NCBI RefSeq assembly: GCF_038725785.1
Contig: NZ_CP109796.1
Span: 6,138,501 to 6,202,500 of the forward strand
DNA: 64,000 bases
Direction of reading: 5' to 3'
From: Termitidicoccus mucosus
Lineage (GTDB): Bacteria; Verrucomicrobiota; Verrucomicrobiia; Opitutales; Opitutaceae
Position 1 is the first letter of the stretch; every line of letters begins with the position of its first letter. Below, piece by piece: positions 1-64,000 of the stretch. The position numbers and the translations under genes were made by a program. Under the pieces are notes generated by a model. It searched no databases. It was given only the letters and a program-made list of their open reading frames with translations, and was not told the DNA's origin.

Positions 1-459
1 ATACGCCGAGGCGTCCACCTTCGCGCGCGTGCGCGGGTCGGGCTCGAATTTTTCCGGGCGCGCCGCCGCCTTGTATTTTGGCGGGAAAACCCGGTAGGCG
101 ACCCATGCCGGGTTCCGCCGCTGCTCGTCGTAGCCCGCGAGGTAGCCCTTGTTTTCCAGGAACACCAGCTTCTCCCGCGCCGCGGGCGTGCCGCCCAGCA
201 CCATCGCGTCCGCCTCGATGGCCGCGCCGGGCTCGACGACCTTGCCGCGGGTGAGCGGGATTTTGTCGGCGATGATGTCCAGCCAGAACACCAGCTCGCG
301 GGGCGCGGAGCGGTTTTCGCGCGCGAGGTCGATGGCGTCGAGCGTGACCGCCTCGATTTTCTCCCGCGTCTCCGGCGGCGCGAAGTGATGCCAGGTAAAA
401 ATCCCCGCGCCCGCCGCCAGCAGGAACACGCCGCACCCCAGCAGGCGGCGCAGATTCAT
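1..459 (-). CDS. DNA/RNA non-specific endonuclease, N-terminal part
   Basis: The gene runs off the left edge, so only its first 153 codons are visible. It starts at an ATG at 459 and opens with a membrane anchor or signal segment (MNLRRLLGCGVFLLAAGAG). Further in are NKGYLAGYDEQRRNPAWVAY and an EKFEPDPRT motif. That spacing, with a substrate-facing NPAWVAY followed by a F-x-x-D-P-R-T segment, is typical of the N-terminal half of secreted or membrane-anchored NUC-family nucleases. The catalytic His region (DRGH) would lie past the edge and is not seen. The likely role is degradation of extracellular or periplasmic nucleic acid. It lies 120 bases downstream of the thioesterase gene on the same strand. 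Confidence 0.75.
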   Translation of the reverse strand, partial: MNLRRLLGCGVFLLAAGAGIFTWHHFAPPETREKIEAVTLDAIDLARENRSAPRELVFWLDIIADKIPLTRGKVVEPGAAIEADAMVLGGTPAAREKLVFLENKGYLAGYDEQRRNPAWVAYRVFPPKYKAAARPEKFEPDPRTRAKVDASAY

Positions 460-579
460 CTTGAGAGGATTTTTTCTTTGTTTTGACCGGGCCATGCGGA
501 GGCGGGGAGATGCGCAACAGGAAAGCCCCCGCGCCTCATCGCGCAAGCCATCTTGAACAGCGCGGCGGCATTCCCGCTC

Positions 580-1311
580 CTACAACAGCGCCATGCCTTG
601 CGCGAACACCTCGCCGCCGCCTTCCACGCTGAAGGGCACGCTGCCGCCGCCCTGCTTTTCCAGGCGCACCGTGACGCGCGGCGCATCCGGCGGGATTTCC
701 CTCGCGAACCTGACCCGCACCGCTTTCACGAGCGTGGGGAACCCCGCGCGGGCCAGCGCGGTTTGCAGGAAATCGAAATACGCCGTGTTGTTCACGTGGT
801 TGTTGGCATCGACATCGGAATAGCGCACCGACACCTCCACCGCCGCCGCGTCCGCGCCCGGCGGCGGCAGCGCGAGCCGTTCCAGTTCCGGTTCGAAAAT
901 CCCGCCGTCGCCGTCCTGCGGAAACACCTCCAGGATATCCCCGGGCACCCGCACAAGCGCCTTGCTTTTCAGATTCACATAAAGCCACAACGACGAGCCC
1001 GACGCCACCGGCGCGTCACCGCAAAACACGCGGAATTCACGGTAGCCGCGAAACCCGCGAATCCCCGACGACCACGTCTCCACGCGCAGCGCGTCCTCGT
1101 AGCGCGGATGGCGCGCCACCGACACCGCGATGCGGTTCAGCACCCACGATTCGCCCCGCGTCTCCTTCGCCCGCGTGCCCGCGTCGAACAGGTTGGCGTG
1201 CCTGATCGCGCCCTCCTGCAACAGCCTGAAAAGCCCCGGCAGCGACAGCACCTCGTTGCGGTCAACGTCGCCATAGGTCACGGTCGTGGAGAAAGTTAGT
1301 TTGGCCTCCAT
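580..1311 (-). CDS. acyl-ACP thioesterase family protein
   Basis: This 243-residue protein has two hot-dog folds in tandem, as expected for the acyl-ACP thioesterase family that releases fatty acids from acyl carrier protein in the cytosol. The N-terminal half has the tyrosine-glycine-aspartate start of the first fold (TYGDVDRNEVLSLPGLFRLL) and ESWVLNRIAV. The second half has RYSDVDANNHVNNTAYFDFL, which carries the conserved D-x-N-x-H-V-N-N catalytic strand. Length fits the family. It starts 18 bases after the DUF2851 gene, so the two are probably co-transcribed. The in vivo substrate chain length cannot be read from sequence. Confidence 0.85.
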   Translation of the reverse strand: MEAKLTFSTTVTYGDVDRNEVLSLPGLFRLLQEGAIRHANLFDAGTRAKETRGESWVLNRIAVSVARHPRYEDALRVETWSSGIRGFRGYREFRVFCGDAPVASGSSLWLYVNLKSKALVRVPGDILEVFPQDGDGGIFEPELERLALPPPGADAAAVEVSVRYSDVDANNHVNNTAYFDFLQTALARAGFPTLVKAVRVRFAREIPPDAPRVTVRLEKQGGGSVPFSVEGGGEVFAQGMALL

Positions 1312-1329
1312 ATCGTTAAAACACGACTT

Positions 1330-2799
1330 TCAAGCACGACACCGAGACCGGGCAACCTCGTTATTGCGTTCGTCGCGCGTTGCCGCGTCCTCGCTTGCCA
1401 GCATCCAGCCGAGCAAACCTTGCGCGATGCCGTGGCAGGCGGGCTGGTCGCGCGTGCCGGTCATCCGCAACCCCTTCAACAACGGCGCGACCTGCGCGGG
1501 CATGTCGCCCGTCCACCAATGCCGCCAGCAACGCTCCAGCCAGGCCGTGTCCGTGTCCGCCGCATCGCGTGTTGCGAGCAGCGGCAGGAATCCGTCGCAT
1601 ACGAGATTGTCCAGCCGCGTGCCGCCGATGGTGCCGCCGCAAATTTCGTCTTCCACGGAAGCGCGCAGCTTTCGCGCCTCGTTTGCCCGCCTCCAGTCGC
1701 GCGTGGACGGCTCGTCGGCACGGATGGCACACATAAAGGAGCGCGGGCATTCCTGCCCGCGTCTTTCACGGACATCGCGGGCAAGTTCCGAGCGAAGCGA
1801 GAAGCCTGCCATGCCCGCGCTCCTTTGATTGGCGAAGAGATGGGCGAGGCGGGCGGGCCAGTCCGGGTTCGCGGCGACCCATCGCGCATACTGGCGCAGC
1901 CGCGAGCGCGGGTGATTCGCCGGGCGCGCCCCCTGTTTGCTCCACGCGCCGCGAGCGGAAATTTCCGCGAAAACCGCATCGGCGAAGCCCTCGCCCGCGC
2001 TCCTTTCGCAAGCGGTGGCGGCAGCGGCGTTTTTCCGCCAGGCGTCGAGCGGCCATTCGGTGGCGACGGCGAGCATCGGGGCGCGGTTGGCACGGTAGCC
2101 GAGAATTTCCAGCGCCGCGTGATGGCAGGCCGCCTCCCAGCCGAGCCGCGCCACGCGCAGTTTGGCAAAATGCACCTTGCGCGCCCACCGTTCCGAGGAC
2201 AGCCGCCCCAACTCGGCGCGCAATTCGTCCTCCCTCATCGCGAGCAGTTCCTCGCGCGCCCGCGCCATCGGATGCCGCGCCAGCCGCTCCACTGCCGCAT
2301 CCGCCGCGTATTCCTCAAGGTCGTGCCAGAGCAGCGGCAGCAGCACCGCGACCGGAATCTCGCGTCCGCCCGCGCCCCGCGACGCGGCAGGGGTGTTCGC
2401 GTTGCCCGGAAAAAGGACGACGTGCAGCACGACGCCGTCATACGCCGGGTCGTCCGCATGGCGGTGCTTCGTCCAGTCCTCCGCGTGCAAATGCACCTCC
2501 ACGTCGCCGGTCACGGCTTCGCCGCCGATGCGCAGCCGCGCCTGTTTGAAATCCGGCCCGCCCAGCCGGTTCCACCGGCCCGGATGGAGCACCTTCACCG
2601 CGCGTCCGTCCGCAGCCGTGAGGCGCGTCGCGTCGAATTCTCCCCGAAACCAGATCTGCTGGAGCAGGATTTCGGGAAATGAAAAAGGACCGTAAACTCC
2701 TTGGATCTCCGCCACTTCATTTGCAAAGACAGCATGATTTCCGGTCGTTGGTTGCATGGGTTTTAATGCCATTGGAAGGAGGGTTTGTTTGCACTCCAT
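1330..2799 (-). CDS. DUF2851 family protein carrying an in-frame palindromic repeat
   Basis: The N-terminal half is typical of DUF2851: it recognises a GPFSFPEILLQQIWFRGEF segment, then a H-P-G-R-W-N-R-L-G-G-P-D-F core and the GDVEVHLHAEDW motif. Function of the family is unknown. The start is uncertain: codons at 2799, 2772 and 2757 are all possible. Residues around 325-355 (GMAGFSLRSELARDVRERRG and flanks) are encoded by a palindromic repeat at 1735-1826, so this part is an insertion relative to a normal DUF2851 protein, yet the frame stays open for all 489 residues. The MFS gene is divergent from it, with 121 bases between. Confidence 0.8.
   Translation of the reverse strand: MECKQTLLPMALKPMQPTTGNHAVFANEVAEIQGVYGPFSFPEILLQQIWFRGEFDATRLTAADGRAVKVLHPGRWNRLGGPDFKQARLRIGGEAVTGDVEVHLHAEDWTKHRHADDPAYDGVVLHVVLFPGNANTPAASRGAGGREIPVAVLLPLLWHDLEEYAADAAVERLARHPMARAREELLAMREDELRAELGRLSSERWARKVHFAKLRVARLGWEAACHHAALEILGYRANRAPMLAVATEWPLDAWRKNAAAATACERSAGEGFADAVFAEISARGAWSKQGARPANHPRSRLRQYARWVAANPDWPARLAHLFANQRSAGMAGFSLRSELARDVRERRGQECPRSFMCAIRADEPSTRDWRRANEARKLRASVEDEICGGTIGGTRLDNLVCDGFLPLLATRDAADTDTAWLERCWRHWWTGDMPAQVAPLLKGLRMTGTRDQPACHGIAQGLLGWMLASEDAATRDERNNEVARSRCRA
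1735..1826. repeat. 92-bp palindromic element inside the DUF2851 gene
   Basis: Perfect 16-bp inverted arms (aaaggagcgcgggcat and its complement) bound the element at 1735-1750 and 1811-1826. The interior has a second small hairpin (gcgggca/tgcccgc). The element lies inside an open coding frame and adds about 30 residues. A 13-bp fragment of the same arm (cccgcgctccttt) recurs near 1992-2006. Confidence 0.75.
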
Positions 2800-2920
2800 T
2801 TTTGGTTAAAATCTTTCGCAGTCGAGGCTGTTGTTTCCGGCATGGCGGTCCGGCCTCGCAACAAGGTTGACCGGCGCGGCGCATTCTGCGTGAACGCCGG
2901 GCCGCAAGCGGAAAACGACC

Positions 2921-4165
2921 ATGAGCCACCAGCCGACGACACCTGAAACCACTGCTTCCGCGACCTCCGGCGCGGCACGGCACCAACCCGAAGGGCTCAC
3001 GGCCGGGTTGGTGTTTCTCCTCGCGTTTGCCGCCGGGCTCGCGGTGGCGAACATCTATTACGCGCAGCCGCTGCTCAATTCCATCGCGGACTCCTACCGG
3101 GCCGGCGTGCCCGCGACCAGTGTCATCATCGTGGCCACGCAACTCGGCTATGCCAGCGGCTTGCTGCTCATCGTTCCGCTGGGCGACGCATTTGAGCGCA
3201 GGCGTCTGATCGTCGCGTGCGTCGCCTGCACCGCTGTCGCGCTGGTCGGCGCGGCGCTCGCGCCGACACTCCATGTGCTCGTGGCGCTCAACTATCTCGT
3301 GGGCCTCGCCAGCGTGTCGCCGCAATTGATCGTGCCGTTTGCCGCGACGCTCGCCGCCCCCGAACGCCGCGGACGTGTCGTGGGCACCGTGATGGGCGGG
3401 CTGCTGGTGGGCATCCTCGCGTCGCGCTCGCTGAGCGGTTTCATCGGGGCGCATCTCGGCTGGCAGGGGGTGTATTACATCGGCGCGGCGGCGATGCTGC
3501 TGCTCGCCGCCGGGTTGCGCTGGAAATTGCCCGCCCAGCGTCCGCAGCAGCCGGTGGCCTTGCCCGAGCTGCTGCGCTCGTTGTGGCCCATTCTCAAAGG
3601 CGAGCCGGTCCTGCAACGCCATCTGCTGGTCGGCGCGGCGGGCTTCGCGGCGTTCAGCGCGTTCTGGACCGCGCTTTCGTTTTACCTCGCGGCGCGGCCC
3701 GAGCATTACGGCAGCGAGGTGGCCGGGCTGTTCGGCCTCATCGGAGTCGCGGGGGCGCTGGCGGCGCCGATCGCGGGGCGCCTTTCAGACCGCCTCCCCG
3801 CGCGCGTGGTCAACGGAGTGTCGCTCGGGTTGATGGTGGTTTCGTTTGCCGTGATGGCGCTGGCGGACTGGTCGCTCGGCTGGCTCATCGCGGGGGTGTT
3901 TTTCATGGATGCCGGCGCGCAGGGAAACCAGATTTCCAACCAGAGCCGCATCTACGCGCTTTCCCCCGCGCTGCGCAACCGGATCAATGCGATTTACATG
4001 GTCGGATTTTTCGTGGGCGGCGCGGTCGGCTCGGTGCTCGGCTCGCGCGCGCTCCAGCACGGCGGCTGGACCGGCGTGTGCGCCACCGGCGCGGGGTTGT
4101 GCCTGCTGGGGCTGCTGGCGTTGTTCGTGCGCACCGGCAGGCGCAAGACGCAGGATGCCAGATGA
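2921..4165 (+). CDS. MFS transporter
   Basis: A 414-residue major facilitator with about twelve hydrophobic segments. The first helix is followed by ANIYYAQPLL, a signature of the YnfM/arabinose-efflux-like branch of MFS exporters. A cytoplasmic loop carries the G-D-x-F-E-R-R-R-L motif A around residue 90. A probable cytosolic N-terminal stretch of about 25 Ser/Thr/Ala-rich residues precedes the first helix. Substrate cannot be inferred. It is divergent from the DUF2851 gene and is followed by a GC-rich imperfect hairpin and T-run near 4177-4212 that may end its transcript. Confidence 0.85.
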   Translation: MSHQPTTPETTASATSGAARHQPEGLTAGLVFLLAFAAGLAVANIYYAQPLLNSIADSYRAGVPATSVIIVATQLGYASGLLLIVPLGDAFERRRLIVACVACTAVALVGAALAPTLHVLVALNYLVGLASVSPQLIVPFAATLAAPERRGRVVGTVMGGLLVGILASRSLSGFIGAHLGWQGVYYIGAAAMLLLAAGLRWKLPAQRPQQPVALPELLRSLWPILKGEPVLQRHLLVGAAGFAAFSAFWTALSFYLAARPEHYGSEVAGLFGLIGVAGALAAPIAGRLSDRLPARVVNGVSLGLMVVSFAVMALADWSLGWLIAGVFFMDAGAQGNQISNQSRIYALSPALRNRINAIYMVGFFVGGAVGSVLGSRALQHGGWTGVCATGAGLCLLGLLALFVRTGRRKTQDAR

Positions 4166-4268
4166 TTTTACATTTCGGCGCGGTCCCGCCGGCCGCCGGT
4201 TCCGCCTTTTTCAAATAAATCCTTGCCCAGCCTTGGGGAAATCACCTTAGTTCGACCCTTTATTTTCT

Positions 4269-4583
4269 ATGAAAGCCACCATCAAAACTCAGGGCCAGCA
4301 ATTCGCCGTCAGCGAAGGCGACATCCTGATCGTCAACCGCTATCCCAAGACCGAGGCCGGCAATACGGTTGAGATCAACGAAGTGCTGTCCGCCGGTGAA
4401 GGCGACGGTTTCCGCGTCGGCACGCCCTTCCTCCAGGGCGCCAGTGTCACGGCCAAGATTCTCGAAAACAAACGCGGTGAAAAAATCACCGTCTTCAAGA
4501 AAAGGAAACGCAAGGGTATGACGCGCAAGCAGGGCCACCGCCAGGAGCTCTCCGTCATCAAGATCGAATCCATCAAAGCATAA
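4269..4583 (+). CDS. rplU: 50S ribosomal protein L21
   Basis: L21 binds 23S rRNA in the large ribosomal subunit. The 104 residues match the family from start to end: [18 protein letters not shown] at the N-terminus, then [10 protein letters not shown], and the [19 protein letters not shown] segment typical of the C-terminal RNA-binding part. It is followed by rpmA after 12 bases, the usual rplU-rpmA operon. Confidence 0.97.
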
Positions 4584-4595
4584 GGAGAAACTGTC

Positions 4596-4847
4596 ATGGC
4601 GCACAAAAAAGGTCAGGGAACATCCAGCAACGGACGCGAGAGCCATTCAAAGCGTCTCGGGGTCAAAAAATTCGGCGGCCAGTCCGTGATCGCGGGCAAC
4701 ATACTCGTCCGCCAGCGCGGCTCGAAGCTGCACGCCGGCAAGAACGTCGGCATCGGTCGCGACTGGACGCTCTTCGCCCTCAAGGACGGAGTCGTCAAGT
4801 TCGACAAACCCCGCCGCAAGGTCGAGATCGTCGAGCCTGCGAAATAA
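4596..4847 (+). CDS. rpmA: 50S ribosomal protein L27
   Basis: L27 lies at the peptidyl-transferase centre. The 83-residue sequence opens [20 protein letters not shown] and continues with GVKKFGGQ and [19 protein letters not shown], all diagnostic. There is no N-terminal extension of the kind cleaved in Firmicutes. A good rho-independent terminator follows at 4886, closing the rplU-rpmA operon. Confidence 0.97.
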
Positions 4848-4885
4848 GCACCGCCCGCGCGTTCAAAAACGCGGCGCAATTTTCC

Positions 4886-4916
4886 AACGCAGCCCGCCCG
4901 GGCTGCGTTTTTTTTT
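4886..4916 (+). terminator. rho-independent terminator of rplU-rpmA
   Basis: An 11-bp GC-rich stem (aacgcagcccg / cgggctgcgtt) with a 3-base loop is followed by a run of nine T. It sits 39 bases after the rpmA stop codon. Confidence 0.9.
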
Positions 4917-4997
4917 GCGCGCTTGGCGGCGGTCCAAAACAACGGGCAACCACTAAAGGCTTCCTCATGCGCGGCCTCCGTGCTCAACTGTCGCGCC

Positions 4998-5669
4998 GTG
5001 AGAATCCTCGTTGTTGAAGATGACGCCAGAATCGCCTCGTTTGTGGTCAAGGGACTCAAACAGGAAGGCTATGCGGCCGACCACGCGCCGGACGGCGACA
5101 CGGCGCTCGCGCTGGCCTCGACCACGACCTACGACGCGGCGGTCGTCGATGTGATGCTGCCGGGCTTGGACGGGCTGAGCCTCGTGCGGCGGCTGCGCGC
5201 GCAGGGCGCGGGGCTGCCGGTGTTGTTTCTGAGCGCGCGTTCGAGCGTGGAGGATCGCGTGAAGGGATTGCAGGCGGGCGGCGACGATTACCTGACGAAG
5301 CCGTTTGCCTTCGCGGAGCTGTCGGCCCGGCTGCAGGCGCTCATCCGGCGCGCGACGCGCGTCCCGGAGGCGACGCGGCTGGCGGTGGGCGACGTGGCGA
5401 TGGACCTGGTGACCCGCGCGGTCACGGTCGCGGGCGCGCCGGTGGAGTTGCAGCCGCGGGAGTTTGCGCTGCTGGAATATCTTTTGCGGCATCCGGGGAG
5501 GCCGGTGACGAAAACGATGATCCTGGAGCACGTATGGGATTACAGTTTTGACCCGCAGACGAATGTGGTCGATGTGCTCATGCACCGGTTGCGCGCAAAG
5601 GTGGACCCGGACAAGTCGCGCATCGAAACCGTGCGCGGGGTGGGGTATGTTTTCAAGGCGCCAAAATAA
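4998..5669 (+). CDS. OmpR/CusR-type response regulator
   Basis: A two-domain transcription regulator. The receiver domain begins [11 protein letters not shown], has the phosphoacceptor Asp in [10 protein letters not shown] and the switch lysine in DYLTKPF. The winged-helix output domain has [35 protein letters not shown] and the terminal RGVGYVF. I place the start at the GTG at 4998, because the receiver fold begins with its next residue; an ATG at 4923 would add 25 unrelated residues. It is paired with the sensor kinase at 5823, and the two are separated by a long palindrome at 5700-5798. The layout resembles CusRS-like systems for metals or envelope stress, but the signal is unknown. Confidence 0.9.
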
Positions 5670-5699
5670 AGCCAGGCCAAGGAGAATATCCGCAATGAC

Positions 5700-5798
5700 C
5701 TCTTTCTTCTTTCCTCTTTCTCTTTCCTCTTTCTCCCCTTGGGAAGGCAGAAATGCCTTGGAGAGAAAGAGGAAAGAGAAAGAGGAAAGAAGAAAGAG
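5700..5798. repeat. polypyrimidine/polypurine palindrome, copy 1
   Basis: Perfect 36-bp inverted arms at 5700-5735 (all C/T) and 5763-5798 (all A/G) flank a 27-base loop. It lies between the response regulator and its kinase, so a transcript crossing it would form a very stable hairpin. Five related copies occur in this window (15576, 34351, 36304, 38320, 43060). Confidence 0.9.
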
Positions 5799-5822
5799 GG
5801 GGAGAGCGGGGGAGGGGAATCC

Positions 5823-7259
5823 ATGAGCGCCGGCGGTTTCACCCGCTGGCGGCGGTCCCTCGCGGTGCGCCTCAGCGTGTGGTTCGCGCTGCTGTTCGCG
5901 GTCGGGTTCACGGCGATTTTCGGATTGTTGTACTGGCTGCTCGGACAGCAGCTCGAGGCCCGCGAGCACGAGGCGCTGCGGATGCGTTTGCAGCAATACG
6001 CCGACATTTACGAGGCGCGCGGGCTGCGCGGTTTGCAGGAGCGGGTGTATGAGGACAGCCACACGCCGCACGTGCGCTCGCTCTTCATCCGGCTGATCGG
6101 CTCGCTCGGCGTGGTGTGGGTCAATGTGCCGCAGGGCTGGATCGAGCAGGATGCGCAACGCATCCAGGTGCCCGACGGCTGGGGCGGCTGGCAGGAGCGG
6201 CAGGTCTTCACCTGGCGCGTGCCGCTGGACGAGCAGGAGGACCTTGCCGTGCTCTCCACCGTGCTGCACAACGGCCTGCTGCTCCAGGTGGCGCGCAGCA
6301 CGGACAACCGCACCGCGTTGCTGGAGCCGCTGCGGCGGACGTTCATCTGGGTGGGCGGGTCGGTGGTGCTGGTGGGCTTCGCGGTCGGCATGCTCGCGGC
6401 ACGGCGCGCCACGCGGCCGATCCAGAATGTCGCCGACGCCGCGCGGCGCATCGTAAGCACCGGCGCGCTCGATGTGCGCGTGCCGCAGCCACGGAGCGAC
6501 GACGAGCTGGCGGAGCTGGTGCGCTGTTTCAACGCCATGCTGGAAAAAAACGCCGGGCTGCTGCGCGCGATGCGCGAGGCGCTGGACAATGTCGCGCACG
6601 ACCTGCGCACGCCGCTCACCAGCATGCGCGGCTCGGCGGAGCTGGCGCTGGCGCGCGGCGACGACACCGCGATGCGCGACGCGCTGGCCGACAACGTGGA
6701 GCGGGCCGACGAGGTGCTGCGGCTGCTGCGCGCGCTGATGGAGATTTCCGAGGCGGAGGCGGGCATGCTGAAGCTCGACCGGGAGCCATGCGACCTCGGG
6801 GCGCTGGCGGGCGCGGCGGCGGAGCTTTATTCGGACGTGGCGGAGGAAAAGCAAATCGCCCTCACGGTCGTCCCGGCGCCGGAGCCGGTGATTGTATCCG
6901 GCGACCCGATACGACTGCGCCAGGTGGCGGCGAACCTGATCGACAACGCGCTCAAATACACGCCGGGCGGCGGGCGCGTGACGGTGAGCGTGGGCAGGAC
7001 CGCCGACGGCGGCGCGGGGGCGGACGGCGGCCCGCGCGCATTGCTGGCCGTGAGCGACAACGGCCCCGGCGTGCCGGAGGCGGAGCAGGCGCGGATTTGG
7101 GAGCGGCTTTACCGCGCCGACCAGAGCCGCTCGCAAAGCGGGCTGGGGCTGGGGTTGAGCCTGGTGCGCGCCTTCGTCGAGGCGCATGGCGGCGCGGCGC
7201 GCGTGCGCAACGCGCCCGGCGGCGGGGCGGTGTTCGAGGTGGAATTGCCGTTGGAGTGA
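5823..7259 (+). CDS. sensor histidine kinase
   Basis: A 478-residue membrane kinase that should phosphorylate the regulator at 4998. Two membrane helices flank a periplasmic sensor of about 130 residues. A HAMP segment follows (RRATRPIQNVADAARRI). The phosphoacceptor helix is DNVAHDLRTPLTSMRG. The ATP-binding domain shows N box NLIDNALKYTPGGG, G1 DNGPGVPEAE and G2 SGLGLGLSLV. The start at 5823 is chosen because it is preceded by a purine-rich Shine-Dalgarno stretch (gggggagggg); an upstream ATG would translate the palindrome. Confidence 0.92.
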   Translation: MSAGGFTRWRRSLAVRLSVWFALLFAVGFTAIFGLLYWLLGQQLEAREHEALRMRLQQYADIYEARGLRGLQERVYEDSHTPHVRSLFIRLIGSLGVVWVNVPQGWIEQDAQRIQVPDGWGGWQERQVFTWRVPLDEQEDLAVLSTVLHNGLLLQVARSTDNRTALLEPLRRTFIWVGGSVVLVGFAVGMLAARRATRPIQNVADAARRIVSTGALDVRVPQPRSDDELAELVRCFNAMLEKNAGLLRAMREALDNVAHDLRTPLTSMRGSAELALARGDDTAMRDALADNVERADEVLRLLRALMEISEAEAGMLKLDREPCDLGALAGAAAELYSDVAEEKQIALTVVPAPEPVIVSGDPIRLRQVAANLIDNALKYTPGGGRVTVSVGRTADGGAGADGGPRALLAVSDNGPGVPEAEQARIWERLYRADQSRSQSGLGLGLSLVRAFVEAHGGAARVRNAPGGGAVFEVELPLE

Positions 7260-7283
7260 GGGCGTCCCCGCCGCCGCTCCTTT

Positions 7284-8246
7284 TCATTTTTTGCGCAGGC
7301 GGTTTTTGATTTTGGCCAGGAGAATGACGAGGTGGCGCGCGCGCCAGTGGAGGGATTCGGGAATGAACTGGTGTTTCTTGATGTCGAGCGCCTGGTCGAC
7401 GAGGTAGTCGAAGTAGGCGGCGGGGGCGAAGTGGCGGGCGTAGGCTTCGGCGGCGGCCTGCGCGATCGCGGCGTGGCGGTGCTCGTTCGCGACGAGCAGG
7501 GCCTCGAGGCGGTGGATTTCGTTTTCCCGGAGGATGAGCGCGCATTCCGACCAGTCGGGACCGCGCGGGCGTATCCAGTCATCGGATATGATGACGGGGG
7601 CTACGCCGATGCGCATGGACTCGAAGAGGCGGATGCTGGCGCCGCCGCTGCCGCGCGGGCAGATGGCGAACTTGGAGGCTTCGAGCAGTTCGACGTAGTC
7701 GCGTTGTTTTGGGGCCTTGCCGGTGTTGTCGTGGGTGAAGGCGTTGTAGGACGACGTGTCGCGGACAAGGATGTCGGGGCGCGCGAAGGTCTGCCTGAAA
7801 ATGGCGGCGCGCACGGGATGGCAGTCGCGTCCGGCGAAGGAGGCGAGGTGGAGCTTGGGTTTTTCCCAGGCGCGGCCGGGATGGTTTTCGATGAAGGGAT
7901 TTTTGTAGTCGGGATGGTAGAGGGTGTAGGCGCCGGAGCGGTAGCGGCGGCGGGCGGGGAGCTTTTTGTGAGCGTTGGTGTAGATGCCGTGGAGGAGGGG
8001 AAGGAGCTGCCAGGCGTCGGAGAGGGCAAAGCATTTGCCCGGATGGCGGTTGACGACAGGGTGGCTTCGCAAGCTCGCATACCAGTTTTCGGGACGGAGA
8101 TTGCCGACAAAGATGATGTCGGCTTCGTCCGGGGATTCCACGAGGACGTGGCGGCGGCTCGAAAGCGGCCAGAGCGAGCGGAGGAGTTCCTCTTGATGGC
8201 GCCAGGCGTCCGGGCCGGTCTCGCAACTGGTGACATGAATCTTCAT
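7284..8246 (-). CDS. exostosin-family (GT47-like) glycosyltransferase
   Basis: The last gene of the exopolysaccharide locus, 320 residues. The C-terminal half has SKFAICPRGSGGASIRLFES followed by IGVAPVIISDDW, which is the nucleotide-sugar-binding signature of the exostosin/GT47 family. The N-terminal half has DEADIIFVG and a aromatic-rich YTLYHPDYKNPF segment. It overlaps the upstream GT2 gene by 4 bases (ATGA), so translation is probably coupled. It should act in the cytosol or at the inner membrane face, adding one sugar of the repeat unit; donor and acceptor are unknown. Confidence 0.8.
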   Translation of the reverse strand: MKIHVTSCETGPDAWRHQEELLRSLWPLSSRRHVLVESPDEADIIFVGNLRPENWYASLRSHPVVNRHPGKCFALSDAWQLLPLLHGIYTNAHKKLPARRRYRSGAYTLYHPDYKNPFIENHPGRAWEKPKLHLASFAGRDCHPVRAAIFRQTFARPDILVRDTSSYNAFTHDNTGKAPKQRDYVELLEASKFAICPRGSGGASIRLFESMRIGVAPVIISDDWIRPRGPDWSECALILRENEIHRLEALLVANEHRHAAIAQAAAEAYARHFAPAAYFDYLVDQALDIKKHQFIPESLHWRARHLVILLAKIKNRLRKK

Positions 8247-9133
8247 CGCACGGAGCGCAGGCGGGCGAGGGTGAGGGCGAGGTGGAGAAACGGGCGGGGA
8301 TCGAGGGGCGTGAGGCGGCAGGCGCGGACCAGGAGCCGGAGGCTTTGGCCGGGGTCGGTGGCGCGGAGAAGGCGAGCCTGGTTTCGCAGCGCATGCGCCA
8401 GGCGCCGCCGGCGTTCACGGGCGGGAATTTGCGGGAGCGCGCAGTGTTTTTCGTAGAAAGCCACCTCCTGCTGCGCCCAGAGCAGGGTGCGGGCCATCGT
8501 GCTGGCGGAATGCCTGGCGTAATGGCAGGTGAGGCGGCCGGTGTCGGCGAAGCGCGCGCCGGCGAGGGCGCAGCGGAGCCAGTAGTCGCGATCCTCGCCG
8601 ATGCGGAAGGAGGCGTCGAAGGGGCCGACGCGGGATGCAAGCCCGCGGGTGAGGGTGACGGCGGAACTGTTGATGATGCAACTGGCGGCGAAGAGCGCGG
8701 CGACCGGATCGGCGAGAAGCGCGGCGGATGGCGCGTGGGTTTCGAGGGGAAGATTTTTTTCGAGGTCGATGGTTTGGATGCGGGCGATGGCCAGACCGGC
8801 GGGCGGAGCGGCGAGGGTTTGGCGGGCGGCGGCCAAGTGACCGGGGGCCCACCAATCGTCGGCGTCGAGGAAGGAAAGAAGATCTCCGCGGGCGAGTTCG
8901 AGGAGGCGGGTGCGGGTGGCGGCGACGCCGCGGTTTGCACCGTGGTTGTCGTAGCGGACGGGCTGGGCGACGGTGCGGGCGAAACCGGCCACAAGATCCT
9001 CGGCGCCATCGCGGGAGCCGTCCTCGACCACGATGAGCTCCCAATCGGGGTCGGTTTGGGTGCGCAGGGAGGCGAGCGCCGCGGGAAGGTGGCGGGCGGC
9101 GTTGTAGGCGGGAATGAGGACGGAATGGCGCAA
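8243..9133 (-). CDS. family 2 glycosyltransferase
   Basis: 296 residues with a GT-A fold at the N-terminus: SVLIPAYNAARHLPAALASL, the ELIVVEDGSRDG strand, and the metal-binding DADDWW motif near residue 95. The C-terminal third has RIGEDRDYWLRCALAG, matching the acceptor-side ED motif of GT2 enzymes, and then Arg-rich helices. It overlaps the downstream exostosin gene by 4 bases. The role is sugar addition to an undecaprenyl-linked precursor in the EPS pathway; sugar identity is unknown. Confidence 0.85.
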   Translation of the reverse strand: MRHSVLIPAYNAARHLPAALASLRTQTDPDWELIVVEDGSRDGAEDLVAGFARTVAQPVRYDNHGANRGVAATRTRLLELARGDLLSFLDADDWWAPGHLAAARQTLAAPPAGLAIARIQTIDLEKNLPLETHAPSAALLADPVAALFAASCIINSSAVTLTRGLASRVGPFDASFRIGEDRDYWLRCALAGARFADTGRLTCHYARHSASTMARTLLWAQQEVAFYEKHCALPQIPARERRRRLAHALRNQARLLRATDPGQSLRLLVRACRLTPLDPRPFLHLALTLARLRSVR

Positions 9134-9199
9134 GAGGAAAAAGGCTGAAGGCTGAGCGGCGCTGCCGCGCCTGATGTGTATCTGGTTTTTTGATACTTG

Positions 9200-10318
9200 T
9201 TACTTGATGCTTGTCACTTTCTCGGGAAACAGGTCCGGGCGGGCGAAGGACAGCCAGGCCAGGCTGCGGGCCATGCCCTCGGCAAAGGTGACCGGAGGGT
9301 GGTAGGCGAGGAGTCCCGTGGCGCGGGCGTGGGGGATTTTCCAGCGGCATTGCTGGAGGAGGGCCTGTTCCTCGGTGATGACGGGACGTGGCGCGGCCGG
9401 GATTGTCCAGGCATCGGGAGGCGGCGGGGTGGAGAGCGTGGCCAGGATTTTTTTGGTGTTTTGCTTGAGCTTGTGGGGAAAGGCGGGAAGGAGTTTTTGC
9501 GCCCACGGGCGGCTGAGGGTTTGATCGACGCGCTGGCGGAAGGACTTGGGAAAAGCCGGGAGATGCTCGACGCGGTGGATGGCCTCGGCAGGCACTTCGA
9601 GGGCGCGGGCGACAGGCGCATGGAAATCGGCCCAGGTGACCGTTTCGGCATCGGCGACGAGATAGGCGCGGGTGGCGGTCGCGGCCGGATCGGAGTGTTC
9701 GAGGCAGAGGCGGATGGCGTGGACGAGGTTGTCGATGTAGATGGTGTTGCAGATGCCGGAGCCGTCGCCGTGGAGCCAGGCGACGCCGTCGCGGAGGGCC
9801 TGGGCGGCGTCGGTTATCCAGCGGGAGCGGGGGCCGAAGACGACGCCGGGACGAAGCGCATAAACGTGGAGCGAGTGGCGGCGGGCGGCGGCGAAAAGGG
9901 CGCGCTCGGCGCGGACTTTGGCGTTGTTGTAATCGAGGGAGTGCCGGGTGTGGAGCGGGGTTTCCTCGTCGGTGCCGGGCGGAATGTCCTGGCCGTGGAC
10001 GGACGCGGAGCTGAGATAGACGATGCGGCGAAGTCCGGCGCGGGCGGCGGCGGCGCAAAGCACGGCGGGCATGCGGGTGATCTGGTCGGGATCGCCGAGG
10101 GCGGCGTGGACGACGGCGTCGCAACCGTGAAGCGCGGCGGCGAGGGAATCGGAATCAAGGGCGTCGGCGAGCCTCCAGTCGATGGCGAAACGGGCGGGGA
10201 GCGCGAGGGAGGAGGGCTGGCGGACGATGGGAACGGCGGTGTGTGGGCTGTCGAGGTGCAGGTGCTCGACGAGGCGGGTGCCGACAAAGCCGTTGGAGCC
10301 GATGATGGCGATTTTCAT
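9200..10318 (-). CDS. NAD-dependent epimerase/dehydratase (extended SDR)
   Basis: The Rossmann fold begins at residue 2 with IAIIGSNGFVGTRL. Other SDR features are the catalytic region LSSASVHG (Ser) and YNNAK (Tyr and Lys, about residues 139-143), followed by LRPGVVFGPRS. It probably converts a nucleotide sugar for the locus, though the exact reaction cannot be named. The last residues (VTSIK) are encoded by a short intergenic repeat that recurs behind other genes of this operon, so the authentic C-terminus may have been altered by it. Confidence 0.85.
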   Translation of the reverse strand: MKIAIIGSNGFVGTRLVEHLHLDSPHTAVPIVRQPSSLALPARFAIDWRLADALDSDSLAAALHGCDAVVHAALGDPDQITRMPAVLCAAAARAGLRRIVYLSSASVHGQDIPPGTDEETPLHTRHSLDYNNAKVRAERALFAAARRHSLHVYALRPGVVFGPRSRWITDAAQALRDGVAWLHGDGSGICNTIYIDNLVHAIRLCLEHSDPAATATRAYLVADAETVTWADFHAPVARALEVPAEAIHRVEHLPAFPKSFRQRVDQTLSRPWAQKLLPAFPHKLKQNTKKILATLSTPPPPDAWTIPAAPRPVITEEQALLQQCRWKIPHARATGLLAYHPPVTFAEGMARSLAWLSFARPDLFPEKVTSIK

Positions 10319-10369
10319 GGATGGCGGATTGCGGAATGGGCGCCGGGATGGCGCGGCGGATTGTATTTG

Positions 10370-11488
10370 TTATCTTGATACATGTGGTTTCGCATCAGCC
10401 GCGCCAGTCGCGCGCGGCGGCGGGGGCGGCGGGAGGCCGGGCGCGTCGAGGATGGTCTGGGCGCGGGCTTGCTCGGCGGCGGAAAGCCAGGGCTGGGCGA
10501 GGAGTTTTTTTTGCCGGTAGCAGGTTTCGATGAGACGGAGGGAGCGCGCGCCTTCGTCGCCGGGGACATGAAGCGGGGCGCGTCCGTCGATGGCGGCGGC
10601 GAGATTGCGGAGCTGGGCGATGAAGGCTTGGGGCTGGGTGGATTGGGGGGCGGCGGTGAGCGGGTCCTGCAAGGTGGCGGCGAGCGTGGCGGGAGTGCCG
10701 TGGAGGCGGAGTTCGAGGGTGTTGGCCCGGTTGACGCGCCAGACGATCCGGCCGCGTTCGAAATCGAAGAGGTAGCGCTGGGCGGTGGGCCAGTCGCGGC
10801 TGAAGTGGAGCGCGCCAGTGGCGCCGCCGGCATGGCGAAGCGCGAGGCGGGCGTTGGTTTCGAGCCCGCCCATGGCGTCGTCGGCGTAGGTGAGGGAGGC
10901 GGGTTCGCCAAGCCACCAGAGCAGGAGGTCGAGCACGTGGACGCCGATGTCGAGCAGGACGCCGCCCGGGGTCTGCTCCTTGATAAAAAAGGAAGGCGTG
11001 GCGGCGGGCCAGCGGAAGGGGCCTCCCTCGGCGATGTCGTAATGCAGGAGGGGACCGAGCTGGTGATGCTGGCAGAGGTTTTTGAGGTAGAGGCTGGCGG
11101 GGAAAAAACGTTTGTAGAGGCCGACGGCGAGATGGCGGTCGGCGGCGCGGGCGGCGGCGAGCATGCGGTCGCATTCGGCGGCGGTGGCCGCCATGGGTTT
11201 CTCGCAGAGGACGTGCCAGCCGCGGTCGAAGGCGGCGAGGGTTTGCGCGAGATGGAAGCGGGGCGGCGTGGCGATGACGGCGAGCGCGCCGGGCGGGGCG
11301 TTGACCTCGGCGAGATCGTCGTGCTGGTGCGCGGCGGGAAAGGCGGCGGCGAGCGGAGCGCGGGCGGCGGCGGACGGATCGACGAGGGCGTGGACGCGAA
11401 GCTCGCCGAGGGGGGCGAGCGCGCGCAGGGCGGGAAGGTAGAATTGCTTCGCGACGGCGCCGCAGCCGATGAGGACGAGGGAAGTCAT
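10370..11488 (-). CDS. Gfo/Idh/MocA-family oxidoreductase
   Basis: An NAD(P)-binding Rossmann domain (LVLIGCGAVAKQFYLPAL) is followed by the signature EKP motif in HVLCEKPMAAT and then by the C-terminal substrate domain with GGVLLDIGVHVLDLLLWW, where the Asp and His are the usual catalytic pair. Family members oxidise or reduce sugars such as UDP-GlcNAc derivatives or inositol. In an EPS locus it most likely makes a modified sugar precursor. It overlaps the upstream glycosyltransferase gene by 4 bases. Confidence 0.85.
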   Translation of the reverse strand: MTSLVLIGCGAVAKQFYLPALRALAPLGELRVHALVDPSAAARAPLAAAFPAAHQHDDLAEVNAPPGALAVIATPPRFHLAQTLAAFDRGWHVLCEKPMAATAAECDRMLAAARAADRHLAVGLYKRFFPASLYLKNLCQHHQLGPLLHYDIAEGGPFRWPAATPSFFIKEQTPGGVLLDIGVHVLDLLLWWLGEPASLTYADDAMGGLETNARLALRHAGGATGALHFSRDWPTAQRYLFDFERGRIVWRVNRANTLELRLHGTPATLAATLQDPLTAAPQSTQPQAFIAQLRNLAAAIDGRAPLHVPGDEGARSLRLIETCYRQKKLLAQPWLSAAEQARAQTILDAPGLPPPPPPRATGAADAKPHVSR

Positions 11489-12684
11489 GGAGAATGCAGA
11501 AGTCGGTGTGCGGATTGCGGAATAAGGGCGGCGGTGAGTTGCCGGTGGATTTTATCGGGAGAGAAATCGGTGGCGGCGTGGCGGCGGACGGGGGCGACGA
11601 GGGCGGGCCAGACGGCGGGGTCGCGGAGGTCGGAGACCCAGCGGGCGAGGGGCGCAAGGTCGTCGGGTGTAGTGAAATTTGGATACGCCGCGCGCGCCGC
11701 CCAGTTGGCGATGGCGCTTTTGGGCGGCGCGACGATGTGGGCGGGCAGGCCGAGGTGGGCGTATTCGATGAACTTGCTGGGGAAGCTGGTCGCGACCCAG
11801 GGCATGTCGGCGAGCGTATCCGCGTAGGAGACGAGGATGCCGGAGGCATGGGAGGAAAGGTGGGCGAGTGCCTCGGTGTTGGAAGGGAAGAGCGGCAACG
11901 TGTCCACCGGGGCGGCGGTGGCGCGGAAGGCGCGGAGCTCGGGCGTGTCGCGGGTGAGGAGGACAAGGCGCCCGCCGGCCTCGTGGATCACGCGGGCGAG
12001 GCGGGCGAAGAGAGGATACTGCGCGGGCCAGATGTGTCCGCCGTAATAGATGCGCGGGCGTCCGTCGGCCGGAGGCGGGCGGTAGGCGGACTGACGGGCG
12101 CCGCCCTCGGGAAGCGGGGGAAGGCTGAAAGCGCCGGGCTCAAGGCTGAAGGGAGGGCCGTAAACGGCGGCGAGTTCGGGGGAGACGAACCAGTTGCGGT
12201 GCGCGGCGCGCAGAATGCCGGCGTGGCGGCGGCGGAGGACGCGACGCTCCTTCGCGGTGCGGGCGAAATCCGCGGCATCGTCATGGATGAGCAGCGTGAG
12301 GGGAACCCGGGTCTGGCGGGCGAGGCGGGCGGCGATCTCGGGCGCAAAGTCGGCATGGGCGGCGAGGTAGCCGAAGAGGGCGTCGGGGCCGCGGGCGGAC
12401 GCGAAAAAGCGCCGGCGGATTTCGCGGGCGATGAGCGTGGTGCGGATCGAGCGCAGGAAGGGGGCGGAATCGGGGCGGTAGGGCGGCCACCAGGGACGGC
12501 GGCGGGCGGGCAGCGGATGGACGGGCCAGCCGGCGGCATCGCAGGCTGCGCTGTCCTGGCCGTGCTCGGCGATGACGGTGATCTGCCAGCCGTCGGCGGC
12601 GAGCCGCCGGAGATGGCGGAGGATGACAACCGGGCTGCCGGTGCCTTCGGCGGGAGTTTGGCCTATGTAGAGCAGGGAGGGCAC
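11485..12684 (-). CDS. GT-B glycosyltransferase
   Basis: 399 residues with a two-domain GT-B plan. The N-terminal domain has YIGQTPAEGTGSPVVILRHL, a loop like the acceptor loop of GT4 enzymes. The C-terminal domain has RIYYGGHIWPAQYPLFARL and PSKFIEYAHLGLPAHIV, which corresponds to the E-x7-E nucleotide-sugar region (here F-x-E-Y-x-H-x-G-x-P). Product and donor are unknown. It is 4-base overlapped with the oxidoreductase gene downstream. Confidence 0.75.
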   Translation of the reverse strand: MPSLLYIGQTPAEGTGSPVVILRHLRRLAADGWQITVIAEHGQDSAACDAAGWPVHPLPARRRPWWPPYRPDSAPFLRSIRTTLIAREIRRRFFASARGPDALFGYLAAHADFAPEIAARLARQTRVPLTLLIHDDAADFARTAKERRVLRRRHAGILRAAHRNWFVSPELAAVYGPPFSLEPGAFSLPPLPEGGARQSAYRPPPADGRPRIYYGGHIWPAQYPLFARLARVIHEAGGRLVLLTRDTPELRAFRATAAPVDTLPLFPSNTEALAHLSSHASGILVSYADTLADMPWVATSFPSKFIEYAHLGLPAHIVAPPKSAIANWAARAAYPNFTTPDDLAPLARWVSDLRDPAVWPALVAPVRRHAATDFSPDKIHRQLTAALIPQSAHRLLHSP

Positions 12685-12753
12685 GAATGAAAAATGGAGC
12701 GTGAAGGATGAAGTGTGGGATGTGGGAGCAGGCGGACGGGAGTTGAGGGGAGG

Positions 12754-13677
12754 CTAAGTCCGGATAAGGCCGAGGCGGTGTTTCAGAAGGTAGGAAAGGG
12801 TGCGCCAGGGACGGCGCGCGCGAGGAGCGGCGCGCAGCGCGCGCCAGGTGTAGTGCCAGGGGCGTCCCCGGCGACCGTAGCCCAACGAAGTGATGGCATA
12901 GTCGCAGAGATCGTCCGGGCTGAAGGCGGACTTGTAGGCCGGCGGCGGAATGGCGGCGGGATCAAACGGGAGGCCGCGGGCGGCGTGCGCCTCGGCAAGG
13001 ATGCGGAGCTTGCGCTCGTGCCGGCCGGTGTTGCGGGTGAAGTTCACGCTTTGCTCGTGGATGCGGTAATGGAGCAGCGCGGCTGGAAGATTGGTGAGGC
13101 GGCCGACGCGGGCAAGGCGGAGGTAGAGGTCGAGGTCCTCGATCCATTGCGCGGCGAGACGGTAGCCGCCGATCTGGAGGACGGCGTCGCGGCGGAACAT
13201 GATGGAGGGGTGGATGAGCTGGCCGCCGTCGCCAAGCAGCAGGGCGCGCTCGATGGCGTCGTGGTCGGCGGAGCGGGGGCAGGGCTTGAGCAGGGCGGAG
13301 CGGGCGTCCATGAAATGGACGGCGGTGCCGAGGCAGACGAATTCGGGCGTGAGCCGGAGGAAGGCGAACTGGCGGGCGAGGCGGTCGGGAATCGCGATGT
13401 CGTCGGCGTCCATGCGGGCGACGACGGGCGCGCGCGCGGCCTCGAGCCCGTCGTTGAGGGCGCCGACAATGCCGGTGTTGGGACGGGAAATCACACGGAT
13501 GCGGGGATCGGCATCGGCGGCGCGGGCAAGGATGGCGAGGGATCGGTCGGCGGAGCCGTCGTCAACGGCAATGAGTTCGTAGTCGGTGAAGGTTTGCGCG
13601 CGAAGGGAGGCGAGCGCCGCGGGCAGGTAGCGGGCGGCGTTGTAAACCGGGAGGAGGATGGACAGGCTGGGTTTCAC
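12754..13677 (-). CDS. family 2 glycosyltransferase
   Basis: A GT-A enzyme of about 307 residues. It begins with SLSILLPVYNAARYLPAALA, has the DDGSADRSL strand and the MDADDIAIPDRL metal-binding site, and the IEDLDLYLRL acceptor motif. I place the start at the GTG at 13677, because the open frame further upstream (to 13788) translates an intergenic repeat (VTSIKK) and has no GT fold. It acts on the cytosolic face in EPS unit assembly. Confidence 0.85.
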   Translation of the reverse strand: MKPSLSILLPVYNAARYLPAALASLRAQTFTDYELIAVDDGSADRSLAILARAADADPRIRVISRPNTGIVGALNDGLEAARAPVVARMDADDIAIPDRLARQFAFLRLTPEFVCLGTAVHFMDARSALLKPCPRSADHDAIERALLLGDGGQLIHPSIMFRRDAVLQIGGYRLAAQWIEDLDLYLRLARVGRLTNLPAALLHYRIHEQSVNFTRNTGRHERKLRILAEAHAARGLPFDPAAIPPPAYKSAFSPDDLCDYAITSLGYGRRGRPWHYTWRALRAAPRARRPWRTLSYLLKHRLGLIRT

Positions 13678-13742
13678 CGATGAGGAATGGCCAGGGAGGG
13701 ATGCGAAGCGTGGCGGCTGTGTATTTGTTTTTTTGATACTTG

Positions 13743-14597
13743 TTACGGGTCGCTTGTCACTTCGCGCCGCGCCCAGGACTCGGCCCATTGGAAAAGTTTT
13801 TCGGGATCAGGCTGGGCAATGAACGGCTGGGCGGCGCGGAGCTTGCCGGGCGGCCATTGCCACCAGGCGAGGGCTTCGAGCCGGGCGATGATGGTTTCGG
13901 GGAAACGAAGACGAATGGGACGCGCGGGCACGCCGCCGACGATCTGGTAGGGGGCGACATCGCGGGTGACGACGGCGCCGGCCGCGACGATGGCGCCGTT
14001 GCCGATGCGGACGCCGTCGCGGACAAAGGCGTGCGCGCCAATCCAGACGTCGTGGCCGATGTGGACGCGCAGGCGCTCGGCGAAGAGCCCGGCGGCGTTG
14101 GCCGGGAGGAAGGTGGCGCCGGTCTGTTTGCGCGGGGAATAGAAAACGGGCGACGTGCTGAGGAGATGCGACGGGTGCTCGCCGGTGCCGATGATGACGC
14201 GGGGGCCGATGGAGCAGAACGAGCCGAGGGACACGTCGTTCAGGCGCGTCTCCAGGGCGATGTAGTTGAACGAGCCGGCCTGGACATCCGTGAGGGAGGT
14301 CCGCGGATGGAGCGTGACATAATCGCCGAGCGTGCTGCCGTAGATTTCCGCGCCGCCCTCGACGGTGCAATGCGCGCCGAGCGTGCTGCGGGCGATGCGC
14401 GCGCCGGGGTGGACCGCGGAGCGGGGGCCGAGGATCGTGCCGGGGTGGAGAGTCGCCCCGGAAAGGGTGGAGCCGTCGCCGATCCGCACGCCGGGGGCAA
14501 GGCGGGTGGCGTTGCCGACGAAGCAATGCCGCCCGATGCGCGCCCCGGGATAACGGAGCGCGTAGAAGAGGGAGCGGGCGGTTTGCTTCAGCGGCAT
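13743..14597 (-). CDS. left-handed beta-helix acyltransferase
   Basis: The protein is built of hexapeptide repeats, for example [18 protein letters not shown] and [19 protein letters not shown], which form a left-handed beta helix. [16 protein letters not shown] and the VWIGAHAFV[14 protein letters not shown] run resemble xenobiotic/sugar O-acetyltransferases of the CatB type; the His in the GEHPSH loop is the likely base. In this position it probably O-acetylates a sugar of the polymer. The C-terminal VTSDP is again encoded by the short repeat found at gene ends in this operon. Confidence 0.85.
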
Positions 14598-14608
14598 GGG
14601 AAAGGACG

Positions 14609-15523
14609 TCAGGCGACGGCGGGCTTGGGATTGCGGAGGATGCGCAGGCGGGATTTCAGGTTGGCCAGGGGAGTGGTCGGCGCGCCGGCATAAACGCGGG
14701 TCCAGAGATCCTCGGCGTAGGGATCGGTGTAATGAGATTCCGGATACGAAAGAGGGCCGAGGGCGGAGGTGGGCCGGGCGAGGCGGGCGAGGTCGTCGGT
14801 GTGCGTCGAGTCCGCCGTGAAGCCGAGGTTTTCAACGAGGTTGGCGCGCGGCATGGCGGTGAGGCCGCCGAGAGAGCGGCAGGTGTAATTCCACTGGAAG
14901 CCCCAGGAGTTGGCGGCCTGGAGATTGCGGCGGGCCTGGTCGAAGGTGGAGATCCAGTATTGGCGTTCCCACGCGGAGGCGAAGGAGGCGCGGAGCGCGG
15001 GAAGACGGGCGTCCCAGGTGGAGTAATCGGCGTCGTAGTGCCGCCAGGCGCGGCGCCAGGTGGCCCAGCCCCAGATCCAGGTGTGCTGGCTGAACCAGCA
15101 GGCGTGGCGGGGACGATGGCGGCGGGCGATGAGATTGGTGCCGGAGATGTTCATCACGCGCGGATCGTCGCGGTAGCGCGCGAGCGTGGAGGCGGCGAAG
15201 GTGAAAAAATCGGGATGGGGAAGGCAGTCGTCCTCGAGGACAATGGTCTCCTCGACTTGGGAAAAAACCCAGTTGAGGCCGGTCTGGATGCGGCGCATGC
15301 AGCCGAGATTGGTTTCGGAATAGTCGCGAAGGACGCGGCAGGGCCAGTCGATGGACTCGTCCACGAGGCGGCGGACCGCCGCGACACGCCCGGCGTCGTC
15401 AGGACGATGGGGGCGAGGCCCGTCGCAGATGACGAGGAGGGTGGAAGGGCGGGCGTCACGCACGCGGGCAAGCACGCGGGCGGTGGGGCCCGGGCGGTTG
15501 AAGAGGATGAGCGTGACGTTCAT
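14609..15523 (-). CDS. glycosyltransferase, GT-A type (HlpA-like)
   Basis: 304 residues. It starts [20 protein letters not shown], has a nucleotide-binding [13 protein letters not shown] strand and a [13 protein letters not shown] motif, in which the EDD pattern replaces the classical Dx[13 protein letters not shown] follows at mid-length. This set is typical of a glycosyltransferase group often annotated as hemolytic protein HlpA-like. It lies 11 bases downstream-adjacent to the acyltransferase gene in the operon order. Confidence 0.8.
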
Positions 15524-15575
15524 GGTGAAATGCGGATTGCGAAATGAGGATGCCGTCGTGCCGGCGGAGGACTTT

Positions 15576-15669
15576 TATCTTTCTCTTTATTCTTTCTCTT
15601 TCCTCTTTCTCCCCGACGAGGTGGGCGGACTGGGAGAAAGAGGAAAGAGAAAGAATAAAGAGAAAGATA
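15576..15669. repeat. polypyrimidine/polypurine palindrome, copy 2
   Basis: Perfect 37-bp inverted arms at 15576-15612 and 15633-15669 flank a 20-base loop. It sits in the gap between the glycosyltransferase at 14609 and the broken fucosyltransferase-like gene at 15731, inside the EPS operon. Confidence 0.9.
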
Positions 15670-15730
15670 CGGAGGGGCGGGACTCGGTGTGTGATTGGAT
15701 TTTGGATACATGGTCGTGCCGGCGGAGTTC

Positions 15731-16328
15731 CTATCGGGCGGGTTTCACCTGGCGGGCGAGGCGGCGCCAGGCGCGGAAGAGGACGGGGGTTTTGGCGTAG
15801 TAGCGGGTGAGGTCGGGATTGCGGGGAAGATGAAGGCGCTGCGGGGCGGCCCCGGGATTGCTTGCCCGCTCCTCGGCGATGAGGCGGGCAAGGCGGGGGA
15901 AAAGGTTGTGCTCCTCAAGGACGCGGCGGCGGGCCTCGTCGATGGCGGCCCGGTTGCGCTCGGCAAGGTCGGAGCGGATTATTTCGACGACGCGACGCGG
16001 CGCGTCGGGATCATTGATGTCGATTGCGTTGGACGATGGACGGGCCGCGAAGACGCGTATCCTGGGTGTGAATGCGGGAAAAATGGTGGAAGCCGCGCTC
16101 GGCCCAGCGGTAATCGCGCTCGGGCGGCTCCTGCATGAAAAGCCAGACGCGGGAGGGCGGCACGGTGACGGCGAGGTCGGCGGGGATGTGGTTGAGCGCG
16201 ACGAGGAAGTCGCAGCGTTCGACGGGATCGAGGGTGAAACGACATTCGTCCCATATGCCGTCACCGGCGGGAGTTTGGCGGAGGAGATCGGGCCATGTCC
16301 AGGATTTGACGATGCGGACGAGTGTCAT
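15731..16328 (-). pseudogene. GT10 (fucosyltransferase-like) gene with internal deletion and frameshift
   Basis: The 5' part starts at 16328 (MTLVRIVKSWTWPDLLRQTP) and reads VWLFMQEPPERDYRW and FSRIHTQDTRLRG, as in the N-terminal domain of alpha-1,3-fucosyltransferase-like GT10 enzymes. The frame then breaks near 16030. A different frame continues NAIDINDPDAPRRVVEIIRS, the C-terminal end of the same family. The central donor-binding region of roughly 100 or more residues is missing. The gene should be inactive unless this is a sequencing or assembly error. Its start overlaps the stop of the neighbouring broken glycosyltransferase (ATGA). Confidence 0.75.
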
Positions 16329-17619
16329 GGATTCATGGATACGGCATGCGCGCCGGAAGACGGGGCGGAGGCGCGGGCGAGTTGCGCGGCGGTGCGGCGG
16401 GCGGCGGCGAGGTCGCGGAGAAGGCGCGAGAGCGGGGCGTAGCAGGCGGCGGGCGAGAAATGCGTGTAGGCGGCGGCGGAGAGTTGCGCGGCGGCGCCGG
16501 CGGCGGCCTCGGGGGAGCCGAGCAGGGCGGCGGTGGCGGCGGCGAAACCGGCGGGCGTGTCGGCGACGCGCAGCGCCGGACGAAGCATCACGGGGCACGT
16601 GGCGATGGCGGTGGTTCGATGGCGCGGGGGTGATGACGGGCGCGGGCGTAGGCGTCGGCCAGGTCGGGCAGGCGGCCGAGCTTTTCGACGCCGGCGGGAA
16701 GATCGTCGGGAAGCGCGGCGCAGATGGTGCCGGCGACGAGGAGGCGGGTTTGCGGCGCGACGACACGGAGGAGCGGCCAGGTTTCGCGGAGAAACCAGTC
16801 GAGGCCGCGGCGGTTGGACGCGTGGGGGCTGCCGACGAAAAGCACGTCGGGCGCGGAAGCAGGCGGGAGCGGGCGGGGGCGGACGGAGATGGGCGCGGTG
16901 ACGACCGGCGTGCCGGGAAGGAGGCGGCGGAAAAGCGCGGCCTCAATATCCTGGATGGCGACAATGGCGTCGGCCGTGGAGAGGGCGCGGGTTTCATATT
17001 CGACGGTGGTGCGTTCGTTGAGGATTTCAACGGGCCGGCCGTCGCGGATGTGGAGCTGACGGTGCCAGACATCGTTGGTGAGGACGGCGACCGGCGGGCG
17101 GGAGGTCGAGGGCTGACCGGGAGTCGAGGCCATCCACGCGTAGTTGACGAGGATGGCATCGGGACGGAAACGGGCGGCGGCGCGCTGGACGGCGCGGATT
17201 TCGGCGAGGGAGGCGGGGGCGTTCCACGCGGCGCGATTGCGGCAGGGCTGGGCGGCAAGGTCGGCGGGAGGGCGGCGGCGGGAGATGTCGATGCGGGCGT
17301 GAGCCAGGGCCGTCTTGGCGGCATGGAGGGCGCGGGCCTTGGCAGGAAGCCAGAGGATGCCGGGACGCCAGTAAAGCGATCCGAGGCGGCGCATGTCCAT
17401 GATGTCGAGGGTGAAGGCGGAGCGGTCACGGCGCGGGCGCCGCCAGAAGCCGCGGGTGGGAAAGAGATCGGGCGGTTCCGTCCAGATGGTGTGGATGCGG
17501 AAGTGGTCACGGGAAAGATAGTCGAGGAGGTCGGAGAGATACGCGCCGGAACCGGACTCACCGGCAAGCGGAGAAGTGCGGGTGGCGACAAGGAGGCGGG
17601 TGGACTTGCGTGGCTGCAT
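16325..17619 (-). pseudogene. GT4-like glycosyltransferase with frameshift near 16600-16640
   Basis: The first 340 codons follow a GT-B enzyme: LLVATRTSPLAGESGSGAYL, then VLFVGSPHASNRRGLDWFL and LPDLADAYARAR. At that point a typical enzyme continues with the nucleotide-sugar site and its E-x7-E motif. Here the frame instead ends after about 16 unrelated codons, while a second frame resumes with LRPALRVADTPAGFAAATAAL, the normal C-terminal helices. About 20-25 residues of the donor site appear lost with the shift. Start is taken at 17619 (MQPRKSTRLLVATRTS); an upstream ATG at 17676 also exists. Confidence 0.7.
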
Positions 17620-17807
17620 GGCGGTTGTTAGTGGAGGCTGGAGGGCTGGTGGACGGCAGGGCCGGAGAGAAAGCATGAAGGAAAACGGCCCGCGTCACTT
17701 GGGTGGCGCGCGCCGGCCGGGGGAAGGGAGCTTCTGATCGGATACGCATGGATGGTGGCGAAGGAGAGGCGGACGGCATGGCGGACGAGGACGGTCTGTA
17801 TTTGAAA

Positions 17808-19061
17808 TCAGGATACCAATTCGGCGATGGGCTGGGGGCGGACGGCGCCGAAGCCGCGGTCGCTGACGTTGTCGGCGCGGCTGGTGTGCACTTCCCAGAT
17901 GGCGCAGTTGTTCACGGCATCGAGGCAGTTGTGTCCGTCATAAATGGCGGAGTTTATGTTGTAGTTGCCGGGCTGGAGCGGCCAGTAGTCGAGGCCGACG
18001 CGGACGCGGTGGCGGCCGGGGCCGAGTTTCCAGGGTTCGCGGTGGGTGTCGCTGTCGAGGGTAAGGAGGCGCTGGCCTTCGAGGGTGTCGAAACCGAGGC
18101 CGACGGTGAGGCCGTCGACGGGTTCCTTCAGGTCGAAGGCGATCTCGATGTAGCCGGGGCGTCCGTAGGCGAGCTGGCTGTCGTCGCCGGCGATGGAGAG
18201 GGTGAGAAGACGGGCGGCGCGGCCGCGGCGGAGCTTGCGCTCGCGGTCCTCGATGGCGACGAGTCCGGGCGAGGCGGCGTAGGCGCTGGTGTAATGGTCG
18301 ATGGCCTCGTCGATGGGGAGGACGAGGTTGGGCTTCCCGCGCTCAAGGAACACGCAGCGGGAGCAGAGCCGGCGGATGGCCGTCATGTTGTGGCTGACGA
18401 AGAGGATGGTGCGTCCGCCGCCCTGGGAAATGTTTTCCATTTTGCCGAGGCACTTGCGCTGGAAGTCGGCGTCGCCGACGGCGAGAACCTCGTCAACGAG
18501 CAGGATCTCGGGCTCGAGGTGCGCGGCGACGGCGAAGGCGAGGCGCACATACATGCCGGAGGAGTAGCGCTTGACGGGGGTGTCGATGAAGGGGCCGATT
18601 TCGGAGAAGGCGACGATCTCGTCGAATTTGCGGGCGATCTCGGCCTTGCGCATGCCGAGGATGGCGCCGTTGAGGAAGATGTTGTCGCGGCCGGTGAGCT
18701 CGGGGTGGAAGCCGGTGCCGACCTCGAGCAGGGAGGCGAGACGGCCGCGGAGGGTGATTTCGCCGGTGGTGGGCTCGGTGATGCGGGAGAGGATTTTGAG
18801 CAGGGTGGACTTGCCGGCGCCGTTGCGGCCGATGACGCCGACGACCTCGCCGGGGCGCACGTCGAAGCTGATGTCGCGGAGCGCCCAGAAATCGGACGGC
18901 GCGGGGCGGGCGTCGAGATCGGCGGCGCGCACGACGCCGTTGCGGCGGGGACGCAGCCGGGCGAAAAGGCGCTGCACCTCGTCGCGAAAGCTGCTCATGC
19001 CGATCACGCCGAGTCGGTATTTCTTGGAGACGTTTTTAACCTCGATGATGGGTTGGCTCAT
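17808..19061 (-). CDS. wzt: ABC transporter ATPase for polysaccharide export (Wzt) with C-terminal glycan-binding domain
   Basis: Full-length ATPase of 417 residues. Walker A is GRNGAGKST, signature YSSGM, Walker B ILLVDEVLAVGD and the switch His SHNMTAI. Residues after about 255 form an extra beta domain (LTLSIAGDDSQLAYGRPGYI onward) like the Wzt C-terminal domain that recognises the finished glycan end. With Wzm it moves the polymer across the inner membrane. The first 86 codons are repeated 467 bases upstream as part of a tandem duplication. Confidence 0.93.
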   Translation of the reverse strand: MSQPIIEVKNVSKKYRLGVIGMSSFRDEVQRLFARLRPRRNGVVRAADLDARPAPSDFWALRDISFDVRPGEVVGVIGRNGAGKSTLLKILSRITEPTTGEITLRGRLASLLEVGTGFHPELTGRDNIFLNGAILGMRKAEIARKFDEIVAFSEIGPFIDTPVKRYSSGMYVRLAFAVAAHLEPEILLVDEVLAVGDADFQRKCLGKMENISQGGGRTILFVSHNMTAIRRLCSRCVFLERGKPNLVLPIDEAIDHYTSAYAASPGLVAIEDRERKLRRGRAARLLTLSIAGDDSQLAYGRPGYIEIAFDLKEPVDGLTVGLGFDTLEGQRLLTLDSDTHREPWKLGPGRHRVRVGLDYWPLQPGNYNINSAIYDGHNCLDAVNNCAIWEVHTSRADNVSDRGFGAVRPQPIAELVS

Positions 19062-19741
19062 TTGTTGAAAAAGGGTCAGCGGACTGCGCGTATGCGGAAA
19101 GGTGGCGGAAGTGGCGGCGCTTTCCCAAAGGGCGAGGTAACGGGTGAGGGGGGGGGTTCGTCGCCGGCACGGCGGTAAGGCGCGCGAAGTGCCGGTTGAG
19201 CGACGCGCCGCGGTCGGAAGAGGCGGTCGACGAGGCGCAGGGCGTCGTCGTGCGTGAGCGAGGCAGGGCAGGTGGACTTGCCGGCGCCGTTGCGGCCGAT
19301 GACGCCGACGACCTCGCCGGGGCGCACGTCGAAGCTGATGTCGCGGAGCGCCCAGAAATCGGACGGCGCGGGGCGGGCGTCGAGATCGGCGGCGCGCACG
19401 ACGCCGTTGCGGCGGGGACGCAGCCGGGCGAAAAGGCGCTGCACCTCGTCGCGAAAGCTGCTCATGCCGATCACGCCGAGTCGGTATTTCTTGGAGACGT
19501 TTTTAACCTCGATGATGGGTTGGCTCATTTGTTGAAAAAGGGTCAGCGGACTGCGCGTATGCGGAAAAGGTGGCGGAAGTGGCGGGCGCTTTCCCAAAGG
19601 GCGAGGTAACGGGTGAGGGGGCGGGCGAATTCGTCGCCGGCACGGCGGTAAGGCGCGCGGAAGTGCCGGTTGAGCGACGCGCCGCGGTCGGAGAGGAGGC
19701 GGTCGACGAGGCGCAGGGCGTCGTCGTGCGTGAGCGAGGGC
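18804..19741. repeat. tandem duplication of about 467 bp covering the start of wzt and the end of the upstream glycosyltransferase
   Basis: Bases from 18804 to about 19263 are repeated from 19271 to about 19741. The wzt part (to 19061 and 19529) is essentially identical. The glycosyltransferase part of the left copy lacks several single bases relative to the right copy (for example in runs of A and G), leaving it frameshifted. Either a recent duplication has decayed, or an assembly joined two overlapping contig ends, one of low quality. Confidence 0.85.
19271..19529 (-). pseudogene. duplicated wzt 5' fragment
   Basis: It repeats the first 86 codons of wzt up to and including the Walker A motif (GRNGAGKST), then runs into sequence copied from the 3' part of the upstream glycosyltransferase. 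It cannot make an ATPase. Confidence 0.85.
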
Positions 19742-20439
19742 AGGGCGGAGGCGCCGGACGAGGTCGCGGCGGTTTTGGAGAGGCAGATGTTGGCGGCGGC
19801 GATGGTGCTGGTTTGGTAGGCGAGGTAAGGGCGGAGAAAGCGGGGGTCGTCGCGGAGGTAGGCGCGGGCGAGGTCGGGGCCGAGGATGCCGACATTGGTG
19901 ATGAGGGGGAAATCGACGACGCGGCGGAGACCCTCGAGAAAGTCGGTGCCGATGACGAGCGGGCCGGGCGAGGGCGAGCGGAGGAGCGTGCGGTGCGCGC
20001 AATCGAGGTAGAAATCGATGAGGCGCTGGTCGCGGCAGAAGAGCGAGACGGAGTTGTTGACGGTGAGCTTGAACTGGGGGCGCCCGAAGACGACGGAGTG
20101 TATCCAGATTTCGCGGCAGAAGGCATAGCCGGTGGTTTGCGCGAGATCGAAACGGACGGGATCGAAGACCAGCGCGTCGGCATCGATCCAGATCGCGCGG
20201 TCGTAGCCTTCGCCAAGCAGTTCACGGGCGACGGCGAGACGGGCGTAGTCGGAGAGGACGCATTTGTGCGCCGAGGCCTGCGGGCGGATGTCGTCGGGGA
20301 CGCGATCGAAGAACGTGTCGTCGTAGAAGCGGTAGTCGTAGCCCTTTTGCCCGGCCCAGCGCCGGACGGAATCCATGCACGCGGCGATCCACGGGGGAAC
20401 GCCGTCGGTGCGAAAGGACTGGTAGATGACGGTGGGCAT
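19543..20439 (-). CDS. glycosyltransferase with DxD motif
   Basis: 298 residues, beginning [20 protein letters not shown]. It carries [10 protein letters not shown], a [18 protein letters not shown] segment and IWIDADAL, a DxD metal site, close to the pattern of capsular polysaccharide-synthesis and Och1-like alpha-glycosyltransferases. The 3' end is part of the tandem duplication, but this right-hand copy is intact. It lies between wzm and wzt; gene order suggests it adds a sugar or cap to the exported chain. Confidence 0.75.
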
Positions 20440-20453
20440 TTCTCAGGACGGGT

Positions 20454-21326
20454 TCAGACCGTGTCCACGACGGTTCTTGCGGTGCGCTGAAAGAGGAACA
20501 GGCCGGCGAGGAAGACGAGAAGGCTCACGCCGAAGGAGATCGCGTAGCCGACGGGGGCGAAGGTGCCCGCGCCCATGAGCGCGAGGCGGAAGCCGTCGGT
20601 GACCAGGGTCATGGGGTTGAGGAGCGCGAGCCACTGCCAGTCGGCGGGAAGCTTTTCGAGGAGCTTGGAGAGCGGGTAGATGACGGGCGTGGCATACATC
20701 CAGAGCTGCACGACGAAGCCGGAGAGGTGGTGGAAGTCGCGATACTTCGCGGTGAGGCCGGAAAAGAGCATGCCGGTGCCGACGCCGAGCAGGCCCATGT
20801 TGAGGATGAAGACCGGGACCAGGGCGAGGAGCGGTCCGGGGGCGAGATGGTCGGCGCGCCCGGTGAGTTTGTAGATGACGTAAACGGCGAGGAAGGTGCA
20901 GAGCTGGATCGCCAGGGTGAAGAGGTGCGAGATGGAGAGGGCGAAGGGAACGATGACGCGGGGGAAATAGACCTTGCCGAAGAGGTGGGCGTTGCCGGTG
21001 AAGGTGTGGCTGGTCGAGTTGAGGACGTTGGAAAAATAGGTCCAGGGCACGAGGCCGCAGAGGTAAAAGAGGATGGGATTGATGCCGTCGGTGGTGATGC
21101 CGATCATGCGGCCGAACACGAGGGTGAAGACGACCGTGGTGATGAGGGGATTGATGATGAACCAGAGCGGGCCGAGGACGGTTTGCTTGTATTTGGAGAC
21201 GAAGTCGCGGCGGACCAGCAGATAGAGCAGGTCGCGATAATGGAGCAGGCTCTGCCAGTCGAGGCCGAGCCAGTTCTGGTTCGGGCGGATGCGGATTTCG
21301 GCGGGTGCTGATTTGGCGAGGGACAT
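20454..21326 (-). CDS. wzm: ABC-2 type polysaccharide export permease (Wzm)
   Basis: About 290 residues and six membrane helices. The start SLAKSAPAEIRIRPNQNWLG is followed by RDLLYLLVRRDFVSKYKQTV and LGPLWFIINPLITTVVF, the conserved cytosolic elbow and first helix of O-antigen/teichoic acid exporters. LFYLCGLVPWTYFSNVL and YATPVIYPLS are also typical. It pairs with Wzt. I choose the ATG at 21326; the frame is open upstream to 21410, but that part is non-conserved and overlaps wzc. Confidence 0.93.
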   Translation of the reverse strand: MSLAKSAPAEIRIRPNQNWLGLDWQSLLHYRDLLYLLVRRDFVSKYKQTVLGPLWFIINPLITTVVFTLVFGRMIGITTDGINPILFYLCGLVPWTYFSNVLNSTSHTFTGNAHLFGKVYFPRVIVPFALSISHLFTLAIQLCTFLAVYVIYKLTGRADHLAPGPLLALVPVFILNMGLLGVGTGMLFSGLTAKYRDFHHLSGFVVQLWMYATPVIYPLSKLLEKLPADWQWLALLNPMTLVTDGFRLALMGAGTFAPVGYAISFGVSLLVFLAGLFLFQRTARTVVDTV

Positions 21327-21406
21327 GGAGAGAATGCGGATTTCGGAACGGGGCGCGGCCGCGCCATTTTGTAGTTGAATTATTGATACTTGTGGCCCGC
21401 CGCCGG

Positions 21407-23626
21407 TCACTTCACCGCGGCGGCCTCCTCCTCCTGGTAGGCTTTGTAGTAATCGGAACCGTAGGCCCCGTAGCCGTCGTAGCCGTAGTTCATGATCGAG
21501 GCGTGGGGCATCCGGTTCAGCACCACGCCGAGGATGGAGATGCCGGACTCGGTGAACTTGGAGAGCGTCTTTTTGATCAGCTTACGCCGCACGGTGCGGA
21601 AGCGGCAGACATAGACGAGCTCGGCGCAGAAGCGGGAGAGCAGCAGCGCGTCGGGGAAGACGGCGGCGGGCGGCGTGTCGATGATGATCACCTCGTAACT
21701 TTTGGAGAGTTTGTTGAAGAGCTCCGAATGCGCGATCTGGTCGATGATCTCGGTCGGGTTCTTGATGGCGTGCCCGGCGGGGAGGAGGTGGAGGTTGTTC
21801 TCGACGGTGGCGATGCCGAGGGTGGCGAGATCGAGCGGTGTGTCGGCGCCGTCGTCGGGATGCGCGCGCAGCCAGGAGAGAAGGCCGGTGCCCGGTGCGG
21901 TGCCGAAATAGCGCCGGAGCGAGGGGCGGCGGAAGTCGCAATCGACGAGAAGCGTGCGGCGTCCGTGCGCGGCGAAGACCGCCGCCATGTTCGAGGCGGT
22001 GAGGCTCTTGCCCTCGCCGGGGACGGAGCTCGTGATGAGGATGCGCTTGGGAAAGGGGACGGGGGAGCGGATTTCGATCTCGGAGAAGATGCCCCGGTAG
22101 GCCTCGGCGAGGGCGTCGTCCTTGTGCAGGCGGAAGACGTTCGGGCGCTCGGCCTCGGTCAGCTTTTTCATCGTCTTGATGCCCCCGAGGAGGGGGTGGT
22201 CGAGGCCGGTCTCGACGTCGTGCGAGGATTTCACGCGTGTATCCATCAATCCGATACCAATGGGCAGGCCGAGGAAAAGGATGAAGCCGAACGCGCCGGC
22301 CTGGAGCAGGATCTGGCTGGACGGGCTGTTGGAGGGAGCGCCGGGGACGAGGGCCTTGTCGAGGACCTTGATGTTCACGTTCTCGAGCTGGCTGACGATG
22401 GTGGTCTCGTTGAGGCGGGAGAGGATGGAGTTGTAGGCCTGGCGCTTGCTGACGGCGTCCTCCTCGAGGAATTTGTAGTCGATGGTGATGCGGTCGAGAT
22501 CCTGGGCCTGCTTCTCGGCGGCGGCGTATTCACTGCGCAGGCGCTGCTCGTGCTGCCGGGCGAGGTTGAGGCGGGCGTGAGTCTCGGCGATGGCGAGGTC
22601 GACGGCGGCGTCGAGGCGGGCCCTGGTGTCGGCGAGGGCGAGCGCGTTCTGGCGCATGCGGGGATGCTCCTCGAGGTAGCGCTCGGCGAGGGCGGTGCGC
22701 TCGGCGAGAATGTTTTCGTATTGGGTCTTGAGCGAGGCGACGTTGCCGAAGCCGATGATGGCGGAGATTTCGTAGAGGCTTTGGCCGCGCTTGCGGTAGT
22801 CCTCGATGAGCTGGATGAGGGTCTGGAGGGTGGTTTGCTCAAGCTGGGCCTGGGCGAGGTCGTTGCCGAGGAGCCCGACTTTCTGGCGGACGATGTTGGT
22901 GGCTTCGCCGAGGGCCGCCATGTTGTGCCGGGCGCGGTAGTCCTGCATGGCGCGCTCGACGGACTCGACCTCGGAGCGTTTTTCCTCGGACTGGTTTTTG
23001 AGGAAGATGATGGCCGAGTTGGTGCTGGTCATCGCCTTGTCCACGGTGAAGTCGATGTATTTCCGGGAGAAGCGGTTTGCGATGAGCGCGGCAGCCTCGG
23101 GGTCGCGGTTGGTGACGACGATGCGGACGATCGTGGTGCCTTTTTGTTGGTAGATGTTGATGTGCGGCCGGATGATGCCGGCGAGCGAGGGCGGCGGCGC
23201 GGAGGGATTGTCGGGGTTGCGGTAGGGCGCCTGGATCTGCTCGATCTCGGCGGACGAGAACGAGCTTTGCACGTATTCGTAGAAAGTCGTGCTGAGCATT
23301 TGCTCGATGTGGAGGTTGAGCTGGAGGTTCGAGGTCGTGGTGGTGTCGACGACTTCCTTGATGCCGATGACCTGGTCTTTTTGCGGCTCGAAGAGGAGCT
23401 TGACCTCGGAGCGGTAAACGGGGGCGAGTTTCGGCTGGGCGAGGATAAAAACGGTCGCGATGGCGGCGCCCGCGATGAGGCCGATCCACCAGCGCTCAAG
23501 GAACATGTTGAGGAGATTGCGCGGCGAGAAATGGGCGAGGTTGCCGCCGGCCTGCGCCTGGTCGGGGACGCGGGCGGCAGAGCGGTGCGCGGTGGAGCGG
23601 GTTTGGGCTTGGACTGGTTTGGACAT
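21407..23626 (-). CDS. wzc: polysaccharide co-polymerase and tyrosine autokinase (Wzc/ExoP type)
   Basis: 739 residues. The N-terminal Wzz domain has two membrane helices (about 45-65 and 445-465) and a long coiled coil between. The C-terminal BY-kinase has Walker A SSVPGEGKSLTASNMA, A' LLVDCDFRRPSL and Walker B VIIIDTPPA. The tail carries a tyrosine cluster (YGYDGYGAYGSDYYKAY), the usual autophosphorylation site. It controls chain length and export together with Wza. It ends in a short repeat where the stop codon is formed (AAGTGAC). Confidence 0.95.
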   Translation of the reverse strand: MSKPVQAQTRSTAHRSAARVPDQAQAGGNLAHFSPRNLLNMFLERWWIGLIAGAAIATVFILAQPKLAPVYRSEVKLLFEPQKDQVIGIKEVVDTTTTSNLQLNLHIEQMLSTTFYEYVQSSFSSAEIEQIQAPYRNPDNPSAPPPSLAGIIRPHINIYQQKGTTIVRIVVTNRDPEAAALIANRFSRKYIDFTVDKAMTSTNSAIIFLKNQSEEKRSEVESVERAMQDYRARHNMAALGEATNIVRQKVGLLGNDLAQAQLEQTTLQTLIQLIEDYRKRGQSLYEISAIIGFGNVASLKTQYENILAERTALAERYLEEHPRMRQNALALADTRARLDAAVDLAIAETHARLNLARQHEQRLRSEYAAAEKQAQDLDRITIDYKFLEEDAVSKRQAYNSILSRLNETTIVSQLENVNIKVLDKALVPGAPSNSPSSQILLQAGAFGFILFLGLPIGIGLMDTRVKSSHDVETGLDHPLLGGIKTMKKLTEAERPNVFRLHKDDALAEAYRGIFSEIEIRSPVPFPKRILITSSVPGEGKSLTASNMAAVFAAHGRRTLLVDCDFRRPSLRRYFGTAPGTGLLSWLRAHPDDGADTPLDLATLGIATVENNLHLLPAGHAIKNPTEIIDQIAHSELFNKLSKSYEVIIIDTPPAAVFPDALLLSRFCAELVYVCRFRTVRRKLIKKTLSKFTESGISILGVVLNRMPHASIMNYGYDGYGAYGSDYYKAYQEEEAAAVK

Positions 23627-23686
23627 TGGCGGAAGGCGGATTGCGAAAGGCGGAAGGCGGGTGCCGCGGGCGGCGAGGCGGCCCGC

Positions 23687-24379
23687 CTAGAAGAGGCGCT
23701 CCATGACGAGGATCCGGTCGGCCGGATAGATGAGGAAGGATTTGAGGGCGTTGCGGCGGTTGTAGATCATGGCCTCGACGTCCACCGAGAAAATGGTCTC
23801 CTTGCCGTTATCGCCGATGCGGGTGACACGGACATCGTTGGCCTTCGCGGTCGGGCGGAAGCCGCCGATGCTGGTGACGAGCTCGACGATCTCGATGGTG
23901 TCGGCCTCCTTCGGGAGATGGAAGATGCCGGGACTGTTGACCGCGCCGATGATGGTAACTTCGCGCGAGGAATACTGGCGGACGTTGATGGTAACGAGCG
24001 GTTGTTTCAGGAGTTTTTTCGTGACGAATGTTTTTTCCAGATATGATTCGGCCTCGCGGACGGTCTTGCCGGAGAGGCTGACTTCGTTGGCGTAAGGGAC
24101 GCGGACGTTGCCTTGCTTGTCGATGCGTTGCGCGGCGGACATGTCGGGCTCGCCGTGGACATCGATGGAGATTTCGTCGCCGATCGAAAGACGGTAGCCG
24201 GGGTCGGTGGCGAGGGGGAGCGCGGCGGTGGATTGGGCGGAATTGGCGCCGGGAGAAGACGGGGAGGGCGCGCCCGGCGTGCCGGGGGCGGGCTGGTTTT
24301 GCGCGCGGGCGGGGAGCGCGGCCAGACCGGCGGCCAGAAGAAATGCGGACAGAGCCGGATAAGTAATACGAACCATCAT
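23687..24379 (-). CDS. wza: polysaccharide export outer-membrane protein (Wza family)
   Basis: 230 residues. It has a signal peptide ending in ALPARA, then a Pro/Ser/Ala linker, a PES domain starting YRLSIGDEISIDVHGEPDMS and an SLBB-like segment (VTIIGAVNSPGIFHLPKEAD). No lipobox Cys is visible at the cleavage site, unlike E. coli Wza. It should form the periplasmic and outer-membrane channel for the polymer. It is the second gene of the locus, behind the beta-barrel gene. Confidence 0.9.
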   Translation of the reverse strand: MMVRITYPALSAFLLAAGLAALPARAQNQPAPGTPGAPSPSSPGANSAQSTAALPLATDPGYRLSIGDEISIDVHGEPDMSAAQRIDKQGNVRVPYANEVSLSGKTVREAESYLEKTFVTKKLLKQPLVTINVRQYSSREVTIIGAVNSPGIFHLPKEADTIEIVELVTSIGGFRPTAKANDVRVTRIGDNGKETIFSVDVEAMIYNRRNALKSFLIYPADRILVMERLF

Positions 24380-24435
24380 GATTTTGTTTTCTTATAGCGA
24401 AAATCGGGCCGAGCCCGTGAGCCTCGCGGAATTTT

Positions 24436-25654
24436 TCAGAAGATGTTGGTGATCGAGAGGGTCACGACATGGCGGTCGTAGTCGCGGCCAAAATAGCGAC
24501 CGGGCTGAAAGCCGGAGGAGTCGTCATTGTTGTGCTGGTATTGGTAGCTCAGGCCGGCGCTCCAGTATTTATTGAAAGGACGATTGATGCTCAGGTGGAC
24601 CTGAAGCATCTGGTCTTTGCGATTGATGCCGCGGTAATCGATCCAGTTATAGGAAACGGTGCCGATCGCGGTGGTGGCGAGGCCGATGGACTCGGTGACC
24701 GTGGCGGCGACATTGGTGGTGGTGGCGGAGACATCGGAGGCATTGAGGGACATGTTGCGGCTCGCGGAGAGGGCGATGTTGGTGCGGGGACGGGCGTCCC
24801 ATGCGAGGCGAATGTCGCCGGTGAGGGTGTCGCCGCCGGTGTCGTTGATGCCGGGCGAATAGTTCTGGCGGTAGGAGAGGGAGGCGGAGCTTTCGAGCTT
24901 TGGGAAACGCGATTTCGGAGGCGCTGCCGATGACCTCGCCATAGACGGGGCGCGAGAGCGTGACGGAGAGCGCGTGGTCGTTCTGGTCGAGTTTCGCGCC
25001 GAGGTAGTTGTCGCCGGAACTCTGGGTGTCGGTATAAGTGTAGCCGAGCGAGAGATCGGTGCCGCGCAGGAAATCGTTGTAGTCGAAATAGAGGCGGTTG
25101 GTGAGCGTGTCCTGGTCGCTGTAGGTGTCGCCGTCGCGCTCGATGCCTTGATAACTGAAGGACTCGCGGATGGCGGTCTTGAGGCCGAGCTTGTAGGTGA
25201 AATTCAGGCTGCCGTTGAAGTGCTTGGCCGGGATGCGGTCGTTGGCGAAGTAGTCGATGTCGGTGCTTTCGCTGTAGCCAAGGGCGAAGGTCCCGTCGAT
25301 GCGCGCGCCGATGGCGGCGGGCAGGGAGATGCGGAGATTGGCGGAGAGGTTCTCGGCGTCATACTGGTCGTTTTCCTGATAGCGCACCACCGCGACGCCG
25401 GCATTGGCCGAGATCTCGCCGCGGCCGGCCTTGCGGAGGTACTGGAGCATCGGCTGGACGGAGATGTAGGTGTCGGGATCGTTGTCGATGGAGCCGAGAA
25501 AATAGGAATCGTAGCTGACTGCGCCGGTGGTTTGAAGAAGCAGGGAGCCTCGCGCGATTTCGGCGAATCCGAAAAGGCGGGGAGCGAGGCCGGGGGCGAC
25601 GGAAAAGGGCAATATGAGGGTCGCGATGGCCGTGATGCGGATTCGGAAATTCAC
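24436..25654 (-). pseudogene. outer-membrane beta-barrel protein of the EPS locus, one-base frameshift
   Basis: First gene of the locus, starting with GTG at 25654 and a signal-like segment. The 5' frame gives alternating barrel strands (for example LSLGYTYTDTQSSGDNYLG) up to ASEIAFPK near 24900. A second frame then continues KLESSASLSYRQNYSPGIND to the final NRPFNKYWSAGLSYQYQHNN and a C-terminal Phe (ITNIF). Total length is a multiple of three plus one base, so a one-base insertion in the CCCAAAG run explains it. Such barrels are common next to wza in Verrucomicrobia and probably shape export. Whether the break is real needs read data. Confidence 0.75.
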
Positions 25655-26284
25655 TGTGAGTGTTGTTATTATTATACCCTGTGCGCGGTTGCCATTGATT
25701 GGCGTTGCAACGCCTCAATAGTCGAAACCTAAAGCATTGTGACTAGTCTTTAGTAGTAAAAAACCTATGCTTTTATACTAGGTAACATTTGTGTTAAAAA
25801 CATGAAGCGGTTGTGCTTCTGTCATTTTAGCATAATATAACCGCTTTATGCCGGACGGCGGACAGGGATTTTAATAATCCCGTTCTCATGATGCACCCCG
25901 GCGCACGCTTGTTTATAAACCGGTTGTATAATTGTTTATCGTGGGATTTCCCATTATTAGGAAATTTGAACCACGGATTACGCGGATGGAAACGGGCAAA
26001 ACACAAATGTCGTGGTTAGTGCCCGTGGCGATGTAATCCATTGGGTTACATCGCTGCGGTTGATGCACGAATTGGAGGCCGTCCTCGGTGCCGTCCATCT
26101 GTCCCGGAGCGGACGGAACGGAGGCCGTCCCTCCATCTATAAATGCGGACATGGCATTATCTAAAGCGCCGTGACGTGTTTCCGGACAGGCATTCAAAAA
26201 CAGCAGGGAGCATCCGGAAATAATACAATAACAGCGACGCGATTGCGAAGGCGCGCGGGCGCAGGCGCGATCCTGCGGCCTCCG
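25655..26284. other. gene-free AT-rich region upstream of the EPS locus
   Basis: These 630 bases have no convincing gene and are AT-richer than the surroundings, especially 25730-25850. They contain an inverted repeat AAGCGGTT/AACCGCTT (25805-25812 and 25839-25846), a hairpin with a 9-bp stem (26028-26036 and 26046-26054) and GGACGG/CCGTCC repeats near 26110-26130. This is where the promoter and regulator sites of the leftward EPS operon should be. Confidence 0.6.
25671..25676 (-). promoter_or_regulatory. candidate -10 box (TATAAT) for the EPS operon
   Basis: A perfect TATAAT on the minus strand lies 16 bases upstream of the GTG start at 25654. No strong -35 box is seen at 17 bases. If real, the leader is very short. 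Confidence 0.4.
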
Positions 26285-27373
26285 CTATGAAAGCGGGTAG
26301 GTAATGGTCGCGGTGGTGCCGCCGCCTTCGCGGTCGGAGAGCGCGAGGTCGCCGCCCATGTTGCGCAGGGAATGGCGCGCGATCGTCAAGCCCATGCCCA
26401 CGCCGACATGCTGCTTGGTGCTCACAAAGGGTTCGAACATGTGGGCGCGGATGCCCGGGGCGATGCCCCGCCCGCGATCCTCGATGAGGATTTCAATGGC
26501 TTTGGCGTCGCCGGTCCGGCGGGAGCGCAGCTCGACGGAACGCTGGTCGGGGGTGGCGTCGCCGTGGCTTTCCCATGCGTTGAGAAGCAGCGCGGAGAGG
26601 ATGCGTTCGAAGGCCTCGACCTGCACGTGGACGATGAGGCCGCCGAGCGGATTCTCGGTCAGCGGGGCGACGTCGATGTGGTTGTCGGCCTGGAAGCGGG
26701 CGACGCCGCCGGCAAGGAGTTTGTCGAGGGGCACCTCGATGGTGGGAGGGCGGGTTTCGATGGCGAGCAGGTTGAGCTGCTTGATGACGTCGGCGATGCG
26801 TTTGATCGCGTTTTCGACGTTGGCCGCGTTGCTTTTGACCAGTTCGGGCTTCGCGGCCTGAAGGCGGATCAGGTCGATGTAGCCGAGGACGACGGCGAGG
26901 AGGTTGTTGAGGTTGTGCGCGATGCCCTGGCTGACGGAGCCGATGGTGGCGGCGTGGCGGGATTCGGCGAGGCGTTGCTCGAGGTCGAGTTTCTCGCGGT
27001 TGATGGCGAGGACGCGGAGCTGCGTCTGCACGCGGGCGAGCATTTCGTCGAGATCGACGGGCTTGGTGATGTAATCGACGGCGCCGGTGGCGAGTCCTTC
27101 GAGTTTGCTTTCCTTGGTGCCGCGGGCGGTGACGAAGATGACGGGAATGGCGCGGGTGGCGGGATCGGCCTGCAGGAGCTGGCAGACCTCGAAGCCGTCC
27201 ATGTCGGGCATCATGATGTCGAGGAGGATGAGGTCGGGCGAATCGCGGTGGACAAGGTCGAGCGCATCCTGCCCGGATTCGGCGGTGGTGACGGTCATGC
27301 CTTCGCGCTCGAGTTTCTTTTTGAGGAGCTGGACGTTTACGGGCTGGTCGTCGACCACGAGGATTTTGGGCAT
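26285..27373 (-). CDS. response regulator-histidine kinase hybrid
   Basis: 362 residues and no membrane segment. Residues 1-120 are a receiver domain (KILVVDDQPVN; phosphoacceptor Asp in LILLDIMMPDMDGF; Lys in DYITKPVD). A coiled linker leads to a kinase with the His box SVSQGIAHNLNNLLAVVLGY and an ATP-binding domain with DRGRGIAPGI and GVGMGLTIARHSL. The N box is degenerate (LLLNAWES). This REC-first order suggests a cytosolic relay that receives a phosphate or signal from another protein. It is upstream of the EPS locus and divergent in role, but on the same strand; a link to EPS control is a guess. Confidence 0.88.
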   Translation of the reverse strand: MPKILVVDDQPVNVQLLKKKLEREGMTVTTAESGQDALDLVHRDSPDLILLDIMMPDMDGFEVCQLLQADPATRAIPVIFVTARGTKESKLEGLATGAVDYITKPVDLDEMLARVQTQLRVLAINREKLDLEQRLAESRHAATIGSVSQGIAHNLNNLLAVVLGYIDLIRLQAAKPELVKSNAANVENAIKRIADVIKQLNLLAIETRPPTIEVPLDKLLAGGVARFQADNHIDVAPLTENPLGGLIVHVQVEAFERILSALLLNAWESHGDATPDQRSVELRSRRTGDAKAIEILIEDRGRGIAPGIRAHMFEPFVSTKQHVGVGMGLTIARHSLRNMGGDLALSDREGGGTTATITYPLS

Positions 27374-27426
27374 GACAGGGGAAGGATTGAGGGTTGAAAG
27401 CGCGAAGACGAAAATCCCAAGGGCGT

Positions 27427-28326
27427 TCAGGTTTCGGCCTTCAGGTTTTCAGTCTTTTGATTGTTCTGCCGCCACGCCTTGACGGTGTTTTTCATGAGGA
27501 GGGCCACGGTCATGGGGCCGACGCCGCCGGGCACCGGGGTGATTTGCGAACACTTGGGCGCGACTTGGGCGAAGTCCACGTCGCCGACGAGGCGGCAGCC
27601 GCTTTTTTTCGTCGCATCGGCGACGCGGTTGATGCCGACGTCGATGACGACCGCGCCGGGCTTCACCATGTCGGCGGTCACAAAGGCGGCGCGCCCGATG
27701 GCGGCGATGAGGACGTCGGCCTGGCGGGTGAGCGCGGGGAGGTTTGCCGTTTGCGAGTGGCAGATGGTGACGGTGCCGTTGGCGCCGGCTTTTTTCTGGA
27801 GGGCGAGGAGGGCGACGGGCTTGCCGACGATGAGGGAGCGCCCGAGGACGACCACGTGCTTGCCGCGGAGATCGACGGAACTGCGCGCGAGGAGTTCCAT
27901 GATGCCGGCGGGGGTGCAGGCCACGAAGCCGGTGTCGTCCTCCTGGGCGACCTTGCCGAGGTTGATGGTGTTGAAGCCGTCAACGTCCTTGTGCGGGGCG
28001 ACACGGCGGAAAACCGCCACTTCGTCGATGTGCTTGGGGAGCGGCGATTGGACGAGGATGCCGTCCACGGCGGGGTCGGCGTTGAGCCGGTCGATGAGGG
28101 CAAAGAGCTCGTCCTGCGGGATGGTGACGGGGGGAAGAATGACGCGGCTGGTGATGCCGATTTCGGCGGAGGTTTTTTCCTTTTTGGTGACGTAGGAGAC
28201 GGAGGCGGGGTCGTCACCGACGCGGACGAGCGCGATGCAGGGTTTGCGTCCGGGGGCGGCGGAGACTTCGGCCTTGAGTTCGGCGATGAGGGTTTTGGCG
28301 ATCTGGTTGCCGTCGATAAGTTGCAT
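27427..28326 (-). CDS. folD: methylenetetrahydrofolate dehydrogenase/cyclohydrolase
   Basis: FolD interconverts 5,10-methylene-, methenyl- and 10-formyl-tetrahydrofolate in one-carbon metabolism. The 299 residues hold the catalytic SYVTKKEK (Tyr and Lys), [10 protein letters not shown], the [10 protein letters not shown] loop, the Rossmann motif [11 protein letters not shown] and the C-terminal [18 protein letters not shown]. Length is usual. The gene stands alone downstream of the 28360 palindrome. Confidence 0.96.
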
Positions 28327-28359
28327 GCAGGAAAAGGAATTTCTGGTGTTTTATTTTGA

Positions 28360-28501
28360 ACAGAAGGAAACGAAGGGAACGAAGAAGACCGGGGCCGTGA
28401 ATTGTATTAAACCGCAGATGGACGCAGATTTTTATAAGGATGATTTTATTTATCCGCGGTTTAATATAAATGGGTTTCTTTGTTCCTTTGTTTCCTTCTG
28501 T
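28360..28501. repeat. nested imperfect palindrome of 142 bp
   Basis: Outer arms of 27 bp (acagaaggaaacgaaggg and its near complement) at 28360-28386 and 28475-28501 enclose inner arms around attaaaccgc and gcggtttaat. It fills the gap between folD and the SH3-like gene. Similar A/G-rich arms are common in this bacterial group. Confidence 0.75.
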
Positions 28502-28519
28502 CCGAATAAAATTGTTTTA

Positions 28520-29395
28520 TTATTTGGCGAGCTGAAGGGTCTCGACGCGGATGACGATGTCCTTGGTGTTGGGGACGGCCTCGGCGAGGCCGTAAATGAT
28601 GACGCCTCGCCCGACGTATTTTTCGATCTGCTCGGTCATGACGAGTTTGCTGACATCGAGGTAAGTGTAGCGGTTGCCGGCGTCGTCATTGAGTTGATAG
28701 TCGTAGGGCCGGCGGGGGGCGAAGGCGCGGCGGGTGCTGGCAAAGATGCCCTTCAGGGAGCGGGGCAGGGGAGCGATGGCGTCGGTGGAGGTGGCCGCGG
28801 GGACGGAGGGCGTGCTTGCAGCGGCGGAGGGCGCGGGGGTGGCGGCCGTCCGGGGCGCGGCAGGGGCGGCGGACGTCGCGGCGGCAGGGGCGCTTGCCAC
28901 TTGTGACTTGTCACTTGTCACTTCGGCGGCGGCGGTGCCGCCGGCGCTCTGGATGTAGCCGATCACGGGACGGTTGAGTTGAAATTGGATCCAGCGGCCT
29001 TTCTGGCCGGTGAGTTCCACGGTGTCGCCTTTTTCCATCGTGGCGAGAACCGGGCCGTCGGTCTTGGGTTCGAGGCGGAGGGCGACGCCGGGTTTGGGAT
29101 CGAGCTGTTTGTTGAGGTCGGTGTCGCGGACATAGATGGTGTGCGGGCCGGCGAGTTCGACGGCGAGCCATCCGGAGGGCAGGGCGACGGTGCTTTCCCC
29201 GGCAGGGTAGGCGGGGGTGACGCCGGCGGCGAGGGTGTTGATGACGGCCGCGCTGGCGGCGGGCTGGTTATAGACGGGAGCGGGAGCCGGCAGCGGCGAG
29301 GCGGCGGAGGCGTTGTCGGCAGCCGGCAGCGAGGCTGCGGCAAGGGCGAATGCGGCAGCGGCGGCGATGTGGCGGATGAGGGCGGTGGTCTTCAT
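28520..29395 (-). CDS. secreted SH3-like domain protein
   Basis: 291 residues. A signal peptide ends in ASLPAADNASA. Residues about 70-150 hold a bacterial SH3-like module (GVALRLEPKTDGPVLATMEKG then VELTGQKGRWIQFQLNRP). A Pro/Ala/Ser linker of about 70 residues follows. The C-terminal domain (YDYQLNDDAGNRYTYLDVS to VIIYGLAEAV) looks like a small OB-type barrel. The linker contains EVTSDKSQVAS, encoded by the same short repeat seen at gene ends in the EPS operon. Function is unknown; a cell-wall-associated role is plausible. Confidence 0.7.
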   Translation of the reverse strand: MKTTALIRHIAAAAAFALAAASLPAADNASAASPLPAPAPVYNQPAASAAVINTLAAGVTPAYPAGESTVALPSGWLAVELAGPHTIYVRDTDLNKQLDPKPGVALRLEPKTDGPVLATMEKGDTVELTGQKGRWIQFQLNRPVIGYIQSAGGTAAAEVTSDKSQVASAPAAATSAAPAAPRTAATPAPSAAASTPSVPAATSTDAIAPLPRSLKGIFASTRRAFAPRRPYDYQLNDDAGNRYTYLDVSKLVMTEQIEKYVGRGVIIYGLAEAVPNTKDIVIRVETLQLAK

Positions 29396-29422
29396 GGTTT
29401 GAATGTCGGTGATGGTGGCAGA

Positions 29423-30280
29423 TCAGCGAGGATTGCGTGTTTTTTTGTGGATTGTGGTGGTGATTGTCGATTGGTGCTTGGTGGTGTGCGGGATGCGTTT
29501 ATCCGCATCTGGAAGGGCGTTCTCGCGGTCGCGCGGGCCTGCGGGGATTTTGAAGAGAAGTTCGATTTCACGCGGAGTGAGCGGCTTCACGGCGCGCAGC
29601 GGGATGCCTTTGAGCGGAAACGCGCCGATCTGGTAGCGGCGGAGGCGTTTCACGTCGTAGCCGAGAGTGGTGAAGAGAAGGCGGATCTCGCGTTTTTTGC
29701 CGTGATGCATCTGCACATCCACTTGCGGGGAGGCGTTGTCGCGGTTGGGGGCGATGAGGGTGGCACGTTCGACTTTCAGACGCTCGCCCTCGAGGACGAT
29801 GCCCTTGAGGAGGAGCGGCTTTTTCGTGTGGGGAAAGGGTTGCTTGAGCGTGACGAGGTAGCGCTTCACCACGGTGTTGCGCGGGTGCATGAGGCGGTTG
29901 GCGAGATCGCCGTCGGTGGTGAGGATGACGAGGCCCTCGCTCTCCTTGTCGAGGCGGCCGGCGCAGAAGAAGCGGTGTTTCGCAAACTCGCCGGGCAGCA
30001 CGGTGAAGATGTTCTTGGGGTGGTGCGGGTCGTCGTTCGAGCAGATGAGGCCGCGGGGCTTGTGCATCGCCAGGGTGATGCGCGGCTGGGCGGCGGCGCG
30101 CACGGGTTTGCCGGAGACGGTGACCTTGTCCTCCCCGGGGGTGACGCGCTGGCCGATCGTGGCCGGGGCGGCGTTGACCCAAACCTCGCCTTCCCGGATG
30201 AGCGCCTCGGCCGCGCGGCGGGAGCACACGCCGGAGTCGGCAAGAAATTTCTGGATGCGGATGGTGGCGGGCGCGCTCAT
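29423..30280 (-). CDS. RsuA/RluB-family pseudouridine synthase
   Basis: This enzyme isomerises a uridine in rRNA. An S4 RNA-binding domain (RIQKFLADSGVCSRRAAEAL) precedes the catalytic domain. The active-site Asp is in the family motif GRLDKESEGLVILTTDG. RLRRYQIGAFPLKGI is also typical. A basic, Thr/His-rich tail of about 30 residues follows. RluB/RluE-type 23S targets are the likeliest, but the precise position cannot be set. Confidence 0.9.
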   Translation of the reverse strand: MSAPATIRIQKFLADSGVCSRRAAEALIREGEVWVNAAPATIGQRVTPGEDKVTVSGKPVRAAAQPRITLAMHKPRGLICSNDDPHHPKNIFTVLPGEFAKHRFFCAGRLDKESEGLVILTTDGDLANRLMHPRNTVVKRYLVTLKQPFPHTKKPLLLKGIVLEGERLKVERATLIAPNRDNASPQVDVQMHHGKKREIRLLFTTLGYDVKRLRRYQIGAFPLKGIPLRAVKPLTPREIELLFKIPAGPRDRENALPDADKRIPHTTKHQSTITTTIHKKTRNPR

Positions 30281-30407
30281 GGGACAGGCCAGTTGGTGTC
30301 AATTTTGCGCGTGACGCAAGCCCGTGCAAAGCGATGATGAAACTCTAGGATTATCGAAAGGTAATTCTTGCGTGCAAATTGCTCCCCACGCATTAACGCG
30401 TTTGCTT

Positions 30408-31583
30408 ATGACCGCGATTCCCAGTGCTTCTGTCCATAACAAGGACAATCCCTTTTCCGCCAAGGTCTCGGAAAACCGACTGCTCAGCAAACCGGGGTCG
30501 GAAAAGGAGACGCGGCATTTTGTCATCAATCTCGAAGGGAGCGACCTGACCTACAAGGCGGGCGATTCGATCGGCGTGTATTCGACCAACCGGCCCGGGG
30601 AGGTCGCGGAGATTCTCGAGTTGCTCGGCGCGTCCGGCGACGAGCCCGTCCTGCCTGCGATGCTCAAGCTGGCGGAGCCCATCGCCTTGCGCGAGGCGCT
30701 CAGCGCGCGCCTGTCGCTGGCCGGGCCGACGCGAAAGGCGCTCGAATTGTTGCAGGCGAAAACCACCGATGCCGCCGAGCAGGCGCGGCTCGCCGCCCTG
30801 CTGGCGCCCGAGGCGAGGGAGGCGCTCCAGGCATTTCTCGACGAGCGCGCGTATGTGGATTTGCTGGCGGAGTTTCCCGCCGGGCGGGCGGGCGTGACGC
30901 CGCAGGAACTGGCGGACCTGATGCGCAAGCTGATGCCGCGCCTCTATTCCATCGCCTCGTCGCCGAAGGCGTTTCCCCGGGAAGTGCATCTCACCGTGGC
31001 GATCTTGCGCTACCGGTCGAACGGACGCGACCGCGTCGGCGTGTGCTCGACCTTCCTGGCTGATCGCACCGAATTGAGGGAGACGCCGGTGCCGGTGTTC
31101 ATATCGAGTTCGCATTTCGGACCGCCCGCGAACCCGGCGGCGGACGCGATCATGGTCGGCCCGGGCACCGGCATCGCGCCGTTCCGCGCCTTTGTGCAGG
31201 ACCGGGCCGCCGATGGAGCGCCCGGCCGCAACTGGCTTTTCTTTGGCGACCGGCACAAGGCCGCCGACTTTCTCTACGAGGAGGAATGGGAGAACCATCT
31301 CGCCAACGGCCGGCTCACGCGCCTCGACCTGGCCTGGTCGCGCGACCAGGAGCGAAAGATCTACGTGCAGGACAGGATGCGCGAGAATGCCGCCGAGCTT
31401 TGGGCCTGGATAAGGAACGGCGCGCATTTCTACGTGTGCGGCGACGCGAAGCGCATGGCGAAGGACGTGGACGCCGCCCTGCACGAAATCATCGCGCAGC
31501 AGGGCGGCATGGATGCCGCCGCGGCCGCCGAATACGTGAAGGCGATGAAGAAGGACAAACGCTACCAGCGCGACGTGTATTGA
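30408..31583 (+). CDS. CysJ-like sulfite reductase flavoprotein, FAD/NADPH part only
   Basis: 391 residues carrying the diflavin-reductase FAD and NADPH domains but not the flavodoxin domain. The FAD site RLYSIASSP, an NADPH site GPGTGIAPFRAF, and the C-terminal RYQRDVY are conserved. VGVCSTFLADR supplies the second FAD loop. An ATG at 30408 begins a natural start; the frame extends upstream to 30324 without conservation. It may reduce a sulfite reductase hemoprotein or another acceptor, getting electrons from NADPH without an FMN module. No hemoprotein gene is nearby. Confidence 0.88.
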   Translation: MTAIPSASVHNKDNPFSAKVSENRLLSKPGSEKETRHFVINLEGSDLTYKAGDSIGVYSTNRPGEVAEILELLGASGDEPVLPAMLKLAEPIALREALSARLSLAGPTRKALELLQAKTTDAAEQARLAALLAPEAREALQAFLDERAYVDLLAEFPAGRAGVTPQELADLMRKLMPRLYSIASSPKAFPREVHLTVAILRYRSNGRDRVGVCSTFLADRTELRETPVPVFISSSHFGPPANPAADAIMVGPGTGIAPFRAFVQDRAADGAPGRNWLFFGDRHKAADFLYEEEWENHLANGRLTRLDLAWSRDQERKIYVQDRMRENAAELWAWIRNGAHFYVCGDAKRMAKDVDAALHEIIAQQGGMDAAAAAEYVKAMKKDKRYQRDVY

Positions 31584-31720
31584 TTTTTTGGATACGGGTG
31601 GGGCGGGCATCACGGACGGCGACGCCGTTGCCTTGGCTCCTCCGGGGTTTCTCCCGCTGAAAAATCGTCTCGGCATCCCGGCGTTTTTTTGTGGAGAGTG
31701 CCGGTTCCCATTTCGCCTTG

Positions 31721-33025
31721 ATGAGATCCATGCCGCGCCAGAAATCGCAACCAGAGCCGTCCGATGACGACGTTTCCACGCCGGCCGGCGCGCCGCCGCC
31801 GCCAGCCGCTTCCGCCAATCCCGGGGCGCCCGTGGACCGCTCGCAATGGGCGCGGCCCTGGGCGCAGTTGAAATACTTCACGTTTCAACCGGCGATTTTT
31901 CCGCGCCTGCTCGGCCAGGTATCGCCCGACGCGCGGCCCGGCGACCTTGTGACGGTTTATGACAAGGCCGGACAGCGGCTCGGCGCCGGGCTCTACAACC
32001 CGCGCGCAAAAATCGTGCTCCGCGTCGTCGCGCACGGGGCGGAGGCGGAGCTGGGCGAGGCGTATTTCGAGCGGGCCATCCGGCGCGCGGTGGCGTTGCG
32101 GCGCGATGTGTTCAAGCTCGACGCGGACACCGACGCCTACCGGCTGATCGGCTCCGATGGCGACGGGCTCAGCGGGCTCGCCATCGACCGTTACGGCGAC
32201 ACGCTGTTGTGCGAAGTTTACAGCCTCGGCATGGCGCAGCGCCTGCCCGGCTGGCTGCCTTTGCTGCATAAGCTGGCGGGCACAAAATTCGCCCGCGTGC
32301 AGGTCGATCACGATCTCGGCAGCCTGGAGGGCATCAAGCCGTCCGCCTTCAAGGAAACCAACGCCGCCGCGCCCCGGCTGGTGAAAATCCGCGAGCACGG
32401 CGTGCGCTACGAAGTCGATTTTGCCGAGGGGCACAAAACCGGGTTTTTCTGCGACCAGCGCGAGAACCGCCGCGCGGTGGCGCGTTTCACGCGGGGCGCG
32501 CGCGTGCTCGACCTGTGCTGTTACACGGGCGGTTTCTCGCTCTGCGCGAAAGTGCTCGGCGGCGCGGACGAGGTGACGAGCGTGGACCTCGACGAGGCCG
32601 CCATCGCGCAGGCGAAACGCAACGCCAACCTGAACCAGGCGCGCCTGAAATTCGTGCATGCCGATGCGTTTGCCTACGCGCGGCAGATGCAGACCAACGG
32701 CGGGCAATGGGACGTGGTTGTGCTCGATCCGCCGAAATTCATCTTCACGCGCGAGGCCCCGGGCAACCATGAGGGGCGGAAGAAATACGAGGATCTCAAC
32801 CAGCTTGCCATCAGCCTCGTGAAACCGGGCGGCGTGTTCGTGACCTGCTCGTGCTCGGGTTTGCTGAGCCTGGAGGATTTCGAGCAGCACGTCATCAAGG
32901 CGGCCCATCGCCAGCAGCGCCGCCTGCAATTTTTCGACCGCACCGGCCCCGGCGCGGATCATCCGGTTTATTCGAACTGCCTTGAGAGTCGCTATCTGAA
33001 GGTGCTTTGGGCGCGGGTGATATAG
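31721..33025 (+). CDS. class I rRNA methyltransferase (RlmI-like)
   Basis: An N-terminal PUA-like domain (KYFTFQPAIFPRLLGQ, then LGAGLYNPRAKIVLRV) is followed by an EEHD-type linker and a SAM-binding domain. HKTGFFCDQRENR, VLDLCCYTGGFSLCAKVLG and the catalytic loop VVLDPPKFIF are diagnostic of RlmI/YccW family 23S cytosine methyltransferases. The first 40 residues are a low-complexity Pro/Ala stretch. Starts at 31691, 31721 and 31730 are all possible. Confidence 0.88.
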   Translation: MRSMPRQKSQPEPSDDDVSTPAGAPPPPAASANPGAPVDRSQWARPWAQLKYFTFQPAIFPRLLGQVSPDARPGDLVTVYDKAGQRLGAGLYNPRAKIVLRVVAHGAEAELGEAYFERAIRRAVALRRDVFKLDADTDAYRLIGSDGDGLSGLAIDRYGDTLLCEVYSLGMAQRLPGWLPLLHKLAGTKFARVQVDHDLGSLEGIKPSAFKETNAAAPRLVKIREHGVRYEVDFAEGHKTGFFCDQRENRRAVARFTRGARVLDLCCYTGGFSLCAKVLGGADEVTSVDLDEAAIAQAKRNANLNQARLKFVHADAFAYARQMQTNGGQWDVVVLDPPKFIFTREAPGNHEGRKKYEDLNQLAISLVKPGGVFVTCSCSGLLSLEDFEQHVIKAAHRQQRRLQFFDRTGPGADHPVYSNCLESRYLKVLWARVI

Positions 33026-33140
33026 GGAGAGGGCAAATCCAGAAATCCGGTTCTCCCAAAATCCCGAAAGGTCGTGCCCTGCCGCGCGAATCGGCGATCA
33101 CATCCGGAGTCTTTCGGGGCTTCGGGAGGAAGCGGAATTT

Positions 33141-34337
33141 TTATGGAAGCGCGCCCGCCGCCACGCGCCGCGCGTCGGCGTCGATGGCGAGGACTTCATC
33201 AAGAGCCTGCGGGACGGTCGCGGGGAGGGCTTGCAGGGTTTTCTCGACGACAGACGGAATGGCCGTGAACGGAAGCTTTTCTTCCAAGAACGCGGCGACG
33301 GCGACTTCGTTGGCGGCGTTGTAGATGGCGGGGGCCGTGCCGCCGGCGCGCATGGCCTGCCGGGCGAGCGCCAGCATGGGATAACGGGTTTCGTCAACGG
33401 GGCGGAATTCGAGGGAGAGAAGTTTTTCGAGATTGAGCGCGGACTCGGGACCGGGGGCGCGAACCGGGTGGAGAAGGGCGTGCTGGATGGGAAAGGTCAT
33501 GGAGGGCGGGCAGAGTTGCGCGAGCATGGAGCCGTCGGTGAACTCCACGAGGGCGTGCACGATGCTTTGCGGATGAAGCACGGCGCGGCACTGGCCGGGG
33601 CTCAGGCCGAAGAGGATCTGGGCTTCGATGAGCTCGAGTCCTTTGTTCGCGAGCGTGGCGGAATCGACGGTGATTTTCGGCCCCATCGCCCAATTCGGAT
33701 GGCGGAGCGCGTCGGCGGGCGTGGCGCGGGCGAGCGCGTCGGCGGGCCAGTCGCGAAACGCTCCGCCGCTGGCGGTGAGGATGACGCGGGCGACATCGGA
33801 GGCGGGGCGCCCTTCGAGGCATTGGAAAACGGCGTTGTGCTCGCTGTCCACGGGGAGCAGGCGCGCGCCGTGGCGGCGGGCGGCGTCCATCACGAAGGAG
33901 CCGGCGAGAACGAGGATTTCCTTGCTGGCGAGGGCGAGGGTTTTGCCCGACTCGATGGCGGCGAGCGCGGGGCGCAGGCCGGCGGTGCCGACGACGGCGA
34001 CGAGGACGGTGCCGGCTTCGGGCGAGCGCGCGAGCTCGACGAGGCCGCCGGGACCGGGGAGGAGTTCGGTGCCGGGCGGAAACGCGCCCGAGGCGCGGGC
34101 GGATTCGAAGGCGGTCGCGTCGTGGATGGCCACGCGGGGCACGCGAAACTCGGCGGCGATGGCGGCGAGTTTTTCCCAGTTGGAATGCGCGGCGATGGAA
34201 ACGAGTTCGAGTTTGTCCGGGTGGGCGGCGATGACGCGCAGCGTGCTCTGGCCGATGGAACCGGTGGCGCCGAGGAGCGAGACACGGCGGCGCGCCGGAA
34301 ATGCGGAATGCGGAATGCGGATTGCGGAATCAGGCAT
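33141..34337 (-). CDS. dxr: 1-deoxy-D-xylulose 5-phosphate reductoisomerase
   Basis: Dxr commits carbon to the MEP isoprenoid route. It shows the NADPH site VSLLGATGSIGQSTL, the metal-binding DSEHNAVFQ, the flexible ASGGAFRDWP loop and HPNWAMGPKITVDSATLANK. The first 14 residues (IRIPHSAFPA and flanks) are encoded by tandem gcggaatgcgga repeats and are probably not native. It precedes cdsA and uppS on the same strand, the classical dxr-cdsA-uppS group in reverse order, but palindromes separate all three. Confidence 0.95.
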   Translation of the reverse strand: MPDSAIRIPHSAFPARRRVSLLGATGSIGQSTLRVIAAHPDKLELVSIAAHSNWEKLAAIAAEFRVPRVAIHDATAFESARASGAFPPGTELLPGPGGLVELARSPEAGTVLVAVVGTAGLRPALAAIESGKTLALASKEILVLAGSFVMDAARRHGARLLPVDSEHNAVFQCLEGRPASDVARVILTASGGAFRDWPADALARATPADALRHPNWAMGPKITVDSATLANKGLELIEAQILFGLSPGQCRAVLHPQSIVHALVEFTDGSMLAQLCPPSMTFPIQHALLHPVRAPGPESALNLEKLLSLEFRPVDETRYPMLALARQAMRAGGTAPAIYNAANEVAVAAFLEEKLPFTAIPSVVEKTLQALPATVPQALDEVLAIDADARRVAAGALP

Positions 34338-34350
34338 CGGAATGGGTTTG

Positions 34351-34452
34351 GCTGTCTTTCCTCTTTATTCTTTCTCTTTCCTCTTTCTCCAAAACTGAAA
34401 CCGGAACGCCATCAGAGAAAGATAAAGAGAAAGAATAAAGAGGAAAGACAGC
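34351..34452. repeat. polypyrimidine/polypurine palindrome, copy 3
   Basis: Arms of 38-39 bp at 34351-34389 and 34415-34452 match except for one small substitution/indel (cct against at). It lies between cdsA and dxr, 13 bases in front of the dxr start. Confidence 0.88.
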
Positions 34453-34462
34453 GCGCGTCGGG

Positions 34463-35314
34463 TCATATCAGCTTCAACAGCCAATACGCCGCCGGGGCGG
34501 TGAGGATGAGGCTGTCGGTGACGTCGAACATGCCGCCGATGCCGGGGATGGTGGCGCCGGAGTCCTTGATGTTGGCGCGGCGTTTGATGATGGATTCCAC
34601 GAGGTCGGCCACGATGCCGAGGGCGGCGATGGGGAGCGCGCTCAGCGCAGCAAAGAGCGGGGTAAACCCGGCGGGCAGCCACGCGCGGAAGAGCGCGGCA
34701 AAGGCCGCGCTGATGAGCGCGGAGGTGAGCAGGCCGCCGCAGGCGCCTTCCCAGGTTTTTTTCGGGCTGATGACAGGCGTCATCTTGTGTTTCCCGATGG
34801 CCATGCCGGTGAGGAGCGCGCCGGTGTCGCAGAGTTTCGAGGCGATGATGATCCAGAGGAAAAAGAGGACGCCGGTGTAGGAATGCGGCGCGCCGGTGTG
34901 CGCGGCGATGACGCGCACGAAAAACTGGAACATGAGCGGCACATAAACGAGGCCGAAGAGGGTCGAGGCGAGCGTCTCGACGCGATTGGAGGAGTCCCGT
35001 TCGGCGATGATGCGCACGGAAGCGACGATGACCCCGAGCGCCAGGAGGTCGGCGGTGTCGATCATGGCGGCGTCGATGCCGAGGCGCGGCAGATACCAGG
35101 GGACGAGAATGATCGCCGCGCCCAGGAGGATGTTGAGTTTCCCGAAGGGCCGGTAGCCGCTGTTGCGCATGAGGGCATCGAACTCATGGAGCGTGAGCGC
35201 GACCATGAGGGCGACGAGCCAGACCGCGCCGGTGGCGCCGAGATAATAAAGCAGGGAAAACACAATCGCCCAGAGGACGAGCGTGCTAAGGGTGCGTTTT
35301 AGGAGGACTGGCAC
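34463..35314 (-). CDS. cdsA: phosphatidate cytidylyltransferase
   Basis: CdsA makes CDP-diacylglycerol for phospholipid synthesis in the inner membrane. The 283 residues have about eight hydrophobic segments. The family signature is seen as SPKKTWEGACGG followed by the C-terminal DLVESIIKRRANIKDSG and PGIGGMFDVTDSL. Length fits. The gene lies between uppS and dxr, with palindromic repeats on both sides. Confidence 0.94.
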   Translation of the reverse strand: MPVLLKRTLSTLVLWAIVFSLLYYLGATGAVWLVALMVALTLHEFDALMRNSGYRPFGKLNILLGAAIILVPWYLPRLGIDAAMIDTADLLALGVIVASVRIIAERDSSNRVETLASTLFGLVYVPLMFQFFVRVIAAHTGAPHSYTGVLFFLWIIIASKLCDTGALLTGMAIGKHKMTPVISPKKTWEGACGGLLTSALISAAFAALFRAWLPAGFTPLFAALSALPIAALGIVADLVESIIKRRANIKDSGATIPGIGGMFDVTDSLILTAPAAYWLLKLI

Positions 35315-35317
35315 GGG

Positions 35318-35456
35318 AAAAATTAGGAATTAGAAATTAGAATTTAGGATTTGGAAAATGAAAGCGGTGCATCGGCGTGAAATGCGGATGGGAATGAGAC
35401 GGCTTGGGCGTTTTTAATTCTTAAATTCTAAATCCTAATTTCTAACTTCTAATTTT
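35318..35456. repeat. AT-rich imperfect palindrome between uppS and cdsA
   Basis: Arms of about 34 bp (taggaattagaaattag and its near complement) lie at 35318-35352 and 35423-35456. The right arm encodes the last residues of UppS (KLEVRN), and the left arm ends 4 bases from the cdsA start. Confidence 0.75.
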
Positions 35457-36217
35457 CCTTTTATCTGTTCGCTGGTGAGCCCGAAGCGGCGTTCGCGGCG
35501 GGCGTAGGTTTCGAGGGCGGCGGCAAAGTCTTCCTTGGTGAAGTCGGGCCAGAGAACGGGAGTGAAAATAAACTCGGCGTAGGCGCTTTGCATGAGGAGG
35601 AAGTTGCTGACGCGGGTTTCGCCGGAGGTGCGGATGACGAGATCGGGATCGGGGATGTCGGCGGTGTACAGGTGGCGCGCAAAGGTTTCCCACGTGCAGC
35701 CTCCGGCGGGTTCGCGTCCGGCGGCGACGGCGGCGGCGTAGGCATTGGCGGCGTCGGCGATTTCATCGCGGGAGCCGTAGTTGAGCGCGAGAACGAGTGT
35801 GCCGCGGGCATGGTCGGCCGTGGCGGCGATGGTCGCGGCGAGCTGCTTGCGCACCGGGGCGGGGAGCGCGTCGGTGCGGCCGATGGTGCGAAGGCGGATT
35901 TTGTTTTTGTGGAGGGTCTTGAGTTCCTGCTTGAGAAAAAATTCGAGCAGGCGCATAAGGCCGCCGACTTCGTCCTGCGGGCGCTTCCAGTTTTCGGCGG
36001 AAAAGGCGTAGAGCGTCAGGTAACGCACGCCGAGTTCGAATGCCGCCGTGGTGATCGCGCGCACGGTGCGCGAGCCGCGCCGGTGGCCTTCGAGGCGCGG
36101 CAGGCCGCGTTGTTTCGCCCAGCGCCCATTGCCGTCCATGATGATGGCGACGTGCGCGGGCACGGCGGAGGTCGTGGCGGCGGCGTTTTGGGAAGGCGCG
36201 TTTCGGTTGGCGGGCAT
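35435..36217 (-). CDS. uppS: isoprenyl transferase (undecaprenyl diphosphate synthase)
   Basis: UppS builds the C55 lipid carrier used for peptidoglycan and for the EPS made by the locus at 7-25 kb. The 260 residues show HVAIIMDGNGRWAKQRGLPR, GHRRGSRTVR, YLTLYAFSAENWKRP and DLVIRTSGETRVSNFLLMQ, with the catalytic Asp in IMDGNGRW. The C-terminus is encoded by an AT-rich repeat arm. Confidence 0.95.
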   Translation of the reverse strand: MPANRNAPSQNAAATTSAVPAHVAIIMDGNGRWAKQRGLPRLEGHRRGSRTVRAITTAAFELGVRYLTLYAFSAENWKRPQDEVGGLMRLLEFFLKQELKTLHKNKIRLRTIGRTDALPAPVRKQLAATIAATADHARGTLVLALNYGSRDEIADAANAYAAAVAAGREPAGGCTWETFARHLYTADIPDPDLVIRTSGETRVSNFLLMQSAYAEFIFTPVLWPDFTKEDFAAALETYARRERRFGLTSEQIKGKLEVRN

Positions 36218-36303
36218 GCGGTGGTGAGTCGGCGGATATGCGGGAAAACAACGATTTAGGCGGCGGGCACCGGGACAGGCAAGGGGAGAGTATCCGCCCG
36301 GAA

Positions 36304-36393
36304 TCTTTCCTCTTTATTCTTTCTCTTTCCTCTTTCTCATCCCCCTGCTCGTTTCTGACGAAAGCGAAAGATAAAGAGGAAAGAATAAAGAGG
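36304..36393. repeat. polypyrimidine/polypurine palindrome, copy 4 (degenerate)
   Basis: The left arm at 36304-36338 is the usual C/T tract; the right arm at 36366-36392 is A/G-rich but only partly complementary. It sits in the divergent gap between uppS and ygiQ (36218-36480), which otherwise shows nothing recognisable. Confidence 0.75.
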
Positions 36394-36480
36394 GAGTGAC
36401 AACACTTTGAGTCACACCGCAGAGGGGAATGTGTTTTTCGTGTTTCACATCCGCACCCGCGGCGGGCAGGATGGCCGGCC

Positions 36481-38304
36481 ATGTCCGTGTCCGCTCACAC
36501 CGCAATCTTGCCGGCGCACGCCGATCCGCGCGCGTTTTTGCCCACGTCGAAAAAGGAACTCGACGCGCGCGGCTGGGACTGCGCGGACATCATTTTGTTC
36601 ACCGGCGATGCTTACGTGGACCATCCGTCGTTTGGCGCGGCGGTGATCGGCCGCGTGCTGGAGGCGCGCGGTTGGCGCGTCGCGATCGTGCCGCAGCCCA
36701 ACTGGCGCGACGACCTGCGCGACTTCCGCAAGCTCGGCGCGCCGCGGCTCTTTTTCGGCGTTTCCGCCGGCTGCATGGACAGCATGGTGAATCACTACAC
36801 CGCCAACCGCCGCCTGCGCAGCGACGATGCCTACACGGTGGACGCGCGCGCCGGGGCGCGGCCCGATTACGCGGCCACGGTTTACACGCAGATCCTCAAG
36901 CGGCTGTATCCGGAAACGCCCGTCGTCCTCGGGGGCATCGAGGCGTCGCTGCGGCGGCTCACGCATTACGATTATTGGTCCGACACGCTGAAGCCCGGCG
37001 TCCTGGTCGAGAGCGGCGCCGATTTGCTCGTTTACGGGCTCGGCGAAAAACCGGTTTGCGAAATCGCCGCGCGCCTCGCCGCCGGCGAGGCGGCGGGCGC
37101 GCTCGCCGACATCAGGCAAACGGCCTTCCTCGCGCCACGCGCCGCCGCGCCGTCCTCCGCGGTCCTGCTGCATTCCTACGAGGACTGCCTCGCCGACAAA
37201 CACAAGTTCGCCGCCAATTTCCGCCGCATCGAGGAGGAGTCCAACCGCGCCGCCGCCGCCACGCTGGTCGAGCCGGTCGGCGACCGCGCCATCGTGGTCA
37301 ATCCGCCGCATCCCTGCCTCACGCCCGCCGAGACCGACGCGTCCTTCGACCTGCCCTATACGCGCGTTCCGCATCCGCGCTACAAGGGCCGCCGCATTCC
37401 GGCCTACGAGATGATCCGCCACTCGATCACGATGCATCGCGGCTGTTTTGGCGGATGCAGTTTCTGCACCATTTCCGCGCATCAGGGAAAATTCATTTCA
37501 TCGCGCACGGAGGCCTCGATCCTGCGCGAGGTCGATCGCGTCGCGGCCATGCCGGATTTCAAGGGCAACATCAGCGACCTCGGCGGCCCCTCGGCCAACA
37601 TGTATGGCCTGCGCGGACGCGACGAAACCATCTGCGCGCGCTGCCGCCGCCCGTCGTGCCTGCACCCGCGCGTGTGCCGCAACCTCGACACCGACCTCAC
37701 CCGGCTCACCGCCCTTTACCGGAAAGTCCTCGCGCATCCGGAAGTGAAGCGCGCCTTTGTCGGCAGCGGCATCCGCTACGACATTTTTCTCGATGACAAG
37801 ACCGGCGATTTCCGCTCGCCCGACGGACGGACTTATTTCGAGCAGCTCGTGCGCCACCACGTTTCCGGGCGCCTGAAAGTCGCGCCCGAGCACAGCGCGC
37901 CGCACATCCTGGCGCACATCCGCAAACCGGGCTTCGCGATGTTCGAGGCGTTCAAGGCCGCCTTTGACGACATCAACGAAAAGGAGGACCTGCGCCAGCA
38001 ACTCGTCCCGTATTTTATTTCCAGCCTTCCGTATTGCCGCGAGGAGGACATGCGGGCGCTTTCGACCGACCTGAAGCGTCTCGGCTACAAACTTGAGCAA
38101 GTGCAGGATTTCACGCCCACGCCGATGACGCTCGACTCTGCGATTTACCACAGCGGCATCGATCCCTACACGGGCAGGGAGGTTTACGTCGCCCGCGACC
38201 CGGGCGAAAAACTCCGCCAGCGCGGATATTTTTTCGAATACAAGCAACAGCACCGTCCGCGCGCGAAACGTCCGCGTCCGCCGCAGGGGGAGAATCCAGG
38301 GTGA
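36481..38304 (+). CDS. ygiQ: YgiQ-family radical SAM protein
   Basis: 607 residues. The N-terminal cobalamin-like domain reads DIILFTGDAYVDHPSFGAAV. The iron-sulfur site is HRGCFGGCSFCTISAHQG, with three Cys in a C-x3-C-x2-C pattern. A second Cys group (CARCRRPSCLHPRVC) lies about 70 residues on. GGIEASLRRLTHYDYW is another family mark. The reaction catalysed by YgiQ is not established. The tail is basic and Pro-rich. Confidence 0.93.
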   Translation: MSVSAHTAILPAHADPRAFLPTSKKELDARGWDCADIILFTGDAYVDHPSFGAAVIGRVLEARGWRVAIVPQPNWRDDLRDFRKLGAPRLFFGVSAGCMDSMVNHYTANRRLRSDDAYTVDARAGARPDYAATVYTQILKRLYPETPVVLGGIEASLRRLTHYDYWSDTLKPGVLVESGADLLVYGLGEKPVCEIAARLAAGEAAGALADIRQTAFLAPRAAAPSSAVLLHSYEDCLADKHKFAANFRRIEEESNRAAAATLVEPVGDRAIVVNPPHPCLTPAETDASFDLPYTRVPHPRYKGRRIPAYEMIRHSITMHRGCFGGCSFCTISAHQGKFISSRTEASILREVDRVAAMPDFKGNISDLGGPSANMYGLRGRDETICARCRRPSCLHPRVCRNLDTDLTRLTALYRKVLAHPEVKRAFVGSGIRYDIFLDDKTGDFRSPDGRTYFEQLVRHHVSGRLKVAPEHSAPHILAHIRKPGFAMFEAFKAAFDDINEKEDLRQQLVPYFISSLPYCREEDMRALSTDLKRLGYKLEQVQDFTPTPMTLDSAIYHSGIDPYTGREVYVARDPGEKLRQRGYFFEYKQQHRPRAKRPRPPQGENPG

Positions 38305-38319
38305 TGCCGGACGGGCCTT

Positions 38320-38524
38320 CTTTCTCTTTCCGCTTTATACCATCTCCGAGCGAAATTTATATTTTCGGTAGGACGAGCCGTCCCGGCCGAGCCGCGGCTC
38401 AGCCGGGGGCTTCGTCCTGCCTTGATAAGTCTATAAATGACTGGGAAATGGTATGATCTTTCTTTCCTGCGGAGAGCCCGCTTCGGAAGAGAAAGAAGAA
38501 AGATAAAGAGGAAAGAATAAAGAG
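38320..38524. repeat. polypyrimidine/polypurine palindrome, copy 5, interrupted by a second palindromic insert
   Basis: C/T-rich bases at 38320-38333 and A/G-rich bases at 38489-38524 look like arms of the same family. Between them lies about 120 bp bounded by ataccat (38338) and atggtat (38447), containing a GC-rich palindrome (ggacgagccg ... ggcttcgtcc). It appears that one repeat element inserted into another. The region separates the convergent genes ygiQ and the ClpX-like gene. Confidence 0.65.
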
Positions 38525-38556
38525 GGACGCCGCAACGTGGGGCGCGCCCTTTGCGT

Positions 38557-40170
38557 TTATGCGGCGCCGGTGCTCTTGAAGCGCTCCACCACCCAGCGCG
38601 AGATGGCCTTGTCGGGATTCTCGACGACCTCGCGCGTGATGTCGAATTTGCGCGATTCACCTTCGTTCACGAGGAGCTTCAGGCCGTGGTGGAAGTTGCG
38701 GAATTTTTCCTCGCAGAGCGCGCGGATGGTCTTGTCGAGCGCAAGGCTTTCCTCGATGAGCGCGTCGAGCGCGCCCTCGTCGAAGGCCAGTTCGAAGCCG
38801 TGCTCGGCCTGAAAGCGCTGCGTGAAGGCGGCCACGTCGGCGCGCAGGACTTCGTGCTGCTGCTTCGCGTTCTCCTTGAGCAGCTCCTGCAACACGGCGG
38901 CGGGCTCGGCGACCGTGCGCTCGTCGATGCGGAAGGCTTTCACCGCGGTCGAGGGCAGCTCGAACTTGAAATTGCGAAACACGCGCTCGAGCACGGTCAT
39001 CAGGCCGCGCGCGCCGGTGTTTTCCTTGTGCGCCTGCGCGGCGACTTCGCGCACGGCGGGCGGCGTGATGTCGAAGTCGATGCCGTAGCCCGCGAAATCG
39101 GCGCGATATTGCTGCAAGATGCTGCCCTCGGAGGTGAGCAGGATTTGCTCGAGGTCTTTCGCCGTGAGCGACTGGCAGGCGACGCGCACGGGAAGGCGCC
39201 CGACAAACTCCGGCTCCATGCCGTAGTCGATGATGTCGCGCGACTGGGCGAGGCGCAGGAAATCGCTGTCGTTTTCCACGCGGGCCTCGGCGCTGGCGCT
39301 CGCGGCGGCCCCGGCGGCGCCGAAACCGATGCTGCCGCTTTGCACGCGGCGGCGCACCTGCTCGGCGAGCTTGTCGAACGCGCCGCTCACGATGAAGAGG
39401 ATGTGCCGGGTGTTGATGGTGCGTTTGCGTGCCTTGCCGGTGCGCTGCATTTCCATCATGGCCTGCATCTGCGCGGCGAGGTCGGTCTGGCTTTGCAGGT
39501 TCACGTCGGTCTCCTCCATGAGCTTGAGAAGGTTGATCTGCACGCCGCGCCCGGACACGTCGCGCCCGCCGCCGCCCGCGACATTGCCGGAGGCGGAGGC
39601 GATCTTGTCGATTTCGTCGATGTAAACGATGCCGTATTGGGCCAGCTCCACGTCGCCGTCGGAGGCTTTCACGAGGTCGCGCACGAGGTCCTCGACGTCG
39701 CCGCCGACGTAGCCGGTCTCGGAGAACTTGGTGGCGTCGGCTTTGACGAAGGGCACGCCGATGAGGCGCGCGATGCAGCGCATGAGGTAGGTTTTGCCGA
39801 CGCCGGTTGGCCCGAGCAGGAGGATGTTTTGCTTGGCGTAGTCGCGCTCGCGGAGTTCCGGCTGCTCGATGCACTGGCGGACGTGGTTGTAATGGTCGCA
39901 GATGGCGACCGAGAGGACCTTCTTGGCCTCGGCCTGCTGAATGACGAAACGGTCGAGATGATCGCGGATTTCCCGGGGCTTCAGGTTGAAGGCGCGAATC
40001 CGCTTTAACGTCTCTTCATGAGTCTCTTCCGCGGGCTTCTCCTCGCCGGTTGCATCGGGGGCGGAAGCCCCCGGCTGCACGAAAAATGTGCGAAAGGGGG
40101 AACCTTTCAGAGCGTCACGAATCTCTTTAGGCAGTTGATCCGTGGGGTCTTGCGTGTTTTTTTCATTCAT
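38557..40170 (-). CDS. ClpX-like AAA+ unfoldase without zinc-binding domain
   Basis: 537 residues. Walker A is LLGPTGVGKTYL, Walker B IVYIDEIDKIA, and the pore loop is TGYVGGDVEDLVRDL, very close to ClpX. A SIGFGA motif corresponds to the IGF loop that docks on ClpP. Missing is the N-terminal Cys4 zinc domain of ClpX: the first 75 residues are charged and lack Cys. The C-terminal domain is about 70 residues longer than usual. No clpP gene is next to it. Substrates are unknown; it may be a ClpX paralogue or the main one of this lineage. Confidence 0.85.
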   Translation of the reverse strand: MNEKNTQDPTDQLPKEIRDALKGSPFRTFFVQPGASAPDATGEEKPAEETHEETLKRIRAFNLKPREIRDHLDRFVIQQAEAKKVLSVAICDHYNHVRQCIEQPELRERDYAKQNILLLGPTGVGKTYLMRCIARLIGVPFVKADATKFSETGYVGGDVEDLVRDLVKASDGDVELAQYGIVYIDEIDKIASASGNVAGGGGRDVSGRGVQINLLKLMEETDVNLQSQTDLAAQMQAMMEMQRTGKARKRTINTRHILFIVSGAFDKLAEQVRRRVQSGSIGFGAAGAAASASAEARVENDSDFLRLAQSRDIIDYGMEPEFVGRLPVRVACQSLTAKDLEQILLTSEGSILQQYRADFAGYGIDFDITPPAVREVAAQAHKENTGARGLMTVLERVFRNFKFELPSTAVKAFRIDERTVAEPAAVLQELLKENAKQQHEVLRADVAAFTQRFQAEHGFELAFDEGALDALIEESLALDKTIRALCEEKFRNFHHGLKLLVNEGESRKFDITREVVENPDKAISRWVVERFKSTGAA

Positions 40171-40264
40171 TTTTTAATAAATCATGCTAATCTATCATTG
40201 ACGTAATCTTAGAATTGAAAATTGCTTAGGAATCCATTCAGATATTTAAAGTAACTTACAAATT
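40171..40264. promoter_or_regulatory. AT-rich divergent promoter region
   Basis: This gap separates the ClpX-like gene (leftward) from the HU/IHF-like gene (rightward). It is markedly AT-rich for the window and includes TTGACG at about 40198, a possible -35 element for the rightward gene. No clear -10 box is resolved. Confidence 0.4.
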
Positions 40265-40573
40265 ATGTCTACAAACCTAACCAAACGAGAAATAGTCTTG
40301 GAAATCTACGAGAAGACCGGATTTCCGCAAAAAGAGGTTGTCGCGACCGTTCAGATGACACTCGACATCATCATGAAGGCTCTCGCGGAGGGACGCAATG
40401 TCGAGCTTCGCAATTTCGGTGTTTTGGAAGTGCAAAAACGCAAGTCCCGCATTGGCCGCAACCCGAACAAGCCCGCCGCGGAGGTTGTCATTCCCGAGCG
40501 CGCCGTGGTCAAGTTCAAGTCGGGCAAAATACTCAAGCAACTTCTCAAGAAAATCGACATCACGAAGCTCTAG
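40265..40573 (+). CDS. HU/IHF-family DNA-binding protein
   Basis: 102 residues. The N-terminal helices read LTKREIVLEIYEKTGFPQKEV. The DNA-bending arm has VELRNFGVLEVQKRKSRIGR, NPNKPAAEVVIPERAV and VKFKSGKILKQLLKK. The NPN/NP proline that intercalates is present. IHF alpha and HU cannot be told apart with confidence; the GRNPNKP form leans to the IHF side. It has its own terminator. Confidence 0.92.
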   Translation: MSTNLTKREIVLEIYEKTGFPQKEVVATVQMTLDIIMKALAEGRNVELRNFGVLEVQKRKSRIGRNPNKPAAEVVIPERAVVKFKSGKILKQLLKKIDITKL

Positions 40574-40608
40574 GCGATTTTCGCAAGCCCTTCCATGTCG
40601 CAAGGCAG

Positions 40609-40634
40609 ACCGGACCCGCAAGGTCCGGTTTTTT
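40609..40634 (+). terminator. rho-independent terminator of the HU/IHF gene
   Basis: An 8-bp stem (accggacc/ggtccggt) with a 5-base loop is followed by six T. It begins 36 bases after the stop codon. Confidence 0.85.
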
Positions 40635-40672
40635 ATTGCACCGGCTTTTCGGAGAAAGCCGGCTCATGCGGT

Positions 40673-41975
40673 TCAGCTTTTGCGCGCGGCACGGCGTTTT
40701 CTCGGGGAAGGCCTGGACGCGAGGCGGACATGCCGGGGGAGGATGCGGATGACGTGGTAAGTGGCGGGCGTGTCGCCCGACGGGTTGCGCATGGCGTGCT
40801 CGGTGCCGGAGGCGAAGTAGATGAGCGAACCGGCGGCGGCGGTTTGCATTTTGCCGTCGATGACGATTTCGAGCGAGCCTTCCTTGACGAGAAGCAGTTC
40901 GTCGTCGGGATGGCGGTGGCCGGGAGGAGCGTGCATGACCGCGCCGGGGGCAAGCGTGGTGACGTGGCTTTCGAGCATCTGAAGGACGGGCGTGGGACCG
41001 TCGAACAGGGCGCGCCGTTGGCCGGTTTTGGTTTTTTGAACCTCAAGCGCGTCCCACGCATACACGCCGGACTTCACCAGCGGCGCGGGTTCGGCCAGCC
41101 AGCCGTTGGCGCGCATCCAGTCCTCGCAGCGCGCGGGCCACGTGGCGGCGTTGCCGGTGTCGGTTTTCATCCCGAAACCGTGCGCGCCGTTTTGATACAA
41201 GTGCATCTCGGCGGGGACGCCTTCGCGGCGGAGGGCGAGGTAAAAGCGGATGCTGTTCTGCACGGGCACGGTTTTGTCGTCGCCGCCGGAAATCAGGAAG
41301 GTGGGCGGGGTGTTCTTGGTGATGCGTTCGTCGGTGGAATAAAAGTCGATGAGGGCGGCGGACGGGTTTTCCCCGAGGAGGTTGTTGCGCGAGCCGCGGT
41401 GGCCGATGTCGTCGCGCATCGAGATGACGGGATAAACGAGCACGGCAAAATCGGGCCGCGCGCTGGTGGCGTCGAGCGGTGCGCCGGTCCTGCCCGCCCC
41501 GGTGTCGAAGAGCGTGGCGGCGCACGACGCGACATGCCCGCCGGCGGAGAAACCGAGCACGCCGATGCGATCCGCGCGCACGCCGAATTTGTCCGCGCCG
41601 GCGCGGACGGTGCGGATCGCGCGGAGCACGTCCTGAAGCGGCGCGGGCTGGCCGTATTCCTTCATGCGATACTTGAGCACGAAGGCGGACACGCCGATGG
41701 AGTTGAGCCAGGCGGCGACGTCGCGGCCCTCGTTTTGCATGGAAAGGCGGGCGTAGCCGCCGCCCGGGCACAAATGTCATGGAGGGGTGATGGACGCCGG
41801 ACGAATGCGCGGGCGTGTCCTTGTCGGGCGCGGCGTCGGCGCGAAGGCCGGGCACGCCTTCAGGCCAGAGCGGGATGACGGCGGGTTGGGCGGCGGCGAG
41901 GGTGGTCGAGAGCAGTGTCATGGCGGTGGCGAGCAGGGGAAGCCGCGCGGGGCGGCGGAGGGATTGAGGGTTCAT
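40673..41975 (-). pseudogene. alpha/beta hydrolase fused to a cupin domain, broken near 41775
   Basis: The 5' frame begins at 41975 with a signal peptide (ATAMTLLSTTLAAAQPAVIP) and WPEGVPGLRADAAPD, then HHPSMTF. The frame breaks there; a second frame continues CPGGGYARLSMQNEGRDVAA, with the nucleophile elbow GFSAGGHVA and the Asp and His of a carbohydrate-esterase-like hydrolase (GGDDKTVPVQNS, NGAHGFG). About 15 residues that usually join these parts are lost. The C-terminal 110 residues are a cupin (GHRHPDDELLLVKEGSLEIV). The hydrolase-cupin fusion would act on an extracellular sugar or xylan ester. It is likely inactive if the sequence is right. Confidence 0.75.
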
Positions 41976-42051
41976 TGAATTGAAGGGAAGGGCGTCGCTG
42001 CAACATGCAGGGAATGCGCACGGAGGGAAAGCGTGTTCTGAAAAGGCGGGC

Positions 42052-42957
42052 TCATCCGATGATCGTCAGCACGATGCCGGCGAGCACGCCGATGACGGCG
42101 GGGAGCTTTTGCAGGCCGTTGGGTTCGTGGAAAAACAGCAGGCCCCCGGCAAACGCGACCAGCGTGCTGCCCCGCCGGAAACTCGACACGAGCGACACGA
42201 GCGCGTCGGAGTCGCGCAGCGCGTTGAAATAAAGGAAATCCGCCGCGAGCAGCGTCAGCGACATGAGCGGGATGCCCCAGCGCCAGTGAAAGGTCTTGCG
42301 CGGCCACAGGCGGAACTTCCAGCCGAGCGCGAGCGGGAGAAAGATCGCCGTGAGATAAATCGCGAACCAGGCCTGCACAGTGCTGGCCCGGAAGCCGAGC
42401 CGGCCGAGCAGAAATTTGTCGTAGAGCGCGCTGACCGCGCCGATGAGAGTGCCGGCAACGAGCAGCCAGATCCATTTGTCGCGGTGAAAATGCACGCCCT
42501 CCCTGCGCCCGGCGAACGAGAGGCCGATGAACGAGCCGATGGTGATGACGACGCCGAGGACTTGCAGCCAGGCGGGCCGTTCGCCGAGCACGAGCAGCGC
42601 CCCGAAAAGCGTCCACACCGGCCCCGTCGCGCGAATCGGCGCGGCGAGCGAGACCGAGAGGTGTTTCACGGCAAAATACGAGCAGATCCACGATGCCGCC
42701 ACGATGGCCGACTTCAACGCGAGCAGCAGGTGCTGTTTCGGCGACACCGGCTCGACCAGCAAAAGCTCCGGCAGGGGCGGGAATATGTCCGGGGAGGCCG
42801 ACTGCCACGCCATCAAGGCCAGCCAGACGAGCGCGCTGCAAACGTTGGTCCAGAACAACACCGGCAGGACGGCGTTTTCCCGGACCGACTGTTTTGTGGC
42901 GAGATCGTAGCAACCGAGAAAAAACGCCGACACCAGGCTGGCCAGAATCCAATGCAT
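42052..42957 (-). CDS. EamA/DMT-superfamily transporter
   Basis: 301 residues and ten predicted membrane helices in two EamA repeats. The first repeat ends PVWTLFGALLVLGERP, with the conserved Glu; the second ends LVAFAGGLLFFHEPN. Substrate unknown; members export amino acids or other metabolites. It is the gene left of the palindrome-filled gap at 42958-43300. Confidence 0.88.
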   Translation of the reverse strand: MHWILASLVSAFFLGCYDLATKQSVRENAVLPVLFWTNVCSALVWLALMAWQSASPDIFPPLPELLLVEPVSPKQHLLLALKSAIVAASWICSYFAVKHLSVSLAAPIRATGPVWTLFGALLVLGERPAWLQVLGVVITIGSFIGLSFAGRREGVHFHRDKWIWLLVAGTLIGAVSALYDKFLLGRLGFRASTVQAWFAIYLTAIFLPLALGWKFRLWPRKTFHWRWGIPLMSLTLLAADFLYFNALRDSDALVSLVSSFRRGSTLVAFAGGLLFFHEPNGLQKLPAVIGVLAGIVLTIIG

Positions 42958-43059
42958 CGAAAAAAGGATCTTTCATGCCGGAAAGCGCCACCCATCGCAA
43001 GCGTCCATGCCGGTGTGGGCGAACTTCGGAGGCAATCGGAAGTGGTGTCACCGCCGGAA

Positions 43060-43116
43060 TCTTTCTCTTTCTTCTTTCCTCAGGAACGGGCGGGGAGAAA
43101 GATAAAGAGAAAGAAG
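43060..43116. repeat. polypyrimidine/polypurine palindrome, copy 6 (short)
   Basis: A C/T tract (43060-43080) and A/G tract (43095-43116) are complementary apart from small indels. It lies in the 343-base gap 42958-43300, which holds this element, the next one and no gene. Confidence 0.75.
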
Positions 43117-43152
43117 CTGACTCGCAGGTGCACTGCGCGCGGCGGCGTGTGC

Positions 43153-43277
43153 GTAGCGCAGGCATCCTGCCTGCCGACGTTAATTTTATCGCGCGAAGCG
43201 CTCATTTATTTCTTGAGAAAAAGCCAGCGGCGCTTCGCGCCTTCCTATTTCGATGGCAGGCAGGATGCCTGCGCTAC
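43153..43277. repeat. 125-bp palindromic element with perfect 23-bp arms
   Basis: The arms (gtagcgcaggcatcctgcct and its complement) are at 43153-43175 and 43255-43277. Inner arms (cgcgaagcg/cgcttcgcg) add a second stem. The translated arm (RQAG/AQASCLP) is a sequence that recurs in Verrucomicrobia and Planctomycetes genomes, so this is a dispersed family. Confidence 0.85.
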
Positions 43278-43300
43278 ACGCTGGCGCGTCTCCCTGGCCG

Positions 43301-44692
43301 TTATTTTGCGGGCGGGCCTTTTTTCGCGGGCTCGACGAGCACGGACGCGCCGTCGGCCAGAATGCGCGTGATGGCCGCGTAGCTGCCGCTCACCACTTCG
43401 TCGCCTTCCCGCACGCCGGACTTGATTTCGATGTGCGCGGTGTCGGCAATGCCGGTCTCGACCGGAACCATTTTCACGGTGGCGCCGTGGCGCACGAAGA
43501 CGACGCGCTGGAGGTTGTCGCGGTCGTCGCGCCGGCGTTGCGCGTCGGCGCGGGTGTTGACGGCGGTGGCGGCGCCTTCGCCCTTGTTTTCCGTCTCGGC
43601 CTTGGCGCGGGCGTCGGCGAGCTGGTCGAGCGTCCGGGCCGTGTCGCGGGCGCGGACGGTGACGGACTGGATGGGAACGGCCACGGCATTCGCGACCGTC
43701 CGGGTCTCGATGTCGGCGTTGGCGCTCATGCCGGAGCGGATGGGCACGCTTTTGTCGAGGATGCGGATTTTGACCTGGAAATTGGTCACCTCCTCCTGCG
43801 TGTTCGCGCCGGTGGTCTGCGCGGCGGAGCCGATTTCCTTCACGATGGCCTCGAATTTGCGGCCGGGGAAGGCGTCGATGGCGATCATGGCGCGGTCGTC
43901 GATTTTCACGTTGACGATGTCGTTTTCGTTGATGTTGACGCGCACTTCCATGTTGGCGAGGTCGGCGACGCGCATGATTTCGGTGCCGGCAAACTGGCCG
44001 GTGCCGACGACGCGTTCGCCGACCTCGGAGGTGAGCGAACTGACGGTGCCGTCGATGGGCGCGTAGATGGTGGTTTTGTCGAGCTGGTCGCGCGCCTGGT
44101 TGAGGAGTCCCTCGGCGCGGCGGATGTTGGCGATGGCGCTGTCGAGGCTGGCGCGCGCCATTTCGTAGTCGGCGCGGGCGGTGGCAAACTCGAAGTCGGA
44201 GATGAGGTTTTGTTTGTGGAGGCTTTCGTCGCGCTTGAAATCCTCCTCGGCCTTTTGGAACCGCACCTCGGTTTCGAGCGCGGAGGCGCGGGCGGCGGCG
44301 AGGTCGGCTTCGCGCTGTTCAAACTGGTAGCGGTAGGCGTCGGGTTTGATGCGGACGAGGAGTTCGCCTTTTTTCACGTCGGCGCCCTCGCGGAAGGGCA
44401 GCTCGATGATTTCGCCGGCGACCTCGGGCGCGATTTTCACCTCGACCTCGGGCTGGATTTTGCCGGTGGCCGAGACGACTTGCGTGATGGTTTTGACGAT
44501 CGCCTTCTCGACGGTGACGCGGCTGGCGCGCGGCTGCGCGTTTTTCATCACGGCGAGCGCGACGAGCAGGCCGAGCAACCCGATGCCGGCGAGGAACAGC
44601 CAGAGCCACTTGCGTGATTTTTTCCGGGGAGGAGGAGCGGGCCGGGACGCAACAGGCGCGGCGGCATCGGGCGATCGGGCGGGAGCGGTCAT
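43301..44692 (-). CDS. MacA/HlyD-type efflux adaptor protein
   Basis: 463 residues: one N-terminal membrane helix (residues 28-48), a beta-barrel/lipoyl half (VSATGKIQPEVEVKIAPEVA), a coiled-coil hairpin of about 110 residues, the second lipoyl half (TIYAPIDGTVSSLTSEVGER) and a C-terminal membrane-proximal domain. It should link an inner-membrane pump to an outer-membrane channel. No pump gene follows in the operon: the next gene upstream is unrelated, so the partner is elsewhere. An Asp/Arg-rich insert (TRADAQRRRDDRDN) is unusual. Confidence 0.88.
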   Translation of the reverse strand: MTAPARSPDAAAPVASRPAPPPRKKSRKWLWLFLAGIGLLGLLVALAVMKNAQPRASRVTVEKAIVKTITQVVSATGKIQPEVEVKIAPEVAGEIIELPFREGADVKKGELLVRIKPDAYRYQFEQREADLAAARASALETEVRFQKAEEDFKRDESLHKQNLISDFEFATARADYEMARASLDSAIANIRRAEGLLNQARDQLDKTTIYAPIDGTVSSLTSEVGERVVGTGQFAGTEIMRVADLANMEVRVNINENDIVNVKIDDRAMIAIDAFPGRKFEAIVKEIGSAAQTTGANTQEEVTNFQVKIRILDKSVPIRSGMSANADIETRTVANAVAVPIQSVTVRARDTARTLDQLADARAKAETENKGEGAATAVNTRADAQRRRDDRDNLQRVVFVRHGATVKMVPVETGIADTAHIEIKSGVREGDEVVSGSYAAITRILADGASVLVEPAKKGPPAK

Positions 44693-44725
44693 TGCACGGA
44701 AAGACGGGCCGGGGGTGGAGCGGTT

Positions 44726-45469
44726 TTATTTCGCCGGGCCGGCGTAAAGCGCGGCGCCCACGATGCCGGCTTCGTTGAGGAACTCGGCGGGGACGACGGG
44801 CGCGCGCGTTTTCAGGTATTTGAAGAATTTCTCGTGACGCGCGCTCACGCCGCCGCCGATGATGATAAACGCGGGGGCGACGAGTGTTTCGAGCGTGCGG
44901 ATGTAGTCGCCGAGGCGGCATCCCCATTTGTGCCATGAAAGGTTCTGGAGTTTACGCGCCGAGGCGGCGACGTCCTTTTCGATGGAATGGCCGTTGCAGG
45001 GGAGATGGCCGAACTCGGTGTTGGGAAAGAGGAGTCCGTTAAAAAACATCGCGGAGCCGACGCCGGTGCCGAGCGTGAGCACGAGCACGGAATCCTTGCG
45101 CTTGCGGCCGGCGCCGAAACGCATCTCGGCGATGCCGGCGGCATCGGCGTCGTTGAGCACGCGGACGGCGCCGCGGGTCTTGGCGGCCTTGGCGATGAGC
45201 GCGGCGAGGTCGCAGCCGATGAAGCGTTTGCTGAGGTTGGCCGAGGTCCTGATGGTTGACCCGTGAATCACGCCGGGAAAGCCCGCGCCGATGGGGCCGC
45301 GCCAGCGGAAGTGCCGCACGATTTCGGCGACCGCGGCGGAGAGCTGCGCGGGCGTGAGCTTGCCCTTGGCCTCGATGCGGAGGCGTTCGGCGAGAAGTTT
45401 TCCTGTCTTGGTGTCAACCGGGGCGCCTTTGACGGCCGAGCCTCCGATATCAATGCCGAGGATGTTCAT
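44726..45469 (-). CDS. ppgK: polyphosphate glucokinase (ROK family)
   Basis: 247 residues. The N-terminal phosphate loop is [20 protein letters not shown], and the second one is [28 protein letters not shown] replaces the classic ROK zinc-binding segment, as in the polyphosphate-using branch, whose members use poly(P) rather than only ATP to phosphorylate glucose. It is downstream-adjacent to the adaptor gene by 33 bases. Confidence 0.85.
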
Positions 45470-45601
45470 GATGGGTGCGGGGAAAAGTGATGCTGGAAAG
45501 GGTTATGTGGATGCCGGATGCGGGGGCCGGATGTTTTGCGAGGAAATGGGCGGGCAAAAAGCGACGCAACAAAAACGACGAGGCGAAAAACAAAAAACAT
45601 T

Positions 45602-46147
45602 TCACCGTGATCCGCGGCCGCCGCAACCGCAACGGCCGGGATTGCCCTGGCCGGCGCAGTCGTCGCCGCAATCGCAATCCCCGCAGCCGTCCGGCGTGTC
45701 GGGATGCCCTTGGGCGATTTCGGCCTCGGTCGCCTCCCGGACTTCGACGATGTCCACGTCGAAGGACAAGTCCATGCCGGCGAGCGGGTGGTTGGCATCG
45801 AGCGTGACCTCGTCGCCTTCGACGGCGGCGACCATCACGACGGGCGCGCCGGGACTGGGATCGGTCTGGAAACGGTCGCCGACACGCATCTCGCCCTGCA
45901 CGGGAATGGCATCGCGGCGGATTTTCCGGACGAGCGAGGCGTCGTATTCGCCGTAAGCTTCGGCGGCGGGCACGATGATGCGCGGCTGCGGGCCCGGCTG
46001 CCGGTCACGGAGCGCTTCCTCCAACCCGTCAATGATTTGTCCGGCGCCTTCCAGATAAACGACAGGCGATCCGCCGAAGGAGAGATCGAGCACTCGGTCA
46101 GAGGTGTCGCGCAGCGAATAGTGAAAAGTGACAACGTGGCGTGCCAT
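45602..46147 (-). CDS. slyD: SlyD-type peptidyl-prolyl isomerase
   Basis: 181 residues from the ATG at 46147 (MARHVVTFHYSLRDTSDRVL). The FKBP part has GGSPVVYLEGAGQIIDGLEE and the inserted IF domain VQGEMRVGD. DANHPLAGMDLSFDVDIVEV closes the fold. The Cys-rich tail (CGDCDCGDD, CGCGGRG) is a metal-binding extension like that of SlyD, which carries nickel. It assists folding in the cytosol. Confidence 0.9.
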   Translation of the reverse strand: MARHVVTFHYSLRDTSDRVLDLSFGGSPVVYLEGAGQIIDGLEEALRDRQPGPQPRIIVPAAEAYGEYDASLVRKIRRDAIPVQGEMRVGDRFQTDPSPGAPVVMVAAVEGDEVTLDANHPLAGMDLSFDVDIVEVREATEAEIAQGHPDTPDGCGDCDCGDDCAGQGNPGRCGCGGRGSR

Positions 46148-46368
46148 GGAGCAGGCGAGCTTGGCGAGGCCGGTTTCGCTGGCAAGCCCAAGAGCGATGG
46201 GCAATGGCAATGGGCAACTCAAACTGAGGTCGGTTTGTCCATCCTGTCGAGTCTCTCGCTTTGCACGAAATCCATATTGTATTTCGAATATTAATTATGT
46301 GCTTCGTAGCATTATATTTACAATTTGATAGCTTGCAAATGCAAATAACTAATCCTACCACATTAGCC

Positions 46369-48957
46369 ATGCGCATGAAGAGGTTTTGGCTGACCGTATT
46401 GTTTTTTGGAGTCCCACTGCTAACGGGGTCGGCGGCAACCTATACATGGACCGGAGCGGCAGGAAACGGGCTGTATCATGATGAGCGCAACTGGGAAGGT
46501 CATCAAGTGCCGGTTAACTCGCCGGATACGGTCATTATTTATAATGGGGCGGGGATGGGTAAAATCCTGCTGCCTCCAGCAGAGGGGACGGTGGCCAACA
46601 TTTTATTCACGCACACATCGGGCACATATGAGTTCCAATGCATGACGGAGGGGACGACGATTGTTAATGTGGCGAAAAATTCCGAAAATGCCGCCATTAA
46701 AGTCTCAGCCGGCGGCAGCGTGGTGTTTGGATCGTCGGTCAGGTTTAATTTCCAAAGGGCGCAGTCCATTGAGGTCGCCGATGGCGGGGCATTGGTTGTC
46801 TATGGCCGCATGCAGGGCATGGGAACCGGCAACGTGTTATCCAAAACCGGCGCGGGCGTGCTGCGGCTCGCCGGGGAGGTGAACGGCATCGCGGAGATTT
46901 GCGTGGGGCGGGGGACTGTCGTCGTGGATGCCGCCGCGAGCATCGCCAAGGCGTGCTCCGTGTCGCTCGACGGTGGCGGGCTTTTCCTCGCAGGCGGTGC
47001 CACGTTTGAGAGTGATATTGTGGTCAGGGGTGGTGCCGCGCCCATCGGCATTCATGGCGGCGGCACGGCCGTGCTGTCCGGAGCGCTTGTGCTTAACCGG
47101 GACACGGTGCTCGGCTCCAGTCCCGGCCTCCAAGTCGGCATGATTGAAATCACCGGCCCGGTGAGACAGGCGCAGCAGGTCGCCAGGCTGACGGTTTCCG
47201 GCCCCAACCCGGTCATGCTTTCAGGCTCGAACACATACGGCGGCGGCACGCACGTGGCTGAAAACAGCACGCTTTATTTTGGCGCGGCCCAGGCGGTGCC
47301 GTCGCATGGCACGATCACCGCGGAGGCATCCGGCTACGTCGGCGCGGCCTATATATTGAATTTGCAGGCATCGTTGATCGGGCATCTCGATGACGAGGGA
47401 TTCCGGGGCACGCTTGGCTTCGATACCGCCGCCGCCGTCATCACCGAGGCCATCGACCTCAGCCGGCTTTGCGCCTATCAAGGCATCGGCTCGAAAAGCT
47501 CCGCCACCATCAGCGGCCCGATCACTGTCGCTCCCGGAAGCCCGTATCTGTTTGGCGGCGGCAACGGCGTGCTCTATATAAAAAGCAATCTCACAGGAGG
47601 CGGGGCGGAGGGTGTCAGGGTGCAGTCCGCCTTTGGATCGCCGCTCACGGTTTATCTCCAAGGCAATAACACCTTCCCGGGCGATGTCACCGCGCGCTAT
47701 TCCAATATCATCCTGGACAGTCCCGGTGCGCTTTCCGGCCATGATGGCGTGACCGTCGCCGACGCAACATCGGCGGAGGTCAAGGTCGGCGCCCCCAGCC
47801 GGGTGCAATTCGACCATGCCGCCTATGTGGGCTACACGGAAAGATTCTCCAACAACTTCAGCGAATTTCTCAACCGCATCGGGGCAATATCCGATCCGAA
47901 TGCCATCGTCGGCATAGATGCCGCCGATGGTGCGGGCAAGCGGGTCATAACTGAAAACATTGATCTATCCGCGGGCTTCACCCGCACCGATCCCTATTAT
48001 CTCGGGACCAGCAGCGATGTCGCGATCGACGGCGTCATCACCCCTCCCGGCGGCGAAGGACAGGCCAACCCGCTTTATTTGACGGCGATTCGCGGAGGAA
48101 ACCTGACGGTGAATTCCTCTATCGGGGGCCGCCATGTGTCTTCCCTCTACATCGGGCAGCGCACCCCGCACGACCCCGGCACGGGGACGGTGCATATAAC
48201 CAATTCCCAGAATGACTATACGGGCGGCACCTTTGTCCTCGGCGGCATGTTGAGCGTGGAGGGAAGCGACAGCCTCGGCAGCGGCGCGGTCACCGTCGGC
48301 GCGGGCGCCACCTTTCACTCCCTGTCGGGCATTACGATCGCCAACCGCATGGTGCTCGAAGCCGGCTCGACCCTTTCCGGCGGCGGCAACCATGTCTCGC
48401 CAGTCGCGGCCGGGCACGGGGTGACTCTCGAACCGAGTGGGCGGGGCACGACGGGCGCCCTTCATTTTCACGAGGGGCTCACCCTCGACGCCGGCAGCCG
48501 CATAAATCTCGATTTGCGCAGCGCCTCGCAATTCGACCAGCTTTGCATATGGAACGGCTTTCAGATCGTGGGCAACGTCAATGACCCCATCATAATCAAG
48601 CTTTATTCGATTGGCGGCTCGGGACCGGGCGCCTATAACAAATTCGATCCGACCCTAAGCTACTCGTGGCGTTTCGCCTATATAAACAGCGGGACGCTTC
48701 CGGTCGAGGGTTTCGATCCGTCGTATTTCCTGGTCGATGGCACAGAGTTTGCCCGCTGGAACAATGTTGAGGGCGGCGTTTTCGGCATTGAGATGAATGC
48801 CGACGGCAAGAGCCTCAATATCACCTTCACCCCCGTCCCCGAGCCCGGCACTTATGCGCTGATGGGGCTGGGAATCGCGATGCTCGCAGTGTTTGAAATC
48901 CGCCGGCGAAGGAAAAACCGCGCTGTTTCAGGGGCGCCCGGTGGCGGGGTGGATTGA
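46369..48957 (+). CDS. large PEP-CTERM surface protein with autotransporter-like beta repeats
   Basis: 862 residues, from the ATG at 46369. The signal peptide is RFWLTVLFFGVPLLTGSAA, followed by ATYTWTGAAGNGLYHDERNW, a hallmark opening of secreted repeat proteins in this bacterial group. The body is rich in Gly/Ala/Val beta-strand repeats, including autotransporter-associated NSQNDYTGGTFVLGG. The C-terminus is a PEP-CTERM sorting signal: PVPEPGTYALMGLGIAM, one helix and the basic RRRRKN. An 11-residue tail after it is unusual. The 220 bases in front (46148-46368) are AT-rich and probably hold its promoter. Confidence 0.9.
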   Translation: MRMKRFWLTVLFFGVPLLTGSAATYTWTGAAGNGLYHDERNWEGHQVPVNSPDTVIIYNGAGMGKILLPPAEGTVANILFTHTSGTYEFQCMTEGTTIVNVAKNSENAAIKVSAGGSVVFGSSVRFNFQRAQSIEVADGGALVVYGRMQGMGTGNVLSKTGAGVLRLAGEVNGIAEICVGRGTVVVDAAASIAKACSVSLDGGGLFLAGGATFESDIVVRGGAAPIGIHGGGTAVLSGALVLNRDTVLGSSPGLQVGMIEITGPVRQAQQVARLTVSGPNPVMLSGSNTYGGGTHVAENSTLYFGAAQAVPSHGTITAEASGYVGAAYILNLQASLIGHLDDEGFRGTLGFDTAAAVITEAIDLSRLCAYQGIGSKSSATISGPITVAPGSPYLFGGGNGVLYIKSNLTGGGAEGVRVQSAFGSPLTVYLQGNNTFPGDVTARYSNIILDSPGALSGHDGVTVADATSAEVKVGAPSRVQFDHAAYVGYTERFSNNFSEFLNRIGAISDPNAIVGIDAADGAGKRVITENIDLSAGFTRTDPYYLGTSSDVAIDGVITPPGGEGQANPLYLTAIRGGNLTVNSSIGGRHVSSLYIGQRTPHDPGTGTVHITNSQNDYTGGTFVLGGMLSVEGSDSLGSGAVTVGAGATFHSLSGITIANRMVLEAGSTLSGGGNHVSPVAAGHGVTLEPSGRGTTGALHFHEGLTLDAGSRINLDLRSASQFDQLCIWNGFQIVGNVNDPIIIKLYSIGGSGPGAYNKFDPTLSYSWRFAYINSGTLPVEGFDPSYFLVDGTEFARWNNVEGGVFGIEMNADGKSLNITFTPVPEPGTYALMGLGIAMLAVFEIRRRRKNRAVSGAPGGGVD

Positions 48958-48990
48958 TCGAGGCCGCTTGCGGTGGGCGCTGGCGCCGGG

Positions 48991-50412
48991 TCATGCCTTC
49001 GGTTTTCCGAAGGTGGTGTCCACGTTGTTTTCCGCTTTTGTATAATCGATATGCTCGCGCGGGTTGGTATTGTTTAAATACTCCTCCACGTTGGTATAGC
49101 CGTCGCCGTCGGCATCCTGCGCGCCGTCGGCGGGATTACGCGGATCGAGGCCGTGGCGTGTTTCCCATTCATCGGGCATGCCGTCGCCGTCCGTGTCTGT
49201 CGCGACAGGGCCGCTTTTGAGTTTGGGCCAGCCGCCGAGCTCGGTTTGGGAGTCGATGATCTTGCCGCCGCGGGTGACGACATCGTTGATATAGCGGGCG
49301 TCGATGGAGTCGCGGACGGGCAGTGACGCGCCGATGGTCGGCAGCACAACGCCAGGCAGGTCGGCGGCGGGATGGGTGGCGACCGGCGGCAGCTCGTAAG
49401 GATGGTCGACCACGCGCACCCGGGTCTTGCCGTCAAACACGCGGCGGTCGATGAAAAGGCGGTTGTCGGCGGTCTGGTCATCGTGGCCCTCGAAGATGTT
49501 TCCCTCGATATACAGATAGATCTCGGATGGGGAGCCGGCGTCGGACGCGATGTGCAGGGGCGTCGCCGCGCGGGTGTCGGCGCCGGGGATGATGAGGTTG
49601 TTTATATAATTGAAGCGGAGGAACAGCCCCTGCGTGTTGCCGGAGGCGATGCGCCCGGGGTTGTATATTATATTGTTCCTGAAATCGAAGACGGGATAGG
49701 GCGGCTTGCTGTAGTTGGTGCCGAGGCGGGGATTGCGCCCGTCGTTGTGGATATAGAGGTTGTGATGAAGCGAGACGGGGCCGTTGGCGCGGGAGAGCGA
49801 GCCGAAGCCGTGCGCGCCCTTGGCGTGGATGCTGGCGCGGAGCGCGCCGCCGATGATGCAGTATTGCAGGGTGATGTTGGAGTTGTCGCCGGAGAGGGAA
49901 AAGGACTCATCGACCGACCAACTGGCGCTGCAATGGTCGAAGATGACGTCGCGCGAGCCGTGATGGACATCGAGCGCGTCCTCGGTGCGTCCCGTGTCGT
50001 CGCCGAGCCGGCTGCGAAGGTGGCGCACGACGACGTCGTGCGTGGCGGTCATGAGGGGTGCGCCGCGCAGGCAGACGCCATCGCCGGGGGCGGTCTGGCC
50101 GGCGAGCGTGAGGAATGGGTTTTTGATGATGATGGCGCTCTTGAGCGAAATGATGCCGGCGACTTGGAAAAGCACGATGCGCGGCCCTTCCGCCTCACAG
50201 GCGGCGCGCAGGCTGCCGGGGCCGGAATCGTCGAGGTTGGTGACGTAGAGGACACGTCCGCCGCGTCCGCCCGGGGTGGTTGCACCCGCGCCTTCGGCGC
50301 CGGGAAAGGCGGGCAATGCAGGGGGAGGCGGGACGGCTTGCGCGGCTTCGGGGGCCGCGTGGGCGATGATCGGCAAAACGATCAGCGTGAGGAGGGCAGT
50401 GCGGAGTTTCAT
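48991..50412 (-). CDS. secreted pectate-lyase-like (PL1) protein with calcium-binding tail
   Basis: 473 residues starting at 50412. A signal peptide precedes PALPAFPGAEGAGATTPGGR. The parallel beta-helix part has the N-terminal VLYVTNLDDSGPGSLRAACE, FDHCSASWSVDESFSLSG and HHNLYIHNDGRNPRLG, with the family His and Asn ladders. The C-terminal DTDGDGMPDEWETRHGLDP and ADGDGYTNVEEYLN are EF-hand/dockerin-like calcium motifs. It probably cleaves plant or algal pectin outside the cell. Confidence 0.88.
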   Translation of the reverse strand: MKLRTALLTLIVLPIIAHAAPEAAQAVPPPPALPAFPGAEGAGATTPGGRGGRVLYVTNLDDSGPGSLRAACEAEGPRIVLFQVAGIISLKSAIIIKNPFLTLAGQTAPGDGVCLRGAPLMTATHDVVVRHLRSRLGDDTGRTEDALDVHHGSRDVIFDHCSASWSVDESFSLSGDNSNITLQYCIIGGALRASIHAKGAHGFGSLSRANGPVSLHHNLYIHNDGRNPRLGTNYSKPPYPVFDFRNNIIYNPGRIASGNTQGLFLRFNYINNLIIPGADTRAATPLHIASDAGSPSEIYLYIEGNIFEGHDDQTADNRLFIDRRVFDGKTRVRVVDHPYELPPVATHPAADLPGVVLPTIGASLPVRDSIDARYINDVVTRGGKIIDSQTELGGWPKLKSGPVATDTDGDGMPDEWETRHGLDPRNPADGAQDADGDGYTNVEEYLNNTNPREHIDYTKAENNVDTTFGKPKA

Positions 50413-50543
50413 GGTTTTGGGCCGGGTTGTATCTGACGAAAGTTCGTGCGCGGCAGACTGGACGCCCAAACGCGGCGGGATGCGAGGCCCGCGGTGTCGG
50501 GACAGTCCGGTTTTGCGGGCGGACGGGCGTCGGTGAGGAGGCG

Positions 50544-50975
50544 TCAGAGGGGCATGGTTTGCCAGTGGATGGAGCGGCCGGCGCCGATGGCGAGCCAGGC
50601 GAAGCTGAGGCCCCGGCCGCGCGGATAGGAAATGCAGCCGGGGTTGAGCCAGCGAACGCCTCCAATGGTTTCGTCGCGTGGGACGTGGGTGTGGCCATGG
50701 ATGACCAGGTCGCAGTCGCGCGGAGCGCGGGCGGGCGGGATGTGCTGGAGATGGCAGCGCACGCCATGAATTTCGAGGCGCAGAACGAGCGGCCAGGGAT
50801 GACTGTCGTTGTTGCCCAGCACGACGCGCAGGGGCGGGCCGAGCTGCTCGAATTCAACCAGCACGGCGGGATCGCAAACATCGCCGAGGTGCCAGATCTC
50901 GTCCGCGCCGGCGACGAGGGCGGGCAGGCCGGACGGGAAATGATTATGCGTGTCGGAGATGACGGCGATGCGCAT
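50544..50975 (-). CDS. YfcE/MJ0936-like metallophosphoesterase
   Basis: 143 residues with all metal motifs of the calcineurin-like fold: AVISDTHNH, LGDVCD, LGNND, and the C-terminal HGHTHVPRDE. It hydrolyses phosphodiesters in the cytosol; small YfcE-type proteins have no agreed substrate. The short length and lack of a cap are normal for this branch. Confidence 0.9.
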   Translation of the reverse strand: MRIAVISDTHNHFPSGLPALVAGADEIWHLGDVCDPAVLVEFEQLGPPLRVVLGNNDSHPWPLVLRLEIHGVRCHLQHIPPARAPRDCDLVIHGHTHVPRDETIGGVRWLNPGCISYPRGRGLSFAWLAIGAGRSIHWQTMPL

Positions 50976-51006
50976 GCGTGTGTTTTAAAAATCGAACGAT
51001 TTTTTC

Positions 51007-52350
51007 TTACGCCCGCGGTGGTTTTGGAGCGGTGGTGTCGGCGACGAGCGAGGTGAGGAGGGCACGGTTGTCGGCGCCGCTGGGGCGCTGGTAAACCGCG
51101 AGGCCGAACTCGCCAATCACGGAAAGCAGGTGGTCGAAGATGTCGGATTGGATGCCTTCATAGGCCACCCAGCCGATGTCGTTGGTGAAGGTGTAGAGTT
51201 CGAGCGGGATGCCGAGTTCCTTCGGCTCAAGCTGCCGCACGATCATCGTCATTTGCTGGTGGATTTTCGGGTGCGACTTGAGGTAGGCGAGGCAGTAGGC
51301 GCGGAAGGTCCCGAGGTTGGTGAGGCGGCGGCCATTGCCGAGGATGGAGGTGTCGGCTCCGCGTTTTTTATTGTCCTCGGCGATTTCCTGGAGCTTGGCG
51401 TCGAGGTAGGGCCGGATGAGGTCGATTTTCTGCCAGCGCGCCAGCATTTCCTCATTGGCGAAACGCACGGTCTGCATGTCGACGTGGATCGAGCGCTTGA
51501 TGCGGCGTCCGCCGGACTCGGACATGCCGCGCCAGTTTTTGAAGGAACCCGAAATGAGGTTGTAGGCGGGGATTGTGGTGATGGTCTTGTCCCAGTTCTG
51601 CACCTTCACCGTGGTGAGCGACACGTCGATCACGTCGCCGTCGGCGCCGGCCGAGGGCATCTCGATCCAGTCGCCGACGCGCACCATCTCATTGGCGGAA
51701 AGCATGATGCCGGCGGTGAAGCCCATGATGGTGTCCTTGAACACCAGCATCAGCACGGCGGCCAGAGCGCCGAGCCCGGAGAGGATGACGAGCGGCGATT
51801 TGCCGAACAGGACCGAAATCACAAGGATGGCCGCGATGAGAAAGATGACCAGTTTGAAGGCCTGGACGATGCCTTTGATGGGAAGCCCGGAGAGGAAGTT
51901 GCCGCGCTGGGCGATGAGGTAGAGGGTGTCGAGAAACGAAAAGATGACGCCGACCACGATGACGATAAAATACAGGGCGATGCACACCTTGAGGACGGCG
52001 AGCACCGCGGGATTCCCGGCGAAGACGGCGCGGCCGAGTCCGCCGATGATGATGGCGGGGGCGAGGTGGGCGAGACGCGCGAAGAGCCGGGTCTCGATCA
52101 CGGCGTCGTCCCATTTCACCGAGCTTTTGGCCACGAGCCGGTGGACGTTGCGCACGATGATGACCTTGACCAGCCAGTAGGCGATCATGGCGATCAGGAT
52201 GATGGTGCCGCCCGTGACAATGTTGGTGATGATGCCGGCGGTGCTTTCACTCAGGCCCTGCGAGGCGAGAAACTCGCGGAGAAACCTGTCGAACCCGATG
52301 AGTTGCTCGCTGCCGGTGATGTAGTTATTGTCGGTGTCTTGCTCATTCAT
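51007..52350 (-). CDS. MscS-type mechanosensitive channel (YbdG-like)
   Basis: About 447 residues from the ATG at 52350. It has four to five membrane helices, with SGLGALAAVLMLVFKDTIMGF as the pore helix (TM3), then the MscS beta domain (VRVGDWIEMPSAGADGDVID and VSLTTVKVQNWDKTITTIP). The frame is open further upstream to 52587, but that extension would run across the tmRNA gene on the other strand and carries no membrane segment, so I reject it. Role: release of solutes on osmotic downshock. Confidence 0.9.
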   Translation of the reverse strand: MNEQDTDNNYITGSEQLIGFDRFLREFLASQGLSESTAGIITNIVTGGTIILIAMIAYWLVKVIIVRNVHRLVAKSSVKWDDAVIETRLFARLAHLAPAIIIGGLGRAVFAGNPAVLAVLKVCIALYFIVIVVGVIFSFLDTLYLIAQRGNFLSGLPIKGIVQAFKLVIFLIAAILVISVLFGKSPLVILSGLGALAAVLMLVFKDTIMGFTAGIMLSANEMVRVGDWIEMPSAGADGDVIDVSLTTVKVQNWDKTITTIPAYNLISGSFKNWRGMSESGGRRIKRSIHVDMQTVRFANEEMLARWQKIDLIRPYLDAKLQEIAEDNKKRGADTSILGNGRRLTNLGTFRAYCLAYLKSHPKIHQQMTMIVRQLEPKELGIPLELYTFTNDIGWVAYEGIQSDIFDHLLSVIGEFGLAVYQRPSGADNRALLTSLVADTTAPKPPRA

Positions 52351-52511
52351 GGCGGAAAAATTAGTGGAAGCGCGGCAAGTGATGTCGATACTTGAATCCG
52401 GTTTGCAGGATTCTCCGCTTGCGCCGGGTGAGGCGGCGGGTAAAGTGGGCGGCTTGTTCTTTGATTGGCATGCCATGCCGATCGAATCGCGACCCGCGAC
52501 AAACAATTTTC

Positions 52512-52868
52512 GGGGGTGTTCTGGATTCGACCCTTGGTTGGAGCACGCCGCTGCCGTTCGAGGATGAAGGTTGGCCTCGTTAATCATCCTTCAAAACAAT
52601 AATAGGCAACTACGAAGAGATGCCCTTGGCCGCCTAATAGCGCGGCCTCGTTTGCCCGGCGACACCTGCTAGCCGGAACAAGCGTCGACAGCAGGCATAA
52701 CGCATGGAGCCGCCCGCGGTCCGAGCGTCGTACACTTCATCCGGGGGATAGCCTGTGCTTAAGCGCGTGAAGTCGCGTGACAGAGGCGAAACAAACACTT
52801 CACTACAACGGTAGACGCGGCGCGTGAAGGTCAGGGGCACGCGGGTTCAACTCCCGCCACCTCCACCA
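52512..52868 (+). ncRNA. ssrA: tmRNA
   Basis: The 5' end GGGGGTGTTCTGGATTCGAC and 3' end GGTTCAACTCCCGCC then ACCTCCACCA form the tRNA-like domain; GGGGGUG pairs with CACCUCC as a 7-bp acceptor stem, and the CCA is encoded. The tag starts at about 52605 with GGC and reads GNYEEMPLAA, ending at tandem stops TAA TAG (52635-52640), so with the charged Ala the tag is probably AGNYEEMPLAA. It rescues stalled ribosomes together with SmpB. The 3' end is also the integration site of the element to the right. Confidence 0.95.
52831..52868. other. attachment site: shared end of ssrA and the integrase gene
   Basis: The last 38 bases of ssrA (T-arm and acceptor strand with CCA) are also the last codons of the integrase gene read on the other strand (VEVAGVEPACP and its stop). 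This fits an element that integrated into the tmRNA 3' end and brought a matching attP segment. The other junction should repeat part of this sequence beyond the right edge. Confidence 0.75.
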
Positions 52869-54084
52869 TTTTAGGAGATGCAAGGGCAGCATCTATTTGT
52901 TTAATATCAACGGTTTTCGCAACCGTTACGAAGTTTCTGACAAGCGTCAAAAATGCCCCGGGAATCGGGGTTTTTGCGCTGATTTGTGCGCATTCTGCTG
53001 CTACACCGTCCGGCGCGGCAATCCATGGGATTTTTCGGATTTCATCGTGATAACTATCCTGCGGGACCTCGGTGTAAATGTTCGCCGTGAGGTTCGCATC
53101 CGAGTGCCCAAGAAAATCCTGAGCGGCGCGCTGGTTGACTCCGTGCAGCACGCCCAGCGTCTGGAATGTTTTTCTAAACGCGTGGAAGTGCAGCACGCGG
53201 CCAAGTTCGTCCGCGTGCGCGATGCCCGCTTTTTCGAGGTCGGACATGAGCGTGTCCCATTTGGGCATTGTCCCAAACACCAGCGCGCCCGGCTTCGCGT
53301 CGGCGGGCTTCGCGGCGCGCAATTCAGCGGCAAGCATGGGATGCAAGGGAAGTGACCGATTCTCGCGGTCCTTGAGCGTATAACCGCGCAAACGCACGTG
53401 CGGGCGGTCCCCGTCAAGGCGCAGATCATCCCACACCAGCGCCTTGATTTCTTTTTTCCGCTGCCCGGTGTAAAGCAGCGTGAGGTAAACAAGGCGGCGT
53501 TGCGGCGCAACGGCCAGCAGCCGGCGCAGTTCGTCCGTCGCAAAGGCGCGGGATTCGTGGACTTTTTTGCCCCGGGTATCCACGACATCGACGGTGCCCA
53601 GCGGATTAAACGCCACGCGGCGGAGCCGGACGAGCCACGAGAGAAAGGCCACCAGCGCGGCCTGATATTCGCGCAGTGTTTTCGCGGCCATTGTCTGCTT
53701 TGAGCGCCAGCGGATGAACTGATCGGGCCGGATGTCGGCGAGGCGCTTCCAGCCGGTTTCGGCCAGGATGCGCGTGATGCGGTATTCCGTGTCACGCGCA
53801 TGCTTTCCCGTCTTTTTGCGGGCGCGGATGTCGGCGATGTGCTCGGCGAGCAAAACCGCCAGCGGTGTGCCAGCGGCTTCGCGGTGCGCCTTTGGGCTGA
53901 TGATGCCTTCCGCCTCGCGCTGCTTCTCAACGATGATGTCTCGCAGGCGTTTGCGGGCTACGAGCTTGTCAGGAGTGCCGAGCGCCACGGTGCGGGGTTT
54001 ATCGCCACGGGCGAGGGCGTAGCGGCCATAATAGAGCCTAGAGCGTTTGCCCCTGCGCTTGGGGCGGTAAACGTATTCAGTCAT
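52831..54084 (-). CDS. int: tyrosine recombinase (integrase)
   Basis: 417 residues. The arm/core-binding part has DTEYRITRILAETGWKRLAD and TLREYQAALVAFLSWLVRL. The catalytic set is complete: Arg209 (YTGQRKKEI), Lys238 (YTLKDRENR), H301-x-x-R304 (HAFRKTF), His327 (LGHSD) and Tyr337 (IYTEV). The last dozen codons lie inside ssrA, so the gene's 3' end doubles as the attachment site. It starts 4 bases after the 131-residue gene, so both are in one leftward transcript. Confidence 0.95.
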   Translation of the reverse strand: MTEYVYRPKRRGKRSRLYYGRYALARGDKPRTVALGTPDKLVARKRLRDIIVEKQREAEGIISPKAHREAAGTPLAVLLAEHIADIRARKKTGKHARDTEYRITRILAETGWKRLADIRPDQFIRWRSKQTMAAKTLREYQAALVAFLSWLVRLRRVAFNPLGTVDVVDTRGKKVHESRAFATDELRRLLAVAPQRRLVYLTLLYTGQRKKEIKALVWDDLRLDGDRPHVRLRGYTLKDRENRSLPLHPMLAAELRAAKPADAKPGALVFGTMPKWDTLMSDLEKAGIAHADELGRVLHFHAFRKTFQTLGVLHGVNQRAAQDFLGHSDANLTANIYTEVPQDSYHDEIRKIPWIAAPDGVAAECAQISAKTPIPGAFLTLVRNFVTVAKTVDIKQIDAALASPKMVEVAGVEPACP

Positions 54085-54088
54085 GGCA

Positions 54089-54484
54089 TCAGGCAGTGAG
54101 GGGGCGTCCGGTTTCTGTCTCGGCGTAGGCGCCAGAGTTGGCGGTGCTGCCGCAGAGGGGTGCTATCGAGTCTTCTAGGCGGGTGGCGCGGGCGATCAGA
54201 TCGGCCGCGTCCTTTCTCATTTTCGCGACGGCCTCACCGCCATAACGCGCTTCGCTGTCCGCCTCTTTGATGGCATCCAGCGGCGTCTTTCGCCCTGTTG
54301 CGCACGTGCCGAATCCGGAATGCGCGGTCCATGATGAGTAGATACTGGAGCGGCCAGGCTCGACTGACGTGTATGGGTAAACGGTGTCCACTAGCAGCCC
54401 GTCTTCGCGGGCGAGGGTCAAAAGCTCAACAAGCTTGGATTGGATTTCCGCTCCGAGAGCGGCGATTTTTTCTTCGTTTTTCAT
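54089..54484 (-). CDS. hypothetical protein next to integrase
   Basis: 131 residues, mostly helical, starting KNEEKIAALGAEIQSKLVEL. No known family is recognised. It has a middle segment with Ser/Tyr (VEPGRSSIYSSWTAHSGFG) and a C-terminal helix. It is 4 bases from the integrase start and translated on the same transcript, so it could aid excision or regulation; this is only context. Confidence 0.55.
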   Translation of the reverse strand: MKNEEKIAALGAEIQSKLVELLTLAREDGLLVDTVYPYTSVEPGRSSIYSSWTAHSGFGTCATGRKTPLDAIKEADSEARYGGEAVAKMRKDAADLIARATRLEDSIAPLCGSTANSGAYAETETGRPLTA

Positions 54485-54565
54485 GGATTGGTAGCGTTGT
54501 TTGTTTGGCCCTCGCGCCCCGGCTTATGGCTACCAACCAAAAGCACGGGGCGCGGGGCGAAAGGG

Positions 54566-54784
54566 TTAGTCGCCTCGGATTACTTCTGAAAACGAAGCAG
54601 CCAGCAAAAGTAAGGATGCGCTTATCAGAGGGCTGCAAAGTCCGATCATTGCCGTGCGCTCCAGCCAACCGCCACCGGGCGCGTCCGTCAGCGCACCGTA
54701 TAAGACGGCGGCGATGCCGGCTGACGCCAATAATACATTGATTGCTAAAAACAGAGCGATGAACCGATGCTTTCGCTTTTTCAT
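54566..54784 (-). CDS. small two-helix membrane protein
   Basis: 72 residues. After a basic MKKRKHR start there are two hydrophobic segments: FIALFLAINVLLASAGIAAV and IGLCSPLISASLLLLAASF. No family is recognised. In a provirus early region it could serve in superinfection exclusion or membrane association. Confidence 0.55.
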   Translation of the reverse strand: MKKRKHRFIALFLAINVLLASAGIAAVLYGALTDAPGGGWLERTAMIGLCSPLISASLLLLAASFSEVIRGD

Positions 54785-54877
54785 AGTTGGTAGTCGCGGG
54801 TGGAGTTGGGCGCCACCGGGGCGGGTTACAAACCCAGTGAGCCCGGTGGCGCAGTGTTATGAGAAACGGATTTAAAA

Positions 54878-54887
54878 GTCTTAAGAC
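54878..54887. promoter_or_regulatory. perfect 10-bp palindrome in the divergent gap
   Basis: GTCTTAAGAC sits in the 164-base gap between the leftward 72-residue gene and the rightward trio beginning at 54949. It lies 62 bases before that start and could be an operator for both directions. The following T-rich stretch is AT-richer than its surroundings. Confidence 0.4.
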
Positions 54888-54948
54888 ACTCAAACCTGCA
54901 AGCCTTTTTTAGCGTTTTTAGAGACTGCCTCATTATTTTGGCGGTGTT

Positions 54949-55182
54949 ATGGGCAAATCATCACATTCCGAAGTTCTCGGCGTCCAGTGCCGCAAGGCAT
55001 TGGTTGCCAAAATCTCCGAGCGCGCCAACGCAATCGGAATCAGCAAGAGCAGGTTCGCCGCCTTGATTCTCGAAAAATGGGACCGCGAAGGCGCGAAACC
55101 GGTTTCACCCGCCGATTCCGCCATTGTCGCCATCGGGGGGTTTTATCCATCGAACCAGAAGCCCCAGAAAAAAACTAAATAA
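54949..55182 (+). CDS. small basic protein, possible ribbon-helix-helix regulator
   Basis: 77 residues. The central part, RKALVAKISERANAIGISKS then FAALILEKWDREG, has the strand-helix-turn-helix look of CopG/Arc-type DNA binders, where GISKSR is the turn. The assignment is tentative. The stop codon overlaps the next start by one base (TAATG), so translation is coupled with the membrane protein at 55182. It may control the operator at 54878. Confidence 0.5.
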   Translation: MGKSSHSEVLGVQCRKALVAKISERANAIGISKSRFAALILEKWDREGAKPVSPADSAIVAIGGFYPSNQKPQKKTK

Positions 55183-55538
55183 TGAACACACTTACTATCG
55201 ACGCGACAAGCTCCTTAATTGCAATATGTAGCGCATTTGGTGTCATCCTTATTTATATAGGCGGGCTGACACTCAGCTTTCTAAAAACAAGGTCAGAGCT
55301 AAAAGCGGCGTTGAAGGACACTGTCTCCGAGGGAGAGCGATTGCGCGGGATGATCAGCAAATACGAGGATTTGCACACCCGGTTTGCACACATTGAGGGG
55401 TTCGTAAAGTGGCTCCCGGAGTATAAAATGATTTATGGGCCTAATGAGGACGACAAAAAAAAGGAGGAAGAGGGGCTTAAGCGGCTTGGAGAGATGCAGC
55501 GTCAACAGCGAGAGCACGTATCTCAGGCCCAAACCTGA
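55182..55538 (+). CDS. membrane protein with long cytosolic coiled coil
   Basis: 118 residues. One helix (SLIAICSAFGVILIYIGGLT) near the N-terminus is followed by a charged coiled coil (SELKAALKDTVSEGERLRGM onward) and a Lys/Glu-rich, Gln-rich end. No family is recognised. It is translationally coupled to the small regulator-like gene. Confidence 0.55.
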   Translation: MNTLTIDATSSLIAICSAFGVILIYIGGLTLSFLKTRSELKAALKDTVSEGERLRGMISKYEDLHTRFAHIEGFVKWLPEYKMIYGPNEDDKKKEEEGLKRLGEMQRQQREHVSQAQT

Positions 55539-55564
55539 ACCGGCCCGCGTTCAAATACAGTGAC

Positions 55565-55894
55565 ATGCGCGCAAGGAAACTCATGACGCTCAAAGAACGT
55601 TTCGAAAATCATCCTGTCATTTTCGGAGCCTCGCTTTTTTTCGCGGGGGTGGCGGCAACTGTTTTTTTCTACGACAGAATAGCTGCCCCCAAGGGAGTAT
55701 CACTCCCGCCTGCTGCTGTTAATGATGATCTGGCAACAAAATTTGCGGCAGAAAAAGAACGCTCTGAGCGGCTTTCCTCTGCGCTTACCAGTGCACAAAA
55801 CGAGATAGCAAAGTTGCTCGCAGAGGAAAGGGACCCCCAGAAACGATTGGCGTTAAAAAATCTCCAAGCGGAGCTTTTTATCGAGAATCGTTGA
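55565..55894 (+). CDS. single-pass membrane protein with coiled coil
   Basis: 109 residues, or 103 if translation starts at the second ATG (55583). Layout is like that of the preceding gene: a membrane helix (VIFGASLFFAGVAATVFFYD) followed by a coiled coil (AAEKERSERLSSALTSAQNE). Two such proteins in a row suggest interacting partners. No family recognised. Confidence 0.5.
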   Translation: MRARKLMTLKERFENHPVIFGASLFFAGVAATVFFYDRIAAPKGVSLPPAAVNDDLATKFAAEKERSERLSSALTSAQNEIAKLLAEERDPQKRLALKNLQAELFIENR

Positions 55895-55934
55895 TGGCGC
55901 AAACAGGGACAGGCGCCAAGTCACGGCGGCGCGC

Positions 55935-56315
55935 TCAATAGGCGCGCAATTCGAGGCCGGGCACGCGGGTGAAGTGTTTCGCGTTGTTCGAGACCAGCGG
56001 CAGCGCATGCGCCAGCGCGGTGGCGGCAATCCAGATGTCGTTGTCGCCGATGTGCAGGCCCCTGCCTTTCAGCAGGCGGCCAATGCGCGAGGCATGCCAC
56101 GCGACGCGCTCATCAATTTCCAAGACGGTGAACATGTCGAGCGCGGCGGCAACCTCGGCGGGGCTGTCGCAACCCTCGGCAAACTCCGTCCAGCATATGC
56201 GCGAGGTGTAGAGCGGCGCGTCGAGATTGGCGTCGATAAAGGCGAGCGCCCGGCGCTGCCACGGCTTGCCGCCCTGCCCTGCGAGGCGGATGATGAATTC
56301 GCTGTCGAAGAGCAT
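55935..56315 (-). CDS. vapC: VapC-type PIN-domain ribonuclease toxin
   Basis: 126 residues with the PIN active-site acids: Asp4 (MLFDSEFIIRL), Glu44 (CWTEFAEG) and Asp in IGDNDIWIAATAL, and a final SNNAKHFTRVPGLEL. Family members cut tRNA or rRNA. Its ATG overlaps the VapB stop by one base (TGATG), the usual coupled arrangement. In the provirus it may stabilise the element in the host chromosome or block other phages. Confidence 0.9.
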   Translation of the reverse strand: MLFDSEFIIRLAGQGGKPWQRRALAFIDANLDAPLYTSRICWTEFAEGCDSPAEVAAALDMFTVLEIDERVAWHASRIGRLLKGRGLHIGDNDIWIAATALAHALPLVSNNAKHFTRVPGLELRAY

Positions 56316-56554
56316 CAGGCGTGGCGGAGGTCGCGGGAGCGGGTGCGGTTGGCGACGGCGCGCTTGACGGAGGTCCAGTCCACGCCGCGCCCGAACTTGC
56401 CGGATTCCACGGCGCGCTTCAAATCGGCGGCGGTGGCCTTGGCGGGCGGCAGCGTGATACGGCGCACAACCTCGGAGAACGACTCACCCGGCCGGCGGGT
56501 GGACTTCAGGCGGTTGTAGGCGTCGAGTTCGAGGGAAATGGTTTTACTGGCCAT
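56315..56554 (-). CDS. vapB: VapB-type antitoxin
   Basis: 79 residues from the ATG at 56554. SKTISLELDAYNRLKSTRRP followed by ESFSEVVRRI is a ribbon-helix-helix DNA-binding domain of the VapB class seen with PIN toxins. The C-terminal part (SGKFGRGVDWTSVKRAVANR) would wrap the toxin. An upstream in-frame ATG at 56611 is less likely because the added residues are not conserved. The repeat at 56630 is just upstream and may include its operator. Confidence 0.85.
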   Translation of the reverse strand: MASKTISLELDAYNRLKSTRRPGESFSEVVRRITLPPAKATAADLKRAVESGKFGRGVDWTSVKRAVANRTRSRDLRHA

Positions 56555-56629
56555 GCACAGACCATGCACAGACATGCCGGGGATGTCAAACCCAGCGGCG
56601 CCCAAGACCAAACCCGAACCGGCTGAAAC

Positions 56630-56758
56630 GTGACGTAGCTGGCGTGACGGGCCCTGGGTGTGTCACGCCGGCCGCGTCACACCGTGACTGACCTGGGTGA
56701 GGCAACAGCCTGGTGTGTCACGCTGGCGGGCAAGCGCGATCGATGCGTCACACTTCAA
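56630..56758. repeat. 129-bp inverted repeat, left copy
   Basis: Identical to the reverse complement of 63464-63592 at 124 of 129 positions with no gaps. It contains about seven GTGAC/GTCAC cores, in forms such as GTGTCACGC and GCGTCACAC. It lies between vapB and the structural gene at 56794, in a spot where only regulatory or replication sites would be expected. Confidence 0.95.
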
Positions 56759-56793
56759 GGCGCGCCGGGAATGGCGTTGCCAGCTGCGTGAAG

Positions 56794-57321
56794 TCATTTG
56801 GCACGGGCGGCGCGCCGACTGCGAGGGACACGAACGCCGAGGCGGGCGAGGGTGTGAAGGGCGAACAGGGCGACGGCGGCGATGGCAGCGAACTTCACCC
56901 AAGAGGGAAGGGAGGCCGTCACGGCGTTGAGGCCGGCTGCAAGCTGGCGGGGGATGTCCTTCACGGCATCAACGACGGCCTTGTCCTTGATGTCGTCAAT
57001 CTTGCCTTGAGCGGAATCGCGGGCGGGTTCCTGAAAGGCGGACATGTCAATATCCACTTCCCCAAGATAGTCCTTGATGTCGCCGATGGTGGCACCGGCA
57101 GGGACGGCGGGCGCGTTGGCGTCGAACGCGGCGAGCGCGGCGGCGCCGTGAACGCGAAGGAAGGTGTCGCGCAAGGCGAGGTAGTCGGCGGCGGCGATCA
57201 CGCCGGCCCCGGCGTCGGCACGCGCCTGCGCGAGCAAAAGCGTGTCGTGCGCGGCTTGGTCCACGATTGTTTGCTCCACCGCGGTGTTTCCGCCCCAAGT
57301 GAATGGATTCCACCAACTCAT
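56794..57321 (-). CDS. virion membrane protein candidate with C-terminal anchor
   Basis: 175 residues. It starts MSWWNPFTWGG, then has helical segments with VDQAAHDTLLLAQARADAGA and a negatively charged centre. The single membrane helix is near the C-terminus (WVKFAAIAAVALFALHTLA) and is followed by a basic tail (RVPRSRRAARAK). This tail-anchored layout is shared by three other products of the cluster. No known family is recognised. It is the last gene of the structural run before the left repeat copy. Confidence 0.7.
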   Translation of the reverse strand: MSWWNPFTWGGNTAVEQTIVDQAAHDTLLLAQARADAGAGVIAAADYLALRDTFLRVHGAAALAAFDANAPAVPAGATIGDIKDYLGEVDIDMSAFQEPARDSAQGKIDDIKDKAVVDAVKDIPRQLAAGLNAVTASLPSWVKFAAIAAVALFALHTLARLGVRVPRSRRAARAK

Positions 57322-57346
57322 TTTTTTGATGCCCGATGATGAACGC

Positions 57347-57634
57347 TCATTCCTTGCGTTCGATTTCCGCCAAGAGGTTTTCCGCCTCGGCTTTCTGTGC
57401 AGGCGACATGGCCTTCGGATCTACCAAAGCAAGCAGCCGCACTTTGCTGTATGTATGCCACGCGCCCTCAAGGCGGGCCATCCGGCGCTCATTGCGCCAC
57501 ATGAACCAAGCGAGAACCGCGCCGGTCGTCCCGCCTTGGATAAGCGAGCCCAAGACGCCGCCCTCCGCTGATTGCGCGATGGTGGCAAGCAGCGGCGAAA
57601 AGGAAACGGTCAGCAGGACGATGGCGTTGCTCAC
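57347..57634 (-). CDS. small two-helix membrane protein, holin candidate
   Basis: 95 residues. Two hydrophobic segments (AIVLLTVSFSPLLATIA and LIQGGTTGAVLAWFMW) are followed by a charged C-terminal helix (RNERRMARLEG and on). Size and layout fit a class II holin, but no homology is claimed. It overlaps the 62-residue gene by 4 bases (ATGA). Confidence 0.55.
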   Translation of the reverse strand: MSNAIVLLTVSFSPLLATIAQSAEGGVLGSLIQGGTTGAVLAWFMWRNERRMARLEGAWHTYSKVRLLALVDPKAMSPAQKAEAENLLAEIERKE

Positions 57635-57819
57635 GACTCCCAGTGCGCCCCGGTGAACTGGCCGTCAGCCTTGGCTTTCAGCGATTCGTATTGTGCGCGC
57701 ACGGCGGCCTGTTGCTCAACCGTCACCTCGCCCTTGCGGACAAGTTCGGTGAGCGTGGGAAGCAGCGCGTCAATCAGCTTCAGGGACGCCTGAATGGCGA
57801 TGAGTATTGAATTTTCCAT
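57631..57819 (-). CDS. small helical protein
   Basis: 62 residues: NSILIAIQASLKLIDALLPT and a charged helix (ELVRKGEVTVEQQAAVRAQY). No family recognised. It overlaps the holin candidate downstream by 4 bases, so translation is probably coupled. Confidence 0.55.
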   Translation of the reverse strand: MENSILIAIQASLKLIDALLPTLTELVRKGEVTVEQQAAVRAQYESLKAKADGQFTGAHWES

Positions 57820-57834
57820 GGTTCGCGGGGCGGG

Positions 57835-58239
57835 TCAGTTTTTGATGTAGCCGGCCGCCTTGACGACTTCCTGTTGCAGCGTCGTGAGGGCGGCCATGAG
57901 AGACTTCCGGTTTTCCTCAGTCGGGAGTTTTTTATATAACTCCACGGCGGCGATGACGGAGCCTATGGCGAGCTTCGCGTTTTTCCGCACGAAGTCGGCG
58001 GCCTGTTTGACTTCGGCGGCGCGGTTCGCGTCCGCTTTTTCGAGGTCCGCCCGATTGTCGTATTCCCATTTCACAAACGTATCAAACACGACATAAGAGG
58101 AGACAACGGCGGCCTCGGCGTTATATAGAAGCGCGTCCCCGTCGTAAACGCCGCCCGGCGAGAGCGACTTGCAGCCGCTGCAAGCCGAGAGGCAGAAGGC
58201 GGCGATGATGAGGGCGATGGCGACGAGATTGTTTTTCAT
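57835..58239 (-). CDS. lipoprotein, possible outer spanin
   Basis: 134 residues. The signal peptide VAIALIIAAFCLSAC has a lipobox with Cys20 (LSAC). The mature part is helical with charged segments (WEYDNRADLEKADANRAAEV). A lipoprotein beside a holin-like gene recalls lysis cassettes, in which an outer-membrane lipoprotein fuses the two membranes. The domain itself is not recognised. Confidence 0.65.
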   Translation of the reverse strand: MKNNLVAIALIIAAFCLSACSGCKSLSPGGVYDGDALLYNAEAAVVSSYVVFDTFVKWEYDNRADLEKADANRAAEVKQAADFVRKNAKLAIGSVIAAVELYKKLPTEENRKSLMAALTTLQQEVVKAAGYIKN

Positions 58240-58274
58240 GGGTTTGGGTGTGATGGGTTATGAGTCAGGCGACG

Positions 58275-58844
58275 TTATCCCTGAGTGTGGACGCCGGAAA
58301 CAACCCACGTGTTGTGGTCGGGCATGGGGGTGAGTGTAATGTCGGTGCCTTGTCCCAAGTTCGGAGGGCCGCCGCTCCAGTCCCACATGCTTCCGCCATT
58401 AAACGTCTGTCCCCGGAGATTTTCACCACTAAAGCTCAGGCTCAGGCTCGTCCAGGCATTCTGGAGAATGGTGATTCGAATAGGCCCCGTGGCACTCTGA
58501 ACGGGAGCGATGGCAAGAACCGTCGTGGCCATTCCGGTATTGGTGGCGTCGATTACAACCCACTGCCCGGACTGGGCGTCGAACATGGCCCCCGTCCCGC
58601 CGTCAACATAACGGAGGGTAAGCCCGCCACTGCCGCCGCCGGCCTGCAACGCGGCAATGGCCGACTCGGCACCGTTCATGCGATTGCCAAGCTGGCCGAT
58701 GGCAGCGGCGTTTTGGCCGATGGCAGCGGCGTGCTGGTTGATGGAGGCGGTGTTTTGTTCCACCTGCGGACGGAGGGAGTCGGCGCTGTCCTCGGGATAG
58801 GAGCAGATGCCGACGCGGTTGATTTGTTCTTTCGAGATAGCCAT
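58275..58844 (-). CDS. fibre-like protein with coiled coil and beta-rich end
   Basis: 189 residues. Residues 28-60 hold near-heptad repeats of INQHAAAIGQNAAAIGQLGN, a trimeric coiled-coil pattern as in viral fibres. A Gly linker (AGGGSGG) leads to a beta-rich C-terminal domain (YVDGGTGAMFDAQSGQWVVI to VVSGVHTQG). It is likely a vertex fibre or receptor-binding part together with the neighbouring spike. No known family matched. Confidence 0.65.
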   Translation of the reverse strand: MAISKEQINRVGICSYPEDSADSLRPQVEQNTASINQHAAAIGQNAAAIGQLGNRMNGAESAIAALQAGGGSGGLTLRYVDGGTGAMFDAQSGQWVVIDATNTGMATTVLAIAPVQSATGPIRITILQNAWTSLSLSFSGENLRGQTFNGGSMWDWSGGPPNLGQGTDITLTPMPDHNTWVVSGVHTQG

Positions 58845-58850
58845 GGTGTT

Positions 58851-60077
58851 TTATCCGGCGGGGCCGTAGATTTCGATTTCGGAAAGGGACGGGGCTGCGA
58901 TGTGCGCCTTGACCTTCTGTGTGGTCCTGCCGGAAAAGATGATGCGTTCCTCGTGGTAGACGCCGGTGAAGACAAACTTCAGCCAGCGCGCCTGCACGAA
59001 GCCGACGCCAAAGAATTTCGAGTAAACCGGCTGGCCGTTGACCACGGCGCGGATGGACTCGCCGCTGTCAATCATCTCCCAGACCACGCCGTCGGCGGAT
59101 TTGTAGATCTGCACGGTCGCGGGCGCTTCGCTGTTGGCGTTCGTGTTGGTTCCGCTGACTGCAACCATCGACTTCAGGATGACACGCGTGATAGTCTTGG
59201 CCTCGCCAAAATCAACCGCCACGCCGCCGTTGTTGTTGAACTTGACCTCACTCGACGGATTGCGGTCGAAAAGCTGATAGGTGCCGCCGGACTTGACCTT
59301 GTCTCCGTAGATGAAGATGCCGTCTCCGTTGGCGCTGGCATCGGAGTTCATCGCGGGGAGAATGAGCGCTTCGTTTTGCGCGGCGTTGCCGACGATGGGC
59401 TCGGAGAGGCCGGCGGCGACGTAGGTGACCACCCAGTAGCGGATGCGGCAGCGGCCGGCGCTCGCGGCGGCGCAGGACACGTCGATCTGGTCGGAGAACG
59501 GCAGGCGCGTGATGCCGTCGAGAGCGAGGCCGATTTCACGGGAGGGCGTCTTGACATTGTCGTAGCTGTTGGCGCGCCAGTAGGCGATTACGGGAGCCGG
59601 ATCATCGTCGGTTTTCTCGGCGGCGAGCCAGACTTCGCGGCGGCCTTCCACCCCGGGAACAAGAAGCTGCCATACTTCGTCGGCGAGTTCGAGCGTGCCT
59701 TCAACCGCAGTGGACGCCTGACTGGCAAGCTGCACGTCCTGCTTGACGGTTTCATGCAGGCGGTGGTCATTGATGGTAACGAATCCGGTGTAGAGGATGC
59801 CGGTGAGAGGCTCGGCCCCGCTGTTGCGGACCGCGATCCGGCGGAAATAGTAACGGCTCCCGGACGCGACGGGCAGCTTGTTATATTCGAGGGCCAGCGC
59901 GATGTCCCACGGGAAAAAGTTGGTGTTGTCGTCAATCGCGAGTTCGAGCGGACCGTTGGCGGCGGCGATGTAGGCAAAGTCGCCGTAGCCGTCGAAGCTG
60001 GCGTGCCTGCCCGGCTCGATATTGAACCGGAAGCATTGCAGGGGCGCGGGATTGGATTGGCCGGGAGTGAATGACAT
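58851..60077 (-). CDS. spike-like structural protein with discoidin-like C-terminus
   Basis: 408 residues. The N-terminal half is beta-rich (FRFNIEPGRHASFDGYGDFA; IAVRNSGAEPLTGILYTGFV), a pattern seen in capsid-associated proteins. The C-terminal 140 residues (FDRNPSSEVKFNNNGGVAVD; ARWLKFVFTGVYHEERIIF; APSLSEIEIYG) look like an F5/8 discoidin domain, which often binds sugars. The cell-binding spike of a PM2-type virus is the best analogy by position and size. It sits 6 bases downstream of the tail-anchored gene at 60084. Confidence 0.65.
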   Translation of the reverse strand: MSFTPGQSNPAPLQCFRFNIEPGRHASFDGYGDFAYIAAANGPLELAIDDNTNFFPWDIALALEYNKLPVASGSRYYFRRIAVRNSGAEPLTGILYTGFVTINDHRLHETVKQDVQLASQASTAVEGTLELADEVWQLLVPGVEGRREVWLAAEKTDDDPAPVIAYWRANSYDNVKTPSREIGLALDGITRLPFSDQIDVSCAAASAGRCRIRYWVVTYVAAGLSEPIVGNAAQNEALILPAMNSDASANGDGIFIYGDKVKSGGTYQLFDRNPSSEVKFNNNGGVAVDFGEAKTITRVILKSMVAVSGTNTNANSEAPATVQIYKSADGVVWEMIDSGESIRAVVNGQPVYSKFFGVGFVQARWLKFVFTGVYHEERIIFSGRTTQKVKAHIAAPSLSEIEIYGPAG

Positions 60078-60083
60078 GGGAGG

Positions 60084-60563
60084 TCAGCGTTTTTTGCGGC
60101 GGAAAAGGAAGGCGAAGCCGATGACCATGACGGCGATCATGCCGGCGATGGCATAGGTGCGGTTCGTGCCCGCAGACGTGAGCGAGCCGGCCGCTTGTTG
60201 CGTAAAGGCAAGCGCGGTGTCCATGCTCTGCCCGGCGAGCTTCGCGTTGTTCTCCACCATGGCGTTTGCGCCGGCCACGACGGCGTCGGCGGTCGCGGAC
60301 GCGCGGTTGATGCCGTTCAACGCGATTTCGCTTTGCAGAATGCTGGCGGCGTCAATGCTGGACAGCGCGCGCGCCACCACATCGGCGGAGAGGTCGTTAT
60401 TGATGGTCGTCCCGGCACCGAAAACCACGCCGCCATCCTTCGCGACCATGGAGTCCATGGCGGAGATGCCCTCGCCCTCGGCGTTTGCGTTGCGCGAGTT
60501 GTCCGAGTAGTTGCTGGAGGAACTGGATTTATTGCTTCCGAAAAGTCCGCTTAACAGGCTCAT
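60084..60563 (-). CDS. tail-anchored virion protein candidate
   Basis: 159 residues. It has a Ser/Asn-rich N-terminus, a helical middle with Ala-rich segments (QSEIALNGINRASATADAVV) and one C-terminal helix (YAIAGMIAVMVIGFAFLF) followed by RRKKR. It is 3 bases from the next gene upstream. This layout recurs at 60567, 61042 and 56794 and would suit anchoring to an internal viral membrane. Family unknown. Confidence 0.7.
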   Translation of the reverse strand: MSLLSGLFGSNKSSSSSNYSDNSRNANAEGEGISAMDSMVAKDGGVVFGAGTTINNDLSADVVARALSSIDAASILQSEIALNGINRASATADAVVAGANAMVENNAKLAGQSMDTALAFTQQAAGSLTSAGTNRTYAIAGMIAVMVIGFAFLFRRKKR

Positions 60564-60566
60564 GGG

Positions 60567-61025
60567 TTATTTCCTCCGGCGACGGGTAAAGATGAGGGTG
60601 ATGATGATGGCGACAACGCCGATGGCCCCGGCGATGCCGAGCGTCGTGACGTTCAGCCATCCTGAAGCGCCGGACGTGCTGAACGCGCCGCCTTCCTTTT
60701 GCGTGACCGCGGTGGACTCGGCGTAGCCGCCCTGGTCCGCCTTCGCGTTTGACGAGGTGGCAGTGGCTTCGGTGGCGTTTTTCGCGTCCGTGGTCTGCGT
60801 CTCGTCTATCTTGGCCATGATGGTGCCGGAGCCGAGATTGCGGATGTTGTTGCCGAACTTCGTCTGCATCGTGCTCTGGAAAGAGGATGCAAACGATGCC
60901 GACGCGCTCGCCGCGATGTCCTTGATGTTTACCATGCCGGAATCTCCGCCCTCGCCGGAGCCGCCTGCGGATTGCCCGCCGCTACCTCCGCCGAAAAAGC
61001 CTTTGATTGTGCCGAGGATGTCCAT
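60567..61025 (-). CDS. tail-anchored virion protein candidate
   Basis: 152 residues. A Gly/Ser-rich N-terminus (GFFGGGSGGQSAGGSGEGGD) precedes an Ala/Thr-rich middle. The single C-terminal helix (VTTLGIAGAIGVVAIIITLI) ends in TRRRRK. Structure is parallel to the adjacent gene at 60084, although the sequences differ, so the two may be old duplicates. No family recognised. Confidence 0.7.
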   Translation of the reverse strand: MDILGTIKGFFGGGSGGQSAGGSGEGGDSGMVNIKDIAASASASFASSFQSTMQTKFGNNIRNLGSGTIMAKIDETQTTDAKNATEATATSSNAKADQGGYAESTAVTQKEGGAFSTSGASGWLNVTTLGIAGAIGVVAIIITLIFTRRRRK

Positions 61026-61041
61026 GCGGTCACCATGACGG

Positions 61042-61329
61042 TCAGCGGCGACGCCGAGAGAACAGGAGTGCGCCGAGGCCGAACAGGAGAACGCCTCCGA
61101 AAACGGCGATGATGATTTTATTGATGCCGCCGGTCTGCGCGGCTGGCGCGTTGGCGGCGGGCTGGCCCGTGCTCCCGGGATTAGTCGGGTTGAGCGTGGT
61201 GGGCTGCGGGGTGGGCGTGGCTTGCTGTCCGTATTTGGCGCCGATGATGTCGCCGACTACGTCGAGACCCTTGGTCAGGATGCCGGTCCACTCAATGCCG
61301 TTGGCGGCGGTGTTTGAATTATCTGCCAT
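61042..61329 (-). CDS. small tail-anchored virion protein candidate
   Basis: 95 residues. The N-terminus (NGIEWTGILTKGLDVVGDII) is helical, followed by a Pro/Thr/Asn-rich linker, then one membrane helix (IIIAVFGGVLLFGLGALLFS) and RRRR at the very end. It lies directly downstream of the capsid candidate in transcription order. Third member of the same layout in a row. Confidence 0.7.
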   Translation of the reverse strand: MADNSNTAANGIEWTGILTKGLDVVGDIIGAKYGQQATPTPQPTTLNPTNPGSTGQPAANAPAAQTGGINKIIIAVFGGVLLFGLGALLFSRRRR

Positions 61330-61410
61330 GGTTCAGGTGCGGTTACCCCCGCTCCGCACATGCAGGGCGGAGCGGGGGATTATGACTGCGTTTCCGTGGG
61401 CGTCCCCGGC

Positions 61411-62325
61411 TCAGGCGAGCCCGGGGGATTGCTGTTCGATGACGAAGGTGATCTGCGAGCTGGCGCTCTTTTCCATGATCAGTTCGAACTGGTCGGATGG
61501 CTTCAGGTCGAGACGCTCGGTGATTTGCTCGGTCATGTTCAGGATGACAGGCCACACCGTGCTGACGGTGCCGTCCGCGTTGAGCAGGGGAACCTTGCCG
61601 TGCTTGGCGAATTCCATGGCAAGCTCGGGTTGCGCGGCGGTCTGCGTCACGTCGTAGACGTCGATGCCTTTGTGGCGGAGGATGACGCGCGTCGGCAGCA
61701 CGTTGCTGAACATCCAGAGGCGGGCGAAGGGCCGCGTGCGCGGGAGCAGGAAGTAGCTCTGGCGCCCGGCGCCGATGGTGTCGGTCTGGCGGACTTCGCG
61801 CACGAAGATCCCGAAATACTGGCCCTTGTCGTCCACGTTGGCGACGTTGTCCACTGACGAGACGGCGCGGATGTCGAAGAACGTGGTGGCGGCCGGGCGG
61901 GCAACCGTGATGCGGAATTGCACCTCGGGAATGCCGCGCAGGTCCCACGACGTGGCTTCCTCGCCGAGGACGGAGGCGGCAAGCGGGTTGCTGAAATAGA
62001 TGGTCAGCGCGCCCATGCCGGTTCCGTCTGCGGCTCCGTTTTGCAGGTAGCCGAGGATGTCCTGCCGGGTGAGCAGGTCTTCCGCGGTGAATTCGCGAAG
62101 CACTTGCGTGCCGATGACGATTTCCACCTTCTGGATGGCGGCGATGATCTGTTCCCGCGTGGCGGGCGCAGGCGTGGAGAGCGCGCCGGACTGCCCTTGC
62201 TGGACGAAGAGCGTGAAATCGTGCAGGCGGATGTTGCCCGGATGATAAATCGTCCGGGTGCCCGTGGTGCCGGGAGTCGGCAGCGCGGACATGTTGGTGA
62301 GAATAAACGGCGAGCGGAAGGGCAT
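61411..62325 (-). CDS. major capsid protein candidate, PM2 P2-like double jelly roll
   Basis: 304 residues, all beta-rich, no signal peptide or membrane segment. The first half has AIQKVEIVIGTQVLREFTAE followed by DLLTRQDILGYLQNG and LTIYFSNPLAASVLGEEATS, which lines up in order with PM2 P2 (a strand, VELDGRLL-type turn, DLI helix, then a V-S-F-H-F-V-R-P strand). In the second half, RLWMFSNVLPTRVILRHKGI and ELAMEFAKHGKVPLLN and the final LDLKPSDQFELIMEKSASSQ also follow the P2 order. P2 is about 270 residues, so length is compatible. I aligned from memory, by eye; structure prediction is needed. Confidence 0.72.
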   Translation of the reverse strand: MPFRSPFILTNMSALPTPGTTGTRTIYHPGNIRLHDFTLFVQQGQSGALSTPAPATREQIIAAIQKVEIVIGTQVLREFTAEDLLTRQDILGYLQNGAADGTGMGALTIYFSNPLAASVLGEEATSWDLRGIPEVQFRITVARPAATTFFDIRAVSSVDNVANVDDKGQYFGIFVREVRQTDTIGAGRQSYFLLPRTRPFARLWMFSNVLPTRVILRHKGIDVYDVTQTAAQPELAMEFAKHGKVPLLNADGTVSTVWPVILNMTEQITERLDLKPSDQFELIMEKSASSQITFVIEQQSPGLA

Positions 62326-62373
62326 GGCGGTTATCTGGGTTGCGGGTGTGGTGGCGGTGGCGACGATCCGGCT

Positions 62374-62529
62374 TTAGGCGGAGGGCGTGACCTTGTTGGT
62401 GATGGACTTCACCGCGTCGGCGGCGGGACTGAGGAGGCTGGCGACGAAGCCAAAGGACAGGGCGGCGATGCCACCGAGGACGAAGGACACGGCCATGGGG
62501 ACCGTCAGGTATTTCTTGATTTTGCTCAT
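62374..62529 (-). CDS. 51-residue membrane protein
   Basis: The real start is the ATG at 62529. One helix (MAVSFVLGGIAALSFGFVASL) is followed by an amphipathic tail (SPAADAVKSITNKVTPSA). It lies just upstream of the capsid candidate in the same direction. Small membrane proteins of this size are part of the PM2 and tectivirus virion membrane; the role here is inferred from that. Confidence 0.6.
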   Translation of the reverse strand: MSKIKKYLTVPMAVSFVLGGIAALSFGFVASLLSPAADAVKSITNKVTPSA

Positions 62530-62590
62530 GATGGTTTTCGTTTCGAGAACGCGTCCATCACGTGCCCTTTTCCCGCCCGTCGCCGAGCCG

Positions 62591-62630
62591 TGAAATGCAA
62601 TCAAACGCAATGAAATGCAATCAAACGCAA
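62591..62630. repeat. exact 20-bp tandem repeat upstream of the capsid genes
   Basis: tgaaatgcaatcaaacgcaa occurs twice head-to-tail (62591-62610 and 62611-62630). It lies in the gap 62530-62786 before the 51-residue gene, where the late promoter should be. A 9-bp-stem hairpin (gcggatcgg/ccgatccgc) lies at about 62670-62700. The repeats look like activator or repressor sites. Confidence 0.75.
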
Positions 62631-62786
62631 CGCGGGCTACAGCGTGCCGCCTTCAGATAGCTTGTTTTCGCGGATCGGGTCGCGATGCGGGCCGATCCGC
62701 TTTGGATGAAAACCAATCAGGCACGGCAAACAGGCGCAAAAAACACTCCACCAGTGACAGTCCGGAGGTTTTGCGCCGCCGCCATG

Positions 62787-62945
62787 TCACGCCGCAGATG
62801 CAGCGGACAAGTGCGGCAGGCCCATCACGGCCACCGCCCGCCGCGATCGTTCGAGGCGCTTGCGGCATGCGGGCGTCGCCGACGTTTGGCGGCCTGTGAC
62901 GCGGCGCCCGCATCCGCACGCGCAGAGTGCCACAAAGCGTGACAT
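62787..62945 (-). CDS. 52-residue Cys-ribbon protein
   Basis: Begins at the ATG at 62945. SRFVALCACGCGRRVTGRQT then PACRKRLERSRR shows four Cys (C8, C10, C12, C27) and a basic helix. I have seen this CxCGCGR-x(n)-ACRKR pattern on phage proteins, often at the end of or beside C5-cytosine methyltransferases. It overlaps the end of the methyltransferase gene by 121 bases in another frame, so it could be a remnant of a longer methyltransferase C-terminus or a separate binder. Confidence 0.6.
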   Translation of the reverse strand: MSRFVALCACGCGRRVTGRQTSATPACRKRLERSRRAVAVMGLPHLSAASAA

Positions 62946-63460
62946 GCCGCGGCACTGGAACTGAAAATAGCGAAGAACCAAAACTCTGTCGCCATGCATG
63001 TCCGCTCAACATCGTCCGGCATGTCGCGACGGTCGATGACAAGGCACGTGCCGTCACGGCTTCCAAACTGGAACGTGCGAAGCCGGGATTGCCTGCCGCC
63101 GCACTCGGCGGCGTTGAGGTTGAAGCGTTGCACGGTGTAGCCGCTGGCGTCGATGTCCGGCACGCCGGGCACGTTCTCAAGCAAAAACCATTCTGGAGAT
63201 GCTTCCTCCACGACGCGGGCATATTCGCGCAAAAGCTCAACGCCAGCCCCGGTCGGTTCAGTGCGCCGGGCTTTGCTGAAATCCTGACAGGGAGAGCCGC
63301 CAATCACGCCGGCAAATGCGCCGCTCGGCGGATGAAACTCCCGCACGTCGCCACCCCAGACGATGTCAGGCCCGCGCACGACGCAAAAGCCTTCCGCTTC
63401 GAATCCACGGCCCAGCAAATCCGCTCCGGGGAAAACCGATAGTATTAAATTATTTCTCAT
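62825..63460 (-). CDS. C5-cytosine DNA methyltransferase, shortened
   Basis: About 210 residues from the ATG at 63460. Motif I is SVFPGADLLGRGFEAEGF, motif IV GGSPCQDFS (catalytic Cys58), motif VI LLENVPGV and motif VIII RQSRLRTFQFG. After this the usual target-recognition domain and motifs IX and X are not found; the tail is a 60-residue low-complexity stretch in a frame that overlaps the Cys-ribbon gene. Without motif X the fold would be incomplete, so activity is doubtful unless another chain supplies it. A longer upstream frame to 63562 crosses the right repeat copy and is rejected. Confidence 0.8.
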   Translation of the reverse strand: MRNNLILSVFPGADLLGRGFEAEGFCVVRGPDIVWGGDVREFHPPSGAFAGVIGGSPCQDFSKARRTEPTGAGVELLREYARVVEEASPEWFLLENVPGVPDIDASGYTVQRFNLNAAECGGRQSRLRTFQFGSRDGTCLVIDRRDMPDDVERTCMATEFWFFAIFSSSAAACHALWHSARADAGAASQAAKRRRRPHAASASNDRGGRWP

Positions 63461-63463
63461 TTG

Positions 63464-63592
63464 TTGAAGTGTGACGCAGCGATCGCGCTTGCCCGCCGGC
63501 GTGACACACCAGGCTGTTGCCTCACCCAGCTCAGTCACGGTGTGACGCGGCCGGCGTGACAAACCCAGGGCCCGTCACGCCGGCTACGTCAC
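63464..63592. repeat. 129-bp inverted repeat, right copy
   Basis: Reverse complement of 56630-56758 with five mismatches and no indel. It lies between the methyltransferase start and the end of the 42-residue gene, whose TGA stop codon falls in the repeat. Together the copies bracket the 6.7-kb structural block. Confidence 0.95.
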
Positions 63593-63717
63593 TGCGCTAC
63601 AAACCAATGCCAGATGGCGAGGCCGATGATAACCGGCACGGACCTGATGAACGCCCCGGCTACGAAGCCGACTGAAACCGCGACGATGTCGGCGATGACG
63701 ACGAGTATGTTTTTCAT
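63589..63717 (-). CDS. 42-residue membrane protein
   Basis: Starts at the ATG at 63717, whose ATGA overlaps the stop of the putative ATPase gene, so translation is coupled. Two hydrophobic stretches (ILVVIADIVAVSVGFVAGAF and SVPVIIGLAIWHWFVAQ) fill nearly the whole chain. Its stop codon is in the right copy of the 129-bp repeat. A longer frame to 63849 is open but lies in the ATPase gene and is not preferred. Tiny membrane proteins linked to the packaging ATPase gene occur in PRD1/PM2-type viruses. Confidence 0.6.
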   Translation of the reverse strand: MKNILVVIADIVAVSVGFVAGAFIRSVPVIIGLAIWHWFVAQ

Positions 63718-64000
63718 GGTGGAGGAAATTTGCCCCGTTGAATCAGGTGCGAGCCGTCCGGCGCGCCGAATTTTACACAGTAAAGGAACTCGTATTTTTT
63801 GAGTTCCGTCGCCTCCACCATGCGCGGTTCCGCCCATTCTTCGCCCCATATCTTGGCGCTGCCGGGCGACTGGCGGAAGAGAAGCAGCTTGCCGAATTGA
63901 TCGCGCTGGATGGGGAGGAGCACGGTGGCGCGGTGCCCCATGATGTGCAGGATGTGCCCGGCGTGGCGGACGCGGGTGAACAGGTCAGTGAACTCGACGC
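63714..64000 (-). CDS. C-terminal part of putative genome-packaging ATPase (FtsK/HerA-like)
   Basis: The open frame continues past the right edge; about 95 residues are visible. VEFTDLFTRVRHAGHILHIM leads to VLLPIQRDQFGKLLLFRQSP, then VEATELKKYEFLYC. This matches the end of viral A32-like/FtsK-HerA packaging ATPases: a histidine-rich helix, a P-x-Q-R-x(2-3)-D/K-type sensor strand, a L-L-L-F-R-Q strand and a final L-x-x-Y-E-F-L. Walker motifs would be to the right. Alternative: another P-loop protein of the virus. Confidence 0.5.
   Translation of the reverse strand, partial: VEFTDLFTRVRHAGHILHIMGHRATVLLPIQRDQFGKLLLFRQSPGSAKIWGEEWAEPRMVEATELKKYEFLYCVKFGAPDGSHLIQRGKFPPP

Follow-up and report, generated by a model that had tools for sequence, protein, structure and literature searches.

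Genes at the locus

The window analysed here is a stretch of 64,000 nucleotides of the Termitidicoccus mucosus genome (NZ_CP109796.1), to which all coordinates refer unless stated otherwise. Towards its end lies a block of minus-strand genes in the order small transmembrane protein, capsid protein, 61042, 60567, 60084 and spike-like protein; the three genes after the capsid gene, named by their lower coordinates, are together called the trio. The features of the block and of its border are as follows.

52845..52874, plus strand: attL, the tmRNA 3' end, direct repeat with attR (repeat comparison)
52831..54084, minus strand: tyrosine integrase, 417 aa (Pfam Phage_integrase, E 4e-15)
56794..57321, minus strand: protein TA4 with a C-terminal transmembrane (TM) segment, 175 aa, 17-residue tail, outside the trio (open reading frame and hydrophobicity scan)
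57347..57634, minus strand: 95-aa protein with an N-terminal hydrophobic segment (open reading frame translation)
57835..58239, minus strand: probable lipoprotein, 134 aa, LSAC lipobox judged by eye
58275..58844, minus strand: protein of 189 aa, perhaps an additional spike or fibre, with 95.8% identity in a second provirus
58851..60077, minus strand: P1-like spike/penton protein, 408 aa (profile comparison)
60084..60563, minus strand: P10-like membrane protein, 159 aa, C-terminal TM and RRKKR (family HHalign with PM2-group P10)
60567..61025, minus strand: P8-like membrane protein, 152 aa, Gly-rich N-terminus, C-terminal TM and TRRRRK (gene order and architecture)
61042..61329, minus strand: P3-like membrane protein, 95 aa, C-terminal TM and RRRR (gene order, weak profile ranking)
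61411..62325, minus strand: P2-like major capsid protein, predicted double jelly roll, 304 aa (family HHalign, Foldseek)
62374..62529, minus strand: small TM protein of 51 aa occupying the P7 position; inner start picked by eye
63714..64000, minus strand: P9-type packaging ATPase, C-terminal part; 175 aa, start beyond the window and picked by eye (family HHalign)

The open reading frames of the capsid, trio and spike genes are intact. By its size and position, the product of 57347..57634 may be holin-like. The 189-aa protein has only weak matches in PHROGs (E 0.09-0.11), and the 408-aa spike-like protein has a weak F5/8 type C (lectin-like) match, under the Pfam cut-off.

These genes belong to a provirus of ~16.2 kb inserted into the tmRNA gene of the host (52512-52868), at its 3' end. 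The second repeat, attR, lies at 69014-69043 in extrapolated window numbering, ~5 kb past the window end; the two copies are identical at 29 of 30 bases and share 24 exact bases. The integrase gene overlaps the end of the tmRNA gene, and its product scores under the cut-offs of the NCBIfam recombinase models. Past the window end are a D12 methylase gene and a 606-aa gene, possibly for replication, whose product has an H-x-H-x-H stretch and matched nothing in Pfam. Genes for a PIN-domain toxin and a VapB-type antitoxin also lie inside the provirus (55935-56575), and between the ATPase and P7-like genes (62653-63562) there are overlapping open reading frames, one with a C-5 cytosine methylase match.

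The same genome carries a second, diverged copy of the provirus (region L004), whose capsid protein is 61% identical, and a third copy is present in a genome of the same genus (G001). Positions 57345-58846 of the window share 90% DNA identity with 5814-7309 of the second provirus, against ~71% over the aligned part of the two capsid genes; this difference suggests that a spike/lipoprotein/holin-like cassette may have been exchanged recently between the co-resident proviruses.

Relationship to PM2-type viruses

Among 252 Opitutaceae genomes searched with a distant capsid relative, 13 had matches, from which 17 elements, not independent draws, were taken. One of the genomes (G500) holds four different PM2-like elements on four contigs (L035, L038, L041, L044). 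In HHalign comparisons, P2 of five known phages was matched by the capsid profile of the 17 elements with a probability of 99.6% (E 1.1e-24 over 252 columns). The ATPase profile, built from 12 of the 17, matched P9 of four phages at 98.6% (E 1.4e-15, 151 columns), while three mismatched control pairs reached at most 0.2%. An AlphaFold2 model of the capsid protein, made from two sequences and of mediocre quality (pLDDT 56.8, pTM 0.48), had PM2 P2 (2vvf) as its best Foldseek match among solved structures (E 1.2e-9), with a poor whole superposition (rmsd 16.9, TM-score 0.32-0.36). Realignment covered mainly residues 1-171, the first domain, with 2vvf at Z 8.5 over 126 residues and poxvirus D13 and a PBCV-1 chain as the best rows (Z 11.2). 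By profile and predicted fold, the product of 61411..62325 is a PM2 P2-related capsid protein of the double jelly-roll type.

The spike group of the window (3 elements) aligned at 97% with the protein that follows P10 in 12 other elements; this larger group matched the P1 proteins of PM2 and Cr39582 at 69%, the fNo16 and PE002 proteins at 90% and Jorvik P1 at 0.3%. Matched directly to the proteins of the same phages, the window group reached at most 0.6%. Compared with PM2 ORF h, the protein encoded upstream of the ATPase gave no match (HHalign 0.07%, 8 elements against 4 phages); in several elements, genes upstream of the ATPase encode a hydrophobic segment.

Sequence identity between the capsid protein and those of Corticoviridae is very low. 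The 304-aa protein had no usable match in PHROGs, Pfam, the phage collection or the sequences of solved structures, and no relatives were accepted from the viral contig collection or the phage collection, where one search gave only four matches, to Lak phages at E 0.7. A search of the phage collection with 60084 gave no match. Genome contigs yielded nothing with the single capsid protein and one locus with the alignment. Across the phylum, 3 of 387 genomes had a match, namely the window's own, G315 and G338; the last was dropped, as it falls inside a peptidase-like gene (judged from the translation) with no viral neighbours. For the trio, PHROGs and Pfam held nothing useful (best E 0.39, and an LPXTG anchor model at E 0.01, under its cut-off).

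In the preferred reading, the window contains most of an integrated PM2-like virus of the Vinavirales type. In the identification of the trio as PM2-type virion membrane proteins we have high confidence.

A C-terminal helix with a short basic tail

A first-pass annotation had singled out four minus-strand genes, 61042, 60567, 60084 and 56794, whose products end in RRRR, TRRRRK, RRKKR and RSRRAARAK, and translation of the open reading frames confirmed their coordinates and C-termini. In a Kyte-Doolittle scan, each trio protein has one C-terminal hydrophobic helix followed by an Arg/Lys cluster: the helix ends 7 residues before the C-terminus in 61042 (tail LFSRRRR) and in 60567 (FTRRRRK), and 5 residues before it in 60084 (RRKKR). 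The 56794 product had been thought to repeat this scheme. It does have a single C-terminal helix, but its looser tail of 17 residues takes it outside the strict filter defined below, it is encoded apart from the trio near the other operon end, and it has no significant match to the trio profiles; its likeness is confined to the helix. A C-terminal-TM protein was assigned to the TA4 class in 8 of the 17 elements.

How often such an arrangement arises elsewhere was gauged with a strict filter (a single hydrophobic segment from residue 30 or later, a tail of at most 12 residues and at least two Lys/Arg in the last 8). It is passed by all three genes of the trio, by 1 of 285 host genes (twenty 20-kb stretches, 400 kb of the same genome) and by none of 46 genes in window positions 1-52500, and a looser version allowing multi-span proteins by 9 of 285, all denominators being approximate because genes were called by a simple home-made codon-composition rule. 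When the 2.4 kb following the capsid gene were scanned mechanically, three such open reading frames were found in 10 of the 17 elements, two in another 5 and a single one in 2, which makes 42 rather than 51 because charge and a single TM were both required. The antisense strand of the same 17 stretches held one altogether, and among 320 host stretches 6 had one and none had more.

The trio follows the capsid gene in the same order in 17/17 elements. Its members were picked by C-terminal TM and position, so that the presence of a TM was a selection criterion and the charge of the tail was not; the P10-like proteins of L034, L038 and L043 come from the gene map, where position identified them, and not from the scan, and 11 of the 17 P8-like proteins were found with the codon-composition filter, the other six and the P3-like protein of L044 without it. 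At least two Lys/Arg occur in the last 12 residues of 50 of the 51 proteins (all P3-like and P8-like, 16/17 P10-like), and Asp/Glu in 3/51. Exactly one hydrophobic segment is present in 47/51, with a second, weak one in the other 4. The helix lies at most 16 residues from the C-terminus in 17/17 P3-like, 17/17 P8-like and 14/17 P10-like proteins; in the three exceptions, all P10-like, the tail is 28 to 40 residues long. As far as these sequences tell, the conserved trait is a C-terminal anchor with a short basic tail, and the long Arg runs are peculiar to the window copy; the two closest orthologues end in RRS and RKR (61042), RGK and KNK (60567), and RK and RKH (60084).

The P10-like proteins vary in length from 152 to 451 aa across the 17 elements (e.g. 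L011 7002-8357), and by eye the long forms contain repeated helical-looking blocks.

Correspondence to P3, P8 and P10

In PM2 (AF155037), the gene order is P7, P2 capsid, P3, P4, P8, gp j and P1 spike; gp j is equated with P10 following the Jorvik record, in which P10 is noted as gpJ. As in the window, three proteins with a single C-terminal TM and a basic end lie between capsid and spike: P3 (104 aa), P8 (75 aa) and gp j (279 aa), with short tails ending in MRGNK, IKRK and SKGVN, respectively. PM2 differs in having P4 between P3 and P8 and a host of another phylum, and the Opitutaceae tails are more basic and often Arg-rich. The order in the Rhodobacter phage Jorvik (OP588643), P7-P2-P3-P8-acetyltransferase-P10-P1, is also like that of the window, where a 3-base gap replaces the acetyltransferase gene between P8 and P10; the last 12 residues of each Jorvik trio protein include one or two basic ones. 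Jorvik integrates, with an annotated attP (OP588643; PMC10589892, in the sections consulted). The same anchor plan is found in all 15 P3, P8 and P10 proteins of PM2, Cr39582, Jorvik, fNo16 and PE002, each with one segment, one to three Lys/Arg and no Asp/Glu in the last 12 residues. These five phages amount to about four independent cases, as PM2 and Cr39582 are near-identical in the trio, and P8 of fNo16 and PE002 and P10 of fNo16 (gene 6771-7220) were assigned by gene order.

At the sequence level the three proteins fare differently. The 60084 family matched PM2-group P10 at 95% in HHalign, and still at 89% without its last 27 residues. For the 61042 family against P3 and the 60567 family against P8, values of 15.9% and 18.9% with the anchor fell to 0.4% each without it (not significant), so P3 and P8 of PM2 are not significantly alignable whereas P10 has profile homology. 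When 48 phage proteins were ranked against query families stripped of their anchors, the 60084 family placed three P10 proteins first (E 3.8e-14 to 1.8e-8; an fNo16 spike-like protein labelled P10 is also on the list and is absent from the ranks given), the 61042 family placed three P3 proteins first (E 0.0008-0.012, weak), and no significant match emerged for the 60567 family. Homology of 60084 to P10 is thus supported and that of 61042 to P3 weakly so, while 60567 would be matched to P8 by order and architecture only.

PM2 has eight membrane-associated proteins, P3-P10 (PMC5656799), and P3, P8 and P10 are conserved across Vinavirales, as stated in the consulted part of PMC9502842; for PM2-like phages the literature lists them as structural or membrane proteins (PMC9502842, PMC10589892). 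Mass spectrometry of a Jorvik preparation ranked P3 third in abundance among the viral proteins, and P10 is described as having no known function (PMC10589892, sections consulted). In a 2007 survey of PM2-like prophages, again consulted in part, P8 was present in 62% and P10 in 77% of elements (PMC1950889). On the strength of these published data, the trio is read as virion membrane anchors; very probably, 61042, 60567 and 60084 are PM2-type virion membrane proteins, and they would be located in the virion in this host too. In this respect, the order and architecture of P3, P8 and P10 lend good support to the first-pass proposal that these are virion membrane proteins.

Proposed topology and path of assembly

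Each trio protein would be made in the cytoplasm and inserted in the cytoplasmic membrane via its C-terminal helix. Its N-terminal part would remain at the cytoplasmic face and dock capsid trimers, and the short basic tail would end on the far side, the future vesicle lumen, and touch the packaged DNA. As integral proteins of the vesicle, lying between capsid and genome, the trio could then couple capsid, membrane and genome while the particle pinches off. For PM2, in the parts of the literature consulted, P3 and P6 were suggested to template or register capsomers on the membrane, and contact with nucleic acid ahead of pinching off was proposed for the phage-specific area of the membrane (PMC6356626). 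We give slightly better than even chances to an arrangement with DNA-facing basic tails and N-terminal parts directed toward the capsid. The set had originally been described as facing the capsid, a description that probably suits the N-terminal domains and probably not the basic tails.

The opposite topology, with basic tails at the cytoplasmic side, in the future outer leaflet, touching the capsid, and N-terminal domains in the lumen, is possible but clearly less likely. Charge speaks for it. By the positive-inside rule, the more basic flank of a helix stays cytoplasmic; the last 12 residues average 2.7, 4.6 and 3.2 Lys/Arg in P3-, P8- and P10-like proteins, and the 15 residues before the helix 1.3, 0.3 and 1.8, so the rule would keep the tails in the cytoplasm, against the preferred topology. 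However, 48 of the 51 proteins have no hydrophobic segment in their first 35 residues even at a lenient threshold (the 3 exceptions being weak), and up to ~400 P10 residues would therefore need signal-less export. In E. coli ElaB and YqjD, too, a Gly-rich helix of a similar kind precedes a positively charged patch that terminates in di-Arg, and Fis1 fitted with their anchors is still functional at the yeast mitochondrial surface, meaning that its N-terminal part is cytosolic (PMC5525287, consulted in part). The likeness to these proteins is of the anchor only, as the DUF883 domain of ElaB and YqjD had no Pfam match in the trio at E up to 1.

Returning to lumen-facing tails, it is a tentative extension that in PM2-like viruses the three proteins downstream of the capsid gene, whose N-terminal parts are unrelated, converged on a common C-terminal design of an anchor with a DNA-holding basic tail, that the length-variable, helical-looking part of P10 (152-451 aa) is a spacer between membrane and capsid, and that the trio is a minimal coupler working without a procapsid; we regard this combination as speculative. 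The tail pattern makes a specific test of topology possible.

Other readings of the trio

The trio might instead be viral membrane proteins that act in assembly or lysis and are absent from the virion. Lysis modules too typically hold small membrane proteins; in the sections of the Jorvik report consulted, P8 is the one PM2 homologue undetected in particles (PMC10589892). We consider this unlikely. The trio sits after the capsid gene in every element and not in a downstream lysis position, P3 and P8 are annotated as structural in the PM2 record AF155037 (gp j has no structural label), and the PM2 virion entry 2w0c includes P3 among its chains.

The suggestion that the trio derives from one ancestral duplication finds its evidence in the anchor. 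Over their full length, the P3 and P8 families matched at 87% in HHalign, but over 16 columns, and in the one pairwise signal P8 and P10 of the window matched by BLASTP at E 1.1e-6 without and 2.5e-5 with composition correction, a score reached by none of 300 shuffles. Without the last 27 residues, family-profile probabilities within the trio were 0.02-0.05% (at most 0.41% for genus-level profiles), and the match of window P8 and P10 without the anchor fell to E 0.007, with its score reached by 69/300 shuffles; in the two sister elements, even the full-length score was reached by 257/300 and 73/300. With the anchor removed, profile comparison, BLASTP and shuffles thus leave the duplication unsupported, and we consider paralogy very improbable. 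The part common to the trio is the anchor, which could have arisen by convergence.

NCBIfam models (LPXTG_anchor at 24.0 bits on 61042 and 16.5 bits on 60084, cut-off 15.9; PVV-CTERM at 23.1 on 60567, cut-off 27) suggest that the trio are surface proteins which the host secretes and that their ends are sorting signals of the LPXTG or PEP-CTERM type. This reading was rejected as extremely unlikely, as the LPxTG motif occurs in 0/51 trio proteins, a PEP string near the C-terminus in 1/51 and a hydrophobic segment in the first 35 residues in 3/51, all weak, and the genes sit within a viral structural block. Since LPXTG_anchor exceeds its cut-off on 61042 and 60084, automatic annotation may nevertheless call them cell-wall-anchored surface proteins, and standard annotation can thus mislabel virion proteins of the trio.

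Known systems and significance

Vinavirales prophages in Verrucomicrobia and the conservation of P3, P8 and P10 are already published (PMC9502842, seen in part). The clade A prophages of that study, associated with Verrucomicrobia, are likewise proviruses with a PM2-type capsid protein and ATPase; they were described as extremely divergent and possibly degenerate, whereas the window element has both att repeats and open genes. The terms transmembrane, positively charged, tail-anchored and C-terminal are absent from the main text of PMC9502842. In the parts of the literature covered, no mention of the shared basic tails was found, and we do not firmly claim that they are unreported. A similar architecture occurs in FLiP (Finnlakeviridae), where the protein after the capsid gene has a C-terminal TM ending in TRKK; FLiP is an ssDNA phage of another family.

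The coupling of capsid, bilayer and genome in phages with an internal membrane is poorly known. The present analysis brings together 17 PM2-type elements found in 13 genomes of Opitutaceae, in which P3, P8 and P10 have one end design common to very diverged members.

Two observations lie outside this argument. In element L039 (3-1469), neighbouring genes in the spike position have nearly identical first 25 residues and are a probable tandem duplication. Elsewhere in the window, a predicted tRNA-Tyr at 24907-25000 has the anticodon ATA, which is unusual for bacteria, where GTA is expected.
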